DNA of 64,000 nt, from positions 496,001 to 560,000 of the forward strand of contig CAJXMW010000001.1 in the NCBI GenBank assembly GCA_913056235.1, given 5' to 3'. Under the pieces are notes generated by a model. The model searched no databases, had not been told where the DNA came from, and saw nothing but the letters and a program-made list of their open reading frames with translations. Within the stretch, counting starts at the first letter, position 1. Each line of letters starts with the position of its first letter. The DNA comes from an uncultured Fodinibius sp. Lineage in GTDB: Bacteria > Bacteroidota > Rhodothermia > Balneolales > Balneolaceae. The translations under genes and the position numbers were made by a program. Below are positions 1-64,000 of the stretch, in pieces.

Positions 1-216
1 AATCATTATGAAAATTTTGGGATAGTCACCGGCAAAAACGAAGCAGACCCTTTTGTAGTTGCAGTTGCCAAAGCCCATGGATGTTCCGTTGTTACCAATG
101 AGACAAGGTCGGGAAATTTAAATGGTCCAAAAATTCCGGATGTATGCCTGGAGGAAGAAATTCCGTGGATCAGATTTGTTGATATTATCAAACAAGAAAA
201 TCTTGTTTTTCAATAG
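1..216 (+). CDS. DUF4411 family PIN-like toxin, C-terminal part
   Basis: The first frame is open from the left edge to a TAG stop and gives 71 residues. The segment ADPFVVAVAKAHGCSVVTNE followed by IPDVC and a closing FVDIIKQENLVF matches the end of DUF4411 proteins, PIN-like putative RNases usually encoded next to an XRE-type antitoxin. The acidic residue in ADPF fits the PIN active-site pattern. The start and the expected antitoxin would lie left of the window. Family assignment rests on motif memory; the function as a toxin is the family's usual prediction, not something visible here. Confidence 0.7.
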   Translation, partial: NHYENFGIVTGKNEADPFVVAVAKAHGCSVVTNETRSGNLNGPKIPDVCLEEEIPWIRFVDIIKQENLVFQ

Positions 217-305
217 TTAGTTTCAATAGTTGCATTTCATATTGTAAGGACTGCCTCTCTCAATGGTCTTACGTTGTAAGATCAAGCCTAACAAATTAAA
301 TTACT

Positions 306-603
306 ATGAGTTATCAAGTTATTCTATCCTATGATCTTTATAGTGCAACAGCAGAAGATTATGAATGTGTGAGTGAAGGGTTTCAGTCTATAGGTTATGA
401 AAACGAACTACAAGGAAATAATGGAAAGGTAGAAACGCCAAGTACAACTTTTAGAAAAGTGGTTTCAGGCACTAATTCCAGTACTGTTAGAAACTCGGAA
501 AGAAACAAGATCAAACAGGTTATGAATAGGTGCAAAGCAAGTAGCTTTTTTATGGTGTTTTGTTGGTGGCAGTGACCACACATGGGGTTCAACAGGCAAT
601 TAA
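306..603 (+). pseudogene. small conserved protein, single-base frameshift near its end
   Basis: ATG at 306 opens a frame beginning MSYQVILSYDL that stops early at 573-575 with the odd tail MVFCWWQ. Dropping one T from the TTTT run at about 558-562 restores the reading VFVGGSDHTWGSTGN and a stop at 601-603, a much more protein-like ending. The intact product would be about 98 residues. The fold is not recognised; the pattern of an N-terminal beta strand and a glycine-rich C-terminal strand suggests a small compact cytosolic protein. It sits directly behind the DUF4411 toxin tail and may be part of the same mobile defence cargo. The lesion could be a true mutation or a base-calling error. Confidence 0.5.
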
Positions 604-730
604 TAAATTACTTCTGATCTATAATCAGTCGGTTTTAAATATATTTTAAAAAAAATAAACCCTGTAAGTAATTGTTTATTAAAGGTTTACACCATGATTT
701 ATAAGACGAAATATAAAAAGGAATTTAATA

Positions 731-758
731 TTACCCCTTAGGGGTAACTAAGGGGTAA
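731..758. terminator. hairpin with alternative pairings, 3' of the 768-1511 gene
   Basis: TTACCCCTTA at 731-740 pairs perfectly with TAAGGGGTAA at 749-758, and also with the overlapping GGGGTAA at 741-747 to form a 17-base palindrome. The stem lies just past the stop codon of the minus-strand gene ending at 768. No strong U tract follows, so it may act as an mRNA 3' end or a binding site rather than a classical terminator. Confidence 0.45.
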
Positions 759-767
759 CAAAATATT

Positions 768-1511
768 TTACTCTTCTTCATTATCACCATTTTGGTTATT
801 TAAACCATATAATTTACCTAATAGATTTCGAGAAATCTCAGCGACTTCCTCATTTTGAAGATCTTTTGATTCCTCAACAACAGATATAACATTTGGTAGA
901 ACGTTTTCTAAGAAATACTCATTATCAATTTGATCAACAGTCTCATAGAGCGTACGTAAACTGCTCTTATGAGTTGAAAGGGCATTATAGTACACTTCTT
1001 TATTTAATTCATCGTCTTCTAAGTCAAACTTAGAAAGTAAATCATTTGTACTGATAATAGAATTGAAGGCTAATAAATTTCTCCTCATCGGATCATCTTC
1101 AGAATGTTCAAGAATATCAAACAACTTTCTACTTGTATCCCAAGTGTTTAATCGATGTACTTCAAATCTATCCGCTAATTTTTCGAATTTAGTATTAACT
1201 TCTTTGATTTTGTCATCTATGTAGGCTTTTAACTTCCTATAAATAAAAAACCAGTTGGCCAATGTTGCTAACGATAACAATCCGAGGACAATAAGAGAAA
1301 ATAATCCCGTCTGAATTGAGAGTGACGAGGTAAAAAAACTTTCTTTTAAGTTATGGCTTCTTAGTACCCTTTCTAAGGAATCCACTTTAACTGAAAGCCT
1401 TTCAATTTTTTCAGTTTGTGATTTTTTATCAACTTTAGTGGAATCATTTATCGTATACTCTTGGCCAAATAATAATACCAAGGAAAGTATAATGGATTTC
1501 AATAAGGGCAT
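768..1511 (-). CDS. single-pass membrane protein of unknown function with coiled coil
   Basis: This 247-residue protein has a hydrophobic N-terminus (about residues 3-16, possible signal or anchor), a short coiled-coil stretch around 30-52, and one clear membrane helix near 69-90 (LFSLIVLGLLSLATLANWFF). A lysine/glutamate-rich helical region (93-120) and a mostly helical C-terminal domain of about 130 residues with an acidic tail follow. No catalytic motif is evident. It lies alone between decayed genes, consistent with accessory cargo. A role as a small membrane-tethered sensor or defence effector is possible but unsupported. Confidence 0.6.
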   Translation of the reverse strand: MPLLKSIILSLVLLFGQEYTINDSTKVDKKSQTEKIERLSVKVDSLERVLRSHNLKESFFTSSLSIQTGLFSLIVLGLLSLATLANWFFIYRKLKAYIDDKIKEVNTKFEKLADRFEVHRLNTWDTSRKLFDILEHSEDDPMRRNLLAFNSIISTNDLLSKFDLEDDELNKEVYYNALSTHKSSLRTLYETVDQIDNEYFLENVLPNVISVVEESKDLQNEEVAEISRNLLGKLYGLNNQNGDNEEE

Positions 1512-1580
1512 TTCCTCAAGATTTAATTATGTGTTCAAACGAATATAGTTAAAGCTTTATGTATGCTATATCAAATAGTA

Positions 1581-1640
1581 ACGGCCGGAGACTTTAATCT
1601 CCGACCGTACTTTTGAGCATCGAGGTTATGTCAGACCTCG
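1581..1640. other. two successive hairpins
   Basis: Positions 1581-1608 form ACGGCCGGAGA/TCTCCGACCGT, an 11-base stem with one mismatch and a 6-base loop. Positions 1621-1640 form CGAGGT/ACCTCG. They lie between the start of the 768-1511 gene and a decayed gene fragment. They may be old terminator or IS-end structures; no function is assigned. Confidence 0.4.
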
Positions 1641-1644
1641 AACA

Positions 1645-1826
1645 TTAAGCTAACATGGCAACTAATTCGCTTGCATACTCTCCGCTCGATCAATGGCTTT
1701 GTGATCGAATATCTCATCCGATTCAATTTGATTGTAAACTGATTTCTTAACTTGGTTTGTCCGAGCTTTAATTTTCCGGAGCTTCTCGGCTTCCTCCACA
1801 AATTCCGGAAAGAACTCCTCTCGGTA
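1645..1826 (-). pseudogene. decayed gene fragment of unknown origin
   Basis: On the minus strand a frame reading FFPEFVEEAEKLRKIKA and ending DHKAIDRAESMQ looks like real charged-helix protein. It is cut by a TGA upstream and by a TAG after MQAN; a one-base shift continues it as SELVAMLA with a TAA at 1645-1647. The longer open frame on the same strand (1631-1852) has an unlikely composition and is a shadow. No family was recognised; it could be the end of a restriction-modification or transposition protein. Confidence 0.35.
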
Positions 1827-2074
1827 TCACTCGTAAAAGCCTTGCGACTCAAACCGGAGAGATAGGCCGGTGCATCAAGGATCCGATAAGTTCGAAACTA
1901 GATTCATAAATATAATTGCAATGGCTAAAACGATTCAGATGCAGGGTGCAAGGTGCTCTACCTGCGTCACCACTTTGGGGAGCGAGCGCGATGCATCCGG
2001 GGTGGGACCCTCATTGCATATAGTTAGGACAAGAGACACATTTGCGGTTTCTCAAAATACGGAAAAGATATGTG

Positions 2075-3298
2075 CTACACCCATGGGGATTGCTCGGAGG
2101 CCTGTGCAATTTTTGCCGTGTCTATGGCAATGACCAACTCTTCATTGGTGGGAATTACCCAGACTTCCGTTTTAGATGAATCACTGCTTATTTTCTGCAT
2201 CTTGCCCGATTCCGTTGATTCATTTTTCTCAGGATCAATTTCAATACCAAGTGATTCCATATCCTCAAGAGACTGCCGACGGACCATTGCCGAATTTTCT
2301 CCTATTCCAGCAGTAAAGATAATGGCATCACAGCCGTTCAATGTTGCAATATACGAGCCGATATATTTCTTTAAGTTATAGCAGAATACATCAATCGCCT
2401 GCTGACAGCGACGATCCCCCCGTTTTGCTTCTTCAGTGAGTTCTCTCATATCTGCTGCATAACCGCTCAGTCCCAATAAACCGCTATGCTTGTTCAACAG
2501 AGCATGCAGGTTATTGAGAGACAGCTCTTCTTTTTCAACCAGGTAAAAGAGGATAGACGGATCAATGTCACCTGAACGGGTGCCCATTACCAATCCTGAT
2601 AACGGAGTGAAGCCCATAGAAGTATCAATCGACTTGCCGCCTTTTACAGCCGTAACCGAAGCACCGTTTCCCAGATGACAAGTAATCACGCTGGTGTCCT
2701 CCACGGGTTTGTCCGTGGTTTTGTAATATTGTCTGCTCACATAATAGTGTGACGTTCCGTGAAATCCATATTTCCGAATTTTATAACGGCGATATAGCCG
2801 GTTCGGAATGCCATAGAGATAAGATTTGGCAGGCAGAGAGTGGTGAAATGCCGTATCAAATACTGCTACATGGGGTAATTCGGGCAGATACTTTTTTGCG
2901 GCTTCTATTCCTTTTAAATTCGGGGGATTATGAAGCGGGGCCAGGTCGAATGCCTGCCGGATGGCATCCATGACATCTTCATCAATGAGAACCGAGTCCT
3001 TGAATGTTTCACCACCGTGAACAACTCGGTGACCGACAGCTTTAATATCATCCGTCGATGAGATTGCCGTGTTGGCTGAATCCATCAGAAAGTTCATAAT
3101 TTCCTTCAAAGCCTGAACGTGATTCTCGATCTTACGTGTATCTTTTACCGATTTGAATCCTGCAGGTTCATGTTTAACAATGGAAGTAACCGCACCGATA
3201 CGTTCCACGATACCGGAGCAGATCTCTTTTTGTTCGGAGGTTTCAATTAGATTGTATTTTACGGATGAACTGCCGCAATTGATCACAAGTACGATCAT
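2075..3298 (-). CDS. ackA: acetate kinase
   Basis: The 407-residue product is full length for acetate kinase, which interconverts acetyl phosphate plus ADP and acetate plus ATP in the cytosol. The diagnostic N-terminal NCGSSSVKYNL (residues 7-17), HRVVHGGE, GFHGTSHYYVS and the glycine-rich ATP loop GNGASV are all present, as is FTAGIGENS near the C-terminus. No phosphotransacetylase gene is adjacent, and both flanks are gene fragments, so it appears to be a single-gene unit. The ADP-forming acetyl-CoA synthetase at 47090-49171 would offer an independent acetate/ATP route. Confidence 0.95.
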   Translation of the reverse strand: MIVLVINCGSSSVKYNLIETSEQKEICSGIVERIGAVTSIVKHEPAGFKSVKDTRKIENHVQALKEIMNFLMDSANTAISSTDDIKAVGHRVVHGGETFKDSVLIDEDVMDAIRQAFDLAPLHNPPNLKGIEAAKKYLPELPHVAVFDTAFHHSLPAKSYLYGIPNRLYRRYKIRKYGFHGTSHYYVSRQYYKTTDKPVEDTSVITCHLGNGASVTAVKGGKSIDTSMGFTPLSGLVMGTRSGDIDPSILFYLVEKEELSLNNLHALLNKHSGLLGLSGYAADMRELTEEAKRGDRRCQQAIDVFCYNLKKYIGSYIATLNGCDAIIFTAGIGENSAMVRRQSLEDMESLGIEIDPEKNESTESGKMQKISSDSSKTEVWVIPTNEELVIAIDTAKIAQASEQSPWV

Positions 3299-3480
3299 TA
3301 CATTCTGTATCTAGAGGTTGAGCAATTGGTATGAAATCAGCTTAATATAGTGAAGGTGAATGAATTTTTGATAAAGGTCGCAGGATTGAGGTTGCAATGT
3401 GGTGATTTTTTTTCTTGGAAAACAAGTTCCCTCTAGGGACACAGAACCCATCACATACATAGAGCATCGAATCAACTAAG

Positions 3481-3843
3481 GGACAAGTTTGAAGTCATTA
3501 TTATCGGAACCGGACAAGCAACTCCTTCAATAGCAGCCCGATGTGCTGACCAGGAATTGAAACAGCAATTATTGAGCTTGGCAAACGCCCGATGAGCCGC
3601 ATTGCCCGTATCAAAGAAAAGTAGAAACAGGATTTCATGAAAATACTTATTGATGCCGACACCGAAAAAATACTTGGCGCCGCTATCCTGGGTATACAAG
3701 GCGATGAAACCATTCACTCTATTATCGATATCATATAGACCGGGGAACCGTACACCACCATCCGGAATACGGTTCATATCTACCCGACCGTTTCGGAACT
3801 CATCCCTGCCATGCTTGAGAATCTGGAACCATTGGATCAATAA
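3481..3843 (+). pseudogene. mercuric-reductase-like flavoprotein remnant (N- and C-terminal ends only)
   Basis: The start reads KFEVIIIGTGQATPSIAARC, the N-terminal FAD-binding strand of class I pyridine nucleotide-disulfide oxidoreductases. After a frameshift it goes to ELGKRPMSRIARIKEK, then FMKILIDADTEKILGAAILG and HIYPTVSELIPAMLENL, the dimerisation domain at the far C-terminus. About 300 middle residues, including the redox CxxxxC pair, are absent. In-frame stops occur at TAG 3622-3624 and again within the IIDI region. This is an internally deleted pseudogene, not a functional protein. The small Cys-rich gene at 4511-4720 often accompanies mercury or heavy-metal genes, so this may be a former metal-resistance island. 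Confidence 0.85.
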
Positions 3844-3939
3844 TATCGATTAAAACAGGCGTAAAAACTTCAATCTTGTAAGATGCGGTTCTGTTTCATC
3901 ATCAATGTGTTGAACACTGATTAATAAAATGGATAAGAT

Positions 3940-4407
3940 ATGAAGTGGACAAAAGCAGCAGGCGTTGGTTTACTGGGAAGTTTAATCATGTTCTTGTTAA
4001 TGATGCTGGGCATTCACGGGACGGGTATCGCTCCATTTAATACGCCTCCATCTGCAGCATTTTTGATTAAGTTAGGGCTTCCAGCCCAACCACTGGGCCT
4101 TATCGTCCATTTTGGCTATGGGGCTTTTTGGTCTGTCCTTTTGATATACCTGTATAGAAACCACGTTGATATAAAAAAAGGATTAGGGATAGCTTTGGGA
4201 GCGTGGCTCATCATGATGATTATTTATAGTCCAATTATTGGATGGGGTGTGTTTGGTTTTGGAGATGCTCACTCATTGACAGCAAGTAATCCATTGTATT
4301 TGGAGGCTGGTCCCAAATATCTCACCAGTACGCTACTATTACACCTTATATTTGGAGCTATCATAGGATGGGGAAATGCAAAATGGACTACTCCTAAATC
4401 TATTTAA
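3940..4407 (+). CDS. small polytopic membrane protein, unknown function
   Basis: The 155-residue product is almost entirely hydrophobic, with four predicted membrane helices (about residues 7-27, 50-70, 80-103 and 131-150). No charged active-site motif is visible. It is a standalone gene behind the flavoprotein remnant and in front of the Cys-rich small protein. It resembles the many four-helix proteins of unknown function in Bacteroidota. Start ATG 3940 lies right after an A-rich leader. Confidence 0.7.
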   Translation: MKWTKAAGVGLLGSLIMFLLMMLGIHGTGIAPFNTPPSAAFLIKLGLPAQPLGLIVHFGYGAFWSVLLIYLYRNHVDIKKGLGIALGAWLIMMIIYSPIIGWGVFGFGDAHSLTASNPLYLEAGPKYLTSTLLLHLIFGAIIGWGNAKWTTPKSI

Positions 4408-4510
4408 GTGTAATTAACTTTATTTCCGGAACACTATCTGATTAAGTTATATCTGTTGATATCAATAAAATGAGCAGAAGATTATACATGAAATAGATAT
4501 CTTGTTTGTT

Positions 4511-4720
4511 ATGAAACGACCTACACTTACTTCTACCATAACATGTACTGAGTGTGGATCCCAAACGACAGAAACCATGTCCGAAGATTCCTGCCAGTAT
4601 TTTTGGGAATGTCCCCATTGCGGTGAGGTGCTAAAAGCTAAACAGGGAGACTGTTGTGTGTTTTGTTCCTATGGAGATCAACCGTGTCCCCCCGTCCAAA
4701 ATGGAGCAGACTGTTGCTAA
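4511..4720 (+). CDS. small Cys-rich zinc-ribbon-like protein (GDCCVFCSYG type)
   Basis: Starting at ATG 4511 the product is 69 residues with the pattern CTECG - CPHCG - GDCCVFCSYGDQPCPP and a terminal CC. Two CxxC pairs make a zinc-ribbon fold likely. The GDCCVxCSYG signature marks a small conserved protein commonly seen among heavy-metal resistance genes. A frame opening at TTG 4502 would add three residues but ATG is preferred. Nearby flavoprotein remnants support a former metal island. The molecular role is unknown. Confidence 0.75.
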   Translation: MKRPTLTSTITCTECGSQTTETMSEDSCQYFWECPHCGEVLKAKQGDCCVFCSYGDQPCPPVQNGADCC

Positions 4721-4747
4721 TCTCACAACCTATAACTACCGATCAAC

Positions 4748-4915
4748 TCAGGCTGCCACCACCGACACTACATATTTAGTATCATCCAGTGAAATAAAGT
4801 TTGTGGGATGTTTCGTCAGCTTGTAGATATGTGCAGCGTTATCAATCCCCACGGATTTATCTACAGTTGAATGAAAAATAAGCAATAGTTTTCCAATATT
4901 TTTGTCCTTAATTCT
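4748..4915 (-). pseudogene. alpha/beta hydrolase (OsmC-fusion type) fragment
   Basis: A minus-strand segment reads LLLIFHSTVDKSVGIDNAAH then KHPTNFISLDDTKYVVSVVAA, matching the region around the catalytic Asp of alpha/beta hydrolases fused to OsmC domains (usual form: hydrolase, HSPxDxxVGIxNA, then SLDxADHLL). The nucleophile half, the catalytic His (ADHLL) and the OsmC domain are missing. It is therefore a short remnant. The upstream part of the same open frame (4916-4966) does not look related. Confidence 0.55.
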
Positions 4916-5010
4916 AATCACTGGAATTATTACATAACTTAGTCGATCGGGGTTGAAGGAAAGCATAGCTCTTATTACTCTACCAGCTTAACTGAAGTCA
5001 GTAATATTAT

Positions 5011-5664
5011 ATGTTTAACTGGTTTAAAAAACACCGTAAGGAAAAATCTTCTTACGAGACAAACGAGGAATGGGTCGAGGCGCTCAAACCGCCGGTTGAT
5101 GAACGTGCCGTAGCGTTACTTCGCCAAAAGTTAATACGGGGACTTAAACCAGCGCTGCATAAATATGTTGATCGCGAACTCGACCAGTTTGTGGAGGATG
5201 TTGCCCAGGATGCACTGCTTAAAGTACTGGATAACATCGATTCCTTCCGTGGCGACAGCAAGCTCTTGACCTGGGCCATGAAGATTGCCGTTCGCGAAGG
5301 ACTGACCGAACTCCGGCTCAAGCGGTACGATGATATCTCTATAGAAGATTTAAAACCGGATGATGATAGCCGCGAAGTATTCTCGCTTTCGATGGCCAGT
5401 AGTGAAACCAGTCCCGACCGGTCGCTGCATGAGTCAAAACTTGTTGACAAGGTCATGACTATCATCAACGAGGAACTAACAGATAAACAAAAACAAGCCA
5501 TAAATGCCTTGATGATTCAGAGATTACCCGGGCCGGTTGTCGTTAAACAAATGGATACCAATAGGAATGCACTTTATAAGTTGGTTCACGATGCCCGGCT
5601 TAAAATTAAGAATAAACTAGAACTTGAAGGGATCGATCCCGATGAGATGCTGGATCAACTGTAA
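5011..5664 (+). CDS. sigma-70 family RNA polymerase sigma factor (ECF-like)
   Basis: The 217-residue protein has a region 2 block at about 45-105 (DVAQDALLKVLDNIDSFRG, then LLTWAMKIAVREG) and a region 4 helix-turn-helix block at about 155-205 (DKQKQAINALMI...NALYKLVHDARLKIK). The order and size fit an ECF sigma factor. A 58-base gap separates it from a small zinc-finger protein on the same strand, the usual partner arrangement for a zinc anti-sigma factor. The signal sensed and the target promoters are not evident. Confidence 0.88.
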   Translation: MFNWFKKHRKEKSSYETNEEWVEALKPPVDERAVALLRQKLIRGLKPALHKYVDRELDQFVEDVAQDALLKVLDNIDSFRGDSKLLTWAMKIAVREGLTELRLKRYDDISIEDLKPDDDSREVFSLSMASSETSPDRSLHESKLVDKVMTIINEELTDKQKQAINALMIQRLPGPVVVKQMDTNRNALYKLVHDARLKIKNKLELEGIDPDEMLDQL

Positions 5665-5722
5665 GAACCAAGGAGTTAACCTCATCAGTAGCTATAATGA
5701 AAGAAGTTATCAGAAATAATAG

Positions 5723-5965
5723 ATGGAATTAACACCCGACATATTAAAAAAGCTGATTAAATCAGCCCAGATGGCTGCCGATCATGAAATCGGTTGCAAT
5801 GAGTGTTTTGACGAACTCCATGAGTTCGCTGAGATGGAATTGGCTGGCAAATCTCCAGAAGAAGCCAAACCGCTGATTAAGGATCACCTTGACAAATGCA
5901 GCAGTTGTCGCGAAGAGTACCAAGCCCTGCTCGAAGCTCTTCGGACTATTGAAAGTGACAACTAA
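5723..5965 (+). CDS. zinc-finger anti-sigma-like protein
   Basis: This is an 80-residue soluble protein with C25-x2-C28 and H55-x3-C59-x2-C62 (HLDKCSSC), the HxxxCxxC pattern of zf-HC2/ZAS anti-sigma domains. No membrane helix follows, so it would act as a cytosolic zinc-binding anti-sigma. Position directly behind the ECF sigma gene supports pairing. A redox-responsive Cys-zinc switch is a family-based inference. Confidence 0.8.
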   Translation: MELTPDILKKLIKSAQMAADHEIGCNECFDELHEFAEMELAGKSPEEAKPLIKDHLDKCSSCREEYQALLEALRTIESDN

Positions 5966-6318
5966 CGCCCACCACAATTCTAATCTTCCTTAAGGGAAAA
6001 TTCTCTCCTGAGCCATCTGCTTCTTTTATATCCCAGTACCCTACATTAAATGAATAGATAACGTATTAGGATACAGGAAATCGCACCCTTCAAATAAAGT
6101 GGATAATCGGCTGGCAGATGATAGACACAACCGAAGCCAAGAATGCTCCAACCCTGAGCATTAGTAATTTATTTAGGCTTCAAGTCATCAACTTCAGCAT
6201 ACTGGCAAAAAAGTTTGGACAGGTTCAAACAACTATTTTTCTTTTCAGTAGCTGAAATGATCATATTAATCCAGCAGTCCACGTATTTTAACGATCACAC
6301 TATTCAATCATTAATGTC
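5966..6318. other. intergenic region, no supported gene
   Basis: These 353 bases contain no convincing open frame on either strand. A sigma-54-like TGGCA occurs near 6201 but lacks a matching -12 element at the right distance. No strong hairpin was seen. It presumably holds the promoter of the rhodanese gene at 6319. Confidence 0.4.
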
Positions 6319-7620
6319 ATGAATACATTATCTACGGAAGAACTCATTGCCAAGAGTGAAGATGCCAACAACGTTTTAATTGATGTCCGCCCCATAGCTG
6401 CATATAACGGATGGACACTACAAAACGAGCAGCGTGGCGGCCATATCCCCGGGGCAAAAAGTATTCCCCTGCAGTGGACCCAGTATATGGATTGGGTTGA
6501 GGTGTTGGAAGAGAAAAACGTAAGCAGAGAAAAGCCGGTTGTGGTGTATGGCTACGACAATGATGATAGCCTGCAGATGGCCCAAAAATTAGATGAGCTC
6601 GGCTACCAGCAAGTCATGACCTACGATCATTTTTTGAATGAATGGGCTGCTAATCCAGACCTGCCGCTGGACAAGTTGCCTCGATACAAGCACTTGGTGT
6701 ATCCGGGGTGGGTAAAACAGTTAATGGACGGCCAGCAACCGTCCCACTTTGATGCAGAAGATTATGTCATTTGCCATTCTCATTACGACCATATCGAAGA
6801 TTACCAAAAAGGACATATTCCTGGTGCGATACCGGTGGATACTAACAGCCTGGAGTCGACCGAAACCTGGAACCGCCGTTCGCCCGAGGAACTTAGAAAC
6901 ACCCTCGAAAATCTAGGCATTCGTCACGATACTACGGTAATAATCTATGGACGGTTTTCCGCTCCCGTGTATGATGAAGAAAAGTTTCCCGGCAAAAGCG
7001 CCGGACATCTTGGCGCCCTGCGGTGTGCTGCAATCATGCTGTATGCGGGGGTCGAAGACATCAGGATACTGAATGGTGGCATTACGAGCTGGGAATCAGA
7101 AGGATACGAGCTTTCAACGGAAGAGCATACTCCAACTCCTATTGACGATTTTGGAACCGATATCCCCGCCCATCCCGAGTATATGATTGATACCCCAGAG
7201 GCCAAGAAACTGTTGAAATCTAATGACGGAGAGCTGGTCAGCATCCGCAGCTGGGAGGAGTTTATTGGCAACCGCAGCGGCTATCACTATATCAAAAAGA
7301 AGGGACGAATCTCGGGCGCTATTTTTGGCAACTGCGGAAGCGACGCCTACCACATGGAAAACTATCGCAATTTTGACCACACCATGAGAGAATACCAAGA
7401 AATTGCATCAGCCTGGAAGGAAGGCGGTATTACACCTGATAAACACGTGGCCTTTTATTGCGGGACCGGCTGGCGGGGCAGTGAAGCTTTCATGAACGCT
7501 TGGCTGATGGGATGGCCTAACATTTCGGTCTATGATGGGGGGTGGTTTGAATGGTGCAACGATCCGGAAAATCCCATTGAGACCGAAGAACCCGACCAAT
7601 CATTATTGAAACGTATATAG
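6319..7620 (+). CDS. multidomain rhodanese (sulfurtransferase)
   Basis: The 433-residue protein contains three rhodanese-like domains in series (about 1-120, 130-275, 285-425), each with the typical LIDVR/GHIPGA-type entry and a strand-loop where the catalytic loop lies. Only the last has the active-site cysteine: VAFYCGTGWRGS near residue 375. The matching loops of the first two read VVVYGYDND and VIIYGRFS, without Cys. It would transfer sulfane sulfur to an acceptor in the cytosol; no signal peptide is seen. The inactive domains probably serve structural or docking roles. It is a single-gene unit. Confidence 0.88.
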   Translation: MNTLSTEELIAKSEDANNVLIDVRPIAAYNGWTLQNEQRGGHIPGAKSIPLQWTQYMDWVEVLEEKNVSREKPVVVYGYDNDDSLQMAQKLDELGYQQVMTYDHFLNEWAANPDLPLDKLPRYKHLVYPGWVKQLMDGQQPSHFDAEDYVICHSHYDHIEDYQKGHIPGAIPVDTNSLESTETWNRRSPEELRNTLENLGIRHDTTVIIYGRFSAPVYDEEKFPGKSAGHLGALRCAAIMLYAGVEDIRILNGGITSWESEGYELSTEEHTPTPIDDFGTDIPAHPEYMIDTPEAKKLLKSNDGELVSIRSWEEFIGNRSGYHYIKKKGRISGAIFGNCGSDAYHMENYRNFDHTMREYQEIASAWKEGGITPDKHVAFYCGTGWRGSEAFMNAWLMGWPNISVYDGGWFEWCNDPENPIETEEPDQSLLKRI

Positions 7621-7621
7621 C

Positions 7622-7871
7622 TTAGGCTGAAACTGATCCTGTTGTTTTCTTTATGACATTATCCTTGAAGACATAGAGCAGCGAAACGGCAATAATAAGT
7701 ACTTGGAACTCCATTCCACGTCCCGCGTTATTGCCTATATTTATTGAATTCCAGCCATATTATGTGAGAACCATCACGATTAACACAATCGCCATGGTGA
7801 CTCATTTCATGTAATCCTTGAGCACCTGCTAACAACCATAACGCAAGATATGTAACTCCAGTCCATTTCAT
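7622..7871 (-). pseudogene. broken small membrane-protein gene
   Basis: ATG at 7869-7871 overlaps the TGA stop of the upstream hydrolase gene (ATGA), which argues for a real former gene. The frame starts MKWTGVTYLALWLLAGAQG, then a shift near the segment coding for HHGD leads to MAIVLIVMVLT, an in-frame TAA, and a long hydrophobic continuation FQVLIIAVSLLYVFKDN ending at 7622. One frameshift and one stop make it non-functional as read. It would have been a protein of about 82 residues with two or three membrane helices, last in the 11491-7622 operon. Confidence 0.5.
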
Positions 7872-9382
7872 GAGGGATCAAATGTTGAGGTAGAGTAGTT
7901 GGTAGGTTGATATCTAGGGAAGATGATTGAATATAGCAGCACGAACGACAGCAGCAATATTCCCCATCCCAACCAGGAAGCGCCAACAGGAAAAATGGAT
8001 GATATGAAAAGATATTCTTGACTTACCGACCACAAAAGAACAGAACTCAATGCAGCCCAGAAAATAAATTCTATAATACGATTTTTGGAGTATGGATACG
8101 GTGTAATTGACCACCTACGCCTACCTGTTAGTACTCCATGCACAATTGTTCCTCCAAGATATAATCCAACTAGAAAAATAATTCCTGTAATAACCCACAA
8201 GACACCAACCAAACTGGTTATTCGACTGAATTTAACGGTCCCATAACCTGCCCAACGAGACCAGTCGTTTAACACATGTGCTATCAACGGCCAGCTGCGC
8301 TGACTGTTGGTCAAGATAACAATACCGTCACCCGTTTCTGGAATAATGTGAAAGTGGGTCATCCAACCATGACCTTGTCCTCCATGCCAGACGGCCTTTT
8401 TACCCTCCGGCAACGTTTCAATAAAGTGACCAAAACCATAACTGTCAGCCACAAAACCAAAGAAACCCGAGACGTTAATCTGCGTTTTTTGCATTGTTTG
8501 GATGCTTTCCCCATTCAAAACGTTAGGTTGCCCATTATTGCCCGGAGCAATCTCAGCAATCGCAAAGCGAGCGATATCTTCAACCGTTGAAAATAAACCG
8601 CCTGATGCCTTGCAGGAATATACATACGGAGGGACTGAATTGCCCTGGAGATCGTATCCCACGGGCACTCTTGACGACCAATCCTCATCCCAGTCAAAAC
8701 TCGAGTTATGCATTCCAAGCGGGAGAAGTACTTCATCCATCATATAATCGTTGAAGTCGCGGCTGGTCACCTCTTCGACCAGCAATTCCAACAGGTTAAA
8801 CCCGGGATTAGAGTACTCGAAGTTTGACCCCGGTTCATAGGTTATCAGTACCTCTTTGGACAGGTACTGCTTTAGTGAGGGTTTCTCGCTACTAGGCGAA
8901 TATTCCTCACCGAGTGTCCCCAGGGGAATCCCGGCACTATTGCTTAACAGTCTCCGGATGGTTACGTCATTGAGATTGTATTCCGATTCAGGCAGAGACC
9001 AATTATTCAAGTATTGGCGGACAGGATCATCCAGACTTATCAGGCCACGCTCTACTAATTTCATCACGCCCCAGGTGGTCACTGATTTCGAGATAGATTC
9101 CGCCCTGTAGATCGCATTAGTACTCATCTTTTTATTTTGCTTGATATCTGCATACCCATAGGCATTGGACCATACCAAATTCCTATCCTTAATGAGTGCA
9201 ATGGAAGTGCCGGGTATGTTGTAGGTATCCATTACCGAAGTAATACGCTTGTCCAGTTTACCGGTAAACGTATCCAGAGGCTCCCCCTGTTCCCCCACTG
9301 GATTAGAGCATCCGAGGAATACTAAGAGGATTATCGAGAAAACAAGCAACGGGTATACCCCAGTTCTTGTCCGTTTTTTCAT
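7868..9382 (-). CDS. serine hydrolase (class C beta-lactamase/esterase fold) with C-terminal membrane domain
   Basis: The start is set at ATG 9382, four bases after the stop of the preceding gene; a start at 9409 would overlap it. The product (504 residues) begins with a lipoprotein signal ending FLGCSNP. A beta-lactamase-family domain follows, with SISK (SxxK nucleophile), YSNPG (YxN) and WHGGQGHG (HGG-like triad). The last ~130 residues hold about four membrane helices. Such proteins act as periplasmic esterases or peptidases; resistance to beta-lactams is not implied. It is the fourth gene in a coupled operon of membrane proteins. Confidence 0.85.
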   Translation of the reverse strand: MKKRTRTGVYPLLVFSIILLVFLGCSNPVGEQGEPLDTFTGKLDKRITSVMDTYNIPGTSIALIKDRNLVWSNAYGYADIKQNKKMSTNAIYRAESISKSVTTWGVMKLVERGLISLDDPVRQYLNNWSLPESEYNLNDVTIRRLLSNSAGIPLGTLGEEYSPSSEKPSLKQYLSKEVLITYEPGSNFEYSNPGFNLLELLVEEVTSRDFNDYMMDEVLLPLGMHNSSFDWDEDWSSRVPVGYDLQGNSVPPYVYSCKASGGLFSTVEDIARFAIAEIAPGNNGQPNVLNGESIQTMQKTQINVSGFFGFVADSYGFGHFIETLPEGKKAVWHGGQGHGWMTHFHIIPETGDGIVILTNSQRSWPLIAHVLNDWSRWAGYGTVKFSRITSLVGVLWVITGIIFLVGLYLGGTIVHGVLTGRRRWSITPYPYSKNRIIEFIFWAALSSVLLWSVSQEYLFISSIFPVGASWLGWGILLLSFVLLYSIIFPRYQPTNYSTSTFDPS

Positions 9383-9386
9383 CAGG

Positions 9387-10505
9387 CTATTTAATCCATT
9401 CCATTTCATCGTTGTTATAATTTATCTGCTGCAGATCTATTTTGGCATAGGTATATTCCCCATCCGGCTTATGCCAAACTGCTTCTCCGTGTGATGCTAC
9501 GTGCCTGCCATTAAAATCCCGATAATTGCTCAATGGTGTCACCCAGCGATAATTCACAAAACTTGTGCCATCGGTGGATTCCGATCGGTCGGCTGATGAA
9601 AAGTTGATCAATTCACCCATTTCATTAAAAAAGAGTGTAGCCTCAATGGTATTTCCCTGGTTTGTGTACGTTGCTTTGACCTTGGTGGAATCAGTCGCTT
9701 CCCATTCAATATTTTTATCGATTAACGTTGCCGGCGCGAGAAAACACATATCATTAAAGAGCGTAACAGTTTCACTCCTGTTCATCTCAGGACCCTGCGC
9801 ATTTACAACTTCCAGCAGGGAAGCAACGGCTATCTGCATCGATGCTGTTGAACCTATGTACTTATGGAGTCCCTCCACAGGTATACCATACATCGAGGAC
9901 TCCATAAAGAAAATCCGGGCGGGTGGATTGAAAAAGTTATACTGAATGGTCGTTACATCGAGGTATTCGGAATCCGGGCTCGTTTTAAACCGGCCTTGAA
10001 ATACGGCCCGAAAGTTATTGACCTTTTCCTTGCCCATGGCACCGGAGTATCGGATATATTTTTGTACCGGTGCGGGAAGATGAGCAATATCCTTCTCCGT
10101 TAAAATATCAGATCCCCCGTCTCGGTGAATTCTTTTTTCCACCTCCGTTTTGAATTTATTTTGGTAACTGTTGGGCAAATAACCGGCCATAGATATGATG
10201 AGGGGTACTATTATGATGATATTGGCAATAGTGCCAAACTTGGCATCGCTCCAGGAAAGAATGATGAGAATCTGGGACAACATTACTGCAACAGCTGCAA
10301 TGATCCACCACCACTCATTTTGCTTCAGATAAAAGACCAGTGCAAAAAGGAAAAGGATGGAAGTAAGCAACCAAACTAATCCCACGGGCTTGGAAATCTC
10401 CTGCGTAAGCTGATCAACCTGGGTCAGGTTAAACGCCTTCACAAATCCCAGAAGATGGATCAACCCATGAAGTAAAATGATGAATGAAAAAATGATTTTA
10501 GCCAT
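9387..10505 (-). CDS. DUF6544-like membrane protein
   Basis: With the start at ATG 10505 (MAKIIFSFIILLHG) the protein has 372 residues: three or four membrane helices in the first ~115, then a soluble domain of about 240 residues. The segment LPAPVQKYIRYSG followed by a beta-rich domain is characteristic of the DUF6544 family. Its start codon lies inside the end of the 42-residue gene upstream (8-base overlap), so translation is probably coupled. The biochemical role of the family is unknown; the lipid-binding-like beta domain is only a suggestion. Confidence 0.75.
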   Translation of the reverse strand: MAKIIFSFIILLHGLIHLLGFVKAFNLTQVDQLTQEISKPVGLVWLLTSILFLFALVFYLKQNEWWWIIAAVAVMLSQILIILSWSDAKFGTIANIIIIVPLIISMAGYLPNSYQNKFKTEVEKRIHRDGGSDILTEKDIAHLPAPVQKYIRYSGAMGKEKVNNFRAVFQGRFKTSPDSEYLDVTTIQYNFFNPPARIFFMESSMYGIPVEGLHKYIGSTASMQIAVASLLEVVNAQGPEMNRSETVTLFNDMCFLAPATLIDKNIEWEATDSTKVKATYTNQGNTIEATLFFNEMGELINFSSADRSESTDGTSFVNYRWVTPLSNYRDFNGRHVASHGEAVWHKPDGEYTYAKIDLQQINYNNDEMEWIK

Positions 10506-10626
10506 GAGCATTTCCCTTTTTGTTGACCAATTTCTTATATCCGCCATAGAGTCCACTTGCTGACTGGAAAAACAGTAAGCTCAGAAAAGCATAAAAACTA
10601 GTGAGTGTTTTCTCAGGAGTATCCAT
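10498..10626 (-). CDS. 42-residue single-helix membrane microprotein
   Basis: ATG at 10624-10626 starts MDTPEKTLTSFYAFLSLLFF and ends KKGNAHG with TAA at 10498-10500. It overlaps the end of the upstream gene by 14 bases and the start of the downstream gene by 8, which is typical of genuine coupled genes. One membrane helix (about residues 9-25) and a basic C-terminal tail are visible. It may be an accessory subunit of the flanking membrane proteins. Confidence rests on the overlaps and composition, not on a family match. Confidence 0.55.
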   Translation of the reverse strand: MDTPEKTLTSFYAFLSLLFFQSASGLYGGYKKLVNKKGNAHG

Positions 10627-11491
10627 GTGCTGGCTCCCTGATATTTTTAAATATTAAAACCGAGCAAATAATCGCGACTACACCAAAGAATGGAATGATC
10701 ACGATGGCCGGCATCACCTGTTGTCCAATCATGCCCATAGCTACCACTTTTGCCGTCAGGGCCGCCATCAGTATCGACAGAAAGATGAAGTATAAAGGGG
10801 TCAGCAGATACCCAAATGGGGTTCTCTTGATAAAAAGCACCCCGGAAACAAACGAGAGTGGCAAGAGCAAGCCGAGATCCAGACCTTGCACAATCAATGT
10901 CGTGTAATGCTCTACCTGCCCGGGAATGACCGACCCGTCCAACAGGGGCGGCACTGCGACCAGCAGCCACATGAGTCCAATCGCTATGCTGTTGCATATC
11001 AGAAATCCGCCTATAAATTTTACTGGTGTACTTTCGCTAAATCGTTCAGCAATATTGGAGAGGTCGAACGAAAGCAGGGTCTGGGCGAAGGCAAAAAAGG
11101 AGGTACCAAGCAGTGCGACGTATACCAAAAACAATACATTATACATCCCCATTACGAGGTAGAACAGGTAGGTCACCAGAAAGTATCCCAGGGTCCCCGC
11201 CAATAGAAATCGGCCTTTCAGAGACCCTCGGCGTGCCCAAATAAGCGATAGCAACAGCAGCGGCACTGCGACCAGCAGGGTAATATAATCCTGTGCAATG
11301 CCCTGCGGAGCAACATCCTGCGACATGTGTTTATAGAGTCCTATCCCATAAACAGTCACCGTTTCCCCTCTTACCGTTTCAATATCATAGGGGCCGGGGC
11401 CGCCGGTCGAACAAATACCCATGGATGCCGCGACAACGGCCAGAGTAATGATGATCGAGGACAACATGGTTATGGGTTTCCGGTATTCCAT
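10613..11491 (-). CDS. polytopic membrane protein of unknown function
   Basis: The 292-residue protein has about eight hydrophobic segments. A periplasmic loop after the first helix contains CSTGGPGPYDIETVRGE. No transporter signature is recognised. It is the first gene of a minus-strand operon (this gene, the 42-residue gene, DUF6544, serine hydrolase, broken membrane gene). A sigma-54-like -24/-12 element lies at 11533-11548, about 42 bases upstream of the start codon. Confidence 0.7.
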   Translation of the reverse strand: MEYRKPITMLSSIIITLAVVAASMGICSTGGPGPYDIETVRGETVTVYGIGLYKHMSQDVAPQGIAQDYITLLVAVPLLLLSLIWARRGSLKGRFLLAGTLGYFLVTYLFYLVMGMYNVLFLVYVALLGTSFFAFAQTLLSFDLSNIAERFSESTPVKFIGGFLICNSIAIGLMWLLVAVPPLLDGSVIPGQVEHYTTLIVQGLDLGLLLPLSFVSGVLFIKRTPFGYLLTPLYFIFLSILMAALTAKVVAMGMIGQQVMPAIVIIPFFGVVAIICSVLIFKNIREPAHGYS

Positions 11492-11532
11492 AGCAAATTG
11501 ATTGTATATCTCTGCCAGTTAAACATATGTAC

Positions 11533-11548
11533 TGAAAATATTATGCCA
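11533..11548 (-). promoter_or_regulatory. sigma-54-like promoter of the 11491-7622 operon
   Basis: On the minus strand the sequence is TGGCATAATATTTTCA: GG at -24 and C at -12 with correct 16-base geometry, but TTTC instead of TTGC in the -12 box. It is nearly identical to the element at 19551-19566. No TCCC-N5-GGGA palindrome was found upstream (only the half-like TCCCTATTG near 11596), so a different activator, or none, may be involved. The rest of 11549-11809 contains no gene. Confidence 0.45.
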
Positions 11549-11809
11549 ATTTGATTTCCTCTTATTGGCTTTAATCAAAGCTCATGTAAGGTATTTCCCT
11601 ATTGTAACTTTGCAATAAATTCAAGTTGAAATTCGCAATTCTGCATACGCTAACTGGCAGCTAACACACCATTTATTTGTTTTGTATCTCCTGGATGGAT
11701 AACTGCGAATCTATCATTAGGGGTACATTATTTGCAGTAATAAAAGTAGTACTGAGCTCTGGGTTTTCAGAGCAGTACGCAATGACTTTAATCTAAATGA
11801 GGACGCTTC

Positions 11810-12397
11810 ATGAAACGCTTACTATTACTTTTATCAATTATTGGGATGCTGATCATGCTAACGGCAGAAGTAGCTAGTGCCCAAAGCCGTATCAGCTGGG
11901 AAATCCGGACCGGGGTCGACTTTGCCACCCAGGAATTAGGCAATGCCGATCTTAATACCGGGTTCGGATTGGATGGTATACTGTCCTACCGCTTTATGCC
12001 GCACACATCGGTATTTGGGGGCTGGGGATGGCACCGCTTTACTTCGGATGACTCTTTTGCCGGTGCAAACATGGATTTTGAGGAAACAGGATATACGTTT
12101 GGGTTAGAATACCTGCATCCGTTGGGTAACGCGCCGCTAGATTTTTATCTCCGCGGCGGGGGTATCTACAATCATATTGAAGTAGAAAACAGTGACGGTG
12201 ATATAACCGCGGATTCTGATCATGGATTGGGATGGCAGATTGAAGGCGGTCTCGCATTTGATTTGGGCAATCGCTGGATGCTGAAACCAGGTATTAGATA
12301 TCGTGCTCTTTCAAGAGATATTGAAGTTAGCAATATAACTACAGATATCGACTTAACGGTCTTCAACACCTCAATAGGTATTTCGAGAACCTTTTAA
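11810..12397 (+). CDS. outer-membrane beta-barrel protein
   Basis: The 195-residue product has a Sec signal peptide (MKRLLLLL... cut near ASAQS, about residue 25), then alternating aromatic/polar strands such as FGLEYLHPLGN and FYLRGGGIYN. A terminal strand ends in phenylalanine (SIGISRTF), the outer-membrane barrel sorting signal. The length fits an eight-stranded OmpA/OmpW-like barrel. A good ribosome binding site (GAGGA) lies seven bases before ATG 11810. A terminator follows directly, so it is monocistronic. Confidence 0.88.
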   Translation: MKRLLLLLSIIGMLIMLTAEVASAQSRISWEIRTGVDFATQELGNADLNTGFGLDGILSYRFMPHTSVFGGWGWHRFTSDDSFAGANMDFEETGYTFGLEYLHPLGNAPLDFYLRGGGIYNHIEVENSDGDITADSDHGLGWQIEGGLAFDLGNRWMLKPGIRYRALSRDIEVSNITTDIDLTVFNTSIGISRTF

Positions 12398-12408
12398 CAT
12401 CCATCACG

Positions 12409-12434
12409 CCGGGAGCAGCAGTTATTGCTCCCGG
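12409..12434 (+). terminator. terminator of the outer-membrane protein gene
   Basis: CCGGGAGCA (12409-12417) pairs with TGCTCCCGG (12426-12434) across a short loop, 12 bases after the stop codon. The downstream sequence is only moderately T-rich (TATATATTTATC). Confidence 0.75.
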
Positions 12435-12481
12435 TATATATTTATCTCTAGAAAATCTTGTCGATACCAAGGCTACAAACA

Positions 12482-13621
12482 ATGAAAAATTTACTCCTGT
12501 TTTTTTTCTTAGCTGTATTTACCGCCTGTGGAAGCGTAAGTAATCCGGATACAGCTGTTAATAAACTCGAGCCGAATACTGGTGTCTCAAGCACTCAGAT
12601 CGACAGCATCTTTCAAACACTTCGCTACTTCCCAAATCAAACGCAATTTTCAATCGCTTTTATTACTGACAGCAGCGTCACTTTTTATGGAGTTGTGAGG
12701 ACCAATGACACGCTGAAAACCATCGATAACAAAAGTAAGGTGTTTGAAATAGGCTCCCTCTCCAAAGTGTTTACCACTGCCTTGCTCGCAGACCTGGCAA
12801 ATGAAAACAAACTACAGCTCGACCAGCCTATCCAAGAATATCTGGATTTCCCTCTGCACGACAGCCTGCGGATTACCTTCAAACAATTGGCCAATCATAC
12901 CTCCGGCTTGCCGCGCATTCCCTCCGGTTTTGTCTGGGAATCGCTTTGGCACATGGATAATCCCTATAAAGATTACGATGAGGGCAAATTACTAAAATAT
13001 ATGAGCAACGAAATGGAGCCTGCCAACGAGCCTGGAAGCTCGTGGCAGTATTCCAATATCGGAATGGGGATTCTGGGGTATATGCTTTCGCATATTGAGG
13101 ACAAAACCTATGAGGAAATGCTTCAGCAGCGAATTTTTGATCCGCTGGATATGCAGCACTCCACAACCCGACGAGCATTGGTTTCTGATAAACTTGTCCA
13201 CGGCTTAAACAAGCGTGGCAAGGTCGCTACAAACTGGGATCTCGGGGCCATCCCGGGCGCAGGCGCTATTGTTTCTACTGTTGAAGACCTTACTAAATTT
13301 GTCCAAGCCAACTTTGATCCCAATAACGAAGCTATGAGACTGCAGAAGCAAAAAACCTTTACCGTAAATAACGATCGAGACATGGCTCTGGGGTGGTTTA
13401 TCAGAAAACAGGGTACAAAGCAGGTATACTGGCACAGCGGCGGCACGGGCGGTTATCGATCCATGCTGACGCTACTTCCGGATAGCAAAAAAGGAGTAGT
13501 TATCTTATCCAATATTTCATCGGGACACGACCATGCCGGACGCATCAGCTCGTTGGGATTTTCACTGCTCGAAAACCTAAACACTCAAAGAGATGTTGAG
13601 CTGATAAAGCTGAAACAATGA
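12482..13621 (+). CDS. serine hydrolase, beta-lactamase class C-like lipoprotein
   Basis: ATG 12482 gives 379 residues with a lipoprotein signal (FFFLAVFTACGS). SLSK in EIGSLSKVFT supplies SxxK, YSNIGMG supplies YxN, and WHSGGTGGY supplies the third HSG/KTG-like motif. The domain fills the whole mature protein with no added membrane part, unlike the paralogue at 7868-9382. It probably acts at the periplasmic face on an ester or D-amino-acid peptide. It lies alone between a terminator and the APC-UspA gene. Confidence 0.87.
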   Translation: MKNLLLFFFLAVFTACGSVSNPDTAVNKLEPNTGVSSTQIDSIFQTLRYFPNQTQFSIAFITDSSVTFYGVVRTNDTLKTIDNKSKVFEIGSLSKVFTTALLADLANENKLQLDQPIQEYLDFPLHDSLRITFKQLANHTSGLPRIPSGFVWESLWHMDNPYKDYDEGKLLKYMSNEMEPANEPGSSWQYSNIGMGILGYMLSHIEDKTYEEMLQQRIFDPLDMQHSTTRRALVSDKLVHGLNKRGKVATNWDLGAIPGAGAIVSTVEDLTKFVQANFDPNNEAMRLQKQKTFTVNNDRDMALGWFIRKQGTKQVYWHSGGTGGYRSMLTLLPDSKKGVVILSNISSGHDHAGRISSLGFSLLENLNTQRDVELIKLKQ

Positions 13622-13844
13622 TATCTTTTTTAGAGAGACTATAAACTGAGGAAGATAATACAGGAGTACGATTAATATGCCGGCAAATATCAGTACAGAT
13701 GCCGGAATGAATAAACAAAAGTTGATACTATATTATCCCAATTGTACGAAAACTCGACGAATTAACACTTTCACATTGGTTGTTAAATAAATAAAAATTT
13801 GTACCTTGACGCTCATTCGTTTTCAAACTGCATAGCAACCATAT

Positions 13845-16079
13845 ATGACTGATCAATCCGGTGACCAAGAACTAGCACGAGACCTTGGTTTTTTAGAGGC
13901 TTATACCATTGGTGTTGGCACTATGATCGGGGCCGGAATCTTTGTCCTGCCCGGTATTGTGGCCAACAACGCAGGTCCGGCCGGAATGATCTCCTTCATT
14001 ATTGGCGGAATTGTTTCCCTTCTGACGGCCCTTTCGCTTTCTGAGCTGGCGACGGGTATGCCCAAGGCCGGCGGCAGCTATTATTATGTAAACCGGGCCA
14101 TGGGAAGCTTTTTTGGTTCTGTCGTGGGGTGGAGCATGTGGGCCGGGCTCATGTTTGCAACGGCATTCTATATGCTGGGCTTCGGGCAGTATCTGACGTT
14201 TTTCTATGGCAATATTCCCGTGGCATGGTCAGCTCTGGTGATGGCCGCCCTACTTATCGGCGTAAATTATCGGGGCGTAAAAGAGGCCGGAGCCCTACAA
14301 AACCTGATTGTCATTCTCCTTATCGGATTTATTCTCGTCTTTCTGTCCTTTGGGGTATTCAATATTGATTGGGGTGTGTTTAAACCCTTTAATCCCAACG
14401 GATGGGGAGCAGTCGCTTCCACGGCTGCTACCGTCTATGTATCCTTTATTGGGTTTGAGGTGATTGCCACCAGTGCCGAAGAGATCAAGAATCCCGGCCG
14501 CAACCTTCCACTGTCGATGATTGCCTCGGTGCTTACACCGATGATATTTTATGTGCTGGTCATGCTGGTCTCCACAGGCGTTTTACCGGTTGCTGAACTG
14601 GCAGGCTCCAACATCCCGGTGGCCGATGTGGCCAGTAAATATCTCGGCACCATAGGAGCTTTGATGATGGTGATCGGCGCCGTATTGGCTACTGTATCCA
14701 GTGCCAATGCTTCTATTCTTTCTGCCGCGCGTGTGAACTTTGCTATGGGACGGGATAAAATACTCACCGAGTGGCTCAACAAAGTTCACGACAAGTTTCG
14801 AACGCCATTTCGGGCTATCCTCATAACCGGTGTTGTCATTCTGCTACTGATCGGTATTGGAGTAGGTATTGAAACACTGGCTGATGTAGCCAGCTTCCTG
14901 TACCTGGTCACCTATGCCTTGGTACATATTGCCGTGATTGTGATGCGACGAGCAGGACCGGAAGATTATGATCCGGATTTCAAACTATCATCTTGGGCCT
15001 ATCCGTTGATTCCATTATTGGGATCCGTGTCATGTTTGGTTATTCTGGCCCAGATGCGTCCGCTTGTTCTTCTGATAGGAGGTAGCATTATCTTAGTAGG
15101 CATTTTATGGTACTTTGGCTATGCGGCCAGCCGGGCGATCAAGCCCAGCCTTGTTGGAGATGCGATCGCGGCCCGTGACCGGACCCCTGCTCCCAACGAT
15201 CGCTATCGGATTGTCGTCCCAGTAGCCAATCCCCAGACGGAACAGCATCTTATTAAACTTGGTGGAGCCATTGGGGCCAGTTACGGGGAAGCAGAAATCG
15301 TCGCTGCCAGCATCCTGGAAGTTCCCCAACAAACCTCCCTGCAACAGGGCATCCAGTACGAGGATGAACGGGTAAAGCGACAGCAAGATCTGTTGGACAA
15401 TGCCAGAAGTACGGCCGAGGAAGCGGGGCTTGGTCTCCGCACGCGGGCGATTGTTTCCCACAGTATAAGTTCCGCCGTATTAAATGTGATTAAAGAGGAA
15501 CGAGCGCAACATCTTATCTTGGGCTGGAGCGGTAAACGCAAGCGGTACCAGCACATACTGGGATCCAACATTGATCGGATTGTCGATGAAGCCAGCTGCG
15601 AAATCTCCCTTGTTAAAGCCGGAGATCAACCCACAAAGAATATTGTGGTGTTAGTGGGTACTGGTCCCAATACCACGCTGGCCGTCCGGCGGGGATACGA
15701 TCTGGCTTCCAGCATAGAAGGAGCATCACTTACCCTGCTCACGGTGCAATCTCCGAGTGAAGATGAAGACGTAGATCCCAAAGCCGAAGGAAAAGGACTC
15801 ATTAATTCGATAGCACACGAAGTCGGGTTGGATTCAGCGCAATACCAATCAGAAGTATTAATATCCGATGATGTTCGCGATACCCTCCTGAAAGCAGTTG
15901 AAGACTATGACACGGTCTGTATTGGGGCAACCAGAAGCACTGCTATTACGCAGGCGCTGTTTGGTTCTATCCCCGAGGAAATCGGCGAACAGGCTAAGGG
16001 AACCGTAATAATTACGCGTGGACGCGAGTACCGCCCACGTACCGTTACGGAAGGAATCATTGAACGGCTCTCCAGGTAA
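13845..16079 (+). CDS. APC-family amino acid permease fused to two UspA domains
   Basis: This is a 744-residue fusion. Residues about 10-440 form a 12-helix APC transporter with the GVGTMIGAGIFVLPG first-helix signature and later FIGFEVIATSAEEIKNPGRN. Residues about 470-740 hold two universal-stress-protein domains (IVVPVANPQTEQHL starts the first; HLILGWSGKRKR and HILGSNIDRIV lie at its nucleotide-binding end; the second carries TVCIGATRSTAI). It would import or exchange amino acids or amines with cytosolic USP domains tuning activity. A paralogue lies at 20007-22472. No sigma-54 site was found in front of this copy. Confidence 0.9.
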   Translation: MTDQSGDQELARDLGFLEAYTIGVGTMIGAGIFVLPGIVANNAGPAGMISFIIGGIVSLLTALSLSELATGMPKAGGSYYYVNRAMGSFFGSVVGWSMWAGLMFATAFYMLGFGQYLTFFYGNIPVAWSALVMAALLIGVNYRGVKEAGALQNLIVILLIGFILVFLSFGVFNIDWGVFKPFNPNGWGAVASTAATVYVSFIGFEVIATSAEEIKNPGRNLPLSMIASVLTPMIFYVLVMLVSTGVLPVAELAGSNIPVADVASKYLGTIGALMMVIGAVLATVSSANASILSAARVNFAMGRDKILTEWLNKVHDKFRTPFRAILITGVVILLLIGIGVGIETLADVASFLYLVTYALVHIAVIVMRRAGPEDYDPDFKLSSWAYPLIPLLGSVSCLVILAQMRPLVLLIGGSIILVGILWYFGYAASRAIKPSLVGDAIAARDRTPAPNDRYRIVVPVANPQTEQHLIKLGGAIGASYGEAEIVAASILEVPQQTSLQQGIQYEDERVKRQQDLLDNARSTAEEAGLGLRTRAIVSHSISSAVLNVIKEERAQHLILGWSGKRKRYQHILGSNIDRIVDEASCEISLVKAGDQPTKNIVVLVGTGPNTTLAVRRGYDLASSIEGASLTLLTVQSPSEDEDVDPKAEGKGLINSIAHEVGLDSAQYQSEVLISDDVRDTLLKAVEDYDTVCIGATRSTAITQALFGSIPEEIGEQAKGTVIITRGREYRPRTVTEGIIERLSR

Positions 16080-16204
16080 GGTTAGCCTGCTTTTCTCACT
16101 AAGAAATTGGTTCGTATACAAGACGAAAGTAAAATGGTGAACGTAACTTATTGTGTATCATGCTATTGCATGAATTCAGACTAAACTCTTGCGAGAAATA
16201 CAGA

Positions 16205-16906
16205 TTAATTGGTTTCCAGTAGTTTATCGACATCACCTTTATGTCCCACCAATAAAAATCGGTCTTCCTCTTTCACTTTCGTTGATCCCCGCAGGATACC
16301 AATCGGTTTATAATGTTTCTCGGGACCAATTTCGCCTTCCCGTTCTTCTAATCTTTTGATTGTGATTAAGTTGAGCTCATAACGCTTACGAATTTCGAGC
16401 TCTTCCAGGGTGTAACCAACCATGGCATCCGGGGCTTCTACTTCAAACATGGCCAACCCTTCCCCCAGATCAAAGACATCAGACATCCCCCGGCGTACCA
16501 GGGATACCCCCATTCGTTCGGCAACCTGTCGTTCGGGATGGATCACATCTGTGATTCCAATCTGTTTCAAAATCTGCTCCTGTATATAGGTTCCTGCCCG
16601 ACCATAGACCTCTTTCACCCCAGAGTTGAGCAGATGCATGGCAATAAGGGCTACCGGTTCGAACCGTTCGCCAATAGCAATAATAGCTACATCAACATTA
16701 GTAATGCCGTGATTTTCCAACAATTCCGGATCGGTAGCATCAAAGCAAATAGCATCTGACACATATTCTTTAACATGGTTAATATGCTCCATGTCATTAT
16801 CGATCGCAATGACGTAGGCTCCTTCTTCAGAAAGCTTTTTGGCCAACGCACTACCAAAAGCCCCAATACCGATAACTGCAAAATGTAATTCACTTCGTCG
16901 TTTCAT
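16205..16906 (-). CDS. trkA: Trk/Ktr potassium uptake regulatory subunit (RCK protein)
   Basis: The 233-residue protein has a single RCK_N Rossmann domain (VIGIGAFGSALAKKL, with the acidic residue in AIDNDMEH) and an RCK_C domain (about 140-230). This is the KtrA/TrkA subunit that forms a cytosolic ring on the TrkH/KtrB channel and gates K+ uptake in response to nucleotides. Its length fits KtrA-type single-repeat subunits. It lies 24 bases behind the channel gene. Confidence 0.92.
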   Translation of the reverse strand: MKRRSELHFAVIGIGAFGSALAKKLSEEGAYVIAIDNDMEHINHVKEYVSDAICFDATDPELLENHGITNVDVAIIAIGERFEPVALIAMHLLNSGVKEVYGRAGTYIQEQILKQIGITDVIHPERQVAERMGVSLVRRGMSDVFDLGEGLAMFEVEAPDAMVGYTLEELEIRKRYELNLITIKRLEEREGEIGPEKHYKPIGILRGSTKVKEEDRFLLVGHKGDVDKLLETN

Positions 16907-16930
16907 AATAGATGCTGTTATTCATTAAAA

Positions 16931-18781
16931 TTATGAGACCATAATTGTTTCTTCCGGGTACTTGTACTTGTGGGTATCAATACGACTGGCAAATGCGACC
17001 ATAAACGTGAGAATACCGACCCGTCCCAAAAACATGGAAACCACAATAATAAACTTCCCCCAGTCGCTTAACTCAGCGGTTATTCCCCGAGATAGACCCA
17101 CAGTGGCAAAGGCTGAAATCTCTTCAAATAGAAGATCAAGAAATGCATGATCCTCCACTACGGATAACAGGATGGTGCTTACCCCAATGCAGGAGGATGC
17201 AAGCAGCAGAACTGTTACCGCCCGGAATATTGCCGAGGTGGAGATCGTGCGATTAAATAGTTCCATCCGATTGTAACCCTTAATAGTCATGGTAATAGAT
17301 CGCATGAGGACGGCAAATGTCGTCGTTTTTATTCCACCGGCTGTCGATGCCGGAGACCCTCCAATGAACATCAAGATCATCATAATAAGTGTTGCAGATA
17401 TTCCAATGGCACCAGTATCCACGGTGTTAAAACCAGCCGTTCGGGTCGTAATACTTTGAAAAAAGGAGAGCATTAGTTTATCTCCGAATGCGTATCCCGC
17501 CAGTGTGTTATTCCACTCCATCCACAAGATGAGACCGGCACCCGCCAAAATGAGCACCGCTGTTGTAACCAATACCGTTCGGGTATGGATAGACAAGCGT
17601 TTCCGCCATCGACTTTTCTCGGTTTTATTGCGAATCAACTCCCATATAACCGTAAATCCCAAACCGCCAAGCACGATCAAGATCATGGTGGTGATGTTAA
17701 TCCCCCAATTGGTGGCATTCGCCCCATCCGCCAGGCTGTTTGTAAACAGGGAAAAACCAGCATTACAGAAGGCAGAAATGGCATGGAAAACGGAGAATAA
17801 GATACGCTGCCCGTGGTTTGGAAATTCGATATCCCAGCTAAGGTAATAACCGATGGCTCCAATGGCTTCTACAACAAAGGTAAAACCCACGACTCGTTTC
17901 AGCGTTGATGTTACCAGACTGGTATTTTTTTCCGCCACCATATCCTTGATAGTATTCATCTGACCTAAGCCTAAACCTCCGCTTATAAACAGAAACAGAA
18001 AAGTCGCAAATGAGATGATCCCTATCCCCCCAAGTTGAATTAATGACAAAATCACCAACTCACCAAACAGGGTAAAATGGGTAGCTGTATCAACGACGAT
18101 CAGGCCCGTTACACATACCGCACTTGTTGATGTGAAGAGAGCATCGATGAAGTTTAATCCCATTCCATTTTGGGTTGCCCCCGGCAACATCAGCAGGAAG
18201 GTTCCGGTTACTATAAGCGAAAGAAAACTATAAACCAGGAAACGGGCAGTATTGGTCTGTTTACTCAGCAGTTCCGGCAAATACTGGAGCAGTTTAACAA
18301 TGACAACGAACAGCAGGTACCCTTTTAAGAACTGCAAGAAAACGATCTCGGCAAAGTTTTCTCCGAGTAATGAATCGATCAGACCGATATCTATTATGGC
18401 AAAATCAATCAAAATCACAATGGAAAAAACAGAGACAAGTCCCTCAAACCATCGTTTTTTTAAATATCTCGATCGATCACTGGTCAGAACCAATCGAGAT
18501 ATAAAGTTCAGAACAAAACCAAACAGGAGCCAGCCTTCAAGTTGGCGGTTCAATTGGATCAGTTCAGGAGTCAATTCAAAGGCGATGGGTATTAGAATAC
18601 TAGCAACAACCAGTATGCTAAGCAGAGCTGTAAAGGCTCGGAAATAAGGAAACGCTATCTTATCAATCTCATACAGATCATCCTGTACATAGTGGAATTC
18701 CAGGTTGACCTTCTTTTTAAATTTTTGCCAACGACGGAGTAGTTGAACCCACTTTTGTTTCCAGCTGTAAGGAATTTTCAT
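16931..18781 (-). CDS. trkH: Trk/Ktr potassium channel subunit with long N-terminal extension
   Basis: The C-terminal ~450 residues carry all four K+ filter motifs of the TrkH/KtrB family: TSAVCVTGL, SAFCNAGF, TRTAGFN and SAFATVGLS. The protein has 616 residues, about 130-160 more than usual KtrB/TrkH. The N-terminal extension contains a basic start, a cytosolic linker and about four extra membrane helices, resembling the ion-transport-like extensions of some fused Trk proteins. It is followed by the RCK subunit, and is probably transcribed from the sigma-54-like element at 19551. Confidence 0.92.
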   Translation of the reverse strand: MKIPYSWKQKWVQLLRRWQKFKKKVNLEFHYVQDDLYEIDKIAFPYFRAFTALLSILVVASILIPIAFELTPELIQLNRQLEGWLLFGFVLNFISRLVLTSDRSRYLKKRWFEGLVSVFSIVILIDFAIIDIGLIDSLLGENFAEIVFLQFLKGYLLFVVIVKLLQYLPELLSKQTNTARFLVYSFLSLIVTGTFLLMLPGATQNGMGLNFIDALFTSTSAVCVTGLIVVDTATHFTLFGELVILSLIQLGGIGIISFATFLFLFISGGLGLGQMNTIKDMVAEKNTSLVTSTLKRVVGFTFVVEAIGAIGYYLSWDIEFPNHGQRILFSVFHAISAFCNAGFSLFTNSLADGANATNWGINITTMILIVLGGLGFTVIWELIRNKTEKSRWRKRLSIHTRTVLVTTAVLILAGAGLILWMEWNNTLAGYAFGDKLMLSFFQSITTRTAGFNTVDTGAIGISATLIMMILMFIGGSPASTAGGIKTTTFAVLMRSITMTIKGYNRMELFNRTISTSAIFRAVTVLLLASSCIGVSTILLSVVEDHAFLDLLFEEISAFATVGLSRGITAELSDWGKFIIVVSMFLGRVGILTFMVAFASRIDTHKYKYPEETIMVS

Positions 18782-18833
18782 AGATGGGAAATTGAATACA
18801 TGTTCACAGGTTCAGACAGAACTCTCATTCTTA

Positions 18834-19250
18834 TTACAATTGCCCTATCTTAAACTTTGCTTCAGATTGACCCGGCCGTTCTTCCAAACATTGCACACAA
18901 AACGTGTTGGTGGGCACCCCTTTATCTGAGTATTTGGAGACCTTGACCGTGACGCCTGTTACAGGTAGAAGTTTTTGTGCCTGATGTTCAAGTGCTGTCA
19001 GCTCACGCTTCAGCTTTTGAATCCGGCATTCGATATGATTCAAGTCAGTTTCATAACGCTTTACTTTTTTTCCAAGCGCAATCGATTCTTCATACGTCAG
19101 TTGGTCTTTGTCAGCTGTTGGCTTATCCTCCTTCAAATGCTCTAATTTTTCCTTCAATGTTTGCAGGTCTTGCTGGTGCTGTAGAATGTTTTCCGCTTTT
19201 TTCGCCAGCATGTGTTCTTTATGCTTGATTTCATCCATTGTTGCTGTCAT
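18834..19250 (-). CDS. coiled-coil protein of unknown function
   Basis: Of the 138 residues, about 1-95 are strongly heptad-patterned (EKLEHLKEDK, ETDLNHIECRIQKLKREL). A C-terminal tail of about 40 residues contains CVQCLEERPGQ, a CxxC pair. It lies 16 bases after the broken small gene and 52 bases before trkH, so it is likely an operon member. It could be a cytosolic adaptor or regulator of the K+ system; nothing in the sequence proves it. Confidence 0.65.
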   Translation of the reverse strand: MTATMDEIKHKEHMLAKKAENILQHQQDLQTLKEKLEHLKEDKPTADKDQLTYEESIALGKKVKRYETDLNHIECRIQKLKRELTALEHQAQKLLPVTGVTVKVSKYSDKGVPTNTFCVQCLEERPGQSEAKFKIGQL

Positions 19251-19266
19251 AAAACCGCTGTTCTGA

Positions 19267-19513
19267 TTAAAGAATATCTGTTACAAACTTATCCCAGTCG
19301 TGATCAGCCAGATACGCATCTATTGCTTTTTTGTTTTCTCGACTGCTTCCTGTCGGGTTGCCACTTCTTCAATACAGTCAACTTTAAATTCTCTTGTTCT
19401 AGAACCATTGCTTTTGCAATGATCTTAGAACCAAGCGTTTCTCCTTCTGAGGGGACAACCTCACTAACTTGACATAATACTGCTCCCCGGTACAAGACTA
19501 AGAATGTTGTCAT
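19267..19513 (-). pseudogene. small soluble protein, two frameshifts
   Basis: ATG 19513 starts MTTFLVLYRGAVLCQVSEVV and runs in frame to SKIIAKAMVLEQE. A second frame then reads REFKVDCIEEVATRQEAVEK, and a third, after the A6 run, reads KAIDAYLADHDWDKFVTDIL with TAA at 19267-19269. Together they give a sensible ~82-residue protein. As read, translation ends at 19304 after 69 residues with an implausible basic tail. Either two indels have killed it or the sequence has base-calling errors. It is the first gene behind a sigma-54-like promoter. Confidence 0.55.
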
Positions 19514-19550
19514 ATTACAAATTACGCCTGTCTTTTACATAAATAACCAG

Positions 19551-19566
19551 CGAAAATATTATGCCA
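19551..19566 (-). promoter_or_regulatory. sigma-54-like promoter of the Trk operon
   Basis: The minus strand reads TGGCATAATATTTTCG with the -24 GG/-12 C geometry of sigma-54 promoters, 38 bases before ATG 19513. The -12 box is TTTC rather than TTGC. Palindromes at 19583-19697 lie upstream of it. Confidence 0.55.
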
Positions 19567-19582
19567 AATTCATAATATCTAT

Positions 19583-19697
19583 TCCCGAAAAGGGAAAAAC
19601 AGGCATTAAGCAATTTTGATCACGATACTTAAAAAACCACAAATACGGAAGGCATACAAATTCCCATTTTGGGAGACCTTCATTTCTCAAAATGGGA
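19583..19697. promoter_or_regulatory. three TCCC-N5-GGGA-type palindromes (putative activator sites)
   Basis: TCCC-GAAAA-GGGA lies at 19583-19595, TCCCA-TTT-TGGGA at 19662-19674 and TCTCA-AAA-TGGGA at 19685-19697. Centres are about 31, 110 and 133 bases upstream of the promoter element. The last two can also pair with each other as a hairpin, so they might instead be the terminator of the gene ending at 19727; the matching sites at 22652 and 26103 favour a shared binding site. Confidence 0.5.
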
Positions 19698-19726
19698 AAC
19701 TCATATAATCTATATATTATCGGGCC

Positions 19727-20005
19727 TTATCTATCTTTTTCCATTACTTTATCAACCGTCTCATTTTGATTTTCAATACCGGCGTTAGACACCCAGGTAA
19801 ATGAATACAGGAAGACAAAAAATAGACCCGCTCCAATCCACGTAAGCGCGTCTCCACCTCCAATCACCATTAGGGCACATGAGACCAGCCCTAGAATGAT
19901 GGTAAACAACAACAGCGGTTGATTCACGGAACTGGACAGATCCAATTCATCCCAGTGTTCTTCCGGCAAAAATATATTGTGTTCTTCCAGATCTTCGTAT
20001 GACAT
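19727..20005 (-). CDS. small two-helix membrane protein
   Basis: ATG 20005, one base after the stop of the permease gene, gives 92 residues (MSYEDLEEHNIFLPEEHWDE first). There are two membrane helices (about 35-55 and 60-80) and a charged tail. The longer open frame to 20233 runs through the permease C-terminus and is not real. Tight coupling to the permease suggests an accessory subunit. Confidence 0.75.
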   Translation of the reverse strand: MSYEDLEEHNIFLPEEHWDELDLSSSVNQPLLLFTIILGLVSCALMVIGGGDALTWIGAGLFFVFLYSFTWVSNAGIENQNETVDKVMEKDR

Positions 20006-20006
20006 G

Positions 20007-22472
20007 TTAATTTCCTTGTTGTTTTTTGCTGTTCTCATTATTGGGATGCCCCATCTCTTCCAGCTCCCGGAAAAATTGAAAGAAATCCTGCATCTCGAAC
20101 TTAAATCCCGGCTGTTTAGGCCGAACAAAAATAACCGGGCAACGAGCCTGATCAGCCAATCGGGCAGGTGTTTTGCCAAATACTTTTCGTCGGAAAAACT
20201 CATCCTGGCTGGTACCAAGAACAATACGATCATAATCGCCCGAACGCTCAGCTATTGCTTTTTCATGGTCTTTACTCGTAATAAAGTTGAAGGAAAATCT
20301 GGATTTATCGGCAATAAGAGCCTCTTGCCCTCCTTCTTTTTCCCGGACAAACTCAAATACCTTATCTTTAAACTCTCCTTTCTCCTCTGGTGACATTTCA
20401 TCCGGAGTCACATGGAGCAGATCTATTTTCCCTTTTGGATTATCTTCCATCAGCAGGGATGCAACCGCCAATCCCAAGGGTGCAGTTTCTGGATTAGCCA
20501 CCGGCACAAGAATGCGATTTAGTGCTTTCTGTCCATTCTGCTGCATGACAATAGCATGGGTATTTGACTCTTTTAACACATGGTCAATATTTGATCCAAT
20601 CACCGTTTCCTTTTTGTGGACCGCACCTTTCCAGCCCATAATCAGATACTCCGTATTCTTGTCCTGCGCAGTGTGGATAATGGCATCGGCCGGTTTGTGT
20701 CCCACCCTCATTTGAGTACTTACCGGTACGTCATACTGCTCGGCATATTCACGAGCCTTATCTAATATAGGACGCGCTTTCTCGACAAAATCCGTAGCCG
20801 CCCTTGGCGGGAGTTGTGACGGAACAGTAATAACATGGAGCAATACCAACTGACTATCTGAGAGACGCGCAATTCGGGCTCCAAGATCAATATGTTGTTG
20901 AGATGTTTCGGGATTGGCAACGGGAATTAGCACCGAATTGGGTTTAACGTCCATCGTTTTCTCCTCAGCCAGTATGGGGGTAGCTTCCTTCTCTCGCTCA
21001 CGATCCATGGCATAAAATCGGTAAATCCCAAAACCGACGGCCAGCCATGCAATCACGTATACCCAAGCAATGGGGTAGTGGTCGAACATAAACAGAGCCA
21101 GCGCCAGCTTGGTAACAATACCAATAATGGGTACCACAGGATAGAAGGGCATCAGATAACCGTAGGCCAGTTTATCCCCATATTTTTTGCGGATAGTAAT
21201 AACCGCAATATTCACCTGCAAGAATAACAGTAGAAACATAATATCCGCTGCTGCGGCGACGGTCGTAATCGGTACAAAAGCCACCATAAATATGATCAGG
21301 CAGGCCGTCCAAAAGAGTGCCAAGTGGGGCGTATGCTTATCCGGATGAATTTCCGCAAATACATCTGGCAAGTTTTTATCACGACCCATAGCAAAGGATA
21401 CCCGGGTAGAAGAAAAGGTCGTTGCGTTCAAGGCCGACATGGTGGATAAGACACCACCGACCAAAATCAATACGGCTCCATAAGGAACAAATTGCGCAGC
21501 GGCCCGCGCCAGCCCAAGTTCACCCACATGCCTCAGAATTTTCCAGTTGGCGACCTCGGCCGTAAGCTGAGCCGGAACATCGGCTCCAATAGTATGCAGT
21601 GCACTAATCAACAACTCCGATTGTGATGCCCCCACCAACACGAATGCCACCAACATGTAGATCGGCACGACGATGGCCAGTGACCAGAATACCGCTTTGG
21701 GAATGTTTTTCCGCGGCTCTTTTACTTCTTCACCGGCCTGAACGATAATCTCATAACCTTCAAAAGCAATAAAGGTGAGTCCCATTGCTGAAAGGATTCC
21801 CAACCACCCGGTTTCATCAGGTATAAAAGGCTGAAGCTGGGACGTTGCCATTCCCCCACCTTCCCCAAAGGAGAACCACCAATCGGGAAAAAACATAAAT
21901 TTCAATCCGAAAAAACAGAATATTCCTATGACGATGACTTTCAAGATGGTGACAATATTGCCAGCCTTCCCGGTTTCGCTGGCCCCCCGGAAGTTAATAT
22001 AGGCAAAAGTGGTAGCAATGAATACGCCAAAAATTTTCTTGCCCAGCGTTAAATCGATGCCATATTGCAGCAAGGGAACTTCCAGCATCCGCAGCAACTC
22101 GTAGACAAATGCCCCGAAACCCAGCGCATACAGGGCTCCCGCCACGGCATGAGCAAACCAGCTCATCCATCCCGCCAAGAAGGCATTCGAACCAGGCAGA
22201 CCTTCTTTAATCCACAGATAACCGCCCCCAGCTTCTGGGATCGCCGATCCAAGCTCGGCATATACCATGGCTGTAAAAATGGTAACGATCCCGTTGAGGG
22301 CAAAGCTCAAAATTAGTGCCGGCCCAGCGACGCCGGCAGCTTCACCCGTAAGGACGAAAATACCAGCCCCGATCATGGCGCCAACCCCGATCATCGTAAT
22401 ATCAAAAAGACTCAGATCACGACTTAGTCCAACGCCGGTTTTTCCAGACTCTTCAGAGGTAGTGTTGCTCAT
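20007..22472 (-). CDS. APC-family permease fused to two UspA domains
   Basis: This 821-residue fusion carries the APC signature MIGVGAMIGAGIFVLTG in the first helix, LTFIAFEGYEIIVQAGEEVK mid-protein and about 12 helices up to residue ~490. Two UspA domains follow: VLIPVANPETSQQH, then YLIMGWKGAVHKK and IGSNIDHVL; the second starts ILVPVANPETAPLG and has RIVLGTSQDEFF. It is a paralogue of 13845-16079 with a longer transporter half. A sigma-54-like promoter and an activator-type palindrome lie upstream, and a 92-residue membrane protein is coupled downstream. Confidence 0.92.
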   Translation of the reverse strand: MSNTTSEESGKTGVGLSRDLSLFDITMIGVGAMIGAGIFVLTGEAAGVAGPALILSFALNGIVTIFTAMVYAELGSAIPEAGGGYLWIKEGLPGSNAFLAGWMSWFAHAVAGALYALGFGAFVYELLRMLEVPLLQYGIDLTLGKKIFGVFIATTFAYINFRGASETGKAGNIVTILKVIVIGIFCFFGLKFMFFPDWWFSFGEGGGMATSQLQPFIPDETGWLGILSAMGLTFIAFEGYEIIVQAGEEVKEPRKNIPKAVFWSLAIVVPIYMLVAFVLVGASQSELLISALHTIGADVPAQLTAEVANWKILRHVGELGLARAAAQFVPYGAVLILVGGVLSTMSALNATTFSSTRVSFAMGRDKNLPDVFAEIHPDKHTPHLALFWTACLIIFMVAFVPITTVAAAADIMFLLLFLQVNIAVITIRKKYGDKLAYGYLMPFYPVVPIIGIVTKLALALFMFDHYPIAWVYVIAWLAVGFGIYRFYAMDREREKEATPILAEEKTMDVKPNSVLIPVANPETSQQHIDLGARIARLSDSQLVLLHVITVPSQLPPRAATDFVEKARPILDKAREYAEQYDVPVSTQMRVGHKPADAIIHTAQDKNTEYLIMGWKGAVHKKETVIGSNIDHVLKESNTHAIVMQQNGQKALNRILVPVANPETAPLGLAVASLLMEDNPKGKIDLLHVTPDEMSPEEKGEFKDKVFEFVREKEGGQEALIADKSRFSFNFITSKDHEKAIAERSGDYDRIVLGTSQDEFFRRKVFGKTPARLADQARCPVIFVRPKQPGFKFEMQDFFQFFRELEEMGHPNNENSKKQQGN

Positions 22473-22528
22473 AAGTAATACTTAATCAATTTCGAATATA
22501 ACAACTCTTCCAGCTCAGGATACTAAAC

Positions 22529-22544
22529 TGAAAAAAATATGCCA
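22529..22544 (-). promoter_or_regulatory. sigma-54-like promoter of the APC-UspA gene
   Basis: The minus strand reads TGGCATATTTTTTTCA, 57 bases before ATG 22472. GG at -24 and C at -12 are correctly spaced; the -12 box is TTTC. It matches the elements at 11533 and 19551 closely. Confidence 0.5.
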
Positions 22545-22651
22545 AAATTAAGGCCATTAATTAAAACAAGCTTTTCAGCATTAATAGAGAAGATATTTTG
22601 CTATAATAGCCTCGTCAGCTTCATGGGTGTGTCATTATGAAAGGCCCTTTT

Positions 22652-22664
22652 TCCCATATTGGGA
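22652..22664. promoter_or_regulatory. TCCCA-TAT-TGGGA palindrome (putative activator site)
   Basis: This is a perfect 13-base palindrome centred about 120 bases upstream of the promoter element at 22529, in the gap between the permease start and the response regulator stop. Distance and symmetry fit a binding site for a dimeric sigma-54 activator. Confidence 0.55.
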
Positions 22665-22705
22665 TAGCCAAAACCAAAAGGAGAACGCATGCAATAAAAA
22701 CGGAC

Positions 22706-24028
22706 CTATAAACCATACTCATTAATTTTCCGATATAGCGTACTAGTCCCAATTCCCAGCATATCAGCCGCTTTTGTTTTATTTCCCTCGGCCTCCTCTA
22801 ATACTCTTTGAATATGAATACGCTCCATTTTTTTTAACGAATTTGGACTACCTGACGACGACGAAGATTTTCCATGGAATTCAGGCGGCAACAGTTCCGG
22901 GATTATAGTATCACCTTCAGCCAAAATAGCCGACCGCTCTATGATATTTTTTAGTTCTCGAATATTTCCCTGCCAAGAATAGGATAACAACAGATTCATC
23001 GTCTCATCATCAATACGCTGCACTCGTTCATTAAGGCGATTTAAAAAGAAATTGGCTAACAAGGGGATGTCTCTCTTTCGATCCTTGAGGGGAGGAATGT
23101 CAATTTTAAATCCAGCCAGCCGATAATAGAGATCATCTCTGAATGTATCTTCCTTGGCCTCCTTCTTTAAATTTTGATTTGAAGCGGCAATAACGCGAAT
23201 ATCCACCGATCGTTCCTGGGTTTCGCCAAGCTTGGTATATTTATTGTTTTCAAGAAAACGCAACAATTTAGCCTGCAGGCCTATATCCATTTCTCCAATT
23301 TCATCAAGAAATAGCGTGCCACCATCCGCTTCTTCTATTAATCCTTTCTTGGATTCATTAGCACCTGTGAAGGCACCCTTTTTGAACCCAAACATCTCAG
23401 ATTCCAACATATCCTTGGGGAAAGCACTGCAATTTAACGCAACAAAGGGCCCACCTTTTCGGGGGCTTGCTTGGTGAATAGCTTGGGCAAAAAGCTCTTT
23501 TCCTGTCCCAGTCTCTCCTTGTAGCAATACACTCATATCAGATGACGCTACTTTTTTTGCCATTCGAATTGCTTCTTGAATGGCTTCCGATTCGCCTATG
23601 ATATTTTCAAACCCATATTTGTTGTCAACGCGCTGCTCAAGGTGGCGAAGCTTATGTTGCATTTGGGCCTTTTCGGCTGCACGCTCTACCATTACATGGA
23701 TTTTGTCATCGTCATCGCCTTTCGTGATATAATCGAACGCCCCTTGCTTCATCGCGTTCACCCCATCCTGTATAGTGCCATAAGCGGTAATAACGATGAC
23801 CTCAATAAGTGGGTACTTTTGTTTTATTTCTTCAAGCAGATGCAGCCCGCTGCCATCCGGAAGTTTGACATCCGTTACGACTACATGAACAAAGTTCTCT
23901 TCGAGTGCCTTCAGGCCTTCCTTTACATTTTTAGCCTGCAAAACATTAAATCCTTCCAACCCGATTATTCTTGAAAGGAGTTCTCGAAAACGATCTTCAT
24001 CATCTATAACTAATACATTTTCACTCAT
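22706..24028 (-). CDS. NtrC-family sigma-54 response regulator
   Basis: The 440-residue protein has a receiver domain (1-120; phosphoacceptor Asp in VVTDVKLPDGSG, switch Lys in TKGDDDD), an AAA+ domain (about 145-375) with Walker A GETGTGKE, the sigma-54 contact loop GAFTGA, and Walker B GTLFLDEIGE. A Fis-type helix-turn-helix closes it (NKTKAADMLGIGTSTLYRKI). The intact GAFTGA means it should activate sigma-54 promoters. It lies 40 bases behind its cognate membrane kinase. Its likely sites are the TCCC-N5-GGGA palindromes nearby. Confidence 0.95.
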   Translation of the reverse strand: MSENVLVIDDEDRFRELLSRIIGLEGFNVLQAKNVKEGLKALEENFVHVVVTDVKLPDGSGLHLLEEIKQKYPLIEVIVITAYGTIQDGVNAMKQGAFDYITKGDDDDKIHVMVERAAEKAQMQHKLRHLEQRVDNKYGFENIIGESEAIQEAIRMAKKVASSDMSVLLQGETGTGKELFAQAIHQASPRKGGPFVALNCSAFPKDMLESEMFGFKKGAFTGANESKKGLIEEADGGTLFLDEIGEMDIGLQAKLLRFLENNKYTKLGETQERSVDIRVIAASNQNLKKEAKEDTFRDDLYYRLAGFKIDIPPLKDRKRDIPLLANFFLNRLNERVQRIDDETMNLLLSYSWQGNIRELKNIIERSAILAEGDTIIPELLPPEFHGKSSSSSGSPNSLKKMERIHIQRVLEEAEGNKTKAADMLGIGTSTLYRKINEYGL

Positions 24029-24068
24029 AATAGAAAAATTACTAGTTGTTTAAACAAATCTGGTCATC

Positions 24069-25922
24069 TTAATTCTTCGGAAGTGTGAAATAGAATGTAC
24101 TCCCTTTTCCTACGGTACTTTTAACATCAATTTCGCCTCCCTGAGCATTTATGAATTCTTTTGCTATGGCCAGGCCCAAACCACTTCCACCATCTCCGTC
24201 CTTATCAGCATATACTTGGAAATACTTTTGGAAAATTTTGTCCAAATATTCTTCGGCAATACCTTCTCCAGTGTCAGTCACCAGAAATTTAATTGAACTT
24301 GGTTTTTCCTCAGCCTTTAGTTCTATCCGACCACTGGTTGGCGTATATCGAATAGCATTTGAGATTAAATTGACCAATACCCAAACAGTTTTTTGTACAT
24401 CCGTTTTTACCTTCGGCAGGTTTTGGTCACAGTAAATCACCAGCTTAACATCCTTTTGGTTAGCTTGCATAATCATGGTTTCATATGCATACTCAATAAG
24501 ATCTAATGGTTGCGCCGGTTGGGTATTCAACTGAATATTACCGGACTCTATCTTTGAAAGGTCAAGAAGTTCCTTTGTCGTTCTTTTCATACGACGTGTA
24601 TCATCCCTGATACTTTGAATCAGGTTGCTTTGCTCCTCATTGAGTTTGCCTACACGCTCGTCTTCTAAGAGCCTTAAACTCATATTGATGGAAGCGATGG
24701 GGGTTTTTAGTTCATGGGATACCACCGCCACAAAATTTGATTTCGCTTCGTCCATTTCTTGAAAATGAGTCACATTTTTAAGTGTTATTATCGTACCAAT
24801 CTGTTTTTCTTCGTCTGCTGCATCATTACCGGTTATGACCGGTATGGTCTCTTTTGAATAAAACACCTGGCGGTCGCCATTCATGATCTTAACCAAGTCA
24901 GGTTCATCACTATCTTCTCCCTCATTCTTGGTTCCTTCCATGAGATCTTGGATAAGTTTTCGAACCAGATCATTTGTCGAAGCAATATCCGGGGCGTATT
25001 GGCCAACCAGTGAACTTCGATCTCTGCCAATCAATTCCTCAGCCTTGGCATTGACAAATAGCACATTCTTTTCTCGGTCCAGACCAATAATGGCTTCATG
25101 CATGTGATTAATAATTGCTTCGATGCGCTGTTTCTCATTCATCAATTTGGCCATAGTGCTAGACTCATATTCCTGCAGACGAGTTGCCATCCTGTTAAAA
25201 GCCTGAGCAAGTTCTTCATATTCGTCGCCGGTCTTAAACTCCAGTCGCTGATCGTAGTTTTGATCAGCAATCTTTTTAATACGGTCTATCAGCTCTCGAA
25301 TGGGTTTCACAATATAATTGGGATATGTAATGAGCAGGCCGAAAGCCAACAGCGCACTGATTCCACCGATAACAGTCATATATAAAATAACACTGGAAGC
25401 CGTATTTTGAGCCCTGTCATTTTTCCGTTCAATAGCCTCGATATTCAAGTTTGTTATTTCAGCCAACATCGCCTGTATCTGCCCGTATTGCATAGAAAAA
25501 TCTTGATACAAACTCGAGTTAAGCGTGGTTTGAGAATTTAATTGCTCATATTTATCAAGATATCTCATTATCGCTTCTTGCAATTGGCCACTGATTTCAG
25601 CCTCACCAGATTCCGTGATATTCTGTTGCTGATCCGACAGGCTACGAAGTAATTTCTTTTTAAGAGAATCCACTGCCTTAACTGAATATGTATACCGATC
25701 TCCATTTGAATCAAGTTTGGAGGTTTGTTTTAAATGGAGCTCGTTCAGCGTTTGCTCCATACTTTCCATGTAGCTCACCGTCCGAATATTATTTCGGATG
25801 ATAGCACTTGAATTTTCGGCAAGGGTGTTAATGAATACCAGTCCACTCCCACCGAGGACTAAGATCAGAAAAGCAAGAATTCCAAGCCCCCCATAGAGCT
25901 TGGTTTTAATGTTCATATTCAT
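24069..25922 (-). CDS. membrane sensor histidine kinase
   Basis: The 617 residues comprise helix 1 (about 10-30), a periplasmic helical sensor (35-175), helix 2 (about 178-200), HAMP (about 200-255), a PAS domain (about 265-375), HisKA with phosphoacceptor SHELKTP, and HATPase_c with the N box LVNLISNAIRYTP and G boxes DTGEGI and GGSGLGLAI. The periplasmic four-helix-bundle type gives no clear ligand. It is the partner of the NtrC regulator downstream. The promoter at 26002 suggests autoregulation. Confidence 0.94.
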   Translation of the reverse strand: MNMNIKTKLYGGLGILAFLILVLGGSGLVFINTLAENSSAIIRNNIRTVSYMESMEQTLNELHLKQTSKLDSNGDRYTYSVKAVDSLKKKLLRSLSDQQQNITESGEAEISGQLQEAIMRYLDKYEQLNSQTTLNSSLYQDFSMQYGQIQAMLAEITNLNIEAIERKNDRAQNTASSVILYMTVIGGISALLAFGLLITYPNYIVKPIRELIDRIKKIADQNYDQRLEFKTGDEYEELAQAFNRMATRLQEYESSTMAKLMNEKQRIEAIINHMHEAIIGLDREKNVLFVNAKAEELIGRDRSSLVGQYAPDIASTNDLVRKLIQDLMEGTKNEGEDSDEPDLVKIMNGDRQVFYSKETIPVITGNDAADEEKQIGTIITLKNVTHFQEMDEAKSNFVAVVSHELKTPIASINMSLRLLEDERVGKLNEEQSNLIQSIRDDTRRMKRTTKELLDLSKIESGNIQLNTQPAQPLDLIEYAYETMIMQANQKDVKLVIYCDQNLPKVKTDVQKTVWVLVNLISNAIRYTPTSGRIELKAEEKPSSIKFLVTDTGEGIAEEYLDKIFQKYFQVYADKDGDGGSGLGLAIAKEFINAQGGEIDVKSTVGKGSTFYFTLPKN

Positions 25923-26001
25923 TATCCAATACCAGTTTTCTTATATTTTTTTACTTCTATGGGCTCCGGTAGCTAAGGCAAATTGTACACCCTACCAAGA
26001 T

Positions 26002-26017
26002 TGCAGATATCATGCCA
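26002..26017 (-). promoter_or_regulatory. sigma-54 promoter of the kinase/regulator operon
   Basis: The minus strand reads TGGCATGATATCTGCA, with both hallmark dinucleotides (GG at -24, GC at -12) at correct spacing, 80 bases before ATG 25922. It is the best match to the sigma-54 consensus in the window. Confidence 0.65.
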
Positions 26018-26102
26018 AAGCACTTAGCCTGTTGCAAACACCTTACCGTATCCATAACAGACATCTCATTGTGTTAATTATACCTTTTAACCAAGTTAAC
26101 TA

Positions 26103-26115
26103 TCCCAAAATGGGT
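26103..26115. promoter_or_regulatory. TCCCA-AAA-TGGGT palindrome (putative activator site)
   Basis: It is centred about 100 bases upstream of the promoter at 26002, with one mismatch from perfect symmetry. A weaker half site, TCTCA-TTT, lies 20 bases further on (26123-26130). The remaining sequence 26131-26483 contains no supported gene. Confidence 0.5.
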
Positions 26116-26483
26116 TACAACTTCTCATTTTAAAAGTGGCAAAACAATCTTAACTGTGGTTATCTGAAAGAGCAACATTTTAATAAGCACCTTCCACTAA
26201 CTTATTTGTGATTTACTCAATCCCAACAGTTTCTAACCGGCTCACTCAGACAAGAAAAATAGGTGGGTCTAAATTTTGGGCTTCCTCCTTATGCCAAACG
26301 CCAGCACAGAGTTTCTTCTGTAGGATATAAAACTAACACCCCGCGTACTGCTAGTACCTTTGTGAGACCTGCTATTTAGATACGCTTCAATATTAGTTCA
26401 GGCAACTATCACAAAAGTTTAATTACTAACTTTGATTTAAAGATATTGATAGGCGAAAAATCTTTCATTAATTAGCAATTGTA

Positions 26484-26969
26484 ATACAAAATCTGATCAA
26501 AACCGATGCTTCCAAAACCACCATACTGATCCGCCTGATGGTGGGAGCTATACTTTTCTCTGAAGGAATCCAAAAATTCCTCTTTCCGGATGCACGTGGA
26601 GCAGGTCGTTTTGAAGGTATGGGATTTCCCAATCCGGAATTCGTTGGTCCTTTTGTTGGCAATTTTGAATTAATAGCCGGCCTGCTGATTCTCTTTGGCG
26701 TCATAACCCGGGCTGGTGCACTTACAACCCTTATTATCATGACCGTGGCCATTGTGGTTACCAAGATTCCCATCGCCTTTGGACAATCATTTGGTCCCTT
26801 TGTACTGCGAGATTTAAGCACCTACGGCTTCTGGAGTATGGCACATGAAATGCGAACCGATTTTGCGATGTTGCTAGGTAGTTTATACCTGTTTATCAAA
26901 GGCGGGGGCAGGTGGTCTGCTGACAGACCTATATATAGATGGAAATACTCTTTTAGTTGGTCAGAGTAA
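26484..26969 (+). CDS. DoxX family membrane protein, start codon abnormal
   Basis: From ATG 26538 the protein is 143 residues, but the homologous reading clearly begins earlier: the in-frame codons from 26484 give (I)QNLIKTDASKTTILIRL before MVGAILFSEGIQKFLFPDA, a normal DoxX N-terminus. No ATG, GTG or TTG exists in that frame after the upstream stop; codon 26484-26486 is ATA. Either ATA serves as start, ATG has mutated to ATA, or translation starts at 26538 and cuts into the first helix. Four membrane helices are expected. The DoxX role (often linked to thiosulfate or redox stress) is not specific here. Confidence 0.65.
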   Translation: MQNLIKTDASKTTILIRLMVGAILFSEGIQKFLFPDARGAGRFEGMGFPNPEFVGPFVGNFELIAGLLILFGVITRAGALTTLIIMTVAIVVTKIPIAFGQSFGPFVLRDLSTYGFWSMAHEMRTDFAMLLGSLYLFIKGGGRWSADRPIYRWKYSFSWSE

Positions 26970-27073
26970 AATATCGTTCCTATAAATTTAAAGATTTCCC
27001 AACGGATATTTTTTCCGTCCTCTTCTTTAGAAGGGAACAGATGCTTGGTATAGCAACTTGTAACATTACAAGC

Positions 27074-29245
27074 TTATATCAGATTACTACCAATTCCTTT
27101 CACTTCAGTCTTGGTAAATGCTAATCGAAATTCAGTACCATTTTTGTTGTCATACCTTATCTCTCCATCTAATTGTTTTTCTAACAGCTTAATAAGGGTC
27201 ATCCCAATTGATGATGTGGTCTCTTGCATTATATTATCAGAGATGCCGATCCCGTTATCTTTTACCGTCACCACTACCTTATCGCCATCTTCACGTACTT
27301 TAATATTAATTTCACCTTTCTCTTGATTCTTGAAGGCATGTTTAAAAGCATTGGTAATCACTTCATTCACCAACAACGCACAAGGAATAGCCTGATTTAT
27401 ATTCAAGAAAATCGAATCAGCATCAACGTTCACCGAAATTTGTTCACTCTTACTGTATACATCCTCAAGATTACGGACCAACTGCTTAACATTTTCACCA
27501 AAATCCAATTGCGATAAACTCTCAGCCCCATATAGCAATTCGTGAATATTGGCAATGGTCTGTATTCGCTGTTGGGCTACTTTAAGCGATTCCCGAAGTT
27601 CCGAATTTACAGAATCCATGGCCTGCAGTTCCATCATACTCGTGACAATAGCCAGGTTATTTTTTACCCGGTGATGGATTTCGGCTAAGAGCGTTTCCTT
27701 TTCTCTGAGCGATTCCTCCAGCTGCTTTTGGTAGGCAACCTGTTCACTAAAATCCATGGCCTCCACAAAAATACCATATACCTCTCCGTTTTCATCAAAC
27801 AACGGGGCAAACAGAAGATTAAAAATATATTCTTGTTTTGACCCTTTGTTGTCTTTGTCGATGGATATCGGTTCACCGCGGCCTATATATGGCTCTCCTG
27901 TCTCATATACCCGTTGTAGTAAATCAATATAGCCCTGCTCTTCGACTTCAGGCACAACTTCATCAACTCGTTTTCCGATAATATTTTCTTGCCCTACCAC
28001 TTCCCGATACGCCTTGTTGGCAATCACATAGCGTAGCTCTGGACCCTCCATCATACATTTGGGTGAAGGCGCCTCCTCGAACATCTCTCTTAGTTTATCA
28101 CGGTCAGCCTCGGCTTTCTTACGTTGAACATGTTCCTGTTCCAACAGCGAGTTCAACCTCTCTTCAAGCTCTTTTTTCTCCGTTATATCAAATCCCGTAC
28201 CAATGATGAATATTTCATCATTCATCTCCAGCCGCTCGGCATTAAAATGGTAGATCGCGGTGTTCCCACCCGCCGTCTTTATGGTTATTTCAAATTCTCG
28301 GTATCCTTCTTCAAGAACGGCGCCAATTTCTTGGGGTACTTTTTCCTGATCGGATTCATCTACAAACTTAGCAGGTGATTGACCAACTATTTTATCTGCA
28401 GGTACGCCAAATACTTCCATCGCGCGATCATTACATCGCACTACCTTACCCTCTTGATCCAAGACGTAAAAAAGCCCTGGCAGGCTATTCAAGACAACCT
28501 CAGTAAATTCCTTTTCGACCCGCAGGGCTTGCTGCTGTCGTTTTCGATCGCTGATATCCCGAAATAACAAGCTGGTTCGCTTTTCCCCTGCAAAGTTCAC
28601 AAAAACCGATGACGTAAGTTCAACCGGTATTTCGTGCCCATCATTGTGAATAAAGGTGAGTTCACCAGTAAACCGTCCCGTTTCGGACCGCTGCTTTAAA
28701 GCCTTCTCCAACTTTTGATCTTTTGCTACAATTCCTTCACGACCGCGGTCAATAATTTCCTGCTCGGTCATCCCTAATATTTCACATGCCGCAGGATTTG
28801 CCTGAAGAACCTGCCCGTTGGGATTGGTCAACATAATACCATCCAGGCTATGCTTGAACAGCATATCATTACTTAGCTGGGTATTCAGCTCACTGGTAAT
28901 GTCTTTATATATTGCCAGCTGATAGGTATGACCCTCTCCCTCAAAAGACACCGGATTTGTGATAACGTGAGCATAAATAAATTCGCCGTTCTTTTTCTGG
29001 TGTTTCCATACCCCTTCATCGCCCAACCTGTCATGATCCATCTGTCCAAGATGCTTTTTTAATTTCGGGATCTCCTCCTCAGGACGTAAATCAAATAACG
29101 TAAAGGAGAGCATCTCTTCTCTGTTATATCCGTATAGGCGAACCATTGATTGATTCACATCCTTTATCGAATAATCATCGGGATTGTAAATCCACATGGG
29201 GATGGGATTCTCACGAAAAAACTGGTCAAAATGTTTTATTTGCAT
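27074..29245 (-). CDS. multi-PAS sensor histidine kinase (HisKA_2 type)
   Basis: ATG 29245 (MQIKHFDQFF) follows a purine-rich GGAGAGG; the frame can also open at 29284. The ~723-residue protein is soluble, with four PAS domains in series (about 5-115, 125-240, 250-365, 390-510). A HisKA_2 domain with phosphoacceptor EIHHRVKNNLA and an HATPase with DNGIGI and SSIGMTLIKLL follow. There is no adjacent response regulator. It faces away from a related kinase at 29486 across a shared ~240-base promoter gap. Confidence 0.88.
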   Translation of the reverse strand: MQIKHFDQFFRENPIPMWIYNPDDYSIKDVNQSMVRLYGYNREEMLSFTLFDLRPEEEIPKLKKHLGQMDHDRLGDEGVWKHQKKNGEFIYAHVITNPVSFEGEGHTYQLAIYKDITSELNTQLSNDMLFKHSLDGIMLTNPNGQVLQANPAACEILGMTEQEIIDRGREGIVAKDQKLEKALKQRSETGRFTGELTFIHNDGHEIPVELTSSVFVNFAGEKRTSLLFRDISDRKRQQQALRVEKEFTEVVLNSLPGLFYVLDQEGKVVRCNDRAMEVFGVPADKIVGQSPAKFVDESDQEKVPQEIGAVLEEGYREFEITIKTAGGNTAIYHFNAERLEMNDEIFIIGTGFDITEKKELEERLNSLLEQEHVQRKKAEADRDKLREMFEEAPSPKCMMEGPELRYVIANKAYREVVGQENIIGKRVDEVVPEVEEQGYIDLLQRVYETGEPYIGRGEPISIDKDNKGSKQEYIFNLLFAPLFDENGEVYGIFVEAMDFSEQVAYQKQLEESLREKETLLAEIHHRVKNNLAIVTSMMELQAMDSVNSELRESLKVAQQRIQTIANIHELLYGAESLSQLDFGENVKQLVRNLEDVYSKSEQISVNVDADSIFLNINQAIPCALLVNEVITNAFKHAFKNQEKGEINIKVREDGDKVVVTVKDNGIGISDNIMQETTSSIGMTLIKLLEKQLDGEIRYDNKNGTEFRLAFTKTEVKGIGSNLI

Positions 29246-29485
29246 AGGTCCGCCACCTCTCCACAGTAAGTATACTTTTTTCACTCAATCTTTTTTGGTA
29301 TTTCAATGAAAGGAAAAATACGGTAGAATAAAATTCTAGAATTACGGCGCGTTTAACACAGCAAACTCTCGTACTGGCTTCGGACCAAAAGGCTCAAGTG
29401 CTAACTTGTTATAAACTCGTGGTTACCTATATTGCCAATCAACAAATAGGTTCATCAAACACAGGGCAACCAGACATATAACGGC

Positions 29486-31234
29486 ATGGATGGGCTTAAC
29501 AAACAACCTCACAGCCAGTGGGGAAATATTGCAATAATTTCAGTCTTTGTGGTGCTTGCCCTTTTTCTTATTGCCACAACACATTATGGAACCAAAACGC
29601 TCTCTGCTGTCCGGGCGTATGTAGGAGCCGAAGGCCAGTGGACAAAGGCCCAAAAAGAAGCAACAATGGTGCTTATCCGATACAGCATTAATGAGCAGCC
29701 GGAACTCTATAACCAGTTTCAGACAGAGCTAAAACTGCATAAAGCATTCAGGAAAACCCGGCAAACGCTGATCTCAGACAACCCAGACTACGATCGGGCA
29801 TTCAGGGGATTTCAAACTGCCGATATCCATTCCGACGATATCGATCTACTAATATGGCTTGCTCAATTCCATTCTGATATATCATACCTTCAACAGGCGT
29901 TTGACATCTGGAAACAGGGGGACCGACACATTACAAAGCTGGACAGTTTGGGTCGCCTATTGCACAAGACCATACAAGAAGAGCCTACAGACCATGGAAC
30001 CAGAACCCAGCTTATTAAGGATATACATGAGTTAGATCATAAGTTAACCCAGCTGGAAAGCGCCTTTTCCGCGACCATGGCAGACGGTGCCCGCTGGATT
30101 CGGACGGTACTCTTCTGGTCTATTGTGATACTGGGAGCAATTATCATTGCTACAGGATATTTCATTACCCAAAGTTACTTTAGCTATGTCAATAGCCTGA
30201 ATCAGGAATTAACAGAAAGCGAAAATAAATTTCGAAGTGTCCTTCAAAACTCCCGGGATGTTATCTACCAAATAGACTTTGATTCGGGCAACTATGAGTA
30301 TATGAGTCCCGCCGTTAAAAATATGCTTGGCTACTCACCGGATCAGATATTGGAATATGGCACTGAGTTTATATTGGATCGTATCCATCCCGAAGACCGT
30401 AAAAGGATGGACCAAGAGATAAAAGAAATGGAAGGCAAGGAGGTTGAGGATCATTTTGCCAGTGAAACAGAGTTTCGCATCAAAACAAATGAAGAAAATT
30501 ATATCTGGGTTAATAATCAGCGATCACTGGTAAAGGATAGCAACGGTAATCCTACGGCCATTGTAGGAACCGTGCGGGATATTTCAGAACGAAAAAAACA
30601 TGAGGTGGAAACCCAACAATCCCTTGAAGAAAAACAGACCCTGTTAGAGGAAATCCACCATCGCGTTAAAAATAACCTGGCCGTGGTATCAAGCCTGCTC
30701 GAACTGCAGAAAAATGAAGCCAATGATGAAGTTAAACCCATTCTCCAGGACACTCAGTCTCGCATCCATTCTATTGCCATGATCCATGAGAAGCTATATC
30801 AAACGGAAACCCTTTCTGATATAGACATCAAAGAATACATTGAAGATTTCACCAGTATGGTTGCCAACTCTTTTGGATTAGACCAAAAAGCCATTACCAT
30901 TTCGCAAGAGGTCCAAAGCTTTAGCCTGGATATAACCACCGCTGTACCCATTGGACTGATTTTAAATGAGTTACTAAACAATGCTTACAAGCATGGCTTT
31001 TCGGATACACAACATGGGGAATTGCGTATAGCTCTTACAAAAGAAAATGGGATGGTGACCCTCCGCGTTTCCGATAATGGGCGGGGACTTCCCGACGACT
31101 TTAGCCTTGACCGTGACCAGCAATCGCTGGGCATGACGTTAATCCAAACACTAACCAAGCAGTTAGAGGGTAAGTTTGACATATCTTCAAACGATGAATG
31201 GACCTCTTTTCAAGTTACTTTCCCCATAAGCTGA
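29486..31234 (+). CDS. membrane sensor histidine kinase (PAS, HisKA_2 type)
   Basis: The 582 residues comprise helix 1 (about 13-35), a periplasmic helical sensor (GAEGQWTKAQKEATMVLIRY start), helix 2 (about 207-230), one PAS/PAC (about 245-365), HisKA_2 with EIHHRVKNNLAVVSSLLELQ and an HATPase with DNGRGLP. The sensor type is common in kinases of this class but its ligand is unknown. It is an orphan: no response regulator lies nearby. Confidence 0.9.
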   Translation: MDGLNKQPHSQWGNIAIISVFVVLALFLIATTHYGTKTLSAVRAYVGAEGQWTKAQKEATMVLIRYSINEQPELYNQFQTELKLHKAFRKTRQTLISDNPDYDRAFRGFQTADIHSDDIDLLIWLAQFHSDISYLQQAFDIWKQGDRHITKLDSLGRLLHKTIQEEPTDHGTRTQLIKDIHELDHKLTQLESAFSATMADGARWIRTVLFWSIVILGAIIIATGYFITQSYFSYVNSLNQELTESENKFRSVLQNSRDVIYQIDFDSGNYEYMSPAVKNMLGYSPDQILEYGTEFILDRIHPEDRKRMDQEIKEMEGKEVEDHFASETEFRIKTNEENYIWVNNQRSLVKDSNGNPTAIVGTVRDISERKKHEVETQQSLEEKQTLLEEIHHRVKNNLAVVSSLLELQKNEANDEVKPILQDTQSRIHSIAMIHEKLYQTETLSDIDIKEYIEDFTSMVANSFGLDQKAITISQEVQSFSLDITTAVPIGLILNELLNNAYKHGFSDTQHGELRIALTKENGMVTLRVSDNGRGLPDDFSLDRDQQSLGMTLIQTLTKQLEGKFDISSNDEWTSFQVTFPIS

Positions 31235-31500
31235 AAACTATCTCCAGAAAAATTTATCAGGTTCCCCACTCTTTTAACCAAATGGATAACAATGGCTCGG
31301 GTTCAGGCAAAAGTGGATTGGACCGGAATTTTCAATCAGTAACAAACTTGTCGGATTAATGGAATGGATAGGGTTACTTTTCTGTCAATATTGCCTGGCA
31401 AAAAAGTAATGTATGTGAAATTAACTCATGTTTAAGGCTTAGAATAAGAATTAAGAACCTATTGGAGCATAGCATGTTATACCTCACTAGATCCTTAAAT
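31235..31500. other. intergenic, nothing recognised
   Basis: This stretch lies between two convergent genes and contains no convincing open frame or strong hairpin apart from the terminator described next to it. Confidence 0.4.
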
Positions 31501-31546
31501 AAAAAAAACTGCCAGATTACTATTTCGCAGTACAGTAACCTGACAG
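31501..31546 (-). terminator. rho-independent terminator of the SDR gene
   Basis: CTGCCAGATTACT (31509-31521) pairs with AGTAACCTGACAG (31534-31546) with two mismatches. On the minus strand the stem is followed by eight T (31501-31508). It lies 17 bases past the SDR stop codon. Confidence 0.85.
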
Positions 31547-31562
31547 GGAAGAATCGATTGTC

Positions 31563-32309
31563 CTATAGCTCTTGATTTGTAGGTCGGTACAGAATTTCGT
31601 TTATGTCTACCTCTTCCGGTTGAGAAATAGCATAACCAACTGCACGCGCAAAGGAGTCCGCGGGGATGGCATTCTCTTCATATAAGGTTTCCACGGTTTC
31701 TCTCATATCCTCTTCCGAACTGCTTTGAGGGAGTTCGGAATCTACGGCACCGGGAGAGATGATTGTTGAACGAATATTATAGGGCTTCACTTCTTGTCGC
31801 AGGCCTTCAGATATCGCCCGCACGGCGTGTTTGGTTGCGCAATACACCGTACCGTTCGGCATCACTTTATGACCGGCAACCGACGACACATTAATAATAT
31901 GTCCACTTTCCTGCTCCTTCATATATGGGAGGGCGGCTGCAATGCCATATAGCACGCCTTTGACATTTACGTCAATCATCTGCTCCCATTCATCAATCTT
32001 GCGACGTTCGAGGGGAGCAAACGGCATCAGTCCGGCATTGTTGAGCATCACATCAATCCGGCCGAATTCGTCTGCGGCCTTATCGACGAGCTCATCTACC
32101 TGCTCCTGTTCGGTGACATCTGTGGTTACGGCTAGGGCCTGACCACCATTGTCGTTAATTTCATCTGCCAGAGATTCAATACGTTCGGTACGGCGGGCAG
32201 CCACGGCTACTTTTGCACCCTTTTCTGAGAGATGCCGGGCGGTTGCTTCACCAAGTCCGCTGCTTGCTCCGGTTATTACGACTACTTTTCCTTCAATGTT
32301 TTGACTCAT
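31563..32309 (-). CDS. SDR family NAD(P)-dependent oxidoreductase
   Basis: The 248-residue classical short-chain dehydrogenase has TGASSGLG (TGxxxGxG cofactor motif), AAR after strand 2 favouring NADP, NNAG, a catalytic Ser in VSSVAG and YCATKHA (YxxxK). It resembles the clavaldehyde-dehydrogenase-like/YdfG group that acts on 3-hydroxy acids or small carbonyls. The substrate cannot be told. Single gene with its own terminator. Confidence 0.9.
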
Positions 32310-32823
32310 ATTCCTCTATAAATTTTGATTCAATTATAACTATAAATAATTCAGTTCGTTGGTTCGCGGACCTCAAAACAAGTATCGCTGGTTAACAATT
32401 TCGCAAATCTAACCCTATTTTTGATGCTATCATTTCGAAAACTTTTATTGCTACATACACATTAAGAGATAGAATATAGACTGCCCGAAGCTGTTTTCTG
32501 GATGAATTTAAATGGCATTACCTATTTAATACGTTTCAACAATATGTTCTGCCACAAAAAAGGATTCGAATTGATGATGAGTGCCAAACAAAAAAGCTAA
32601 TGTCGGATATTCGGGTGTTATCAACACAGGACGTATCATTTAGCATGAAAGGCGGACATCCGTTTAATATGCCAAGACCGCATCCTGAATAGAATAAAAA
32701 TTAACAATAGCTCAACAATCAGTGATAACTCTTACTATGACAGCCTGATCCATTTCTTTTTCTGTATATTATATTTTCTTGATCTTTCAGTTTTATTTAT
32801 TCTTCGTAACCAAAAAACAAGAT
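32310..32823. other. intergenic, possible gene remnant
   Basis: A plus-strand open frame from about 32480 to 32690 reads KRIRIDDECQTKKLMSDIRV and ends KGGHPFNMPRPHPE, but has no plausible start and no recognised family. It may be a remnant. The last ~100 bases should hold the promoter of the gene at 32824. No strong hairpin was seen. Confidence 0.3.
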
Positions 32824-33393
32824 ATGCGTTCCAATAACTCTGAGCTCAATAAATTGGTGGTATCTTCAGGAATTGCGCTCCTATTACTTGTATTCTCGGC
32901 TCATAAAACTAAGGCGCAGCATCACGATTCAACCCCGCTTTCTGCCCCCGGCAATCAAATTTTTGGTGCCATTCAGGAAACGATTACCGCTTTGGAAAAG
33001 AATCCCAGTACCGATTGGGAGCAGGTTAATCTTGAGGCGCTTCGTCAACATTTATTGGATATGAAAGCCTTTACCGAAGAGGTCGAAGTGCTGGAAAAAC
33101 AACCTATAGAACAAGGAGTAGAACTCCGGGTTCGTCCATTTACTGAGCGCGGCGGCACAGCCCTGGAGCGAGTGTTGTCCATGCATCCGATGATGCTCAA
33201 TAACGAAAAAGGATGGACTATGGAATCCGAACAAAACAATGGGGTATGGACCATTACTTGTACCACTCCTAATTCGGAAGAAGTACCCAAAGTAAGAGCT
33301 CTTGGTTATATCGGACTCTTGGCCGCAGGTGCACATCATCAACACCACCACTGGATGATCGCCACCGGACAAATGGCGTATCCTCAAAAGTAA
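32824..33393 (+). CDS. secreted protein with His-rich C-terminus, unknown function
   Basis: ATG 32824 (MRSNNSELNKLVVSSG) gives 189 residues with a signal peptide cleaved near HKTKAQ. Mature features are an N-terminal HH, a helical core and a C-terminal GAHHQHHHW segment with further Met and His residues, suggesting metal contact in the periplasm. It is convergent with the arsenic operon (22 bases between stops). The family is not recognised; the histidine cluster is the only functional hint. Confidence 0.75.
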   Translation: MRSNNSELNKLVVSSGIALLLLVFSAHKTKAQHHDSTPLSAPGNQIFGAIQETITALEKNPSTDWEQVNLEALRQHLLDMKAFTEEVEVLEKQPIEQGVELRVRPFTERGGTALERVLSMHPMMLNNEKGWTMESEQNNGVWTITCTTPNSEEVPKVRALGYIGLLAAGAHHQHHHWMIATGQMAYPQK

Positions 33394-33414
33394 ATGGTTA
33401 CCTAATCTGTGTTA

Positions 33415-34488
33415 CTACTTTTGGTCGAGATAAGAAGCAGCTGAATCGGTCTTGTAATATTTATCCCTGAGCCAGAATGCTACATTTACCAAACCGATAA
33501 GTACGGGCACTTCAATGAGCGGACCCACAACCCCGGCAAAAGCCTGCCCACTATTGAGTCCGAATACAGCAATAGCTACCGCAATGGCCAGCTCAAAGTT
33601 GTTACCGGCGGCTGTGAATGCGATAGACGCATTTTTGTCGTAGTCGGCTCCCATCATTTTACTTACCCCGAAACCGATAAAGAACATCACCACAAAATAA
33701 ATGATAAGAGGTACGGCTAGACGAGCTACATCAAAGGGAATTTGAACAATGAGTTCGCCCTTGAGGCTGAACATCACCACAATGGTAAATAGTAGGGCTA
33801 TAAGCGTCATTGGGGAAATCGCCGGCAGGAACTTCTCTTCGTACCACTGTTTGCTTTTGAGGCGTACCAATCCAAACCGGCTAAACATGCCTGCCAAAAA
33901 TGGAATCCCCAAATAGATTGCCACGCTTTCGGCCACTGTCGCAATCGAGATATCAACAATGGCTCCTTCGAATCCAAGCAAGGGAGGCAATTTGGTGATA
34001 AAAATCCAGGCATAAAAGCTGTAGGCAAACACTTGGAAAATGCTGTTTAGCGCCACCAGTCCCGCACCATACTCACTGCTACCCTCGGCCAAGTCGTTCC
34101 AGACCAGCACCATGGCGATGCAGCGGGCCAGTCCGATCAGGATAAGTCCTACCATATATTCGGGATAGTCGTGCAGAAAGATCACGGCCAGGGCAAACAT
34201 CACTACGGGACCGATAATCCAATTCAGGATCAGGGAGATACTCAACACTTTCACATCCTGAAAAACCTTGGGCAACAGCTTATAATCGACCTTTGCCAGT
34301 GGCGGATACATCATTAGAATAAGTCCAATAGCGATGGGGATGTTGGTCGATCCGCTACTAAACGAGTTTATGAATTCAGAAGTAGATGGAATAAAATAGC
34401 CCATGCCTACTCCTATGGCCATGGCAACAAAAATCCACAGCGTTAGAAAGCGGTCCAGCAGATTCATTTTCTTTCGTGGTGCAGACAT
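33415..34488 (-). CDS. acr3: arsenite efflux permease Acr3
   Basis: The 357-residue protein has about ten membrane helices. [28 protein letters not shown] (with the conserved Cys used by Acr3) and [16 protein letters not shown] are signature segments. It exports As(III) across the inner membrane using the proton motive force. It is the last gene of arsR-arsM-arsC-acr3, 49 bases after arsC. Confidence 0.95.
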
Positions 34489-34537
34489 AGTAATAGCAGA
34501 GTAATTTTAGAAAAGGGGGATTTCTTATTAAAAATGA

Positions 34538-35149
34538 TCAGTTCAATTGAGAAAGCATATAATACATTTCAGCAGCGATTTGACGGCAGCGCTCATCGTA
34601 GGTCTGCACTTCCCGTGGCGTGCCATCCGCCTGTTTTGGGTCTTCGTAGGGGATCGTGATCCGAAAGTCCGTACCCAGCCCAAGGGGGCAATTCTGGTCG
34701 GCATCTGAGCAGGTCATCACTGCCACAAAACCCTTGTCGGGATTACTCTCGTCATCAAACGTTTTGGAATAGCATATAAGTGGCTCCTTCTGCTCATCGT
34801 AATACACCTTGTAATGACGATTTTCACCACCGGTATTCTCAACGATAAATCCCGCCCTCCGGATCGCCTCCACGGCCCGGGGATTAAAAGCTGTTACTTC
34901 AGTACCGCCGGAATAGGTTTCGACGCCGTCTAAATCAAAGTGATCAGCCAGCGTAGCCGCCCAAATTTGGCACAAGTGGCTTCGACGACTATTATGGGTA
35001 CAAATAAAGGTGAGCTTCGCCGATTTCTTATCACGCAGTTTGGTCCAGATCGAATCCGATATCTCCCCGAGCTTTTCTTTACGCTCTTTTGGGATCTGCT
35101 CAACGTTTTCTTCAAGGCTATTAATATACTCCTGCAGAGCTGTGTTCAT
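34538..35149 (-). CDS. arsC: arsenate reductase, low-molecular-weight phosphatase type
   Basis: The 203-residue protein has the P-loop CTHNSRRS (C50-x5-R56), the LMW-PTP/ArsC nucleophile loop. Later cysteines in LICYSKTF and MTCSDADQNCPLG could take part in the thiol relay. A helical N-terminal extension of about 40 residues precedes the domain. It reduces As(V) to As(III) for ArsM and Acr3. The precise thiol partner cannot be read from sequence. Confidence 0.9.
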   Translation of the reverse strand: MNTALQEYINSLEENVEQIPKERKEKLGEISDSIWTKLRDKKSAKLTFICTHNSRRSHLCQIWAATLADHFDLDGVETYSGGTEVTAFNPRAVEAIRRAGFIVENTGGENRHYKVYYDEQKEPLICYSKTFDDESNPDKGFVAVMTCSDADQNCPLGLGTDFRITIPYEDPKQADGTPREVQTYDERCRQIAAEMYYMLSQLN

Positions 35150-35189
35150 CCTGGTTGTGCAAATTATTTATGTAAGAGTAATCGCAAAA

Positions 35190-36095
35190 TTAGCAACAAC
35201 CGGAACCAGGCGTGCAGGCTGGACCTGAGGGTTGTTCCTCTATCATTTGTATTTCTTCTGCTGACCGTTCATCGCCACCCGGCTTTTGGGCAAAGACCGT
35301 TATGCTGTAAATTCCTGTAGAACCATTCTTAAACTCGTCAATTTCCTGCTCCGAGAGGTATTTGCTTAGAATATCATCGGGTATGACGATAGGCTTTTCT
35401 TTTTGGATGGCGATATTCTCAAATCCAAGATCTTTGATATACCCAAGGTACTCGTCTTTCTGGATGGCGCCCGCCACGCAACCGGCATACATTTCGGCGT
35501 CTTCTCGAAGGGCTTCTGGCAAGTCGCCCACCAGCACAATGTCCGAAATACTGAAATGGCCACCCGGTTTAAGCACCCGGAATATATCTGAAAAGACCTT
35601 TTGTTTGTCAGGTACCAAGTTCAAGACACAATTACTAACTATTACATCAGCCAGATCGTCAGAGACGGGCATATCCTCGATATCCCCATAGCGGAATTCA
35701 ACGTTGTTGAAATCCATCTTCTCGGCATTCTGTCGGGCTTTGGCAATCATGGATTCTGCAAAATCGATGCCCAAGATCTTGCCCGTTGGACCCGTCTCGT
35801 TGCGAGCCACAAAACAGTCGTTGCCAGCACCGGATCCCAGATCTATTACTGTATCTCCTTCACTAATGCGGGCAAATTCAGTAGGCAGGCCACAGCCAAG
35901 CCCGAGATCGGCATCGATGTTATAGCCTTCCACTGAGCTGTAATCATCAGTCATGATATTGTAGACCTCCTCGGAGGTCTCTCCAGATCCACAGCAAGAG
36001 CTGGAGTTATAGTCCTTGGACTGCTCGCTAATCTCGTTGTATTTGTCCCGGACAGCTTCTTTTAACTCTTCGGCGGTTCTTTTATTAGTACTCAT
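35190..36095 (-). CDS. arsM: arsenite S-adenosylmethionine methyltransferase
   Basis: The 301-residue protein has SAM motif I VIDLGSGAGNDCF and the ArsM cysteines: the N-terminal CC in SSSCCGSG, GLGCGLP, SNCVLN and AGCVAGA, which bind As(III). It methylates arsenite to methylated arsenicals. The Cys-rich C-terminus (CTPGSGCC) is typical. One base separates it from arsR, so the two are co-translated. Confidence 0.95.
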   Translation of the reverse strand: MSTNKRTAEELKEAVRDKYNEISEQSKDYNSSSCCGSGETSEEVYNIMTDDYSSVEGYNIDADLGLGCGLPTEFARISEGDTVIDLGSGAGNDCFVARNETGPTGKILGIDFAESMIAKARQNAEKMDFNNVEFRYGDIEDMPVSDDLADVIVSNCVLNLVPDKQKVFSDIFRVLKPGGHFSISDIVLVGDLPEALREDAEMYAGCVAGAIQKDEYLGYIKDLGFENIAIQKEKPIVIPDDILSKYLSEQEIDEFKNGSTGIYSITVFAQKPGGDERSAEEIQMIEEQPSGPACTPGSGCC

Positions 36096-36096
36096 A

Positions 36097-36432
36097 TTAA
36101 CAGCAGTCTTTTTCGGTTGCAGTTGTCAAGTTCTCAACAAGTGGTGAAAAAAGATCTTTAATCTCTTTAATACCTTCTTCATCCAGGCAGTAGCAGACAC
36201 GCACGCCATTAATTTCACCTTTGATGATACCGGCGGTTTTCAAGGCTTTCAGGTGCTGAGATACCGTGGATTGTGCCAGCGGTAACTCCTCAGTGATGTC
36301 ACCACAAATACAAGTTTCACGTTCAGCCAAAAGCTCAATGATCGCAATACGAGCCGGGTGCCCAAGGGCTTTCATGAGCTCGGCCGTACGCTTTTGGTCA
36401 GTATCAAAGAGTTTAGCTTTTGTAATGGCCAT
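36097..36432 (-). CDS. arsR: ArsR family arsenic-responsive repressor
   Basis: ATG 36432 (MAITKAKLF) gives 111 residues with a winged helix (LAQSTVSQHLKALKTAG is the recognition region) and ETCICGDI, the CxC As(III)-binding site on the DNA-binding helix. A C-terminal CC may add a ligand. It represses its own operon until As(III) binds. Confidence 0.94.
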   Translation of the reverse strand: MAITKAKLFDTDQKRTAELMKALGHPARIAIIELLAERETCICGDITEELPLAQSTVSQHLKALKTAGIIKGEINGVRVCYCLDEEGIKEIKDLFSPLVENLTTATEKDCC

Positions 36433-36657
36433 AATATATTTATTTAATATCGTAGATATACGATTGAATATATTAATATTGAGATATCCAAGCAACTTAT
36501 TGACTGTTATATCATTATTTTTCCTGTCGAAAAGTTATGGCAATAGAAAAGAATAGAGCAAAAGTTTTTTAACGGTCCGATATAAGGCATTTTCACTACC
36601 CCAGAAAGTGCTTACAGCCTTGAATACTCTTAGTGGGTTCACATCCCCCAGAAGTAA

Positions 36658-36684
36658 TAATATGTGAAAGCCGTTCACATATTA
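36658..36684. promoter_or_regulatory. perfect inverted repeat upstream of the M28 peptidase
   Basis: TAATATGTGAA (36658-36668) and TTCACATATTA (36674-36684) are perfect 11-base arms with a 5-base spacer. It contains TGTGA...TCACA like a CRP/FNR-family site but with 7 instead of 6 bases between the cores. It lies 88 bases before the peptidase start and about 226 bases upstream of arsR. The rest of 36433-36772 holds no gene. Confidence 0.5.
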
Positions 36685-36772
36685 ACTGTTTATTAATATG
36701 TTAGTATAGCATTTAACTTGTTTGACGAATGTCATTCATTTAGGGCTTATTTATAATCACACATTTATTGCT

Positions 36773-38125
36773 ATGAAACGTCTGTTGCTACTTCCAATCC
36801 TGCTACTGTTTAGCCATAATATCGAAGCTCAGGATCTCACCATCGATCCGAAGATGTACGACATTATCGATTCGGTAAGCGCCGATCGGCTGGAGTCAGA
36901 TATCCGGACGCTGGCCGGTTTTGGCACGCGCCATACCATGTCCGACACCACATCGTCCACGCGGGGCATCGGGGCGGCCCGTCGGTGGATTAAGCGAGAG
37001 TTTGAGGATATCAGCCAGCAGTGCGGCGGATGCCTGGAAGTGCATGAGCAACGCACGCTGGTTGAAGCAGATCCCGACAGCCGAATTGACGAGGATACCT
37101 GGATTGTAAATGTGTATGCCGTGCTCAGGGGCAATACCCATCCCAACCGCTACGCAATTATGAGTGGTGATATCGACAGCCGGGCATCGGATGTCATGAA
37201 CGATACTATTGATGCTCCCGGTGCCAACGACAACGCTTCAGGGATGGCCGGTACCATTGAAGCAGCACGCGTACTTTCGAACTACGAGTTTGAAAACAGC
37301 ATCATCTTTGCAGGACTTTCCGGCGAAGAGCAGGGCCTGTATGGCGGACGCTTTATGGCCAATAAAGCAAAGGAAGAAGGATGGGAGATTATTGGTGTGC
37401 TGAATAACGATATGATCGGCAACATCCGGGGTATTGACGGCGTGATTGACAACCACACCTTCCGGATTTTTTCTGAGCCTTACTCTTCCAATGCCTCCGA
37501 GCGCGAACTCCAGATGAAACGCTACTATGGGGGCGAAAATGATGGCATATCGCGTCAATTGGCCCGGTATATATACGAGACCACCGAGCTATATATGCCG
37601 CAAATGAATCCCATGCTTATTTACCGGCTTGATCGGTTTGGACGCGGCGGGCATCACCGTCCCTTCAATAATGCCGGTTTTGCGGGCGTACGCATTATGG
37701 AAGCCCACGAAAATTACAACCGGCAACACCAAGATGTCCGCACGGAAAATGGCATTGACTACGGTGACGTAATTGAAGGAGTAAATTTTGATTACGCCCG
37801 CAAGCTTACGGCCGTTAATGCGGTGGCGCTGGCCTCACTGGCAGAAGCCCCGCCCAAACCTCAGAATGTCGAAATCGGTGGAGCCGTGCAGCCATCCACA
37901 ACTCTTCGCTGGGAAAAACCGGATAGTGACCTCATCAAAGGCTATAAAATTTACTGGCGACGCACGACCGCACCGCTCTGGCAAAACGTGCGCTATGTGG
38001 ACGATGTCAGCGAGTTTACCCTGGAAAACATTGTAATCGACAACTACCTGTTTGGCGTCTCTGCTGTGGGCAAAGATGGACACGAAAGCGTTGTGGCCTA
38101 TCCGTCAGGATTAATTCGGGACTGA
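36773..38125 (+). CDS. secreted M28 family metallopeptidase with fibronectin III domain
   Basis: ATG 36773 gives 450 residues with a signal peptide ending IEAQ. The M28 ligand series is visible: SGDIDSR, DAPGANDNASG, GEEQGLYGG, NDMIGN and EAHENYNRQHQ. The first metal ligand, usually His in GHxDS, is Asp here. The last ~90 residues (from about 365) form a fibronectin type III domain (LRWEKPDSDLIKGYKIYW). It would be an exported aminopeptidase-like enzyme. Confidence 0.9.
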   Translation: MKRLLLLPILLLFSHNIEAQDLTIDPKMYDIIDSVSADRLESDIRTLAGFGTRHTMSDTTSSTRGIGAARRWIKREFEDISQQCGGCLEVHEQRTLVEADPDSRIDEDTWIVNVYAVLRGNTHPNRYAIMSGDIDSRASDVMNDTIDAPGANDNASGMAGTIEAARVLSNYEFENSIIFAGLSGEEQGLYGGRFMANKAKEEGWEIIGVLNNDMIGNIRGIDGVIDNHTFRIFSEPYSSNASERELQMKRYYGGENDGISRQLARYIYETTELYMPQMNPMLIYRLDRFGRGGHHRPFNNAGFAGVRIMEAHENYNRQHQDVRTENGIDYGDVIEGVNFDYARKLTAVNAVALASLAEAPPKPQNVEIGGAVQPSTTLRWEKPDSDLIKGYKIYWRRTTAPLWQNVRYVDDVSEFTLENIVIDNYLFGVSAVGKDGHESVVAYPSGLIRD

Positions 38126-38541
38126 TCTACAATTCTAATGCAATTAATCAGCTAGGTCCATCTTAGAAGGAGAAGCCTAATTCCCGTGTCTTCTCTTCCG
38201 GCCCGAAGGTTCTTTGCCATGGCATCCCGTTGATCGCGGGACTTGTCTCACCTTAATCCCAGATCGGCTTCGTATAGTTGAGTTAGCAGTCCGATCTCTC
38301 GTGAGGCCTCGACATCAGAATACAAACATGCCGATACAAAAAGGAGGTTTAGACTCATTTTTGAAGATGGGTGAATTCGCAAAGACCAACCTGGGTTTAT
38401 TCTCCGAAAAGAAATCACTAATCAAAGTTTCCACCCCAACATGTTCAACGAAGACCGACCCTGCTTCGGCCAGTGGCTTTTTAATACCTCAGAAAACAAA
38501 ATGCCCAAAAATTTTATTCTGACTCCTTTGCCTCCTCATGC
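38126..38541. other. intergenic, no supported gene
   Basis: An open frame at 38214-38522 (plus) has Arg/Pro-rich then Lys/Thr-rich composition unlike the neighbours and no family match; it is not accepted. No terminator or repeat stands out. Confidence 0.35.
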
Positions 38542-39342
38542 CTATTCTGTCCCCTGCTGTGCCGACAAATTGAACTGAAACCAAAATTCTGTGGACTGCG
38601 TCATTTCTGAAGAATACTTTCTTCCTTGCTGACCACCTCTCCTGCCACGCGGCGTACCCCGTCGGCCGGTACGCCTCATTCCTCCTATCTGGCTCTGCGG
38701 TTCGGGCTCGTCGAGGGAGCCTGTTTCAAAGCCGATAGCAATTTTGTCCTCTGTGTCAACTTCCCCGATCCCAATGGTATGGAAGGGAATACGAGCCATA
38801 TACATCAGGTGACCACTCTTGGCATCCGCCCAGATTACCGCATTAGGCGCACCCGGCTCCAGGTGATTTATTTCAACAGATTCTTTGTCTCTGATCCCAA
38901 TTAATGTGAGCCTTCTTTTATCTTCCATCATAGCCTTCAGACGTTCGCCCGGGGCCTGATTGGCCTTTCCCTCTTGATCCCGAGTTTCCCCTTCCATTGC
39001 GAGGGGAAACTTTATCCCCATGGATTCTTTTGATTTCCCCTCCGTGTTGATCCACAGCGTTGATCCCGCAAAGAGCATTTTTGCTGTCACCTGCTTACTT
39101 ACCATCTCCATCATAATGTACAGGTTGTCGCTGTCGTTACTGAATGAGTAATATATCTGCTGTTCGGGCAGATATCGGCGCTGCTCAAGTGAGGGTACTT
39201 CCCGTTCTTCGAGGTGCAGGTAGTCTTCCTGCCAACGAGAGTCAACTTTGATTGCGTTCTTCGAGCTACTACATGCTGACAGTAGAAATGCTGTTACAAT
39301 AATAAAAAATGAAAGTTGTAACGGGTCGCGAAACTTAACCAT
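38542..39342 (-). CDS. lipoprotein of unknown function with Gly/Arg-rich segment
   Basis: Start ATG 39342 (MVKFRDPLQ) gives 266 residues; 39369 is also in frame. A lipoprotein signal ends LLSACSSS. The mature protein is beta-rich (YYSFSNDSDNLYIMMEM, LWINTEGK), like the carbohydrate-binding-like domains of some exported Bacteroidota proteins. Near the C-terminus is a low-complexity Gly/Arg stretch (RRTGRRGTPRGRRGGQQG). Single gene; no role is assigned. Confidence 0.75.
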   Translation of the reverse strand: MVKFRDPLQLSFFIIVTAFLLSACSSSKNAIKVDSRWQEDYLHLEEREVPSLEQRRYLPEQQIYYSFSNDSDNLYIMMEMVSKQVTAKMLFAGSTLWINTEGKSKESMGIKFPLAMEGETRDQEGKANQAPGERLKAMMEDKRRLTLIGIRDKESVEINHLEPGAPNAVIWADAKSGHLMYMARIPFHTIGIGEVDTEDKIAIGFETGSLDEPEPQSQIGGMRRTGRRGTPRGRRGGQQGRKYSSEMTQSTEFWFQFNLSAQQGTE

Positions 39343-39713
39343 AAAGCTTTTTTCTCTTTTTAAGCCCATAACACGGCACTGTTATAATGAGCCCACAACA
39401 TAATATCACGACGAGCCAAAATCACCTTTCCAACAATTTTATCAGACAGTGCTATTTAAAGATCGGTCTCCCGAGCAGTTCTGTCAGCTCACTTTGCCCC
39501 ACTGGTGATCGGTTTCATGCACAACAATTTGATCCAGGGGCGTGGTGAGTCTTGCGGTGCTTTTGTGCCTGAACTTTCTACTTTGGATAGGGCTGGGAAA
39601 CGTCGACCTTATCGTTTCGATCCCGTCACGGTCAGCCTAAATTTTTTTGTAAGGATTACCCATTCAAATGGTCATACCATTGAAGCCGTGGAGAGATAGC
39701 GAGTATAACCGAT
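39343..39713. other. intergenic region leading to a terminator, possible small RNA
   Basis: This contains no convincing gene, yet ends in a strong plus-strand terminator at 39714. The short frame at 39505-39699 (64 residues) is not recognised. A noncoding transcript is possible. Confidence 0.3.
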
Positions 39714-39744
39714 CGGAGCTGGTTGAATTCCAGCTCCGGTTTTT
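39714..39744 (+). terminator. strong rho-independent terminator with no clear gene
   Basis: CGGAGCTGG (39714-39722) pairs perfectly with CCAGCTCCG (39730-39738) over a 7-base loop, followed by GTTTTT. No credible plus-strand gene precedes it for several kilobases except the M28 peptidase ending at 38125. Confidence 0.8.
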
Positions 39745-39845
39745 AATTGACCTTATCTTTTCTTTTGAACAACAGTTTAAACTGGCATCAACCCATCGTT
39801 TTTTATTAGTTGTTTGAGTGTATTTCCATAAAAAGGGGAAAACCA

Positions 39846-40656
39846 ATGTCGGAAAACAAATACAACCAAGAAGAGGTGAAAAAAAATAATTAAGCTGGCC
39901 ACTGAGCTGCAAAACAGTGACCTGGAGACGGATCTCCAGACAGAAAAGGGCATCTCGATGCAGGAACTGGAGCAAATCGGTGATGAGGTTGGACTTAATA
40001 ACAAATACCTGCGCGCAGCCGCTTTGGAATTTCAGGATGAAAATACTGTAACCCATAGCAGCTCGAACAAAACTCACAACTTTGAAGAGCGCGACCTTAC
40101 CATGGAAATAGAACCTCATTCATGGGATGAACTGACCTCAGTGCTCCGTCACCATTTGGGGACTCAATACGGGGAAATAAATGAAGACCCGGCCCGCATG
40201 GAGTGGACGCACCTGAGCCTTTCAGGAGTTAAAACAAAAATGAATATTAGCAGTCGTGAGAATCATACACGGTTGCGACTTAGCCAGCAAATAGGACTTG
40301 CCAGCCCTAAAACTGAAGCTGCCATGTACGGTGGTGGACTGGGAACGCTGTTATGTATTATAGCTGGTTCGGTGATGCCAACGCCAACTATTTATCTCTA
40401 TCTGTTAATATTGCTATCCTCCATATTAGCCGTTTATGGTCTGGATAAAGCTTGGCGTAAGAAGAAAAAACAAAACCTCAACCAACTGGGCGATCAGCTG
40501 GTTAATCGACTTCGCAAAAGCTCCAAAAGTAATCCTGAATTGTCAGAAAAGGATGATAAAATAAATCAACAATCGGAGATTGAAATCGAGAATGATCTTC
40601 AAGAGCAGCCAAATTCGTCAGAAGATAAGCAAGGCAAAGATCGGGTGAAATCTTAG
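39846..40656 (+). pseudogene. membrane protein of unknown function, frameshift in an A8 run
   Basis: ATG 39846, after GGGGAAAACC, reads MSENKYNQEEVKKNN and stops at 39891-39893. Removing one A from the A8 run (39879-39886) gives VKKIIKLATELQNSDLETDL and joins the open frame that runs to 40656. This restores the familiar arrangement YxxEEVxxIIxxAxELQ then LxELxxIGxEVGL found at the start of a broad family of uncharacterised membrane proteins. The full product would be about 269 residues: N-terminal helical domain, middle beta domain, two membrane helices (about 160-200) and an acidic tail. The cause is indel, sequencing error or programmed slippage. Confidence 0.75.
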
Positions 40657-41113
40657 CCATTCTCGTTGCTCGTATACTCATGTAGCCCTTTGTGAGTTTT
40701 GAGCTCCTATTCGATTTCGATTTTTGCCCTACTCGATCAGGCTTTGCCAAACTTATTCTCCCTCTTCAAAATCGGAACTTTTCATACAACCGCAATTTGC
40801 CTCTTTGCTTTCCCATTCAAAATAAGTGGTTAGGTGATTGCCTCACGGCTGATGCTTGTTTCGATGGAGATGGGTCCCGGCTATCAAGACGTATGATCGC
40901 AGGTCAAAGCAATCAAAATCTGTTAATTTACATTTCAACAATAAGTTGCTGAAAATCATTGTATCAAACCTGCTCCACATGGCCTCACAGAAAGTGTATA
41001 CAATGGGTGTAAACCGATAGTAAACATATAGTTAGAATAATTTAACTATCTATATTTCCTTTTTTTGTTAAAATTCACTGTTCAAAACAATAATCAAAAA
41101 AGAGAGGGAGTAT
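40657..41113. other. intergenic, A/T-rich promoter region
   Basis: No supported gene. ATAGTTA (41028-41034) and TAACTAT (41043-41049) form an inverted repeat about 65 bases before the start of the next gene, possibly an operator. Confidence 0.35.
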
Positions 41114-42220
41114 ATGAAACGGATAGATGGGTCTATATTAATTTTGTTGCTTGCAACAGTAATTTTTGCCTTATCATCGTGTGAACAAAGTACAAATACC
41201 AAACTTGCTGAAAGCCTTCAGTCACTTAAGCCAGTTACTCCTATAAAAGGGGGTCAAAACGTAACAATGAATCTTGCGAAAGAGGGGCCCCATGACAGTT
41301 TCTTTAGCATTTCGCTGGATGGAGGCCATGAAGTTGAAGGATGGTGTGTTGAGTGGAATGAAAAGGCCTCCTTTGGGTTGAATGAAGGAACAAAACTATA
41401 CTCAACTAAAGGGTTGGCTGATTGGGATAACCTCAACTATTTCATGAAGATAAAAGATGATCTTAAAGCCGATGATCCCGCATTAACCTATCGAGAAATT
41501 CAAGTAATCATCTGGTCTTTAATTGATAAACCTTCTTTTGATGTAGATAAGATCGGTGAGTATGAAAATATTTCCACCAGAATTTACAAGGATGCTAAAC
41601 CGCTCTTTGATGTTCAAAAAGTGAAAGATATCATACATCAAATCAAAAATAGCCGTAATAAAGCCAAACCGGTAACTACAGGAGTAACTCTGATTGAAAA
41701 CAATGGTCAAACAGTGATGGTTGGTGACGAAACGACCTTCGCTGTTAAGACTAAAACGGTAAATACCACAAAAAATGTAGATGATGATTATTCTACGTGC
41801 TTCAGTGAAGAAATAATCAACAATGTTTCTTTTGCACGGTGGGGATGGACGAATGGTCCTATCACTGAAGGAGAAGAACTTACATATGATATCTATGCTG
41901 GAGCCGGACAGTGTGACTTAAGCAAAGGAACACTGGTTGGAAAATTAACTATAGTATATGCTGATGGTAAATTCACTGCAACCTACAAGATGACTGAGTT
42001 GTCGGATTATACGGGCAAGACCTACACCATGAGTGAAACACATCTTTATGTTGGCAATCAACCCTATCCTAAAAAAGGCCCTAATTATACTGTGGCTCCC
42101 GGACAATATGGAAATAAACAAGAGCACAATAACGTCACCGAATACACTTACGAAGTAAGCGGATTGAGCGGTGATATTTATTTCATTGCTCATTCGGTAG
42201 TGAGTGGTTTTAATCCATAG
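41114..42220 (+). CDS. lipoprotein with probable internal thioester domain
   Basis: The 368-residue product has a lipoprotein signal ending LSSCEQS. In the region 45-165, GWCVEWNE and REIQVIIWSLID match the two motifs of thioester domains (an aromatic-Cys pair, and Gln before xxIIW) in which a Cys-Gln thioester forms covalent bonds to target amines. The last ~130 residues form a beta domain (TYDIYAGAGQCDLSKGTLVG, then HLYVGNQPYP and GDIYFIAHSVV) seen in secreted Bacteroidota proteins. A strong ribosome site GAGGGAG precedes ATG. It would be a surface adhesin-like lipoprotein. A terminator follows. Confidence 0.78.
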   Translation: MKRIDGSILILLLATVIFALSSCEQSTNTKLAESLQSLKPVTPIKGGQNVTMNLAKEGPHDSFFSISLDGGHEVEGWCVEWNEKASFGLNEGTKLYSTKGLADWDNLNYFMKIKDDLKADDPALTYREIQVIIWSLIDKPSFDVDKIGEYENISTRIYKDAKPLFDVQKVKDIIHQIKNSRNKAKPVTTGVTLIENNGQTVMVGDETTFAVKTKTVNTTKNVDDDYSTCFSEEIINNVSFARWGWTNGPITEGEELTYDIYAGAGQCDLSKGTLVGKLTIVYADGKFTATYKMTELSDYTGKTYTMSETHLYVGNQPYPKKGPNYTVAPGQYGNKQEHNNVTEYTYEVSGLSGDIYFIAHSVVSGFNP

Positions 42221-42246
42221 CATACATTATTTCAGGACTATAAATA

Positions 42247-42281
42247 AAAAGGGGTTCAATGATTGCCATTGAACCCCTTTT
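42247..42281. terminator. bidirectional rho-independent terminator
   Basis: AAAAGGGGTTCAATG (42247-42261) and CATTGAACCCCTTTT (42267-42281) are perfect 15-base arms with T tracts on both strands. It sits between convergent genes ending at 42220 and 42345. Confidence 0.93.
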
Positions 42282-42344
42282 CTCATCAATAACTACAGCG
42301 TTCAGTAATGGTAGTTGAGAACTGCCAAACTAAAGAGCGATACT

Positions 42345-43628
42345 CTACACATGTTTAAACCGGTCTTTCACTGATTTTTTTAGTGTTTCTCGGTGATCTG
42401 GATGCGCAATATGAATCAGCTCTTTAGCCCGCTCGCGCAGGTTTTTGCCATACAGGTTAGCTACACCATACTCAGTAACTACGTAGTGAACATGTGCCCG
42501 GGTGGTTACCACACCGGCTCCCTGCTTGAGATGCGGCACAATTTTGCTTTCCCCTTTGTTGGTTGTTGACTGCAGCGCAATGATCGGCTTGCCACCTTCA
42601 CTGAGTGAGGCTCCGCGAATGAAATCCATCTGTCCGCCGACCCCAGAATAGTGATAGGTGCCGATTGAGTCGGCGCATACCTGCCCGGTGATATCAACCT
42701 CTACTGCACTATTGATAGCAGTCACTTTGGGATTTCTTCGAATTACGGCCGTGTCGTTTACGTAGGCCACGTCAAGCATTGCAATCATGGGATTATCATC
42801 CACGAAATTGTAAAGATCACGACTGCCCATCACAAAACTGCCGACAATTTTTTCGGGATGTATGGCTTTCTTTTTGTTGGTGATGACACCCTTTTCTACC
42901 AGGTCGATCACCCCATCAGAAAACATCTCGGTATGGATCCCTAAATCCTTGTGCCCATCAAGTGCATCAAGCACGGCGTTGGGGATAGCACCAATACCCA
43001 TCTGAAGGGTGGCCCCATTCTCAACAAGCTCGGCACAGTTTTGACCGATCCTTTTTTCTACATCGCTGGGAGCCGGCATGTTCAGTTCATGCAATGACTC
43101 ATCGGTTTTCACCAGGGCATTGAATCTACTGGCGTGGAAAATACCATCACCATGCGTTCGCGGCATATTGGGGTTTACCAGCGCAATCGCTTTGTCGGCT
43201 TCCTGTAGAGCTGCCCGGCTGGCATCCACCGAAACGCCCAACGAACAGTAGCCGTGCTTATCAGGCGGAGACACTTGTACCAACGCCATGTCGATCGGCA
43301 TAATGCCCTGGCGAAACAGGCCCGGCACTTCGCTCAAGAAAATTGGCATGTAATCAGCACTGCCCTGGTTTACCGCCTTGCGAACATTAGCACCCACGAA
43401 CAGGGCATTCGTATGAAAGGTATCGCTGTACTTTGGCTTCACATAGGGGGCCTCACCCTCGGTATGCAAGTGCACAATTTCAATATTCTCGAGCTCCGGT
43501 GCCCTTTCAGTCATAGCATTAATCAGTGGCTGAGGAGCTGCAGCTACGCTGTGAATAAAAACGCGGTCGCCCGAATTGATAAGTTTTACAGCCTCTTCGG
43601 CCGTCGTGTATTTATCTTGATAAGACAT
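42345..43628 (-). CDS. acetyl-CoA hydrolase/CoA-transferase (4-hydroxybutyrate CoA-transferase group)
   Basis: ATG 43628 (MSYQDKYTTAEE) gives 427 residues. SAVEVDITGQV carries the catalytic Glu of family I-like CoA-transferases and GVGGQMDFIRGA the glycine loop of the acetyl-CoA hydrolase/transferase domain. These enzymes move CoA between acetyl-CoA and another acyl group such as propionate, succinate or 4-hydroxybutyrate. The exact donor pair cannot be read. It complements the acetate-forming genes elsewhere in the window. Confidence 0.9.
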   Translation of the reverse strand: MSYQDKYTTAEEAVKLINSGDRVFIHSVAAAPQPLINAMTERAPELENIEIVHLHTEGEAPYVKPKYSDTFHTNALFVGANVRKAVNQGSADYMPIFLSEVPGLFRQGIMPIDMALVQVSPPDKHGYCSLGVSVDASRAALQEADKAIALVNPNMPRTHGDGIFHASRFNALVKTDESLHELNMPAPSDVEKRIGQNCAELVENGATLQMGIGAIPNAVLDALDGHKDLGIHTEMFSDGVIDLVEKGVITNKKKAIHPEKIVGSFVMGSRDLYNFVDDNPMIAMLDVAYVNDTAVIRRNPKVTAINSAVEVDITGQVCADSIGTYHYSGVGGQMDFIRGASLSEGGKPIIALQSTTNKGESKIVPHLKQGAGVVTTRAHVHYVVTEYGVANLYGKNLRERAKELIHIAHPDHRETLKKSVKDRFKHV

Positions 43629-43678
43629 TGCTTGCAAATGATTAGTAGTTAATGATTTTAATTTTCTTTAATTAAATA

Positions 43679-44089
43679 TCAGCTAGTTCGGTAGGTGGTA
43701 ATGCGATTCCAGTGGAGCTTCACAAACAGTCCAACAGCAGTGAGCTCAAAAATTCTCCCTATCAAATCAAAGGGTAAAGCAAATGATAACAGGGAATCCG
43801 CAATCACGAAAATAATTCCCAGGTTTAATGATGCTATCATCACGTAGGCCAGCCTGCTGTCGCCGCGGGACGGGCCTTCCAGAAATCGGGGTAGCATGTA
43901 ATAGGCCGTGCCCAGCGTCAGCTGTATGATCCAACCGAAAATAGTGACCTCAATATGAATGGGCAGCAGCATCCAAATAGCGGAATGGATAAAGTAGGCC
44001 TTGTGGATGAGCATCATGGCACCCATCAGGATTCCCAAAAACAGATACACAAACGAACATCGAATCATCCATCGACTGGGTCTTGGCAT
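43679..44089 (-). CDS. small NnrS/heme-copper-like membrane protein (copy 2)
   Basis: 136 residues with four membrane helices. HIEVTIFGWIIQLTLGTAYYMLPR contains the His and GWxxQ...GxxxxxxPR pattern shared with the preceding gene, to which it is a tandem paralogue. Its start overlaps the upstream stop (TGATG). The pattern resembles short pieces of heme-copper oxidase subunit I or NnrS, so heme or copper binding is plausible. It is the last gene of a seven-gene coupled operon containing a globin and a cytochrome. Confidence 0.72.
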   Translation of the reverse strand: MPRPSRWMIRCSFVYLFLGILMGAMMLIHKAYFIHSAIWMLLPIHIEVTIFGWIIQLTLGTAYYMLPRFLEGPSRGDSRLAYVMIASLNLGIIFVIADSLLSFALPFDLIGRIFELTAVGLFVKLHWNRITTYRTS

Positions 44090-44532
44090 CAGCTCTCCCT
44101 CCGGCGTTTACGTTTTTTGCGCTGCTGCTTCTTGGACATGATGCGCGGCCACATCTCAATGAGATAAGTTGTGCCACCTGCGACCTGGAGCACGGCTGAA
44201 CCTACCAATAGCACCGACCAAATTTGCGCTTCGGAATATCCCAGGGCCGGTTCGGCTATCAGGCGCAACACCAATCCGGAATTTAGCAAAATGAGAGTTA
44301 GCCAACCCCATTTTTGATTGACAAACCCCTCTTCGCGATTACGACCGGGAAACATCCAGATGGAGACACCAAAGATGATCTGCGTGATCCAGCCTACCAT
44401 TAGCATGTGCCAGAAGAGCGGCATCAGTGCAGGCAACGATACAGCATCGATTTCAAGTAGTAGTCCGGCAATGAGCGATAGTACAAAGTAGACCATGCCG
44501 GCTTTAACGAATGTACGACTAACAAATGGCAT
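44089..44532 (-). CDS. small NnrS/heme-copper-like membrane protein (copy 1)
   Basis: 147 residues, four helices, with PLFWHMLMVGWITQIIFGVS then WMFPGRNREEG, the same His/GWxxQ pattern as its downstream paralogue, and a very basic C-terminus (KKQQRKKRKRRRES). Both ends overlap neighbours as TGATG, so it is co-translated. A role in nitric oxide or heme handling is inferred from the context. Confidence 0.72.
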   Translation of the reverse strand: MPFVSRTFVKAGMVYFVLSLIAGLLLEIDAVSLPALMPLFWHMLMVGWITQIIFGVSIWMFPGRNREEGFVNQKWGWLTLILLNSGLVLRLIAEPALGYSEAQIWSVLLVGSAVLQVAGGTTYLIEMWPRIMSKKQQRKKRKRRRES

Positions 44533-44741
44533 CAGCGTTGAAAATCTTTTGGTTCGTTGCGATTACATTTCTTACAGTCCAGCTTATTGCCCAATCGGCT
44601 TTCGCGTCCCTCGGGGGTTGTTACCCACGGACGCAGTTGCCAAGGCGGATCGTGCCGCACGTGCTGATTGTGTCCGCACGCCAACTCTGCTACCCAGTCG
44701 TCTTCTTCGTCTTTGTGATAGCCGATAATTGGCTGCTCCAT
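44532..44741 (-). CDS. DUF3565 family protein
   Basis: ATG 44741 (MEQPIIGYHKDEEDDWVAEL) gives 69 residues. ACGHNQHVRHDPPW and CKKCNR are the DUF3565 signature, a small zinc- or metal-binding-looking protein found beside denitrification and heme-copper genes. It is coupled to both neighbours (1-base gap upstream, TGATG downstream). Confidence 0.88.
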   Translation of the reverse strand: MEQPIIGYHKDEEDDWVAELACGHNQHVRHDPPWQLRPWVTTPEGRESRLGNKLDCKKCNRNEPKDFQR

Positions 44742-44742
44742 G

Positions 44743-45183
44743 CTACTTATCCGTTTTCCGAGCTTTCGAAATTCTGGTTCTGTAATTCGAGTGGCAATCC
44801 ACACAGCCCTGTTGCACGATACGGTAGTGACGCAACACCTGCTGCATATTCTCCTGCAGCGCAGCCATTCGTATCGAATCGGCGTGGTGATGCACCGTCA
44901 TATCAAAATCTACAAACGTTTTCATTTCTTCCCCCAGCGTTTTTTTGATAATCTGTTTGTCTTCCTGGGTCATTTTGGGATGATCAGAAATGCCACCGGC
45001 GCCCTCGGCTATCATCTCATAATTCTCGGTAAATATGCCCTGATCTACCGTTTGCATATCGGCCAGCAGCATCCGCATCATCGGAATCAGCGGCTGTGTT
45101 TCCGGCTGCTGACGTTGCGAAAATCCAAAAAACGTTGCACCTGTAACTAACATTATTGTCGCAATTACAATCCCGTTTTTCAT
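44743..45183 (-). CDS. exported c-type cytochrome
   Basis: ATG 45183, one base after the upstream stop, gives 146 residues; a TTG at 45192 is in frame but less likely. A signal peptide is followed by a helical domain and a single heme c site, CVDCH, close to the C-terminus, the arrangement of cytochrome c556/c'-like four-helix bundles. HHHADS in the third helix may be a second metal contact. As such proteins can bind nitric oxide, the operon context fits NO chemistry. Confidence 0.85.
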   Translation of the reverse strand: MKNGIVIATIMLVTGATFFGFSQRQQPETQPLIPMMRMLLADMQTVDQGIFTENYEMIAEGAGGISDHPKMTQEDKQIIKKTLGEEMKTFVDFDMTVHHHADSIRMAALQENMQQVLRHYRIVQQGCVDCHSNYRTRISKARKTDK

Positions 45184-45184
45184 C

Positions 45185-45379
45185 TCATTCAAGGTTTTGG
45201 ATTAGCTTTTCCATGTCTAGCGATTGGATGGCACTTACAGCTGCTTCCATAGCGCCTTCAGCACAAAGCCCGCTCATTGATGCATCGCGAAATCCATCCC
45301 TGGCAGCATTGATGCTGGCTTGCCGAATCGATTCTGCCATCTCCATGTTATCTTGGGCCGGGTTACTTGTGTTGTCCAT
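45185..45379 (-). CDS. small helical protein of unknown function
   Basis: ATG 45379, four bases after the globin stop, gives 64 residues: MDNTSNPAQDN, then SIRQASINAARDGF and DASMSGLCAEGAMEAAVSAI. The SGLCxEGAxE segment is a recurring motif of small proteins beside bacterial globins. The 183-residue frame to 45736 runs antiparallel in another frame through the globin and is rejected. Confidence 0.7.
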   Translation of the reverse strand: MDNTSNPAQDNMEMAESIRQASINAARDGFRDASMSGLCAEGAMEAAVSAIQSLDMEKLIQNLE

Positions 45380-45383
45380 GCCT

Positions 45384-45764
45384 TTACTGATTATTTTCGA
45401 ATTCGCCATCCATCTCCATACGCACCGAAAATGACGAGGCAATTTTGCCCGCCATCTCCTTGGCATATTCTGCTTTTTCTCCTTCGAAATGCTGGTCAAC
45501 TGTATCCACAAACAGCTTGTACCAACGCTCAAAATCCATCTTCTCGATCGGCAGTGACACGTGCTGGCGGTAGGGACGTCCCTCGTATCGCTGCGTACGA
45601 AACAACACGTTTGACCAGAAATTAACCATGTTCGGCAGGTGCTTATCCCAATCCACCTCGGCAACATCATTAAAGATATAGCCAAGACGCTCGTGCTCTT
45701 GGACTCGATCGTAGAAAGCGTGAACCAGCGTTTCAATATCGTTGTCGTTTCGAATATCCTGCAT
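45384..45764 (-). CDS. group III truncated hemoglobin
   Basis: ATG 45764 overlaps the TAA of the upstream gene by one base (TAATG). The 126-residue protein has the group III pattern: FYDRVQEHERLGYIFND, WDKHLPNMVNFWSNVLF, then FERWYKLFVDTVDQHFEG with the proximal His. Group III globins bind O2 or NO and are often linked to NO detoxification or reduction in microaerobic bacteria. Confidence 0.92.
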   Translation of the reverse strand: MQDIRNDNDIETLVHAFYDRVQEHERLGYIFNDVAEVDWDKHLPNMVNFWSNVLFRTQRYEGRPYRQHVSLPIEKMDFERWYKLFVDTVDQHFEGEKAEYAKEMAGKIASSFSVRMEMDGEFENNQ

Positions 45765-47017
45765 TATACTTTTTTCTTTTGTGATATTGTAATTGCAACC
45801 CATTGCGTGCCCACAGCCAGTGGGGGTAGTAAGGCCGCGACCACAAGTGCCTGGTATATCCACGTGCCGCCCCAGTTCGCGGGCCAAAAAGCAGTAGGCA
45901 ACACAAGACTAAGCAACACTACAAAAACGGATATGACAATGGCATAAAAATAGCTGTCTGTAATCCCAGACCCACTTTGTAGCCAGGCAGTCATTGTTAG
46001 CGTCAAGGCTCCCAGCAGTAGAACGTGCAGGTAAAAAATACGGAGCGCGTGATCAGACAGCCAGAATGAGGACGGCACGATCGAGGCGAAGAGCTGCATC
46101 ACCGCCTTAAATGCCAGCAGGCCCACTGCCCAACCCCATAACTTGTGCTTCCAGTTGCCTGATGAAATAAAGGTGTAGCTTACACCCAATAACCCAACGG
46201 CAGCTAATCCCCCGCCCAAACGCGCGACCATAAGCAACATCGGTGAAAGTAGCGACTCTGATATGCCATAGGGAAACGTGAGTGGTGCTCCAATCGCGAT
46301 GCAGCCGAGCCAGAAATTAGGCGTCAATTCCCAATCTTCTGATGCAGGTCGGAGCTTCATCACCAGAATAGCCAACAGCACCAGTACTACCCATCCCTCC
46401 GTAAAGGTGGCCAGGAAAAAATGTGTCAAGCTCTTCACAAAAAGATGGTTGTCGGGATCCACAGCCTGTATTATAGCAACGCCCCAGGCCCCCAGCGAAC
46501 AGATCAGCAGCATCACCAGCGCGCCGTCGAACCAGAGCTGTGAAGCATCCGCATCCAACAAATCGCGCACCTTCCGATATCCCCAAAGAAAGCCATACCA
46601 ACAGATCATCACCACTCCCGACAAGATCACTGACAAGGGCAGTGAGACGGATCCCATTTCGACGGGTCGGTATCCATAAAACAAAAAGAAGGGGTAGGCC
46701 AGAACGCCAGCGGCTAGTGCTCCGGCCAGAGAGTACTTCATCAAATCGATACCTCTGCGCTTTTGACCCTCCTTACTAACTATATAGTTAATCAATATAA
46801 CCATTGGGAAGGGTACGGCCCATCCGAAGAACATCAGGTGGGAGTGGGCATGGCGTATGTTATCTAGCGCCAGTCCCAGCGGTGTGGACAACCACCCGAC
46901 CATCCCCAGTCGATACAGGAAACCCGTCAGAGCTGCAATAATAAAGCAACCCAGCGAAATCTTCCAAAGTAGGGGATTCATCCGGGTAGGTTGTTGTGTT
47001 GGAGCTGTTCTATCCAT
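45764..47017 (-). CDS. polytopic membrane protein, NnrS/heme-copper-like
   Basis: The 417-residue protein has about 12 membrane helices. NIRHAHSHLMFFGWAVPFP near residue 48 carries three His close together before a GW motif, as in NnrS and subunit I-like proteins; HALRIFYLHVLLLGALTL near 330 gives further His. It heads the seven-gene operon and overlaps the globin start. It may bind heme or copper and act in NO or nitrogen-oxide metabolism; the ligand set for a proton-pumping oxidase is incomplete. Confidence 0.78.
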   Translation of the reverse strand: MDRTAPTQQPTRMNPLLWKISLGCFIIAALTGFLYRLGMVGWLSTPLGLALDNIRHAHSHLMFFGWAVPFPMVILINYIVSKEGQKRRGIDLMKYSLAGALAAGVLAYPFFLFYGYRPVEMGSVSLPLSVILSGVVMICWYGFLWGYRKVRDLLDADASQLWFDGALVMLLICSLGAWGVAIIQAVDPDNHLFVKSLTHFFLATFTEGWVVLVLLAILVMKLRPASEDWELTPNFWLGCIAIGAPLTFPYGISESLLSPMLLMVARLGGGLAAVGLLGVSYTFISSGNWKHKLWGWAVGLLAFKAVMQLFASIVPSSFWLSDHALRIFYLHVLLLGALTLTMTAWLQSGSGITDSYFYAIVISVFVVLLSLVLPTAFWPANWGGTWIYQALVVAALLPPLAVGTQWVAITISQKKKV

Positions 47018-47089
47018 TCGGATTAAAAAATTGAACCTCTTGTAAATTCATGAACAGAAACCATAATGCTTTATAATGTGACGAGAATT

Positions 47090-49171
47090 TTATAGAGTCT
47101 CTAACTTCTCGGTCTGTTTATCTTCAGCGAGGGAGCCACGCACGTCCAAGGCATACGCCCCTTCCGGTAATACATACAGGGGATTGATCTCCAGTTCTTT
47201 TATTTCTGGAATATCGTTGGCTAACTGTGCCATCCGCATTAAATACGATATTACAGTTTCCCGGTCAGCCGGTGCTTGGTTTCGCCAGCCTTGAAGTTTT
47301 GTGCCGGCTCTGGTTTTATCGATCAGGTGTTCTGCCTGCATTCGATTCAGCGGAGCTATTCCAGAGGCTACATCTTTGAGTAATTCTACATCCGTACCAC
47401 CGCTGCCAAACAGTACCATCGGACCAAACTGCTCATCCTGCTTGATACCTAGGATCACCTCTTGTCCACCGGTAAACATTTTCTGAATTAACACGCCTTC
47501 CATGACTGCTCCGGCTTTGTTAGCAGATTCTTTTACTTCCTCCCACGCCATTTGTACTTGGTCATCATTCCGCAAGTCCAGTTTTACACCATCTACTTCC
47601 GTTTTGTGACTCACCGATTTGGAAATCAGTTTCAACACCACCGGAAAACCAATTTCTTTTGCAAATTTAAGCGCCTGCTCTGGCGTTTTTGCTTTCTTCT
47701 GCGGCGGCAGTAAAATGTCACATTCACTCAAAACATCTTCCCAGTCCTCCTGAGCCACCGCTCTTCGAATTCCCTTTTTATCAACATCCACTGATTCCGG
47801 GGGTGTATTTTGAGGGGTTTTCAGCCACTGTTTGCGATTCACCATCGCTGAAAGTACTGAGGCCACTCTCTCGGGAAAAGAGACGTTGGGAACCTTTCGC
47901 TTATGTAGAATATTGAGCGCCTCCCCAACCGAGGCCTTACCCATGATGGAAGCAATAACCGGTTTATCGTGCACTCCGGCTACTTCTCCCACTACTTCAG
48001 CCAAACTTGCCGGCAAAAACCAATCCTGCGGAGCCTGAATCACAACAACAGCATCAACGGTTTCATCGGTTAACAAGGCATCCAGCGCTACCGCGTAGGT
48101 GCCCGGACCCGATCCGGCCAGTACATCAACCGGATTACTGACACTGGCCGCTTTGGGCAATCGGGAGCGCAGGTATGATTTTGTACTATCAGTGAGCGTT
48201 GCTAATTCAAGTCCGGACTTTTCGAGGGCATCTACCGCCAGTATTGCCGGACCGCCGGCATTGGTCAGCACTCCCACTCTCTTTCCCCGAGGCAACGGCT
48301 GCCAAGCTAGGGCGCGAGCCCAGTCAAACATCTCCTCCATCGTATTGGCCTGTTGCACGCCACTTCGTTCAAATGCTGCTTCATATGCTTCGGCACTACC
48401 CGCCAGTGCTCCCGTATGAGACGCCACTGCCTTAGCACCACTTTCTCCTCGTCCACTCTTCAACGCCACTACCGGTTTATTCAGTGCAGCCTTTTTAGTT
48501 GCCTCCAGGAAGGCCTGCCCATCCGAAACGCCTTCAATATAGGCCGTAATCACCTTTGTTTCCCGATCTTCAGCCAGTGCTTCTATCATCTGTGTTTCAT
48601 TAACGTCAACCTGGTTTCCCAAGCTTACGATACGAGAAAAGCCGACACCGGCCCCGCGCGCCCAGTCTATTACGGAAGCTACCATCGCACCCGACTGCGA
48701 ACAAAATCCTATTTCCCCGGTCTCTGGCATGCCCGTGACGAAGGTCGTGTTTACCGGGGTATGCGTATCAATAGTGCCGATACAATTGGGGCCAATAACC
48801 CGCATATCCTGATCTTTCGCAATTTCCTTTAATTTTTCTTCAAGTGCTTTCCCTTCTTCGCCGGTTTCGCTGAAACCGCCGCTGATTATAATGGCATGCC
48901 GAATGCCGCGCGCCCCACACTCCCTGAGCATATCAGGCACCACTGGTGCAGGGACTACAATAACGGCTAGATCAACCGGATCGGGAACCTCGCTGACAGA
49001 AGGGTAACACGGCTCACCCAGAATTTCTGAGGCCGATTTGTTGACCGGATAGATCGCTCCGCTGTAACGAAACTCCTTGAGATTTCGAACTACACCGTAT
49101 CCCAGCTTGTGCGGATCTCGGGAAGCCCCAATGACAGCAACGCCCTTGGGTTTAAAAAAAGAATCCAGCAT
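47090..49171 (-). CDS. acetate--CoA ligase (ADP-forming), fused subunits
   Basis: The 693-residue protein has a CoA-binding domain (VAVIGASRDPHKLGYGVV), a succinyl-CoA-synthetase-like domain with the phospho-His loop ASHTGALAGS, and a C-terminal ATP-grasp domain (GFPVVLKLISKSVSHKTEVD, then LIQKMFTGGQEVILG). It converts acetyl-CoA, ADP and phosphate to acetate and ATP, or the reverse with other acyl groups. It lies 73 bases upstream of the seven-gene operon on the same strand. Confidence 0.93.
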   Translation of the reverse strand: MLDSFFKPKGVAVIGASRDPHKLGYGVVRNLKEFRYSGAIYPVNKSASEILGEPCYPSVSEVPDPVDLAVIVVPAPVVPDMLRECGARGIRHAIIISGGFSETGEEGKALEEKLKEIAKDQDMRVIGPNCIGTIDTHTPVNTTFVTGMPETGEIGFCSQSGAMVASVIDWARGAGVGFSRIVSLGNQVDVNETQMIEALAEDRETKVITAYIEGVSDGQAFLEATKKAALNKPVVALKSGRGESGAKAVASHTGALAGSAEAYEAAFERSGVQQANTMEEMFDWARALAWQPLPRGKRVGVLTNAGGPAILAVDALEKSGLELATLTDSTKSYLRSRLPKAASVSNPVDVLAGSGPGTYAVALDALLTDETVDAVVVIQAPQDWFLPASLAEVVGEVAGVHDKPVIASIMGKASVGEALNILHKRKVPNVSFPERVASVLSAMVNRKQWLKTPQNTPPESVDVDKKGIRRAVAQEDWEDVLSECDILLPPQKKAKTPEQALKFAKEIGFPVVLKLISKSVSHKTEVDGVKLDLRNDDQVQMAWEEVKESANKAGAVMEGVLIQKMFTGGQEVILGIKQDEQFGPMVLFGSGGTDVELLKDVASGIAPLNRMQAEHLIDKTRAGTKLQGWRNQAPADRETVISYLMRMAQLANDIPEIKELEINPLYVLPEGAYALDVRGSLAEDKQTEKLETL

Positions 49172-49287
49172 TATCCTGAACCATTTATATTTAAGACTAT
49201 TTTATCTTAAATTATCGCTAATTGCATGTTTTTCAAAATTAAATAACACATTTATTTAGACTTTACCTTTACAAAACGGACTTACTT

Positions 49288-50682
49288 ATGAAGCTTAATG
49301 AATTCCATACCGATACCATTATCGAACCTTTTCGAATTCGCTCGGTAGAGCCTATTCGCTTTACCACGATGGAAGAGCGCACTCAGCTGCTCAAGAAAGC
49401 ACACTATAATCCTTTTCTACTCAAGGGACGGGATGTGCTGATCGACCTCTTGACTGACAGCGGTACGGGTGCAATGTCATCCCAGCAGTGGTCTGGAATG
49501 ATTGCCAGTGATGAATCCTATGCCGGTTCGTCTTCCTTTTACCGGCTTGAGTCGGCTGTCAAAGATATAACCGGGTTCAAACACCTAATTCCAACGCACC
49601 AGGGACGAGCTGCAGAAAACATTCTCTTTACCACCATCGCCGGCAAAGGGGATGTCATCCCCAGCAATACACATTTTGATACTACTCGGGCCCACGTAGA
49701 ACATGCCGGAGCTGAAGCCCGTGATCTCGTCATCGAGGAGGGCAAACAGCCGCGTACCCAACATCCTTTCAAGGGAAATATGGACTTGGGCAAACTAGAA
49801 GAGACCATCAAAGAGGTGGGAAGCGACCGCATTCCCGTCATCATGATTACGGTTACCAACAATTCCGGGGGCGGTCAGCCGGTCAGCATGGAGAATATCC
49901 GGTCGGTTTCGGAAATTGCGCAAGAATACGGCATCCCGTTTTTTATTGATGCCTGTCGCTTTGCTGAAAATGCATGGTTTATCAAGAGCCGGGAAAAGGG
50001 TTTTGAAGAAAAATCAACTATTGATATCGCCCGCCAGATGTTCAGCTATGCGGATGGATGCACGATGAGTGCTAAAAAAGACGGCATGGCCAATATCGGT
50101 GGCTTTTTAGCTTTAAACAGTGATGAACTGGCTTCCGAGTGTCGTAACCTTGAAATTCTTACCGAGGGTTTTCCCACTTATGGAGGTATGGCCGGCTATG
50201 ATATGGAAGCTGTGGCCCGCGGGCTTTACGAGGCCCTGGACGAAGACTACCTGCGCTACCGTATTCGCTCTATTGCATATCTGGGGGATAAACTCACTGA
50301 GGCCGGAATACCTATCGTACAACCCACCGGCGGACATGCCGTCTATATCGATGCCAAAGAGATGCTTTCCCATATTCCACCCACACAATATCCGGCCTGG
50401 TCGTTTAATAATGCGTTGTACCTGCTGGGCGGCATTCGCGGCGTGGAAATCGGAACCGTCATGTTTGGTAAACAACCCGACGGGACAGAAAAAGCTGCAA
50501 GTATGGAACTGGTTCGCCTGGCGTTTCCGCGTAGAGTTTATACCCAAAGCCATGTCGATTATTTAGCAGAGGTAATTATTAATGCCTATAAACAGCGTAA
50601 GAAATTGCGGGGCTATAAGATCGTAGACGGCCCTGATGTACTACGACACTTTTCTGCTAAATTGGAACCAATCGAAGACTAG
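49288..50682 (+). CDS. tnaA: tryptophanase
   Basis: The 464-residue beta-eliminating lyase has the PLP lysine in MSAKKDGMANIGG and the tryptophanase-type markers FDTT (THFDTTRAH), IRGVEIGTVM and the C-terminal LRHFSAKL, whose His matches the TNase active-site His. Tyrosine phenol-lyases have Phe here. It would cleave tryptophan to indole, pyruvate and ammonia. It is convergent with the tyrosine phenol-lyase at 51001. No tnaC-like leader or tnaB permease is adjacent. Confidence 0.88.
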   Translation: MKLNEFHTDTIIEPFRIRSVEPIRFTTMEERTQLLKKAHYNPFLLKGRDVLIDLLTDSGTGAMSSQQWSGMIASDESYAGSSSFYRLESAVKDITGFKHLIPTHQGRAAENILFTTIAGKGDVIPSNTHFDTTRAHVEHAGAEARDLVIEEGKQPRTQHPFKGNMDLGKLEETIKEVGSDRIPVIMITVTNNSGGGQPVSMENIRSVSEIAQEYGIPFFIDACRFAENAWFIKSREKGFEEKSTIDIARQMFSYADGCTMSAKKDGMANIGGFLALNSDELASECRNLEILTEGFPTYGGMAGYDMEAVARGLYEALDEDYLRYRIRSIAYLGDKLTEAGIPIVQPTGGHAVYIDAKEMLSHIPPTQYPAWSFNNALYLLGGIRGVEIGTVMFGKQPDGTEKAASMELVRLAFPRRVYTQSHVDYLAEVIINAYKQRKKLRGYKIVDGPDVLRHFSAKLEPIED

Positions 50683-50734
50683 GCTAACTCAATTATCTGT
50701 GTTTGGGGAGCTCGTTCTAGAGGGGCAAAAATAG

Positions 50735-50765
50735 AAAAGGCCTTGCGGTTGCAAGGCTCTTTTTT
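50735..50765 (+). terminator. terminator of tnaA
   Basis: GCCTTGC (50740-50746) pairs with GCAAGGC (50751-50757), with flanking A and T runs (AAAA before, TCTTTTTT after). It lies about 55 bases past the tnaA stop. Confidence 0.88.
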
Positions 50766-50953
50766 GATCAACTGTTTATAACATACGATGATTACCCTAT
50801 ACAGAACAAGTATTTTTACTATTTGGGTACTAATATATAACTAACCTGTAACTAACAGTAAATAAGATGTAGCTAACAGAATACTGATATAGATTTTTTT
50901 AAACTAGAAATTCTAAAAGTTGTAGCTGAAATATACTTTTTTGTGCTTTTTTT

Positions 50954-50982
50954 CTCGTTCCGCACCAGAGGGACGGAACGAG
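50954..50982. other. stem-loop between convergent lyase genes
   Basis: CTCGTTCCG (50954-50962) and CGGAACGAG (50974-50982) are perfect 9-base arms, 19 bases past the tpl stop on the minus strand. No T tract follows on that strand, so it may stabilise the tpl mRNA end. The rest of 50766-50953 holds nothing recognised. Confidence 0.6.
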
Positions 50983-51000
50983 ATTTGGTAATTTATTGAA

Positions 51001-52401
<1,401 letters not shown>

Positions 52402-52432
52402 TTAGGTTTATACTGAATATTTAGATCTGATT

Positions 52433-54256
52433 TTATGTAGTTGCCGAGGCGCACTGCGCTTCTTTGAATTGCGAATACAATGCCTGCAGACGCTCTTTCT
52501 GCTCCTGCACTGTTGCGGGGATAGATTCTAGGTTTTCATCCTTATAAGTACTTGCTTCCGAAATCTCCAAGCAGTATGCCATACCATCCTCAAGGTTTTC
52601 TTTAAATTTGGTTAGCTTTTTCATGTCGGAAGCGGGATCATCGCTTTGCTCGATCAAATCCTTGACATAATCCACGTACAGCACAATCTCTTTGGCAAAC
52701 ATGTGGGGACGCTCGGATGGGACAAGCGATTCACCGCGACCATAAATATGGCCCACCATCTCCCTCAGGGTATATTCCTCATCAAACCAGGCGATATTGG
52801 GACCCGGACAGATCGATTGTGGCGCTCGGTGCTCGGCCAAGATGCCCAGGTCAATAAGCGCGCCATTGCCCAAGTGGTCACACAGACACGCTTTGTTGAG
52901 TACTTTTTCACGTTTTTGCTCTTTTTCCTCCTCAGCAAGATCGCTTTGGTTAATCTCATCCAATTTTAACAACTGGTACTGGTTTGAAGCCGTACAGATC
53001 GGGTTTTCAGTAAACTCGGTGTTGGCTTCCAGAAATCCCTTAGGGCAGGGAGAACCCGGCTTCCCTTTCTCAATTCGCTCTTGATGCCATTGCTCAGAGC
53101 CGGTGTTACGCACGTTGTTAAAGGGTACTCCCAGCGGCGATACATCACTTAGATACAAATCCTCTTCGGTGGCATTTTCAAGCAGATCGCGTGTGGTTTT
53201 GTCTACGGTCGTTGCTTCCGGCACCAGCAAAAAAGGACTTCCCCAGCCGGTGGCGTCCATATTAAATTCATTAAGCAGACGTTTGGCCTCACCACTCGTG
53301 CCAATACCGCCCTGCACGGTCAAACGAGGCTCCGTGACCTCCCACTCCGATGAAAAACCATCAGCCTCATTTTTATAGTATTTCTCAATGAGTGGCTGGA
53401 TGGCCGATGTCAGTCGCTCACGGTTTTCAGCAAATTCCTTGAGCAGCGAAGGCAGCAGGTACCCATCCGAGGCAAAGGCGTGTCCGCCACAGTTTAATCC
53501 CGATTCAATACGGTATTCAAAAACCTCAAGTCCCTTTTTCGCCAAGTACTTGCCCTGTATCAGTGCCGACCTAAAATCGCTGACCTTCAGGATGATTTTC
53601 TTCTTGATCTTACCCTTGGCGTCCCGATAGAAATCCTTGAACTCGCTGATATAATTATAAAGTCGCGGGTTAAATCCGGCCGACAAGATAAGACTAGAGG
53701 AAAGATTACTTTTGGCGTATCCTCGCAGAGCGGCGCTGGCATCACTGAACTCAGCACTCATAGGCGTACCGTTTTTCTCATAGTTCATACCGTCCACCTT
53801 GGCCATAATGTTTACATCCACGGAGCCGGGACGCATTAGTCGCGACAATTCACAAGACAAGGAATCCCGCTGTGGACCTTCATCCGACCCCATTAACCGA
53901 TTATACATCTGTTTCAGCTTACTTTCACCGGGCAACAGTTCAAAATACTTGGCTTTTTCGTTGTCCTCGAAAAACGGCTGGCTTTTAATTGCCTCAAACT
54001 GTCTCTTCACAATCTCATGCACAAGGTTCAAATAAGCCGTAATCCGTTTGGCCCGCCCATCTTCGGCGCTTCGCGGGATATTATCATAGGGCAGGTCAAA
54101 CTTTTTGCAATAGTGTTTGCGGATACGTTCTACCAGCAGGTCATCCACGATTGAAATCACCGAATTGATGCCGTAGGGTCCAACGCGAATGGGGGAGTCG
54201 ATAGAGTGACCAGTTCCCATGACGGGAATGGAAAATGTGTGGGGAGAATGGGACAT
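52433..54256 (-). CDS. conserved protein of unknown function, TIM-barrel-like, Cys-rich C-terminal region
   Basis: ATG 54256 gives 607 residues. The N-terminal VMGTGHSIDSPIRVGPYGIN, the middle LKVSDFRSALIQGKYLAKKG and GLNCGGHAF, and TVQGGIGTSGEAKRLL resemble strands and phosphate loops of FMN-type TIM barrels (nitronate monooxygenase-like), but no close family is recognised. A later region has Cys in GSPCPKGF, PICTAS, KACLCDHLGNGALIDLG and SICPGPNIAWF, which could bind a metal or cluster. It precedes tpl by 41 bases and follows RIC/ScdA. Confidence 0.8.
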   Translation of the reverse strand: MSHSPHTFSIPVMGTGHSIDSPIRVGPYGINSVISIVDDLLVERIRKHYCKKFDLPYDNIPRSAEDGRAKRITAYLNLVHEIVKRQFEAIKSQPFFEDNEKAKYFELLPGESKLKQMYNRLMGSDEGPQRDSLSCELSRLMRPGSVDVNIMAKVDGMNYEKNGTPMSAEFSDASAALRGYAKSNLSSSLILSAGFNPRLYNYISEFKDFYRDAKGKIKKKIILKVSDFRSALIQGKYLAKKGLEVFEYRIESGLNCGGHAFASDGYLLPSLLKEFAENRERLTSAIQPLIEKYYKNEADGFSSEWEVTEPRLTVQGGIGTSGEAKRLLNEFNMDATGWGSPFLLVPEATTVDKTTRDLLENATEEDLYLSDVSPLGVPFNNVRNTGSEQWHQERIEKGKPGSPCPKGFLEANTEFTENPICTASNQYQLLKLDEINQSDLAEEEKEQKREKVLNKACLCDHLGNGALIDLGILAEHRAPQSICPGPNIAWFDEEYTLREMVGHIYGRGESLVPSERPHMFAKEIVLYVDYVKDLIEQSDDPASDMKKLTKFKENLEDGMAYCLEISEASTYKDENLESIPATVQEQKERLQALYSQFKEAQCASATT

Positions 54257-54298
54257 AGAGTTACAGTACTTAGTTTGAAAAGAAAAATTATGCATCCA

Positions 54299-54342
54299 CG
54301 CAATACCTACTACGCAAGAAATAATGCGTAATTCGTATTGCG
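54299..54342. promoter_or_regulatory. nested perfect inverted repeats
   Basis: CGCAATAC (54299-54306) pairs with GTATTGCG (54335-54342), and inside it TACGCA (54311-54316) pairs with TGCGTA (54325-54330), symmetric about the same centre. It lies 43 bases upstream of ATG 54256 and just past the stop of the RIC gene. It could be an operator, a terminator or an mRNA hairpin. Confidence 0.55.
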
Positions 54343-54359
54343 TTGAAAGCGTGAAATCA

Positions 54360-55082
54360 TCAATTTAGTCGGTTTTCCAGCTCAAGTGCTTTTGGGAACA
54401 GGATGTTATTTTCCAGGTGCACGTGCTTGTGCAGGTCATCCTGGAACCCCTCCAGATTTTGGAACAGCACCCGATAGGTTGCGCAGGCGTCCTCGGGCGG
54501 CGTAAAGTTGTTGGTCCATTTTTGGATCTTAGCCATCGCTTCACCCGCCTCATCGTGCTCTTCTTCCATCATCTCCACAGGATCTTCCACACTACCGAAA
54601 TCAGGTTCTTTTTCCATTTTTTCTCCAGTCTGATCAATCCTAACCAGCTCTTTTATATAGGGGAATAGCATCTGCTCTTCTTTCTCCAGGTGGTCCAACA
54701 ACTCGTCTTTCAGCATCAGGAACTCATCCAGTATTTCATTGAGTTCTTCGTGGCGACTCCCGTGCACCTTTGCCACTTTCTTGGCATAAGTTTCAATTTC
54801 CGGAAGCTTGGATCGCACAAACCGATGATGTCGCTGCTCGATATAGTCGATAAGCAACTCGGGTGACCATTCTTTGTAATTGTGGCTGTCATCACCTTCC
54901 GTAGTTACCGCTTCGAGCTCATCCAGTAACGTATTCAAGTTGATACCTTTTTGCTCGCAAGCCTCTGCCACCGGCTTTCCGCCGCCACAACAGAAGTCCA
55001 GACCAAATTTTTTAAATACACCGGCGGTGCGGTAATCTTCGGCTACAATTTCTCCAACTTTTTGTTCTTTGAATATTTCCAT
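54360..55082 (-). CDS. scdA: iron-sulfur cluster repair di-iron protein (RIC/ScdA/YtfE)
   Basis: The 240-residue protein has an N-terminal ScdA domain (TAGVFKKFGLDFCCGGGKPV with the CCGGG motif) and a hemerythrin-like domain with di-iron ligands in QRHHRFVRSKLP, HLEKEEQMLFP, EEHDEAGE and HKHVHLENNILFP. It repairs Fe-S clusters after nitric oxide or oxidative damage. Its place beside nitrogen-oxide genes fits. Upstream, TTGATCTTAAATAA at about 55128-55141 is a weak FNR-like half site. Confidence 0.94.
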   Translation of the reverse strand: MEIFKEQKVGEIVAEDYRTAGVFKKFGLDFCCGGGKPVAEACEQKGINLNTLLDELEAVTTEGDDSHNYKEWSPELLIDYIEQRHHRFVRSKLPEIETYAKKVAKVHGSRHEELNEILDEFLMLKDELLDHLEKEEQMLFPYIKELVRIDQTGEKMEKEPDFGSVEDPVEMMEEEHDEAGEAMAKIQKWTNNFTPPEDACATYRVLFQNLEGFQDDLHKHVHLENNILFPKALELENRLN

Positions 55083-55193
55083 AGTAATCTGCTTTGCTTG
55101 AATATATTATATTTAATAGTCTTTTGTCTTATTTAAGATCAATTTTCCCATTTTGATAACCCGGAGCATCATTGCCCCAGGCCACCTAAGTTA

Positions 55194-57878
55194 TCAATCA
55201 ATCTCGCTTACGGTTTCCAAGACCTCTTCTTCTGATTCGTTTTCTTCATCTCGGAGCTGCGATTGAACAACTGCCAATCTTGCAATCGGCACCCGGAAGG
55301 GCGAACAGGACACGTAATCAAGATCCGATCCATAGCAAAAAGCAATACTGTCGGGATCACCGCCATGCTCGCCACAGATACCTACTTTAAGATCCGGCTT
55401 GGTTTGACGTCCCCGCTCGGTTCCTATTTGGACCAGTTGGCCCACGCCCTCAACATCTAGTGACTGGAAGGGATCTTTTTCGATAATCCCTTGCTCGATG
55501 TAAGACGGCAGAAACTTGGTCGCATCGTCGCGACTGAATCCGTAAGCCATCTGGGTGAGATCGTTCGTGCCAAAGGAGAAGAAATCGGCATGTTCAGCAA
55601 TCTGATCTGCCAACAGTGCGGCCCGCGGAATCTCAATCATCGTGCCTACCTTATAGTCTACCTCCACACCCTTTTCATCAAAGACCGCTCGTGCCGCCTT
55701 TTCGATCACCGCTCGCTGGTTTTTGAACTCTTCTACCGAACCAACAAGCGGAACCATAATTTCGGGGAGGACGGTCTTTCCATCCTTTTGTAGCATTATA
55801 GCTGCCTCGATAATGGCCCGCGTTTGCATCTCCGTAATCTCAGGATAGGTAATACCCAGGCGGCAGCCGCGGTGTCCCAGCATCGGGTTAAATTCCTCGA
55901 GCTGGTCGATCTTGCGCTCCAGCTTCTCAACCGGAATGTCCAGCTCATCGGCCACCGTTTTAATCTCTTCATCTTCTTGTGGCAAAAACTCGTGGAGCGG
56001 TGGATCCAGCAAGCGAATCGTGACCGGCAATCCTTCCATTGCCTCAAAAATGCCCGCAAAATCTTCACGCTGATAAGGCAACAGCTCCTCAAGGGCTTCG
56101 CGGCGTTTCTGCTCATCTTCAGCCACGATCATTCGTCGCATAGCAGTTACACGACCGTTTTTGAAGAACATATGCTCAGTACGCGTCAGCCCAATACCTT
56201 TGGCACCGTATTCACGGGCCTTGGCCGCATCTTCGGGCGTATCAGCATTGGTACGCACACCCATATGCTGCAGATCGTCTACCCACTCCATAAACTGCGA
56301 ATAACTACCACTGAGATCCGAATCCACCAGCTCTTTCTTACCCTTAATCACTTTTCCGGTGGTGCCATCCAGGGAAATCCAGTCGCCGGCTTTGACCGTG
56401 ACTTCGCCGTTGGTAAACGACTGATTTTTGTAGTCGATCACGATGTCGCCGCAACCGGCCACGCATGGCTTGCCCCAGCCGCGGGCTACCACAGCAGCAT
56501 GGCTCGTCATTCCGCCGCGGGAGGTCAATATTCCTTCGGCCGACGACATGCCACCTACATCCTCTGGGCTCGTCTCAATACGTACCAAGATCACGGGGTC
56601 ACCATCGTTGTTGGCTCTCTCGGCTTCTTCGGAATCAAACACTACTTTGCCTACGGCCGCACCGGGCGAAGCAGGTAATCCCTTGCCGAGAATATCATTA
56701 GGACTAATATCATCGTTCGCCAACTGTGGATGCAGCATCTGGTCTATATGACCCGGTTCCACTAAATTTTTAATGGCACCTTCTTTGCTGATAAGTCCCT
56801 CATCCACCATATCCGTGGCAATTTTGACAGCAGCCGGACCCGTGCGTTTACCGTTGCGGGTCTGCAGGATAAACAACTCTCCCTCCTGCACAGTAAATTC
56901 GATATCCTGCATATTTTGATAATGGCGCTCGAGCTTGTCGGTATGTTTATCGAGCTCATCATATGTTTTGGGCATCAGATCCTTCAGTTCTTGTATATCC
57001 AGTGGCGTACGAATACCGGCCACCACATCTTCACCCTGCGCGTTGACCAAGAATTCACCATATAGCTCATTCTCACCATTCGCCGGATTGCGCGTAAAAC
57101 ATACGCCCGTGGCACAGTTATCGCCCATATTTCCATAGACCATCGCCTGTACATTCACCCCCGTTCCTTTCAGACCCGTGATACCACTAATTTTCCGGTA
57201 CTTCACGGCCCGGTTACTATTCCAGGATTTAAAGACCGCATTAATGGCGAACTTCAACTGCTCACGCGGATCTTCCGGAAACATGTACCCGGTCTCCTTG
57301 CGATATACCGCCTTGTAACGGTTCACTAGCTCTTGCAAGTCATTGGCATTCAGCTCAGTATCCAGCGAGACACCTTGCTCCTCTTTCAGCTTGTCAAGCA
57401 CCTGCTCAAACGCTTCATGGGGCACGCCCATCGCCACATCACCAAACATATCGATAAATCGGCGATAGCTGTCGTAGGCAAAACGTTTGTTATTGGTTTT
57501 TCGCGCCAGACCTTCGACGACCTCGTCATTTAATCCGAGGTTGAGAATCGTATCCATCATCCCCGGCATTGAGACCGCCGCGCCCGACCGAACTGAGAGT
57601 AATAACGGATTTTCGGGATCCCCGAAGTCCGCACTCATGGCTTCTTCAAGATGATCAATACCATCTTCGACCTGCTGTTGCAGTCCTTCCGGCCAGTTAA
57701 GATTGTGCTGGACCATGTAGTTGCAGGCTTCGGTGGTAATAGTAAATCCAGGAGGGACCGGCAACCCGATAGAACTCATCTCAGCCAGGTTGGCACCCTT
57801 TCCTCCAAGAAGTTTTTTCTGATTTTGATTTCCTTCTGCGATTCCGTTCCCAAATCTGTAGATGTATTTCGTTTCCAT
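55194..57878 (-). CDS. ppdK: pyruvate, phosphate dikinase
   Basis: This is a full-length 894-residue PPDK: ATP-grasp domain ([14 protein letters not shown] at the start), phosphohistidine domain with [13 protein letters not shown] (catalytic His in TSH), and PEP/pyruvate barrel ending with [10 protein letters not shown] and [15 protein letters not shown]. It interconverts pyruvate and PEP with ATP and phosphate, supplying gluconeogenesis from the pyruvate made by the lyases. It ends the minus-strand run behind hemN (9-base gap). Confidence 0.96.
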
Positions 57879-57887
57879 AAGAAACTC

Positions 57888-59255
57888 CTATACTGTTTTT
57901 GAAAAATTATGGGCGGCTTTAGATGCGTTTAGATAGTAATCGAAACACATGGCTATATTGCGCAAGAAAAGTCGTCCGTGCTCTGTTATGTGTATATTAT
58001 TATTTGTTCTAATTATTAATCCGTCATTTTGAAATTCATCGAGACGGGCCAGATCATCACTGAAATAATTGGAGAAATTAATTCCCCACTTGTCAGCAAT
58101 TTCGTTATAGTCGATACCCATTTGGCACATGATGCTCATAATAACATCCTGCCGAATAAAATCATCTTCTGTAAGGGTGTAACTCTTAAAAACCGGGGAT
58201 TCCCCCGCATCTAGTTGCTCGTAATACTTAGCAAGATCCTTTTCATTTTGCCAGTACCAAGAGCCTACATTTGATATGCCGGACATCCCGAAAGCATACA
58301 AGTCGGCGCCGGCCAACGTGCTGTATCCCTGGAAGTTGCGCTGCAAGGTGCCGTTGTCCATTGCCTTGGTCAGCTCTTCACCTTCGCGTGAAAAATGATC
58401 CATGCCGATGAAGCGATAACCGTTTCCGGTGAGATGTTCGATGGAGGATTTGAGCATCCCAAGCTTTTCGTCGGTGGATGGCATATCCTCGACGTTAAGT
58501 AATTTCTGGGCCGGCATCAGCGAGGGGATATGTGCATAGCTGTATACGGCCATCCGGTCGGGTGAAAGCGTCAGCACGTCGTCCATTGTTTGGCGAAAGG
58601 TATCGAGCGACTGCTTGGGCAGCCCGTAAATAAGATCAAAGTTTATGGAATTAATACCCGCATCGCGGAGCCAACCGGCCACTTCCCGGGTCTGCTCAAA
58701 CGGTTGGATGCGGTGGATCGCCTGCTGCACCTCTTCATTCGTATCCTGCACGCCCAACGAAGCACGGTTGCATCCAATATCTACCAGTGCTTTAATATGC
58801 TCCTGCGTACAGCGACGGGGGTCGATCTCGACGCCAAATTCAGTCTCTTCTGTCAGGTTAAACCGGTTGTGAATCAATTCACCTAACTTTTGAATTTGAT
58901 CGGGACGCAAGAAGGTGGGGGTGCCACCACCAAAGTGCACCTGTACGACTTCAGAATCGGGATGAATAAGCTCCGACTTCTGATCCATCTCTTTTTCGAG
59001 GTAGGCCAGGTAGGCATCGCCGCGATCGGTGTCTTTGGTAATTACCTTGGTACAGCCACAATACCAACAGAGTGAAAAACAAAACGGGATATGGAAATAG
59101 AGTGAAATACGACGTGGTTTGCTGTTGTGCTCCAGCAAGTAGTTGTGGAGATTCGTGATGTCTTGTTCGGATGCTTCGCTGAACTGCACCGCTGTGGGAT
59201 ACGAAGTATATCGCGGTCCCTGCACGTTGTATTTTTTGATTAATTCTAAATCCAT
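57888..59255 (-). CDS. hemN: oxygen-independent coproporphyrinogen III dehydrogenase
   Basis: The 455-residue radical SAM enzyme has C59-x3-C63-x2-C66 and a fourth Cys C68 (PFCFSLCWYCGC), GGGTPTF (SAM/glycine motif) and a HemN C-terminal domain. Length and the full Cys set mark true HemN rather than HemW. It makes protoporphyrinogen without oxygen, needed for heme enzymes under denitrifying conditions. It lies between nosY and ppdK. Confidence 0.95.
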   Translation of the reverse strand: MDLELIKKYNVQGPRYTSYPTAVQFSEASEQDITNLHNYLLEHNSKPRRISLYFHIPFCFSLCWYCGCTKVITKDTDRGDAYLAYLEKEMDQKSELIHPDSEVVQVHFGGGTPTFLRPDQIQKLGELIHNRFNLTEETEFGVEIDPRRCTQEHIKALVDIGCNRASLGVQDTNEEVQQAIHRIQPFEQTREVAGWLRDAGINSINFDLIYGLPKQSLDTFRQTMDDVLTLSPDRMAVYSYAHIPSLMPAQKLLNVEDMPSTDEKLGMLKSSIEHLTGNGYRFIGMDHFSREGEELTKAMDNGTLQRNFQGYSTLAGADLYAFGMSGISNVGSWYWQNEKDLAKYYEQLDAGESPVFKSYTLTEDDFIRQDVIMSIMCQMGIDYNEIADKWGINFSNYFSDDLARLDEFQNDGLIIRTNNNIHITEHGRLFLRNIAMCFDYYLNASKAAHNFSKTV

Positions 59256-59273
59256 AACCTCATAATATTTGTT

Positions 59274-59331
59274 ACAGATTTGAACAGATCAAAACAGGTT
59301 TTATAAAGTCGATATATCTGTTCATATCTGT
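59274..59331. promoter_or_regulatory. 16-base inverted repeat between nosY and hemN
   Basis: ACAGATTTGAACAGAT (59274-59289) and ATCTGTTCATATCTGT (59316-59331) pair with a single mismatch over a 26-base spacer. It is 18 bases before the hemN start and 12 bases after the nosY stop. It could be an attenuating hairpin or a paired operator. Confidence 0.5.
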
Positions 59332-59343
59332 GGCCGATTCACT

Positions 59344-60135
59344 TTAGAAATCCTTTTCATTAAAAAGACTTTTGCCTCTCCAGAGCGGTATGCCCAGCCA
59401 TAAGGCCAGGCAACCACTGGCTACCGTAATACCCAGCATGCTGCCAAAAAAGCGATTAAAAACCGCGCCGGTATAACCCATTAGGGCGGAGATATCAAAT
59501 TCGAGCAGTACGGTTATTCGAGCCAGATCAATCGGGTTCAGCATGGCCATACCCAGCATAGGCTCTTCGATGGGATAATCGCCAAGCAAGAAAATGGCCA
59601 GCAGTACCAACCCATCATAAATAACAGCCAAGAACAACCAGCTTACCAATGCAAAGCCCAGTCCTTTAATACGATCATTGAAGAACTTGAGCCCCAGCCA
59701 AAATCCCAGCCCGGTAAACAATAGTGTTAACACATTACCGAGCACAAGTATCACAAATATGGATTGTAAATTGGCTGTCAGAATCATACCAGTATATAAC
59801 ATGGGTATTCCTATGCCAGCTGTATACGCCAGCGCAAGCGGGGCAGCCAGACCTCCAAACAATCCCCAAAACAGGGTGGGTCGGTCGAGTGGCTGTGCCA
59901 GCAACAGCTCAGTAAATTCCCGGGACTGATACAAGTACAACGCGCCGTAGATCATCCCCACCAAGGGAATAAGCAACAACATGATATTAGAGATACTAAG
60001 CATTGCTTTCGTACCCGTTCCGCCAAAGCGGATCATGGCATCGGCCATAAGCAAATAGATCAAGCCATAGCCAATAATCCACTTCCCCCTAAACAGGTCC
60101 TTCCACTGATATTTTAGGATCGTCATCGCTTTCAT
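59344..60135 (-). CDS. nosY: NosY, permease subunit of the nos copper-delivery ABC transporter
   Basis: The 263-residue protein has six membrane helices. REFTELLLAQPLDRPTLFWG is the conserved ABC-2 segment of NosY. It works with NosF and NosD to supply the copper-sulfur centre CuZ of nitrous oxide reductase. Its start overlaps the nosF stop (ATGA). Confidence 0.93.
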   Translation of the reverse strand: MKAMTILKYQWKDLFRGKWIIGYGLIYLLMADAMIRFGGTGTKAMLSISNIMLLLIPLVGMIYGALYLYQSREFTELLLAQPLDRPTLFWGLFGGLAAPLALAYTAGIGIPMLYTGMILTANLQSIFVILVLGNVLTLLFTGLGFWLGLKFFNDRIKGLGFALVSWLFLAVIYDGLVLLAIFLLGDYPIEEPMLGMAMLNPIDLARITVLLEFDISALMGYTGAVFNRFFGSMLGITVASGCLALWLGIPLWRGKSLFNEKDF

Positions 60136-60842
60136 GCTGCTGCTTCCTCCATCATTTTTGCCACAGCGCCTTCTAGCCGCTGCTCTTGCTGTTTCTCAAT
60201 TAAGTCTTTCATAGGACCGTGATACCTGATCTTACCTTCAACAATGAAAATCAAATAATCGGCCAGTTCTTCGATCTCACTCATAATATGTGAGGTGAGC
60301 AGTATGGTTTTGCCCTGCTGCTTTTCTTGATTCACCAGATTTTTAAACTGCACGCTGGCATGCGGATCAAGTCCTGCTGTGGGCTCATCAAAAATCAATA
60401 TCTGTGGATCAAACATCATTGCCAGTACGGCACCCACTTTTTGCCGGGTACCGCCGGAAAGGGTACGCATGCGCTTTTTCAGCTCAGGCTGTAAACCAAA
60501 ATGCTGGATCAGCTCTTCTTCGCTTGTTTGTTTTGCACCACGTATATTTTTTATAAATGTAAATAGCTCGGCTACAGTCATATTCTCGGGATACCGTGCA
60601 GTCTGCGGCATGTAGCCAATTTTTTGCCGATAATTCCACTTTCCTATTACGGATTCGCCATCAACGTGAATGTCTCCGTCATCAGGTTTTACCAGTCCCA
60701 GAAGCGTCTTGATAGCAGTGGTTTTTCCTGAGCCATTGGGGCCCACAATGCCAGTGGCCTGCCCGGACGGAATTTCCAGGCTGATATCATCAAGAACCGT
60801 AAGGGGACCAAATTTTTTCCTCAATCCTTTAATTGTAATCAT
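60132..60842 (-). CDS. nosF: NosF, ABC ATPase of the nos system
   Basis: The 236-residue protein has Walker A GPNGSGKT, signature LSGGTRQKVG, Walker B ILIFDEPTAGLDP and the switch His in TSHIMSEIEEL. It powers the NosDFY complex. It overlaps nosD and nosY by four bases each, so all three are co-translated. Confidence 0.95.
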   Translation of the reverse strand: MITIKGLRKKFGPLTVLDDISLEIPSGQATGIVGPNGSGKTTAIKTLLGLVKPDDGDIHVDGESVIGKWNYRQKIGYMPQTARYPENMTVAELFTFIKNIRGAKQTSEEELIQHFGLQPELKKRMRTLSGGTRQKVGAVLAMMFDPQILIFDEPTAGLDPHASVQFKNLVNQEKQQGKTILLTSHIMSEIEELADYLIFIVEGKIRYHGPMKDLIEKQQEQRLEGAVAKMMEEAAA

Positions 60843-62089
60843 GATACTTTGGTCATTTTCGGTTGGGAGTCTACCAGTGTTTCGGGCGTTAGTACCGGCA
60901 TAATGCGCTCGGCTGCATCAAGGATATCGATGAGCAAGCTGCGCAGCAGCAATAGCGACTGCGGCTGCTTTTCAACTAATATGGAAAACAGTCGTACCGG
61001 TCGGTGCGGGACGTCGCCTATTCCATCCCGATCCAGATCGTACCCTTCATAATGACTCCAGTAGTTATTGTTGAATTCGTTGTAATTTTTCATGCTATTT
61101 GTCGCCACCTCAAAACTGTTGGCGATAAAGTTATTTTCTGTAAACATATTGTCCGTCGAGTTCGCCATCAGCTTAACTGCCCAACCATTCTGATGAAAGG
61201 TATTATGCCTAATTTCGTTGCGACTGGTTGCCTCGATATAGAGGCCTACCGAATTGTTATAAAATTCATTGCCGACAATTTTACTTCGGTTAATCTCTTT
61301 CAGCAGCAATCCATAGGCCGAAGAACCCCAGTTGTCTTCAAAACGGTTATTTATGATTTCAACATTAGAAGTGTACATAACAGCCACGCCACCGCCGTTA
61401 TCCCGAAAGGTGTTATCCTCATACCGGCAGTTATCCGAGTACATAAAGTGAATACCGTACCGGATATTTTCCTCACTAAGATTGCCCTTTATCGTGGCCC
61501 CGTCGACAAATTCAAAGTAGAGACCATCGCGGTGACCTTTCATATAATTGTCTTCAATCCTGATGTCTTTTGAATACCAAAGATGGATAGCATTACCAGA
61601 TTGTGTTTCACGCTTCATCGATGCCGTGATGTGATTATTTTTGATCAGTGCATTCGATGACTTTGCCAGGTAAATACCAAAATAATTATCGGTCAACGTA
61701 ACGTTTTCGATGACAGCACCATCCGTCTCTTTGACGAGTATACCCGCATAATCCTCCATAAAGCTGGTGCTGGCATGCATTACCTCAACATTTTTAAGCG
61801 TCACATCATCAGCTCTAATTATGATCACAAAACCCTGCCGATTACCGTCAATTTGCACATTTCCTTCACCGAGAATCGTCATCTGTTTGTCAACGGTAAT
61901 ACTATGCTCTTCGTAGCGTCCTTCTTTGATAATCAGCGTATCTCCGGGTTCGGCACGATCAACCCCTTCTTTAATAGAGCTAATACTTCCGTTCTTTGAT
62001 ACGGTAATTTGAGTTGCCCATCCTTGCTGCGTAAGAAATGCCAGCAGCAGGACTAATAACAATCCTGTTATTTTATTATTCGCCCACAT
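60839..62089 (-). CDS. nosD: NosD, periplasmic copper-center maturation protein
   Basis: ATG 62089 (MWANNKITGLLL) gives 416 residues with a signal peptide and a right-handed beta helix of CASH/NosD repeats (NVTLTDNYFGIYLAKSSNAL is one turn). The C-terminal helix is short. It delivers sulfur or copper for CuZ assembly with NosFY. An in-frame TTG at 62095 is a less likely start. Confidence 0.94.
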   Translation of the reverse strand: MWANNKITGLLLVLLLAFLTQQGWATQITVSKNGSISSIKEGVDRAEPGDTLIIKEGRYEEHSITVDKQMTILGEGNVQIDGNRQGFVIIIRADDVTLKNVEVMHASTSFMEDYAGILVKETDGAVIENVTLTDNYFGIYLAKSSNALIKNNHITASMKRETQSGNAIHLWYSKDIRIEDNYMKGHRDGLYFEFVDGATIKGNLSEENIRYGIHFMYSDNCRYEDNTFRDNGGGVAVMYTSNVEIINNRFEDNWGSSAYGLLLKEINRSKIVGNEFYNNSVGLYIEATSRNEIRHNTFHQNGWAVKLMANSTDNMFTENNFIANSFEVATNSMKNYNEFNNNYWSHYEGYDLDRDGIGDVPHRPVRLFSILVEKQPQSLLLLRSLLIDILDAAERIMPVLTPETLVDSQPKMTKVS

Positions 62090-62130
62090 TTTCAATCCTC
62101 AATCCTTTTTTACAATTAGTACTCTATAAC

Positions 62131-62580
62131 CTACCTGCTCATATTCATCTTTATCTTTGATACTTCTTCCCAGTTCATGAGCATTCCGGGCTTCTCCTGC
62201 AAATGCTTTTTTGCCACTTCTTGCGATGGAAATGCCAACAGCGATTCGCCCATCGGACTCTTCACAACTTCACTTTTCACAAACTGGGCATTCGGTGCCA
62301 TCAGCCATTGGCCGTGCTTATTGTAGTTATTCACCCAAAGCTTGGCCCCCTTAAATTCCTCGCTGTGATTGCGATGATATACCGCCATGCATTCGATGGC
62401 ATCAAACTTGATTGCTTTCCCCTTTTCTGTCACAATCTGTGAAGCAAAGTGGGGATCGGTAATCATCATTTTGCAGTGCGCACATTCATCACTGCCGTAA
62501 TGTATCTCCACCGGCTCTTGACTACAAGCCGACATTAATACTATCAAGATTAAACCTACTGCTGTTTTAAATGAAGTCAT
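62131..62580 (-). CDS. nosL: NosL, copper chaperone lipoprotein
   Basis: The 149-residue lipoprotein (signal ending LMSACSQE) has DECAHCKMMI, the NosL motif with Cys and Met copper ligands, and IKFDAIECMAVYH. It binds Cu(I) for nitrous oxide reductase at the membrane. It sits 41 bases before nosD. Confidence 0.94.
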   Translation of the reverse strand: MTSFKTAVGLILIVLMSACSQEPVEIHYGSDECAHCKMMITDPHFASQIVTEKGKAIKFDAIECMAVYHRNHSEEFKGAKLWVNNYNKHGQWLMAPNAQFVKSEVVKSPMGESLLAFPSQEVAKKHLQEKPGMLMNWEEVSKIKMNMSR

Positions 62581-62605
62581 CGCCTACCTCGTTATTTTTA
62601 CTTAA

Positions 62606-63232
62606 CTATGCAGTAACTTTGGTTTCCTTACCGGTACCAACCTTTCCACTTTCACCTTCGTTATCGGTGTCACCACTTTTCCACCATGCCAACGAAGCAA
62701 TGCTCATAGAAAGTAGCGCTACGTAAAATCCAATGTGAGGCATGGAAGTAGCATTGATATTCAACAGTTGCTTACTGCCAAGAAGCGGGGGTTGGTACGT
62801 CATGCCCGGCACTTTTATTGGCGCATTGGGATTTAGGTTATGGCCGTAATCATATCCCCATAGGTAAAAGTCTACCAGCCCGGCAATGGCAAACAGTACA
62901 AAAACTCCAAGCCACACCAGGATCCATTTACGACTGCCCCAGATGGCAATTACTATGCCCGAGACAATCAAGAGTCCAAAGATTATTGGCATTATTTTGA
63001 GCTCGGGAATTGATTCGGGTGTAATGGGCTTCATCCCGATGTAGTGATTCAGTCCGTTTATGTTCGCCAGGTCATGGAATTCTTTACCCTGTATATCATT
63101 CACGGTGATATTCATGCCAATGCCTTCCGGGTACTGCGGCGCTTCCATATTAATACTCCAGATTGGGAAAAAGTATACCAGTATCAGTAGTAATGATGCT
63201 ATTCCCATCCAGGTTCTTTGTTGTTTGTTCAT
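62606..63232 (-). CDS. four-helix membrane protein between nosZ and nosL (NosB-like)
   Basis: The 208-residue protein has four membrane helices (about 10-28, 80-98, 105-127, 165-185) and a periplasmic loop after the first, rich in conserved-looking Gly/Asn (GLNHYIGMKPITPESIPELK). Proteins of this shape beside nosZ in clade II clusters have been called NosB. No enzymatic motif is present; it is probably needed for nitrous oxide reductase maturation or electron supply. C-terminal Gly/Thr/Lys tail. Confidence 0.8.
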   Translation of the reverse strand: MNKQQRTWMGIASLLLILVYFFPIWSINMEAPQYPEGIGMNITVNDIQGKEFHDLANINGLNHYIGMKPITPESIPELKIMPIIFGLLIVSGIVIAIWGSRKWILVWLGVFVLFAIAGLVDFYLWGYDYGHNLNPNAPIKVPGMTYQPPLLGSKQLLNINATSMPHIGFYVALLSMSIASLAWWKSGDTDNEGESGKVGTGKETKVTA

Positions 63233-63270
63233 AATAGTTACCTCACGGGTTTACAGTTTTCATAAGAAGA

Positions 63271-63296
63271 GGAAGGGAGGCTTCACCCTCCCCTCC
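63271..63296. other. stem-loop between nosZ and the NosB-like gene
   Basis: GGAAGGGAGG (63271-63280) pairs with CCTCCCCTCC (63287-63296) with one mismatch, in the 83-base gap behind nosZ. It may set differential expression of nosZ over the maturation genes. Confidence 0.5.
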
Positions 63297-63315
63297 ACAA
63301 AGGATTGAGGTCATT

Positions 63316-64000
63316 TTACTGACCTGTTCCGTAGGCGATTTCTACGTCTGAATCTTTTTCTGATACTCGTACATAACCCTGCATCTCTTGGTGTAATGCA
63401 GAACAGAAGTCGGTGCAGTAGAACGGCACAACACCTGCTTTTTTGGGCTGCCATTTCAGGGTCAATGTTTCACCCGGCATAATCAGGAGTTCAGCGGTAT
63501 TCGCTCCCTTAATTGCAAAGCCGTGGGGCACATCCCAGTCCTGCTCGAGATTAGTCACGTGGAAGTACACGTCGTCGCCCACTTTTACACCCTCGATATT
63601 GTCTGGCGTAAAGTGACTTCGAATCGTCGTCATATAAATGTGCACCTCATTACCTTTGCGAACCACTTTTGCTTGTTTTTCGCTTGTGGTTGCTTTCGGG
63701 TGTCCATTTTCTTCAAGCTTATAGAACCGTTTCTGATTCTTTATTACTTTGTCAGCCTTGATAGCCTGTGCATAGTGCGGCTCTCCCTCGGTCGGGAAAT
63801 CGAGCAACATCTTCATTTTTTCACCAGAAATATCAATCAGCTGTGCTGAGTGGAACATCTCGGGGCCCGTTGGCAAGAAACGATCCTTGGTAATCTTGTT
63901 AAGCGAAACCAAGTATTTCCCGTCTGGATTCTGGCTGTCGCCGCCGGGGATCATCAAGTGACCGGGAGAGTAGTAAACATCAATACGATCAACCACTTCC
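63316..64000 (-). CDS. nosZ: nitrous oxide reductase, C-terminal part
   Basis: Open from the right edge, giving about 228 residues. The cupredoxin domain carries the CuA set: DVPHGF (His), FYCTDFCSALHQEM (two Cys, His, Met). Upstream lies part of the beta-propeller domain. It reduces N2O to N2 in the periplasm. The gene order with a NosB-like protein and nosL next to it is like clade II (Sec-exported) clusters, but the signal peptide is outside the window. Confidence 0.96.
   Translation of the reverse strand, partial: EVVDRIDVYYSPGHLMIPGGDSQNPDGKYLVSLNKITKDRFLPTGPEMFHSAQLIDISGEKMKMLLDFPTEGEPHYAQAIKADKVIKNQKRFYKLEENGHPKATTSEKQAKVVRKGNEVHIYMTTIRSHFTPDNIEGVKVGDDVYFHVTNLEQDWDVPHGFAIKGANTAELLIMPGETLTLKWQPKKAGVVPFYCTDFCSALHQEMQGYVRVSEKDSDVEIAYGTGQ

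Follow-up and report, generated by a model that had tools for sequence, protein, structure and literature searches.

A modular Fodinibius operon encoding a predicted oxidase-fold protein and two one-arc relatives as a candidate accessory of a denitrification regulon

Aerobic respiration and nitric oxide (NO) reduction both centre on haem-copper oxidases. The binuclear site of their subunit I is formed by a histidine in helix 6, a His-His pair in helix 7 and two histidines in helix 10, and the helix-2 histidine of CcoN is a ligand of the low-spin haem. The three arcs of CcoN match one another (E 2e-6 to 1e-5), an internal threefold repeat. Proteins of the RIC/ScdA/YtfE type repair NO-damaged iron-sulfur clusters. 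In proteobacteria NnrS, a membrane protein of the haem-copper type, is regulated jointly with dnrN (RIC), nir, nor and nos (PMC1274295).

The window analyzed here is a 64-kb stretch of DNA from an uncultured Fodinibius, a salt-loving bacterium. On its minus strand, from 47017 to 43679, lies a seven-gene operon (A-G, Table 1) whose junctions, read from the DNA, agree with the initial annotation: TAATG between A and B, a 4-base gap between B and C, 1 base between C and D and again between D and E, and TGATG at both E/F and F/G. The A-B-C-D-E-F-G order recurs in five further genomes, all Fodinibius/Aliifodinibius (L103, L104, L105, L106 and L107, in which the second member of the tandem pair is G even where, as is often the case, its match carries the label F), and its presence in six genomes including this one is more than chance would give. 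The fixed stoichiometry that had been read from the tight junctions does not follow, since their lengths vary among L103-L107, with F/G gaps of +34 to +280 and an E/F overlap of 13. A-G are probably part of a nine-gene unit running from 49171 to 42246, headed by an acyl-CoA ligase gene whose stop lies 72 bp ahead of gene A and completed downstream by an acyl-CoA hydrolase/transferase gene. In L099 and L100 the latter likewise follows G immediately, and in L103 it lies 3 kb beyond G. The terminator-like hairpin that closes the probable unit is the longest of 10 in the window, shuffled sequences giving 7.7 sites of the minimum kind. The seven-gene set itself is not fixed but made up of separable modules: F-G has a wide distribution, Gracilimonas and Balneola loci carry A+F+G, and the groups B-C, C-E, B-C-E and B-D-C-E are found apart from A, F and G.

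Table 1. Coordinates of the features discussed, counted from the first base of the window.
Feature	Position	Strand	Remarks
Gene A, 12-helix membrane protein, 417 aa	45764..47017	-	predicted haem-copper oxidase subunit I fold
Gene B, group III truncated haemoglobin, 126 aa	45384..45764	-	PF01152 E 4e-6; 2ig3 E 6.9e-14
Gene C, 64 aa	45185..45379	-	motif SGLCxEGAxEAAxxAIQ
Gene D, cytochrome c'-like protein	44743..45183	-	N-terminal hydrophobic segment, one CXXCH
Gene E, DUF3565, 69 aa	44532..44741	-	PF12088 E 3.5e-33
Gene F, 4-helix one-third haem-copper-oxidase-like protein, 147 aa	44089..44532	-	His42 invariant 39/39
Gene G, 4-helix paralogue of F, 136 aa	43679..44089	-	His45 invariant 38/38
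Acetyl-CoA hydrolase/transferase family gene	42345..43637	-	Pfam AcetylCoA_hyd_C, AcetylCoA_hydro; directly downstream of G
Intrinsic-terminator-like hairpin, 17 pairs	42246..42282	-	end of probable nine-gene unit
Acyl-CoA ligase (ADP-forming type)	47090..49171	-	Pfam ATP-grasp_5, Succ_CoA_lig, CoA_binding_2
Palindromic operator-like site TAAGACTATTTTATCTTA	49192..49209	.	20 bases ahead of acyl-CoA ligase start codon
Second operator-like site, one mismatch	55114..55131	.	ahead of RIC gene; 15.5 bits
RIC/ScdA/YtfE-type di-iron protein	54360..55082	-	Pfam ScdA_N, Hemerythrin; same putative regulon
Nitrous oxide reductase cluster	59344..63996	-	nosZ (cut by window edge), nosL, nosD, nosF, nosY

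The predicted model of A (pLDDT 86.5) has the 12 membrane helices noted initially, the second of them kinked. It could be aligned to the cbb3 oxidase chain 3mk7_D with Z 33.5 and an rmsd of 3.0 over 391 residues, all 12 helices being covered, and was matched by Foldseek to cNOR (E 1.5e-5). All three 4-helix arcs of haem-copper oxidase subunit I are present in the predicted fold of A, but the full set of catalytic ligands is not. Unlike known subunits I, such as CcoN, NorB and qNOR, it lacks the helix-7 histidine pair and matched no Pfam family; for PF00115, none of 19 members did so at E<=5. Histidines are retained in helices 2, 6 and 10 (H56, H58, H60 and H331 in 23/23 sequences, H199 in 20/23), and only H199 in helix 6 and H331 in helix 10 represent the binuclear ligands. 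As helix 7 has no conserved histidine and helix 10 has one, the usual binuclear site cannot be built, so that A could hold haem and perhaps another metal, not a normal catalytic Cu/Fe site.

The original description of A, F and G as three NnrS-like proteins proved only loosely right. A shares with the one NnrS fetched for comparison (L227) an HxHxMxFG motif in the second hydrophobic stretch (HAHAMVFG, HSHLMFFG); in contrast, Pfam NnrS (PF05940) was matched by 0/19 members of A at E<=5, and hhalign of A against part of the L227 protein gave 0.8%. PF05940 was matched by 3/39 members of F at E<=0.1 (best 2.1e-6), was absent among the families matched by the 38 members of G and had no match in the source genome. 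The three proteins are better described by the haem-copper-oxidase fold, whole in A and one third in F and G.

F and G are, as had been recognised, short paralogous membrane proteins (hhalign E 9e-31), and look like one third of the subunit I fold. The model of G (pLDDT 90.9) comprises 4 helices, corresponding to one arc, and its best VIA-align matches were arcs of qNOR (Z 13.9) and cbb3 (Z 12.7); on a second look some oxidase chains rank below MAPEG-type 4-helix enzymes, and none of its Foldseek matches reached E<=0.001, the best having E 0.23. Pfam COX1 (PF00115) was matched at E<=0.1 by 37/38 members of G (best 4.8e-10) and 36/39 of F (best 3.5e-11), the window's own F and G scoring under the cut-off. 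In profile comparisons G matched the first CcoN arc at 84.9%, against 1.3% for arc 2 and 3.5% for arc 3, and its His45 was aligned with the helix-2 histidine of CcoN; the invariant histidine of F lies two residues further on. Compared with a complete 12-helix subunit I, there are 4 helices (in the G model) and a single invariant histidine per chain. The match to the first arc might suggest that F and G are inert leftovers of a ccoN gene that broke apart, a reading we consider hardly credible and already contradicted by the invariant residues, which hold down to 33% identity in F and 29% in G (39 and 38 sequences), and by the tandem order, which is kept in 42/44 loci (contig ends interrupt the remaining two) and from Balneolaceae to Calditrichota- and Chloroflexi-titled records. 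Together these indicate long purifying selection.

B, claimed as a group III globin, aligns with 2ig3 over residues 6-113; unlike that haemoglobin it is encoded together with a membrane protein, and a single reading frame covers both A and B in Fodinibius halophilus. D, the proposed mono-heme cytochrome, resembles cytochrome c' in length and in its C-terminal CXXCH, and 11/11 members match PF01322 at E<=0.1 (best 5e-5), although the window's D, at 23.2 bits, falls below the curated cut-off of 26.5. E far exceeds the PF12088 cut-off of 25 bits (113.8 bits), and its invariant residues in an alignment of 14, CGH..HVRH...CxxC, look like a metal site. The 64-residue protein C is present as annotated, with Cys39 invariant in 14 sequences and no known family found. 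Our searches returned no assigned function for A, C or DUF3565, and no description of a whole-oxidase-shaped protein with two one-third partners in an NO-linked cluster.

The NO link proposed at the outset is supported by a common site, by gene neighbourhood and by co-occurrence. The site, with the pattern TAAGA-N8-TCTTA, lies in the divergent region common to the ligase gene and a tryptophanase-like gene (49288-50682, plus strand) and scores 21.7 bits with a PWM built on 12 sites from other genomes. At >=13 bits this PWM has 2 matches in 64 kb versus 0.1 in mononucleotide shuffles, and a site of at least 11 bits precedes the acyl-CoA ligase in 7/7 loci scanned, representing 5 distinct genomes. 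On the other side of the argument, sites also precede nosX208 in 3/25 loci, and the tryptophanase-like gene has one ahead of it in 8/23 owing to the divergent arrangement. Elsewhere in the source genome the palindrome is found ahead of nirK, of an Rrf2-cytochrome c-nosZ operon and of a further Rrf2 gene, with a weaker copy ahead of RIC; the head of the window's nos cluster, beyond the window edge, is such an Rrf2 gene. The same site stands ahead of putative target genes and of the putative Rrf2 regulator's own gene, as in NsrR-type NO regulons, whose likeness here lies in Rrf2 genes sharing a palindrome with RIC, nirK and nosZ operons; in contrast, neither TAAGA-N8-TCTTA nor the members A-G occur in the available portion of PMC1274295. 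A one-mismatch scan of the window gave a count at chance level. The exact pattern is no commoner than its reversed control in four genomes (7, 6, 5 and 6 vs 5, 5, 11 and 11), so the case for a regulon rests on the positions of the sites. From these we infer that the palindrome is probably bound by an Rrf2-family, NsrR-like repressor.

In a survey of 247 genomes, in which families A, E and F were counted, nosZ or nirK(-like) genes were present in 33/33 genomes with F and 82/214 without it (Fisher p 6e-13, uncorrected for phylogeny), and in 22/23 genomes with A. Scattering over genomes devoid of nitrogen-oxide genes, the refuting outcome named at the outset, was not seen for F or A; E is looser (14/17 genomes, the other 3 having neither nosZ nor nirK(-like)). 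Neighbourhoods of A and F include nos, RIC, nirK and Rrf2-like genes, but 14/44 F loci and 11/22 A loci have neither RIC nor nos in the fetched stretch.

Several surveyed Balneolaceae genomes combine nirK(-like) and nosZ with no recognised NO reductase, and A, F and G might be an unrecognised NO-reducing complex replacing it, with haem in the F/G arcs, a second haem or metal site in A and D as electron donor. No NOR-type protein was found in 8 of the 14 F-bearing genomes with PF00115 proteins listed (G000, G227, G143, G159, G187, G089, G235 and G003; a G000 protein of 477 residues that lacks the tyrosine was set aside in this count), and nirK(-like) and nosZ are both present in G000, G227, G159, G235 and G003. 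We nevertheless regard such a complex as very unlikely. The ligand set of the nitric oxide reductase haem b3/non-haem iron site is absent from A, F and G, and the histidine pattern of A precludes the usual binuclear site; F also coexists with real NORs, with a qNOR adjoining it in G047, NOR-type proteins in G092, G171 and G211 and further candidates in G061 and G073. Moreover, ba3 oxidases can reduce NO. It is likewise quite unlikely that F and G are living one-third oxidases which associate with each other, and perhaps with A, to rebuild a haem site known otherwise from the 12-helix enzyme alone, and which together with A form an NO-consuming membrane complex supplying the missing reductase step in those Fodinibius that have NirK and NosZ but no recognised NOR.

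The neighbourhoods could also point to haem or copper handling, in which A, F and G would serve the assembly of NosZ, NirK and oxidases in denitrification and not consume NO: A adjoins nosD, nosF, nosY, nosL, hemN and CtaA-like genes (CtaA from sequence reading), and a second F-G pair in the source genome lies about 5 kb from a ccoNO operon. This, too, we think unlikely, as RIC, the globin and cytochrome c' are families of NO stress, not of cofactor assembly, and 8 of the genomes with F lack nosZ, every one of them carrying a nirK(-like) gene.

We favour, with a probability of about 0.58, the explanation that A-G are an accessory NO-tolerance part of a denitrification regulon, with F and G jointly holding haem. 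An Rrf2-family, NsrR-like iron-sulfur repressor would occupy TAAGA-N8-TCTTA until damaged by NO, the putative inducer, whereupon transcription of the acyl-CoA ligase gene and A-G would begin alongside that of RIC, nirK and the nos operon. Haem would then be placed at three levels: in the cytoplasm by B, outside the membrane by D and inside the membrane by A, F and G. A may hold haem, perhaps with another metal, within its subunit I fold. One invariant helix-2 histidine from each of F and G makes an F-G complex the likely active form, with a b-type haem shared between the two proteins. The A-G set would bind and dispose of NO near the membrane, and A and F-G may be haem proteins that carry electrons and so hold the globin and the cytochrome, which would bind the NO, in the reduced state; for F-G the basis of this putative role is the one histidine per chain.

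Conserved, co-encoded one-arc proteins make it possible to ask by experiment whether one arc on its own is able to fold, pair and bind haem; they thereby bear on the architecture of the haem-copper superfamily and on how it may have originated or been dismantled. DUF3565, gene C and gene A are now tied to nitrogen oxides, and the cluster and its site together outline a denitrification/NO regulon in Balneolaceae.

Genes A, E and F were surveyed together with nitrogen-oxide genes in 247 genomes of the phylum, of which 86 carry nosZ and 40 carry nirK above the cut-off; nirK-like refers to 13 genomes whose TIGR02376 scores, 128 to 177 bits, stay below the cut-off of 296. Gene A, encoding a 12-helix membrane protein, was found in 23 genomes, DUF3565 (gene E) in 17 and F, one of two neighbouring 4-helix membrane proteins, in 35. 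From the last set G002 and G059, both carrying nosZ, were removed as the match lay within ORFs of ~430 aa, leaving 33 genomes spread over 19 genera. nosZ was present in 25/33 F genomes vs 61/214 others, and nosZ or a nirK(-like) gene in all 33 vs 82/214 (p 6e-13, with genomes that are kin to each other counted as independent). The same was true for 22/23 genomes with A, the exception (G046) retaining nosY, nosF and a truncated nosD next to A, with no nosZ found, and for 14/17 genomes with DUF3565. These proportions support the nitric oxide module proposed in the initial annotation. Close to nirK we found DUF3565 in G054 and G163, F-G in G143 and a weak relative of A in G029, while in locus L181 genes C and E lie with an Rrf2-like gene and RIC, which encodes a ScdA/YtfE-type di-iron protein, around nirK. 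Across 44 loci, nos or RIC genes were in the fetched stretch of 30 and absent from 14. RIC proteins serve to repair iron-sulfur clusters damaged by NO, and NsrR-type members of the Rrf2 family are iron-sulfur repressors. Our literature search found no paper that mentions nosZ, clade II, Balneola and nitric oxide together. Two other proteins recurred in these neighbourhoods: a 208-residue protein without a Pfam family between nosZ and nosL, with relatives in most nos clusters of the fetched loci (29 matches), and a CopD/DUF4149-like membrane protein of ~163 residues beside Rrf2, RIC or nirK-like genes (by Pfam in L183, by eye in the others).

All seven genes and their junctions were recovered on the minus strand as first described, and the order A-B-C-D-E-F-G is the same in five further genomes with the full set (L103-L107). 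Spacing in those five ranges from 13-base overlaps to a 280-base gap (a B>C value of -362 in L103 being an artefact of a too early start in the ORF list), so the fixed stoichiometry read from the junctions is unsupported. Reduced sets also occur: L024/L102 are without B, L026 is without a recognised C, L098 and L099 have neither A nor D, and Gracilimonas, Balneola and related loci have A+F+G only. In L100 (Fodinibius halophilus) C is absent, and A and the globin B form a single continuous 542-residue reading frame, which may be a real membrane protein-globin fusion or may stem from a sequencing error where A meets B. Judging by equal lengths, several loci are one contig represented twice (L024/L102, L025/L107, L028/L112, L030/L109, L081/L108, L084/L123 and L085/L121). 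Acyl-CoA enzymes flank the nitric oxide genes. On the same strand, 72 bp separate the end of an upstream acyl-CoA ligase gene from A. Downstream of G, after ~40 bp, comes an acetyl-CoA hydrolase/transferase gene and then a terminator-like hairpin. The transcription unit therefore probably comprises nine genes. A scan of sigma-70 promoters gave 10 matches vs 9.4 expected by chance.

Coordinates of the features discussed (window positions unless prefixed by a genome or locus)
Feature	Position	Strand	Remark	Score (bits)
Window	G000:C1:496001-560000		in 3.97-Mb genome	
Genes A-G	47017 to 43679	-	seven genes	
Probable transcription unit	49171 to 42246	-	nine genes	
Acyl-CoA ligase	47090-49171	-	divergent from tryptophanase-like gene	
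Terminator-like hairpin	42282-42246		17 pairs	
Palindromic site	49192-49209		before acyl-CoA ligase heading the A-G unit	21.7
Tryptophanase-like gene	49288-50682	+		
RIC	54360-55082	-		
Palindromic site	55114		before RIC	15.5
208-residue protein	62606-63232	-	between nosZ and nosL	
CopD/DUF4149-like protein	L183:6831-7319			
CopD/DUF4149-like protein	L212:1426-1962			
CopD/DUF4149-like protein	L082:8934-9422			
A-B single frame	L100:7690-9318		542 residues	
Second F-G pair (L078)	G000:C1:466500-486400		outside window	

A shared regulatory site was sought by counting palindromes (all 5-base half-sites, spacers 2 to 8) in 179 distinct regions upstream of RIC, A, hemN, B and F. The top palindrome, TAAGA-N8-TCTTA, occurred in 9 regions vs 0.15 in mononucleotide shuffles, always before RIC or A. 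A matrix built from 12 such sites, with no contribution from the genome studied here (G000), retrieved two sites of >=13 bits in the window vs 0.1 in shuffles. At >=11 bits, sites preceded 7/7 acyl-CoA ligase genes (5 distinct genomes), 2/15 E, 3/25 nosX208, 8/23 tryptophanase-like genes (in part through the shared divergent site), 30/45 RIC and 4/39 A, the last two counts being partly circular because RIC and A promoters supplied the training set of the matrix; the acyl-CoA ligase, nirK, Rrf2 and window sites lie outside that set. None was found before 93 F, 28 nosD, 27 nosF, 25 nosY or 13 hemN genes. The exact pattern occurs at 7 places in G000, three of them elsewhere and four preceding an Rrf2 gene, an Rrf2-cytochrome c-nosZ operon (the cytochrome being assigned from its CXXCH), nirK (by about 230 bp) and the A-G unit. 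In three relatives, 7/17 places precede RIC, Rrf2-nos or ligase genes (three each in the same-genus genomes G081 and G151, one in G227). As these places are no more numerous than those of a reversed-pattern control, the weight rests on their positions; a one-mismatch scan of the window was likewise not above chance by count (4 vs 1.9). The Rrf2 protein is a putative binder of the palindrome, and the divergent tryptophanase-like gene may be under the same control as the A-G unit.

The initial annotation had described A, F and G as three NnrS-like proteins, a label we do not retain: the Pfam NnrS family was matched by 3/39 F relatives only, and hhalign showed no likeness between A and a partial NnrS sequence. 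None of 19 A members matched any Pfam family, and the profiles of A, F and G found nothing in the PDB by sequence. The AlphaFold2 prediction for A (18 sequences, pLDDT 86.5) has 12 membrane helices, the second one kinked, and resembles whole haem-copper oxidase subunit I (Foldseek E 1.5e-5 to cNOR 3o0r and cbb3 6xkw; VIA-align Z 33.5 to 3mk7_D, rmsd 3.0 over 391 residues). Conserved histidines lie in helix 2 (56, 58, 60), helix 6 (199, 20/23) and helix 10 (331), with none in helix 7; the binuclear site of haem-copper oxidases draws on one His of helix 6, a pair in helix 7 and two in helix 10. Homology of A to F/G in sequence was rejected (hhalign just 0.7-15%); what they have in common is a predicted fold, not a detectable sequence likeness. 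The models and profiles suggest replacing the NnrS label by a predicted haem-copper fold, whole in A and one third in F and G.

F and G are paralogous and form a tandem in 42/44 loci, the remaining two being at contig ends. The four-helix G model (38 sequences, pLDDT 90.9) fits a single arc, that is, one 4-helix third of subunit I (qNOR 278-440, Z 13.9; 3mk7 302-465, Z 12.7; bovine 1occ 12-175, Z 12.2), whereas other oxidase arcs reach only Z 8.5 to 9 and MAPEG-type 4-helix enzymes up to 10.9. Since Z under about 13 can reflect the common arrangement of helical bundles, the fold assignment of G leans also on COX1 (PF00115) matches, obtained for 37/38 G and 36/39 F (E<=0.1) and falling, in the genome searches, mainly at positions 1-150 of 436. 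With the G model, Foldseek placed cbb3 and ba3 chains on top, with E no better than 0.23. Hhalign of G against CcoN gave 84.9% for arc 1, 1.3% for arc 2 and 3.5% for arc 3, and F reached 33% with arc 1. F/G as an ancestral unit equally near all three arcs was therefore rejected, and the likeness favours descent from the first CcoN arc, although it is possible that this arc is merely the least changed. Among the papers listed in literature searches on a threefold origin of haem-copper oxidases, none addressed that origin in its title or abstract. His45 of G (38/38) corresponds in the alignment to the CcoN helix-2 His, and His42 of F (39/39) lies two residues further on, where G has Glu47; the simplest reading would be that F and G share one haem between them. 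F and G of L124 are closely like those of Calditrichaceae L134, making the Deltaproteobacteria label of L124 doubtful. G000 has a second F-G pair (L078), preceded by RIC, another globin, another C and a lipoate-ligase-like gene. A ccoNO operon lies ~5 kb from this pair, and its CcoN-like protein carries Phe in place of the cbb3 helix-7 tyrosine (HHFVF). In L091, L095 and L097, from other classes of the phylum, an F-like protein occurs with a DUF1858/DUF2249 protein, a 421-residue COX1-matching membrane protein (Pfam assignments from L091) and, by eye, a MIP18-like protein, with RIC and Crp or Rrf2-like regulators nearby, possibly a parallel version of the A-G module.

PF00115 proteins were listed for 15 genomes, 14 of them F-bearing. 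G092, G171, G211 and G047 have NOR-type proteins that lack the active-site tyrosine; G061 and G073 have candidates for such proteins. The other eight had only oxidases with the tyrosine, save a 477-residue CcoN-like protein of G000 with Phe at that place, and five of these eight carry both nirK(-like) and nosZ. This absence of a NOR-type protein leaves room for A/F/G taking part in NO reduction, against which their ligand set argues. ba3 oxidases can reduce NO.

As to the remaining proteins, B is by sequence a group III truncated globin. D is cytochrome c'-like, below the curated cut-off, with a single CXXCH close to its C-terminus, and its profile retrieved a small soluble cytochrome c from the PDB (E 0.028). 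In E, Cys22, His24, His27, His30, Cys56 and Cys59 are invariant (14 sequences) and look like a metal site; no literature on DUF3565 was found. C, of 64 residues, carries an invariant SGLC and had no relatives in the libraries searched. PDB searches with C and E gave insignificant matches only. Plasmid searches, at the limits used, found no relatives of C or G, and DUF3565 in 4 records, two of which are Microvirga regions without gene annotation.

Together, our analyses confirm the operon and support a nitric oxide interpretation of A-G, to which the predicted one-arc F-G pair and the outlined, putative regulon would be the new elements.
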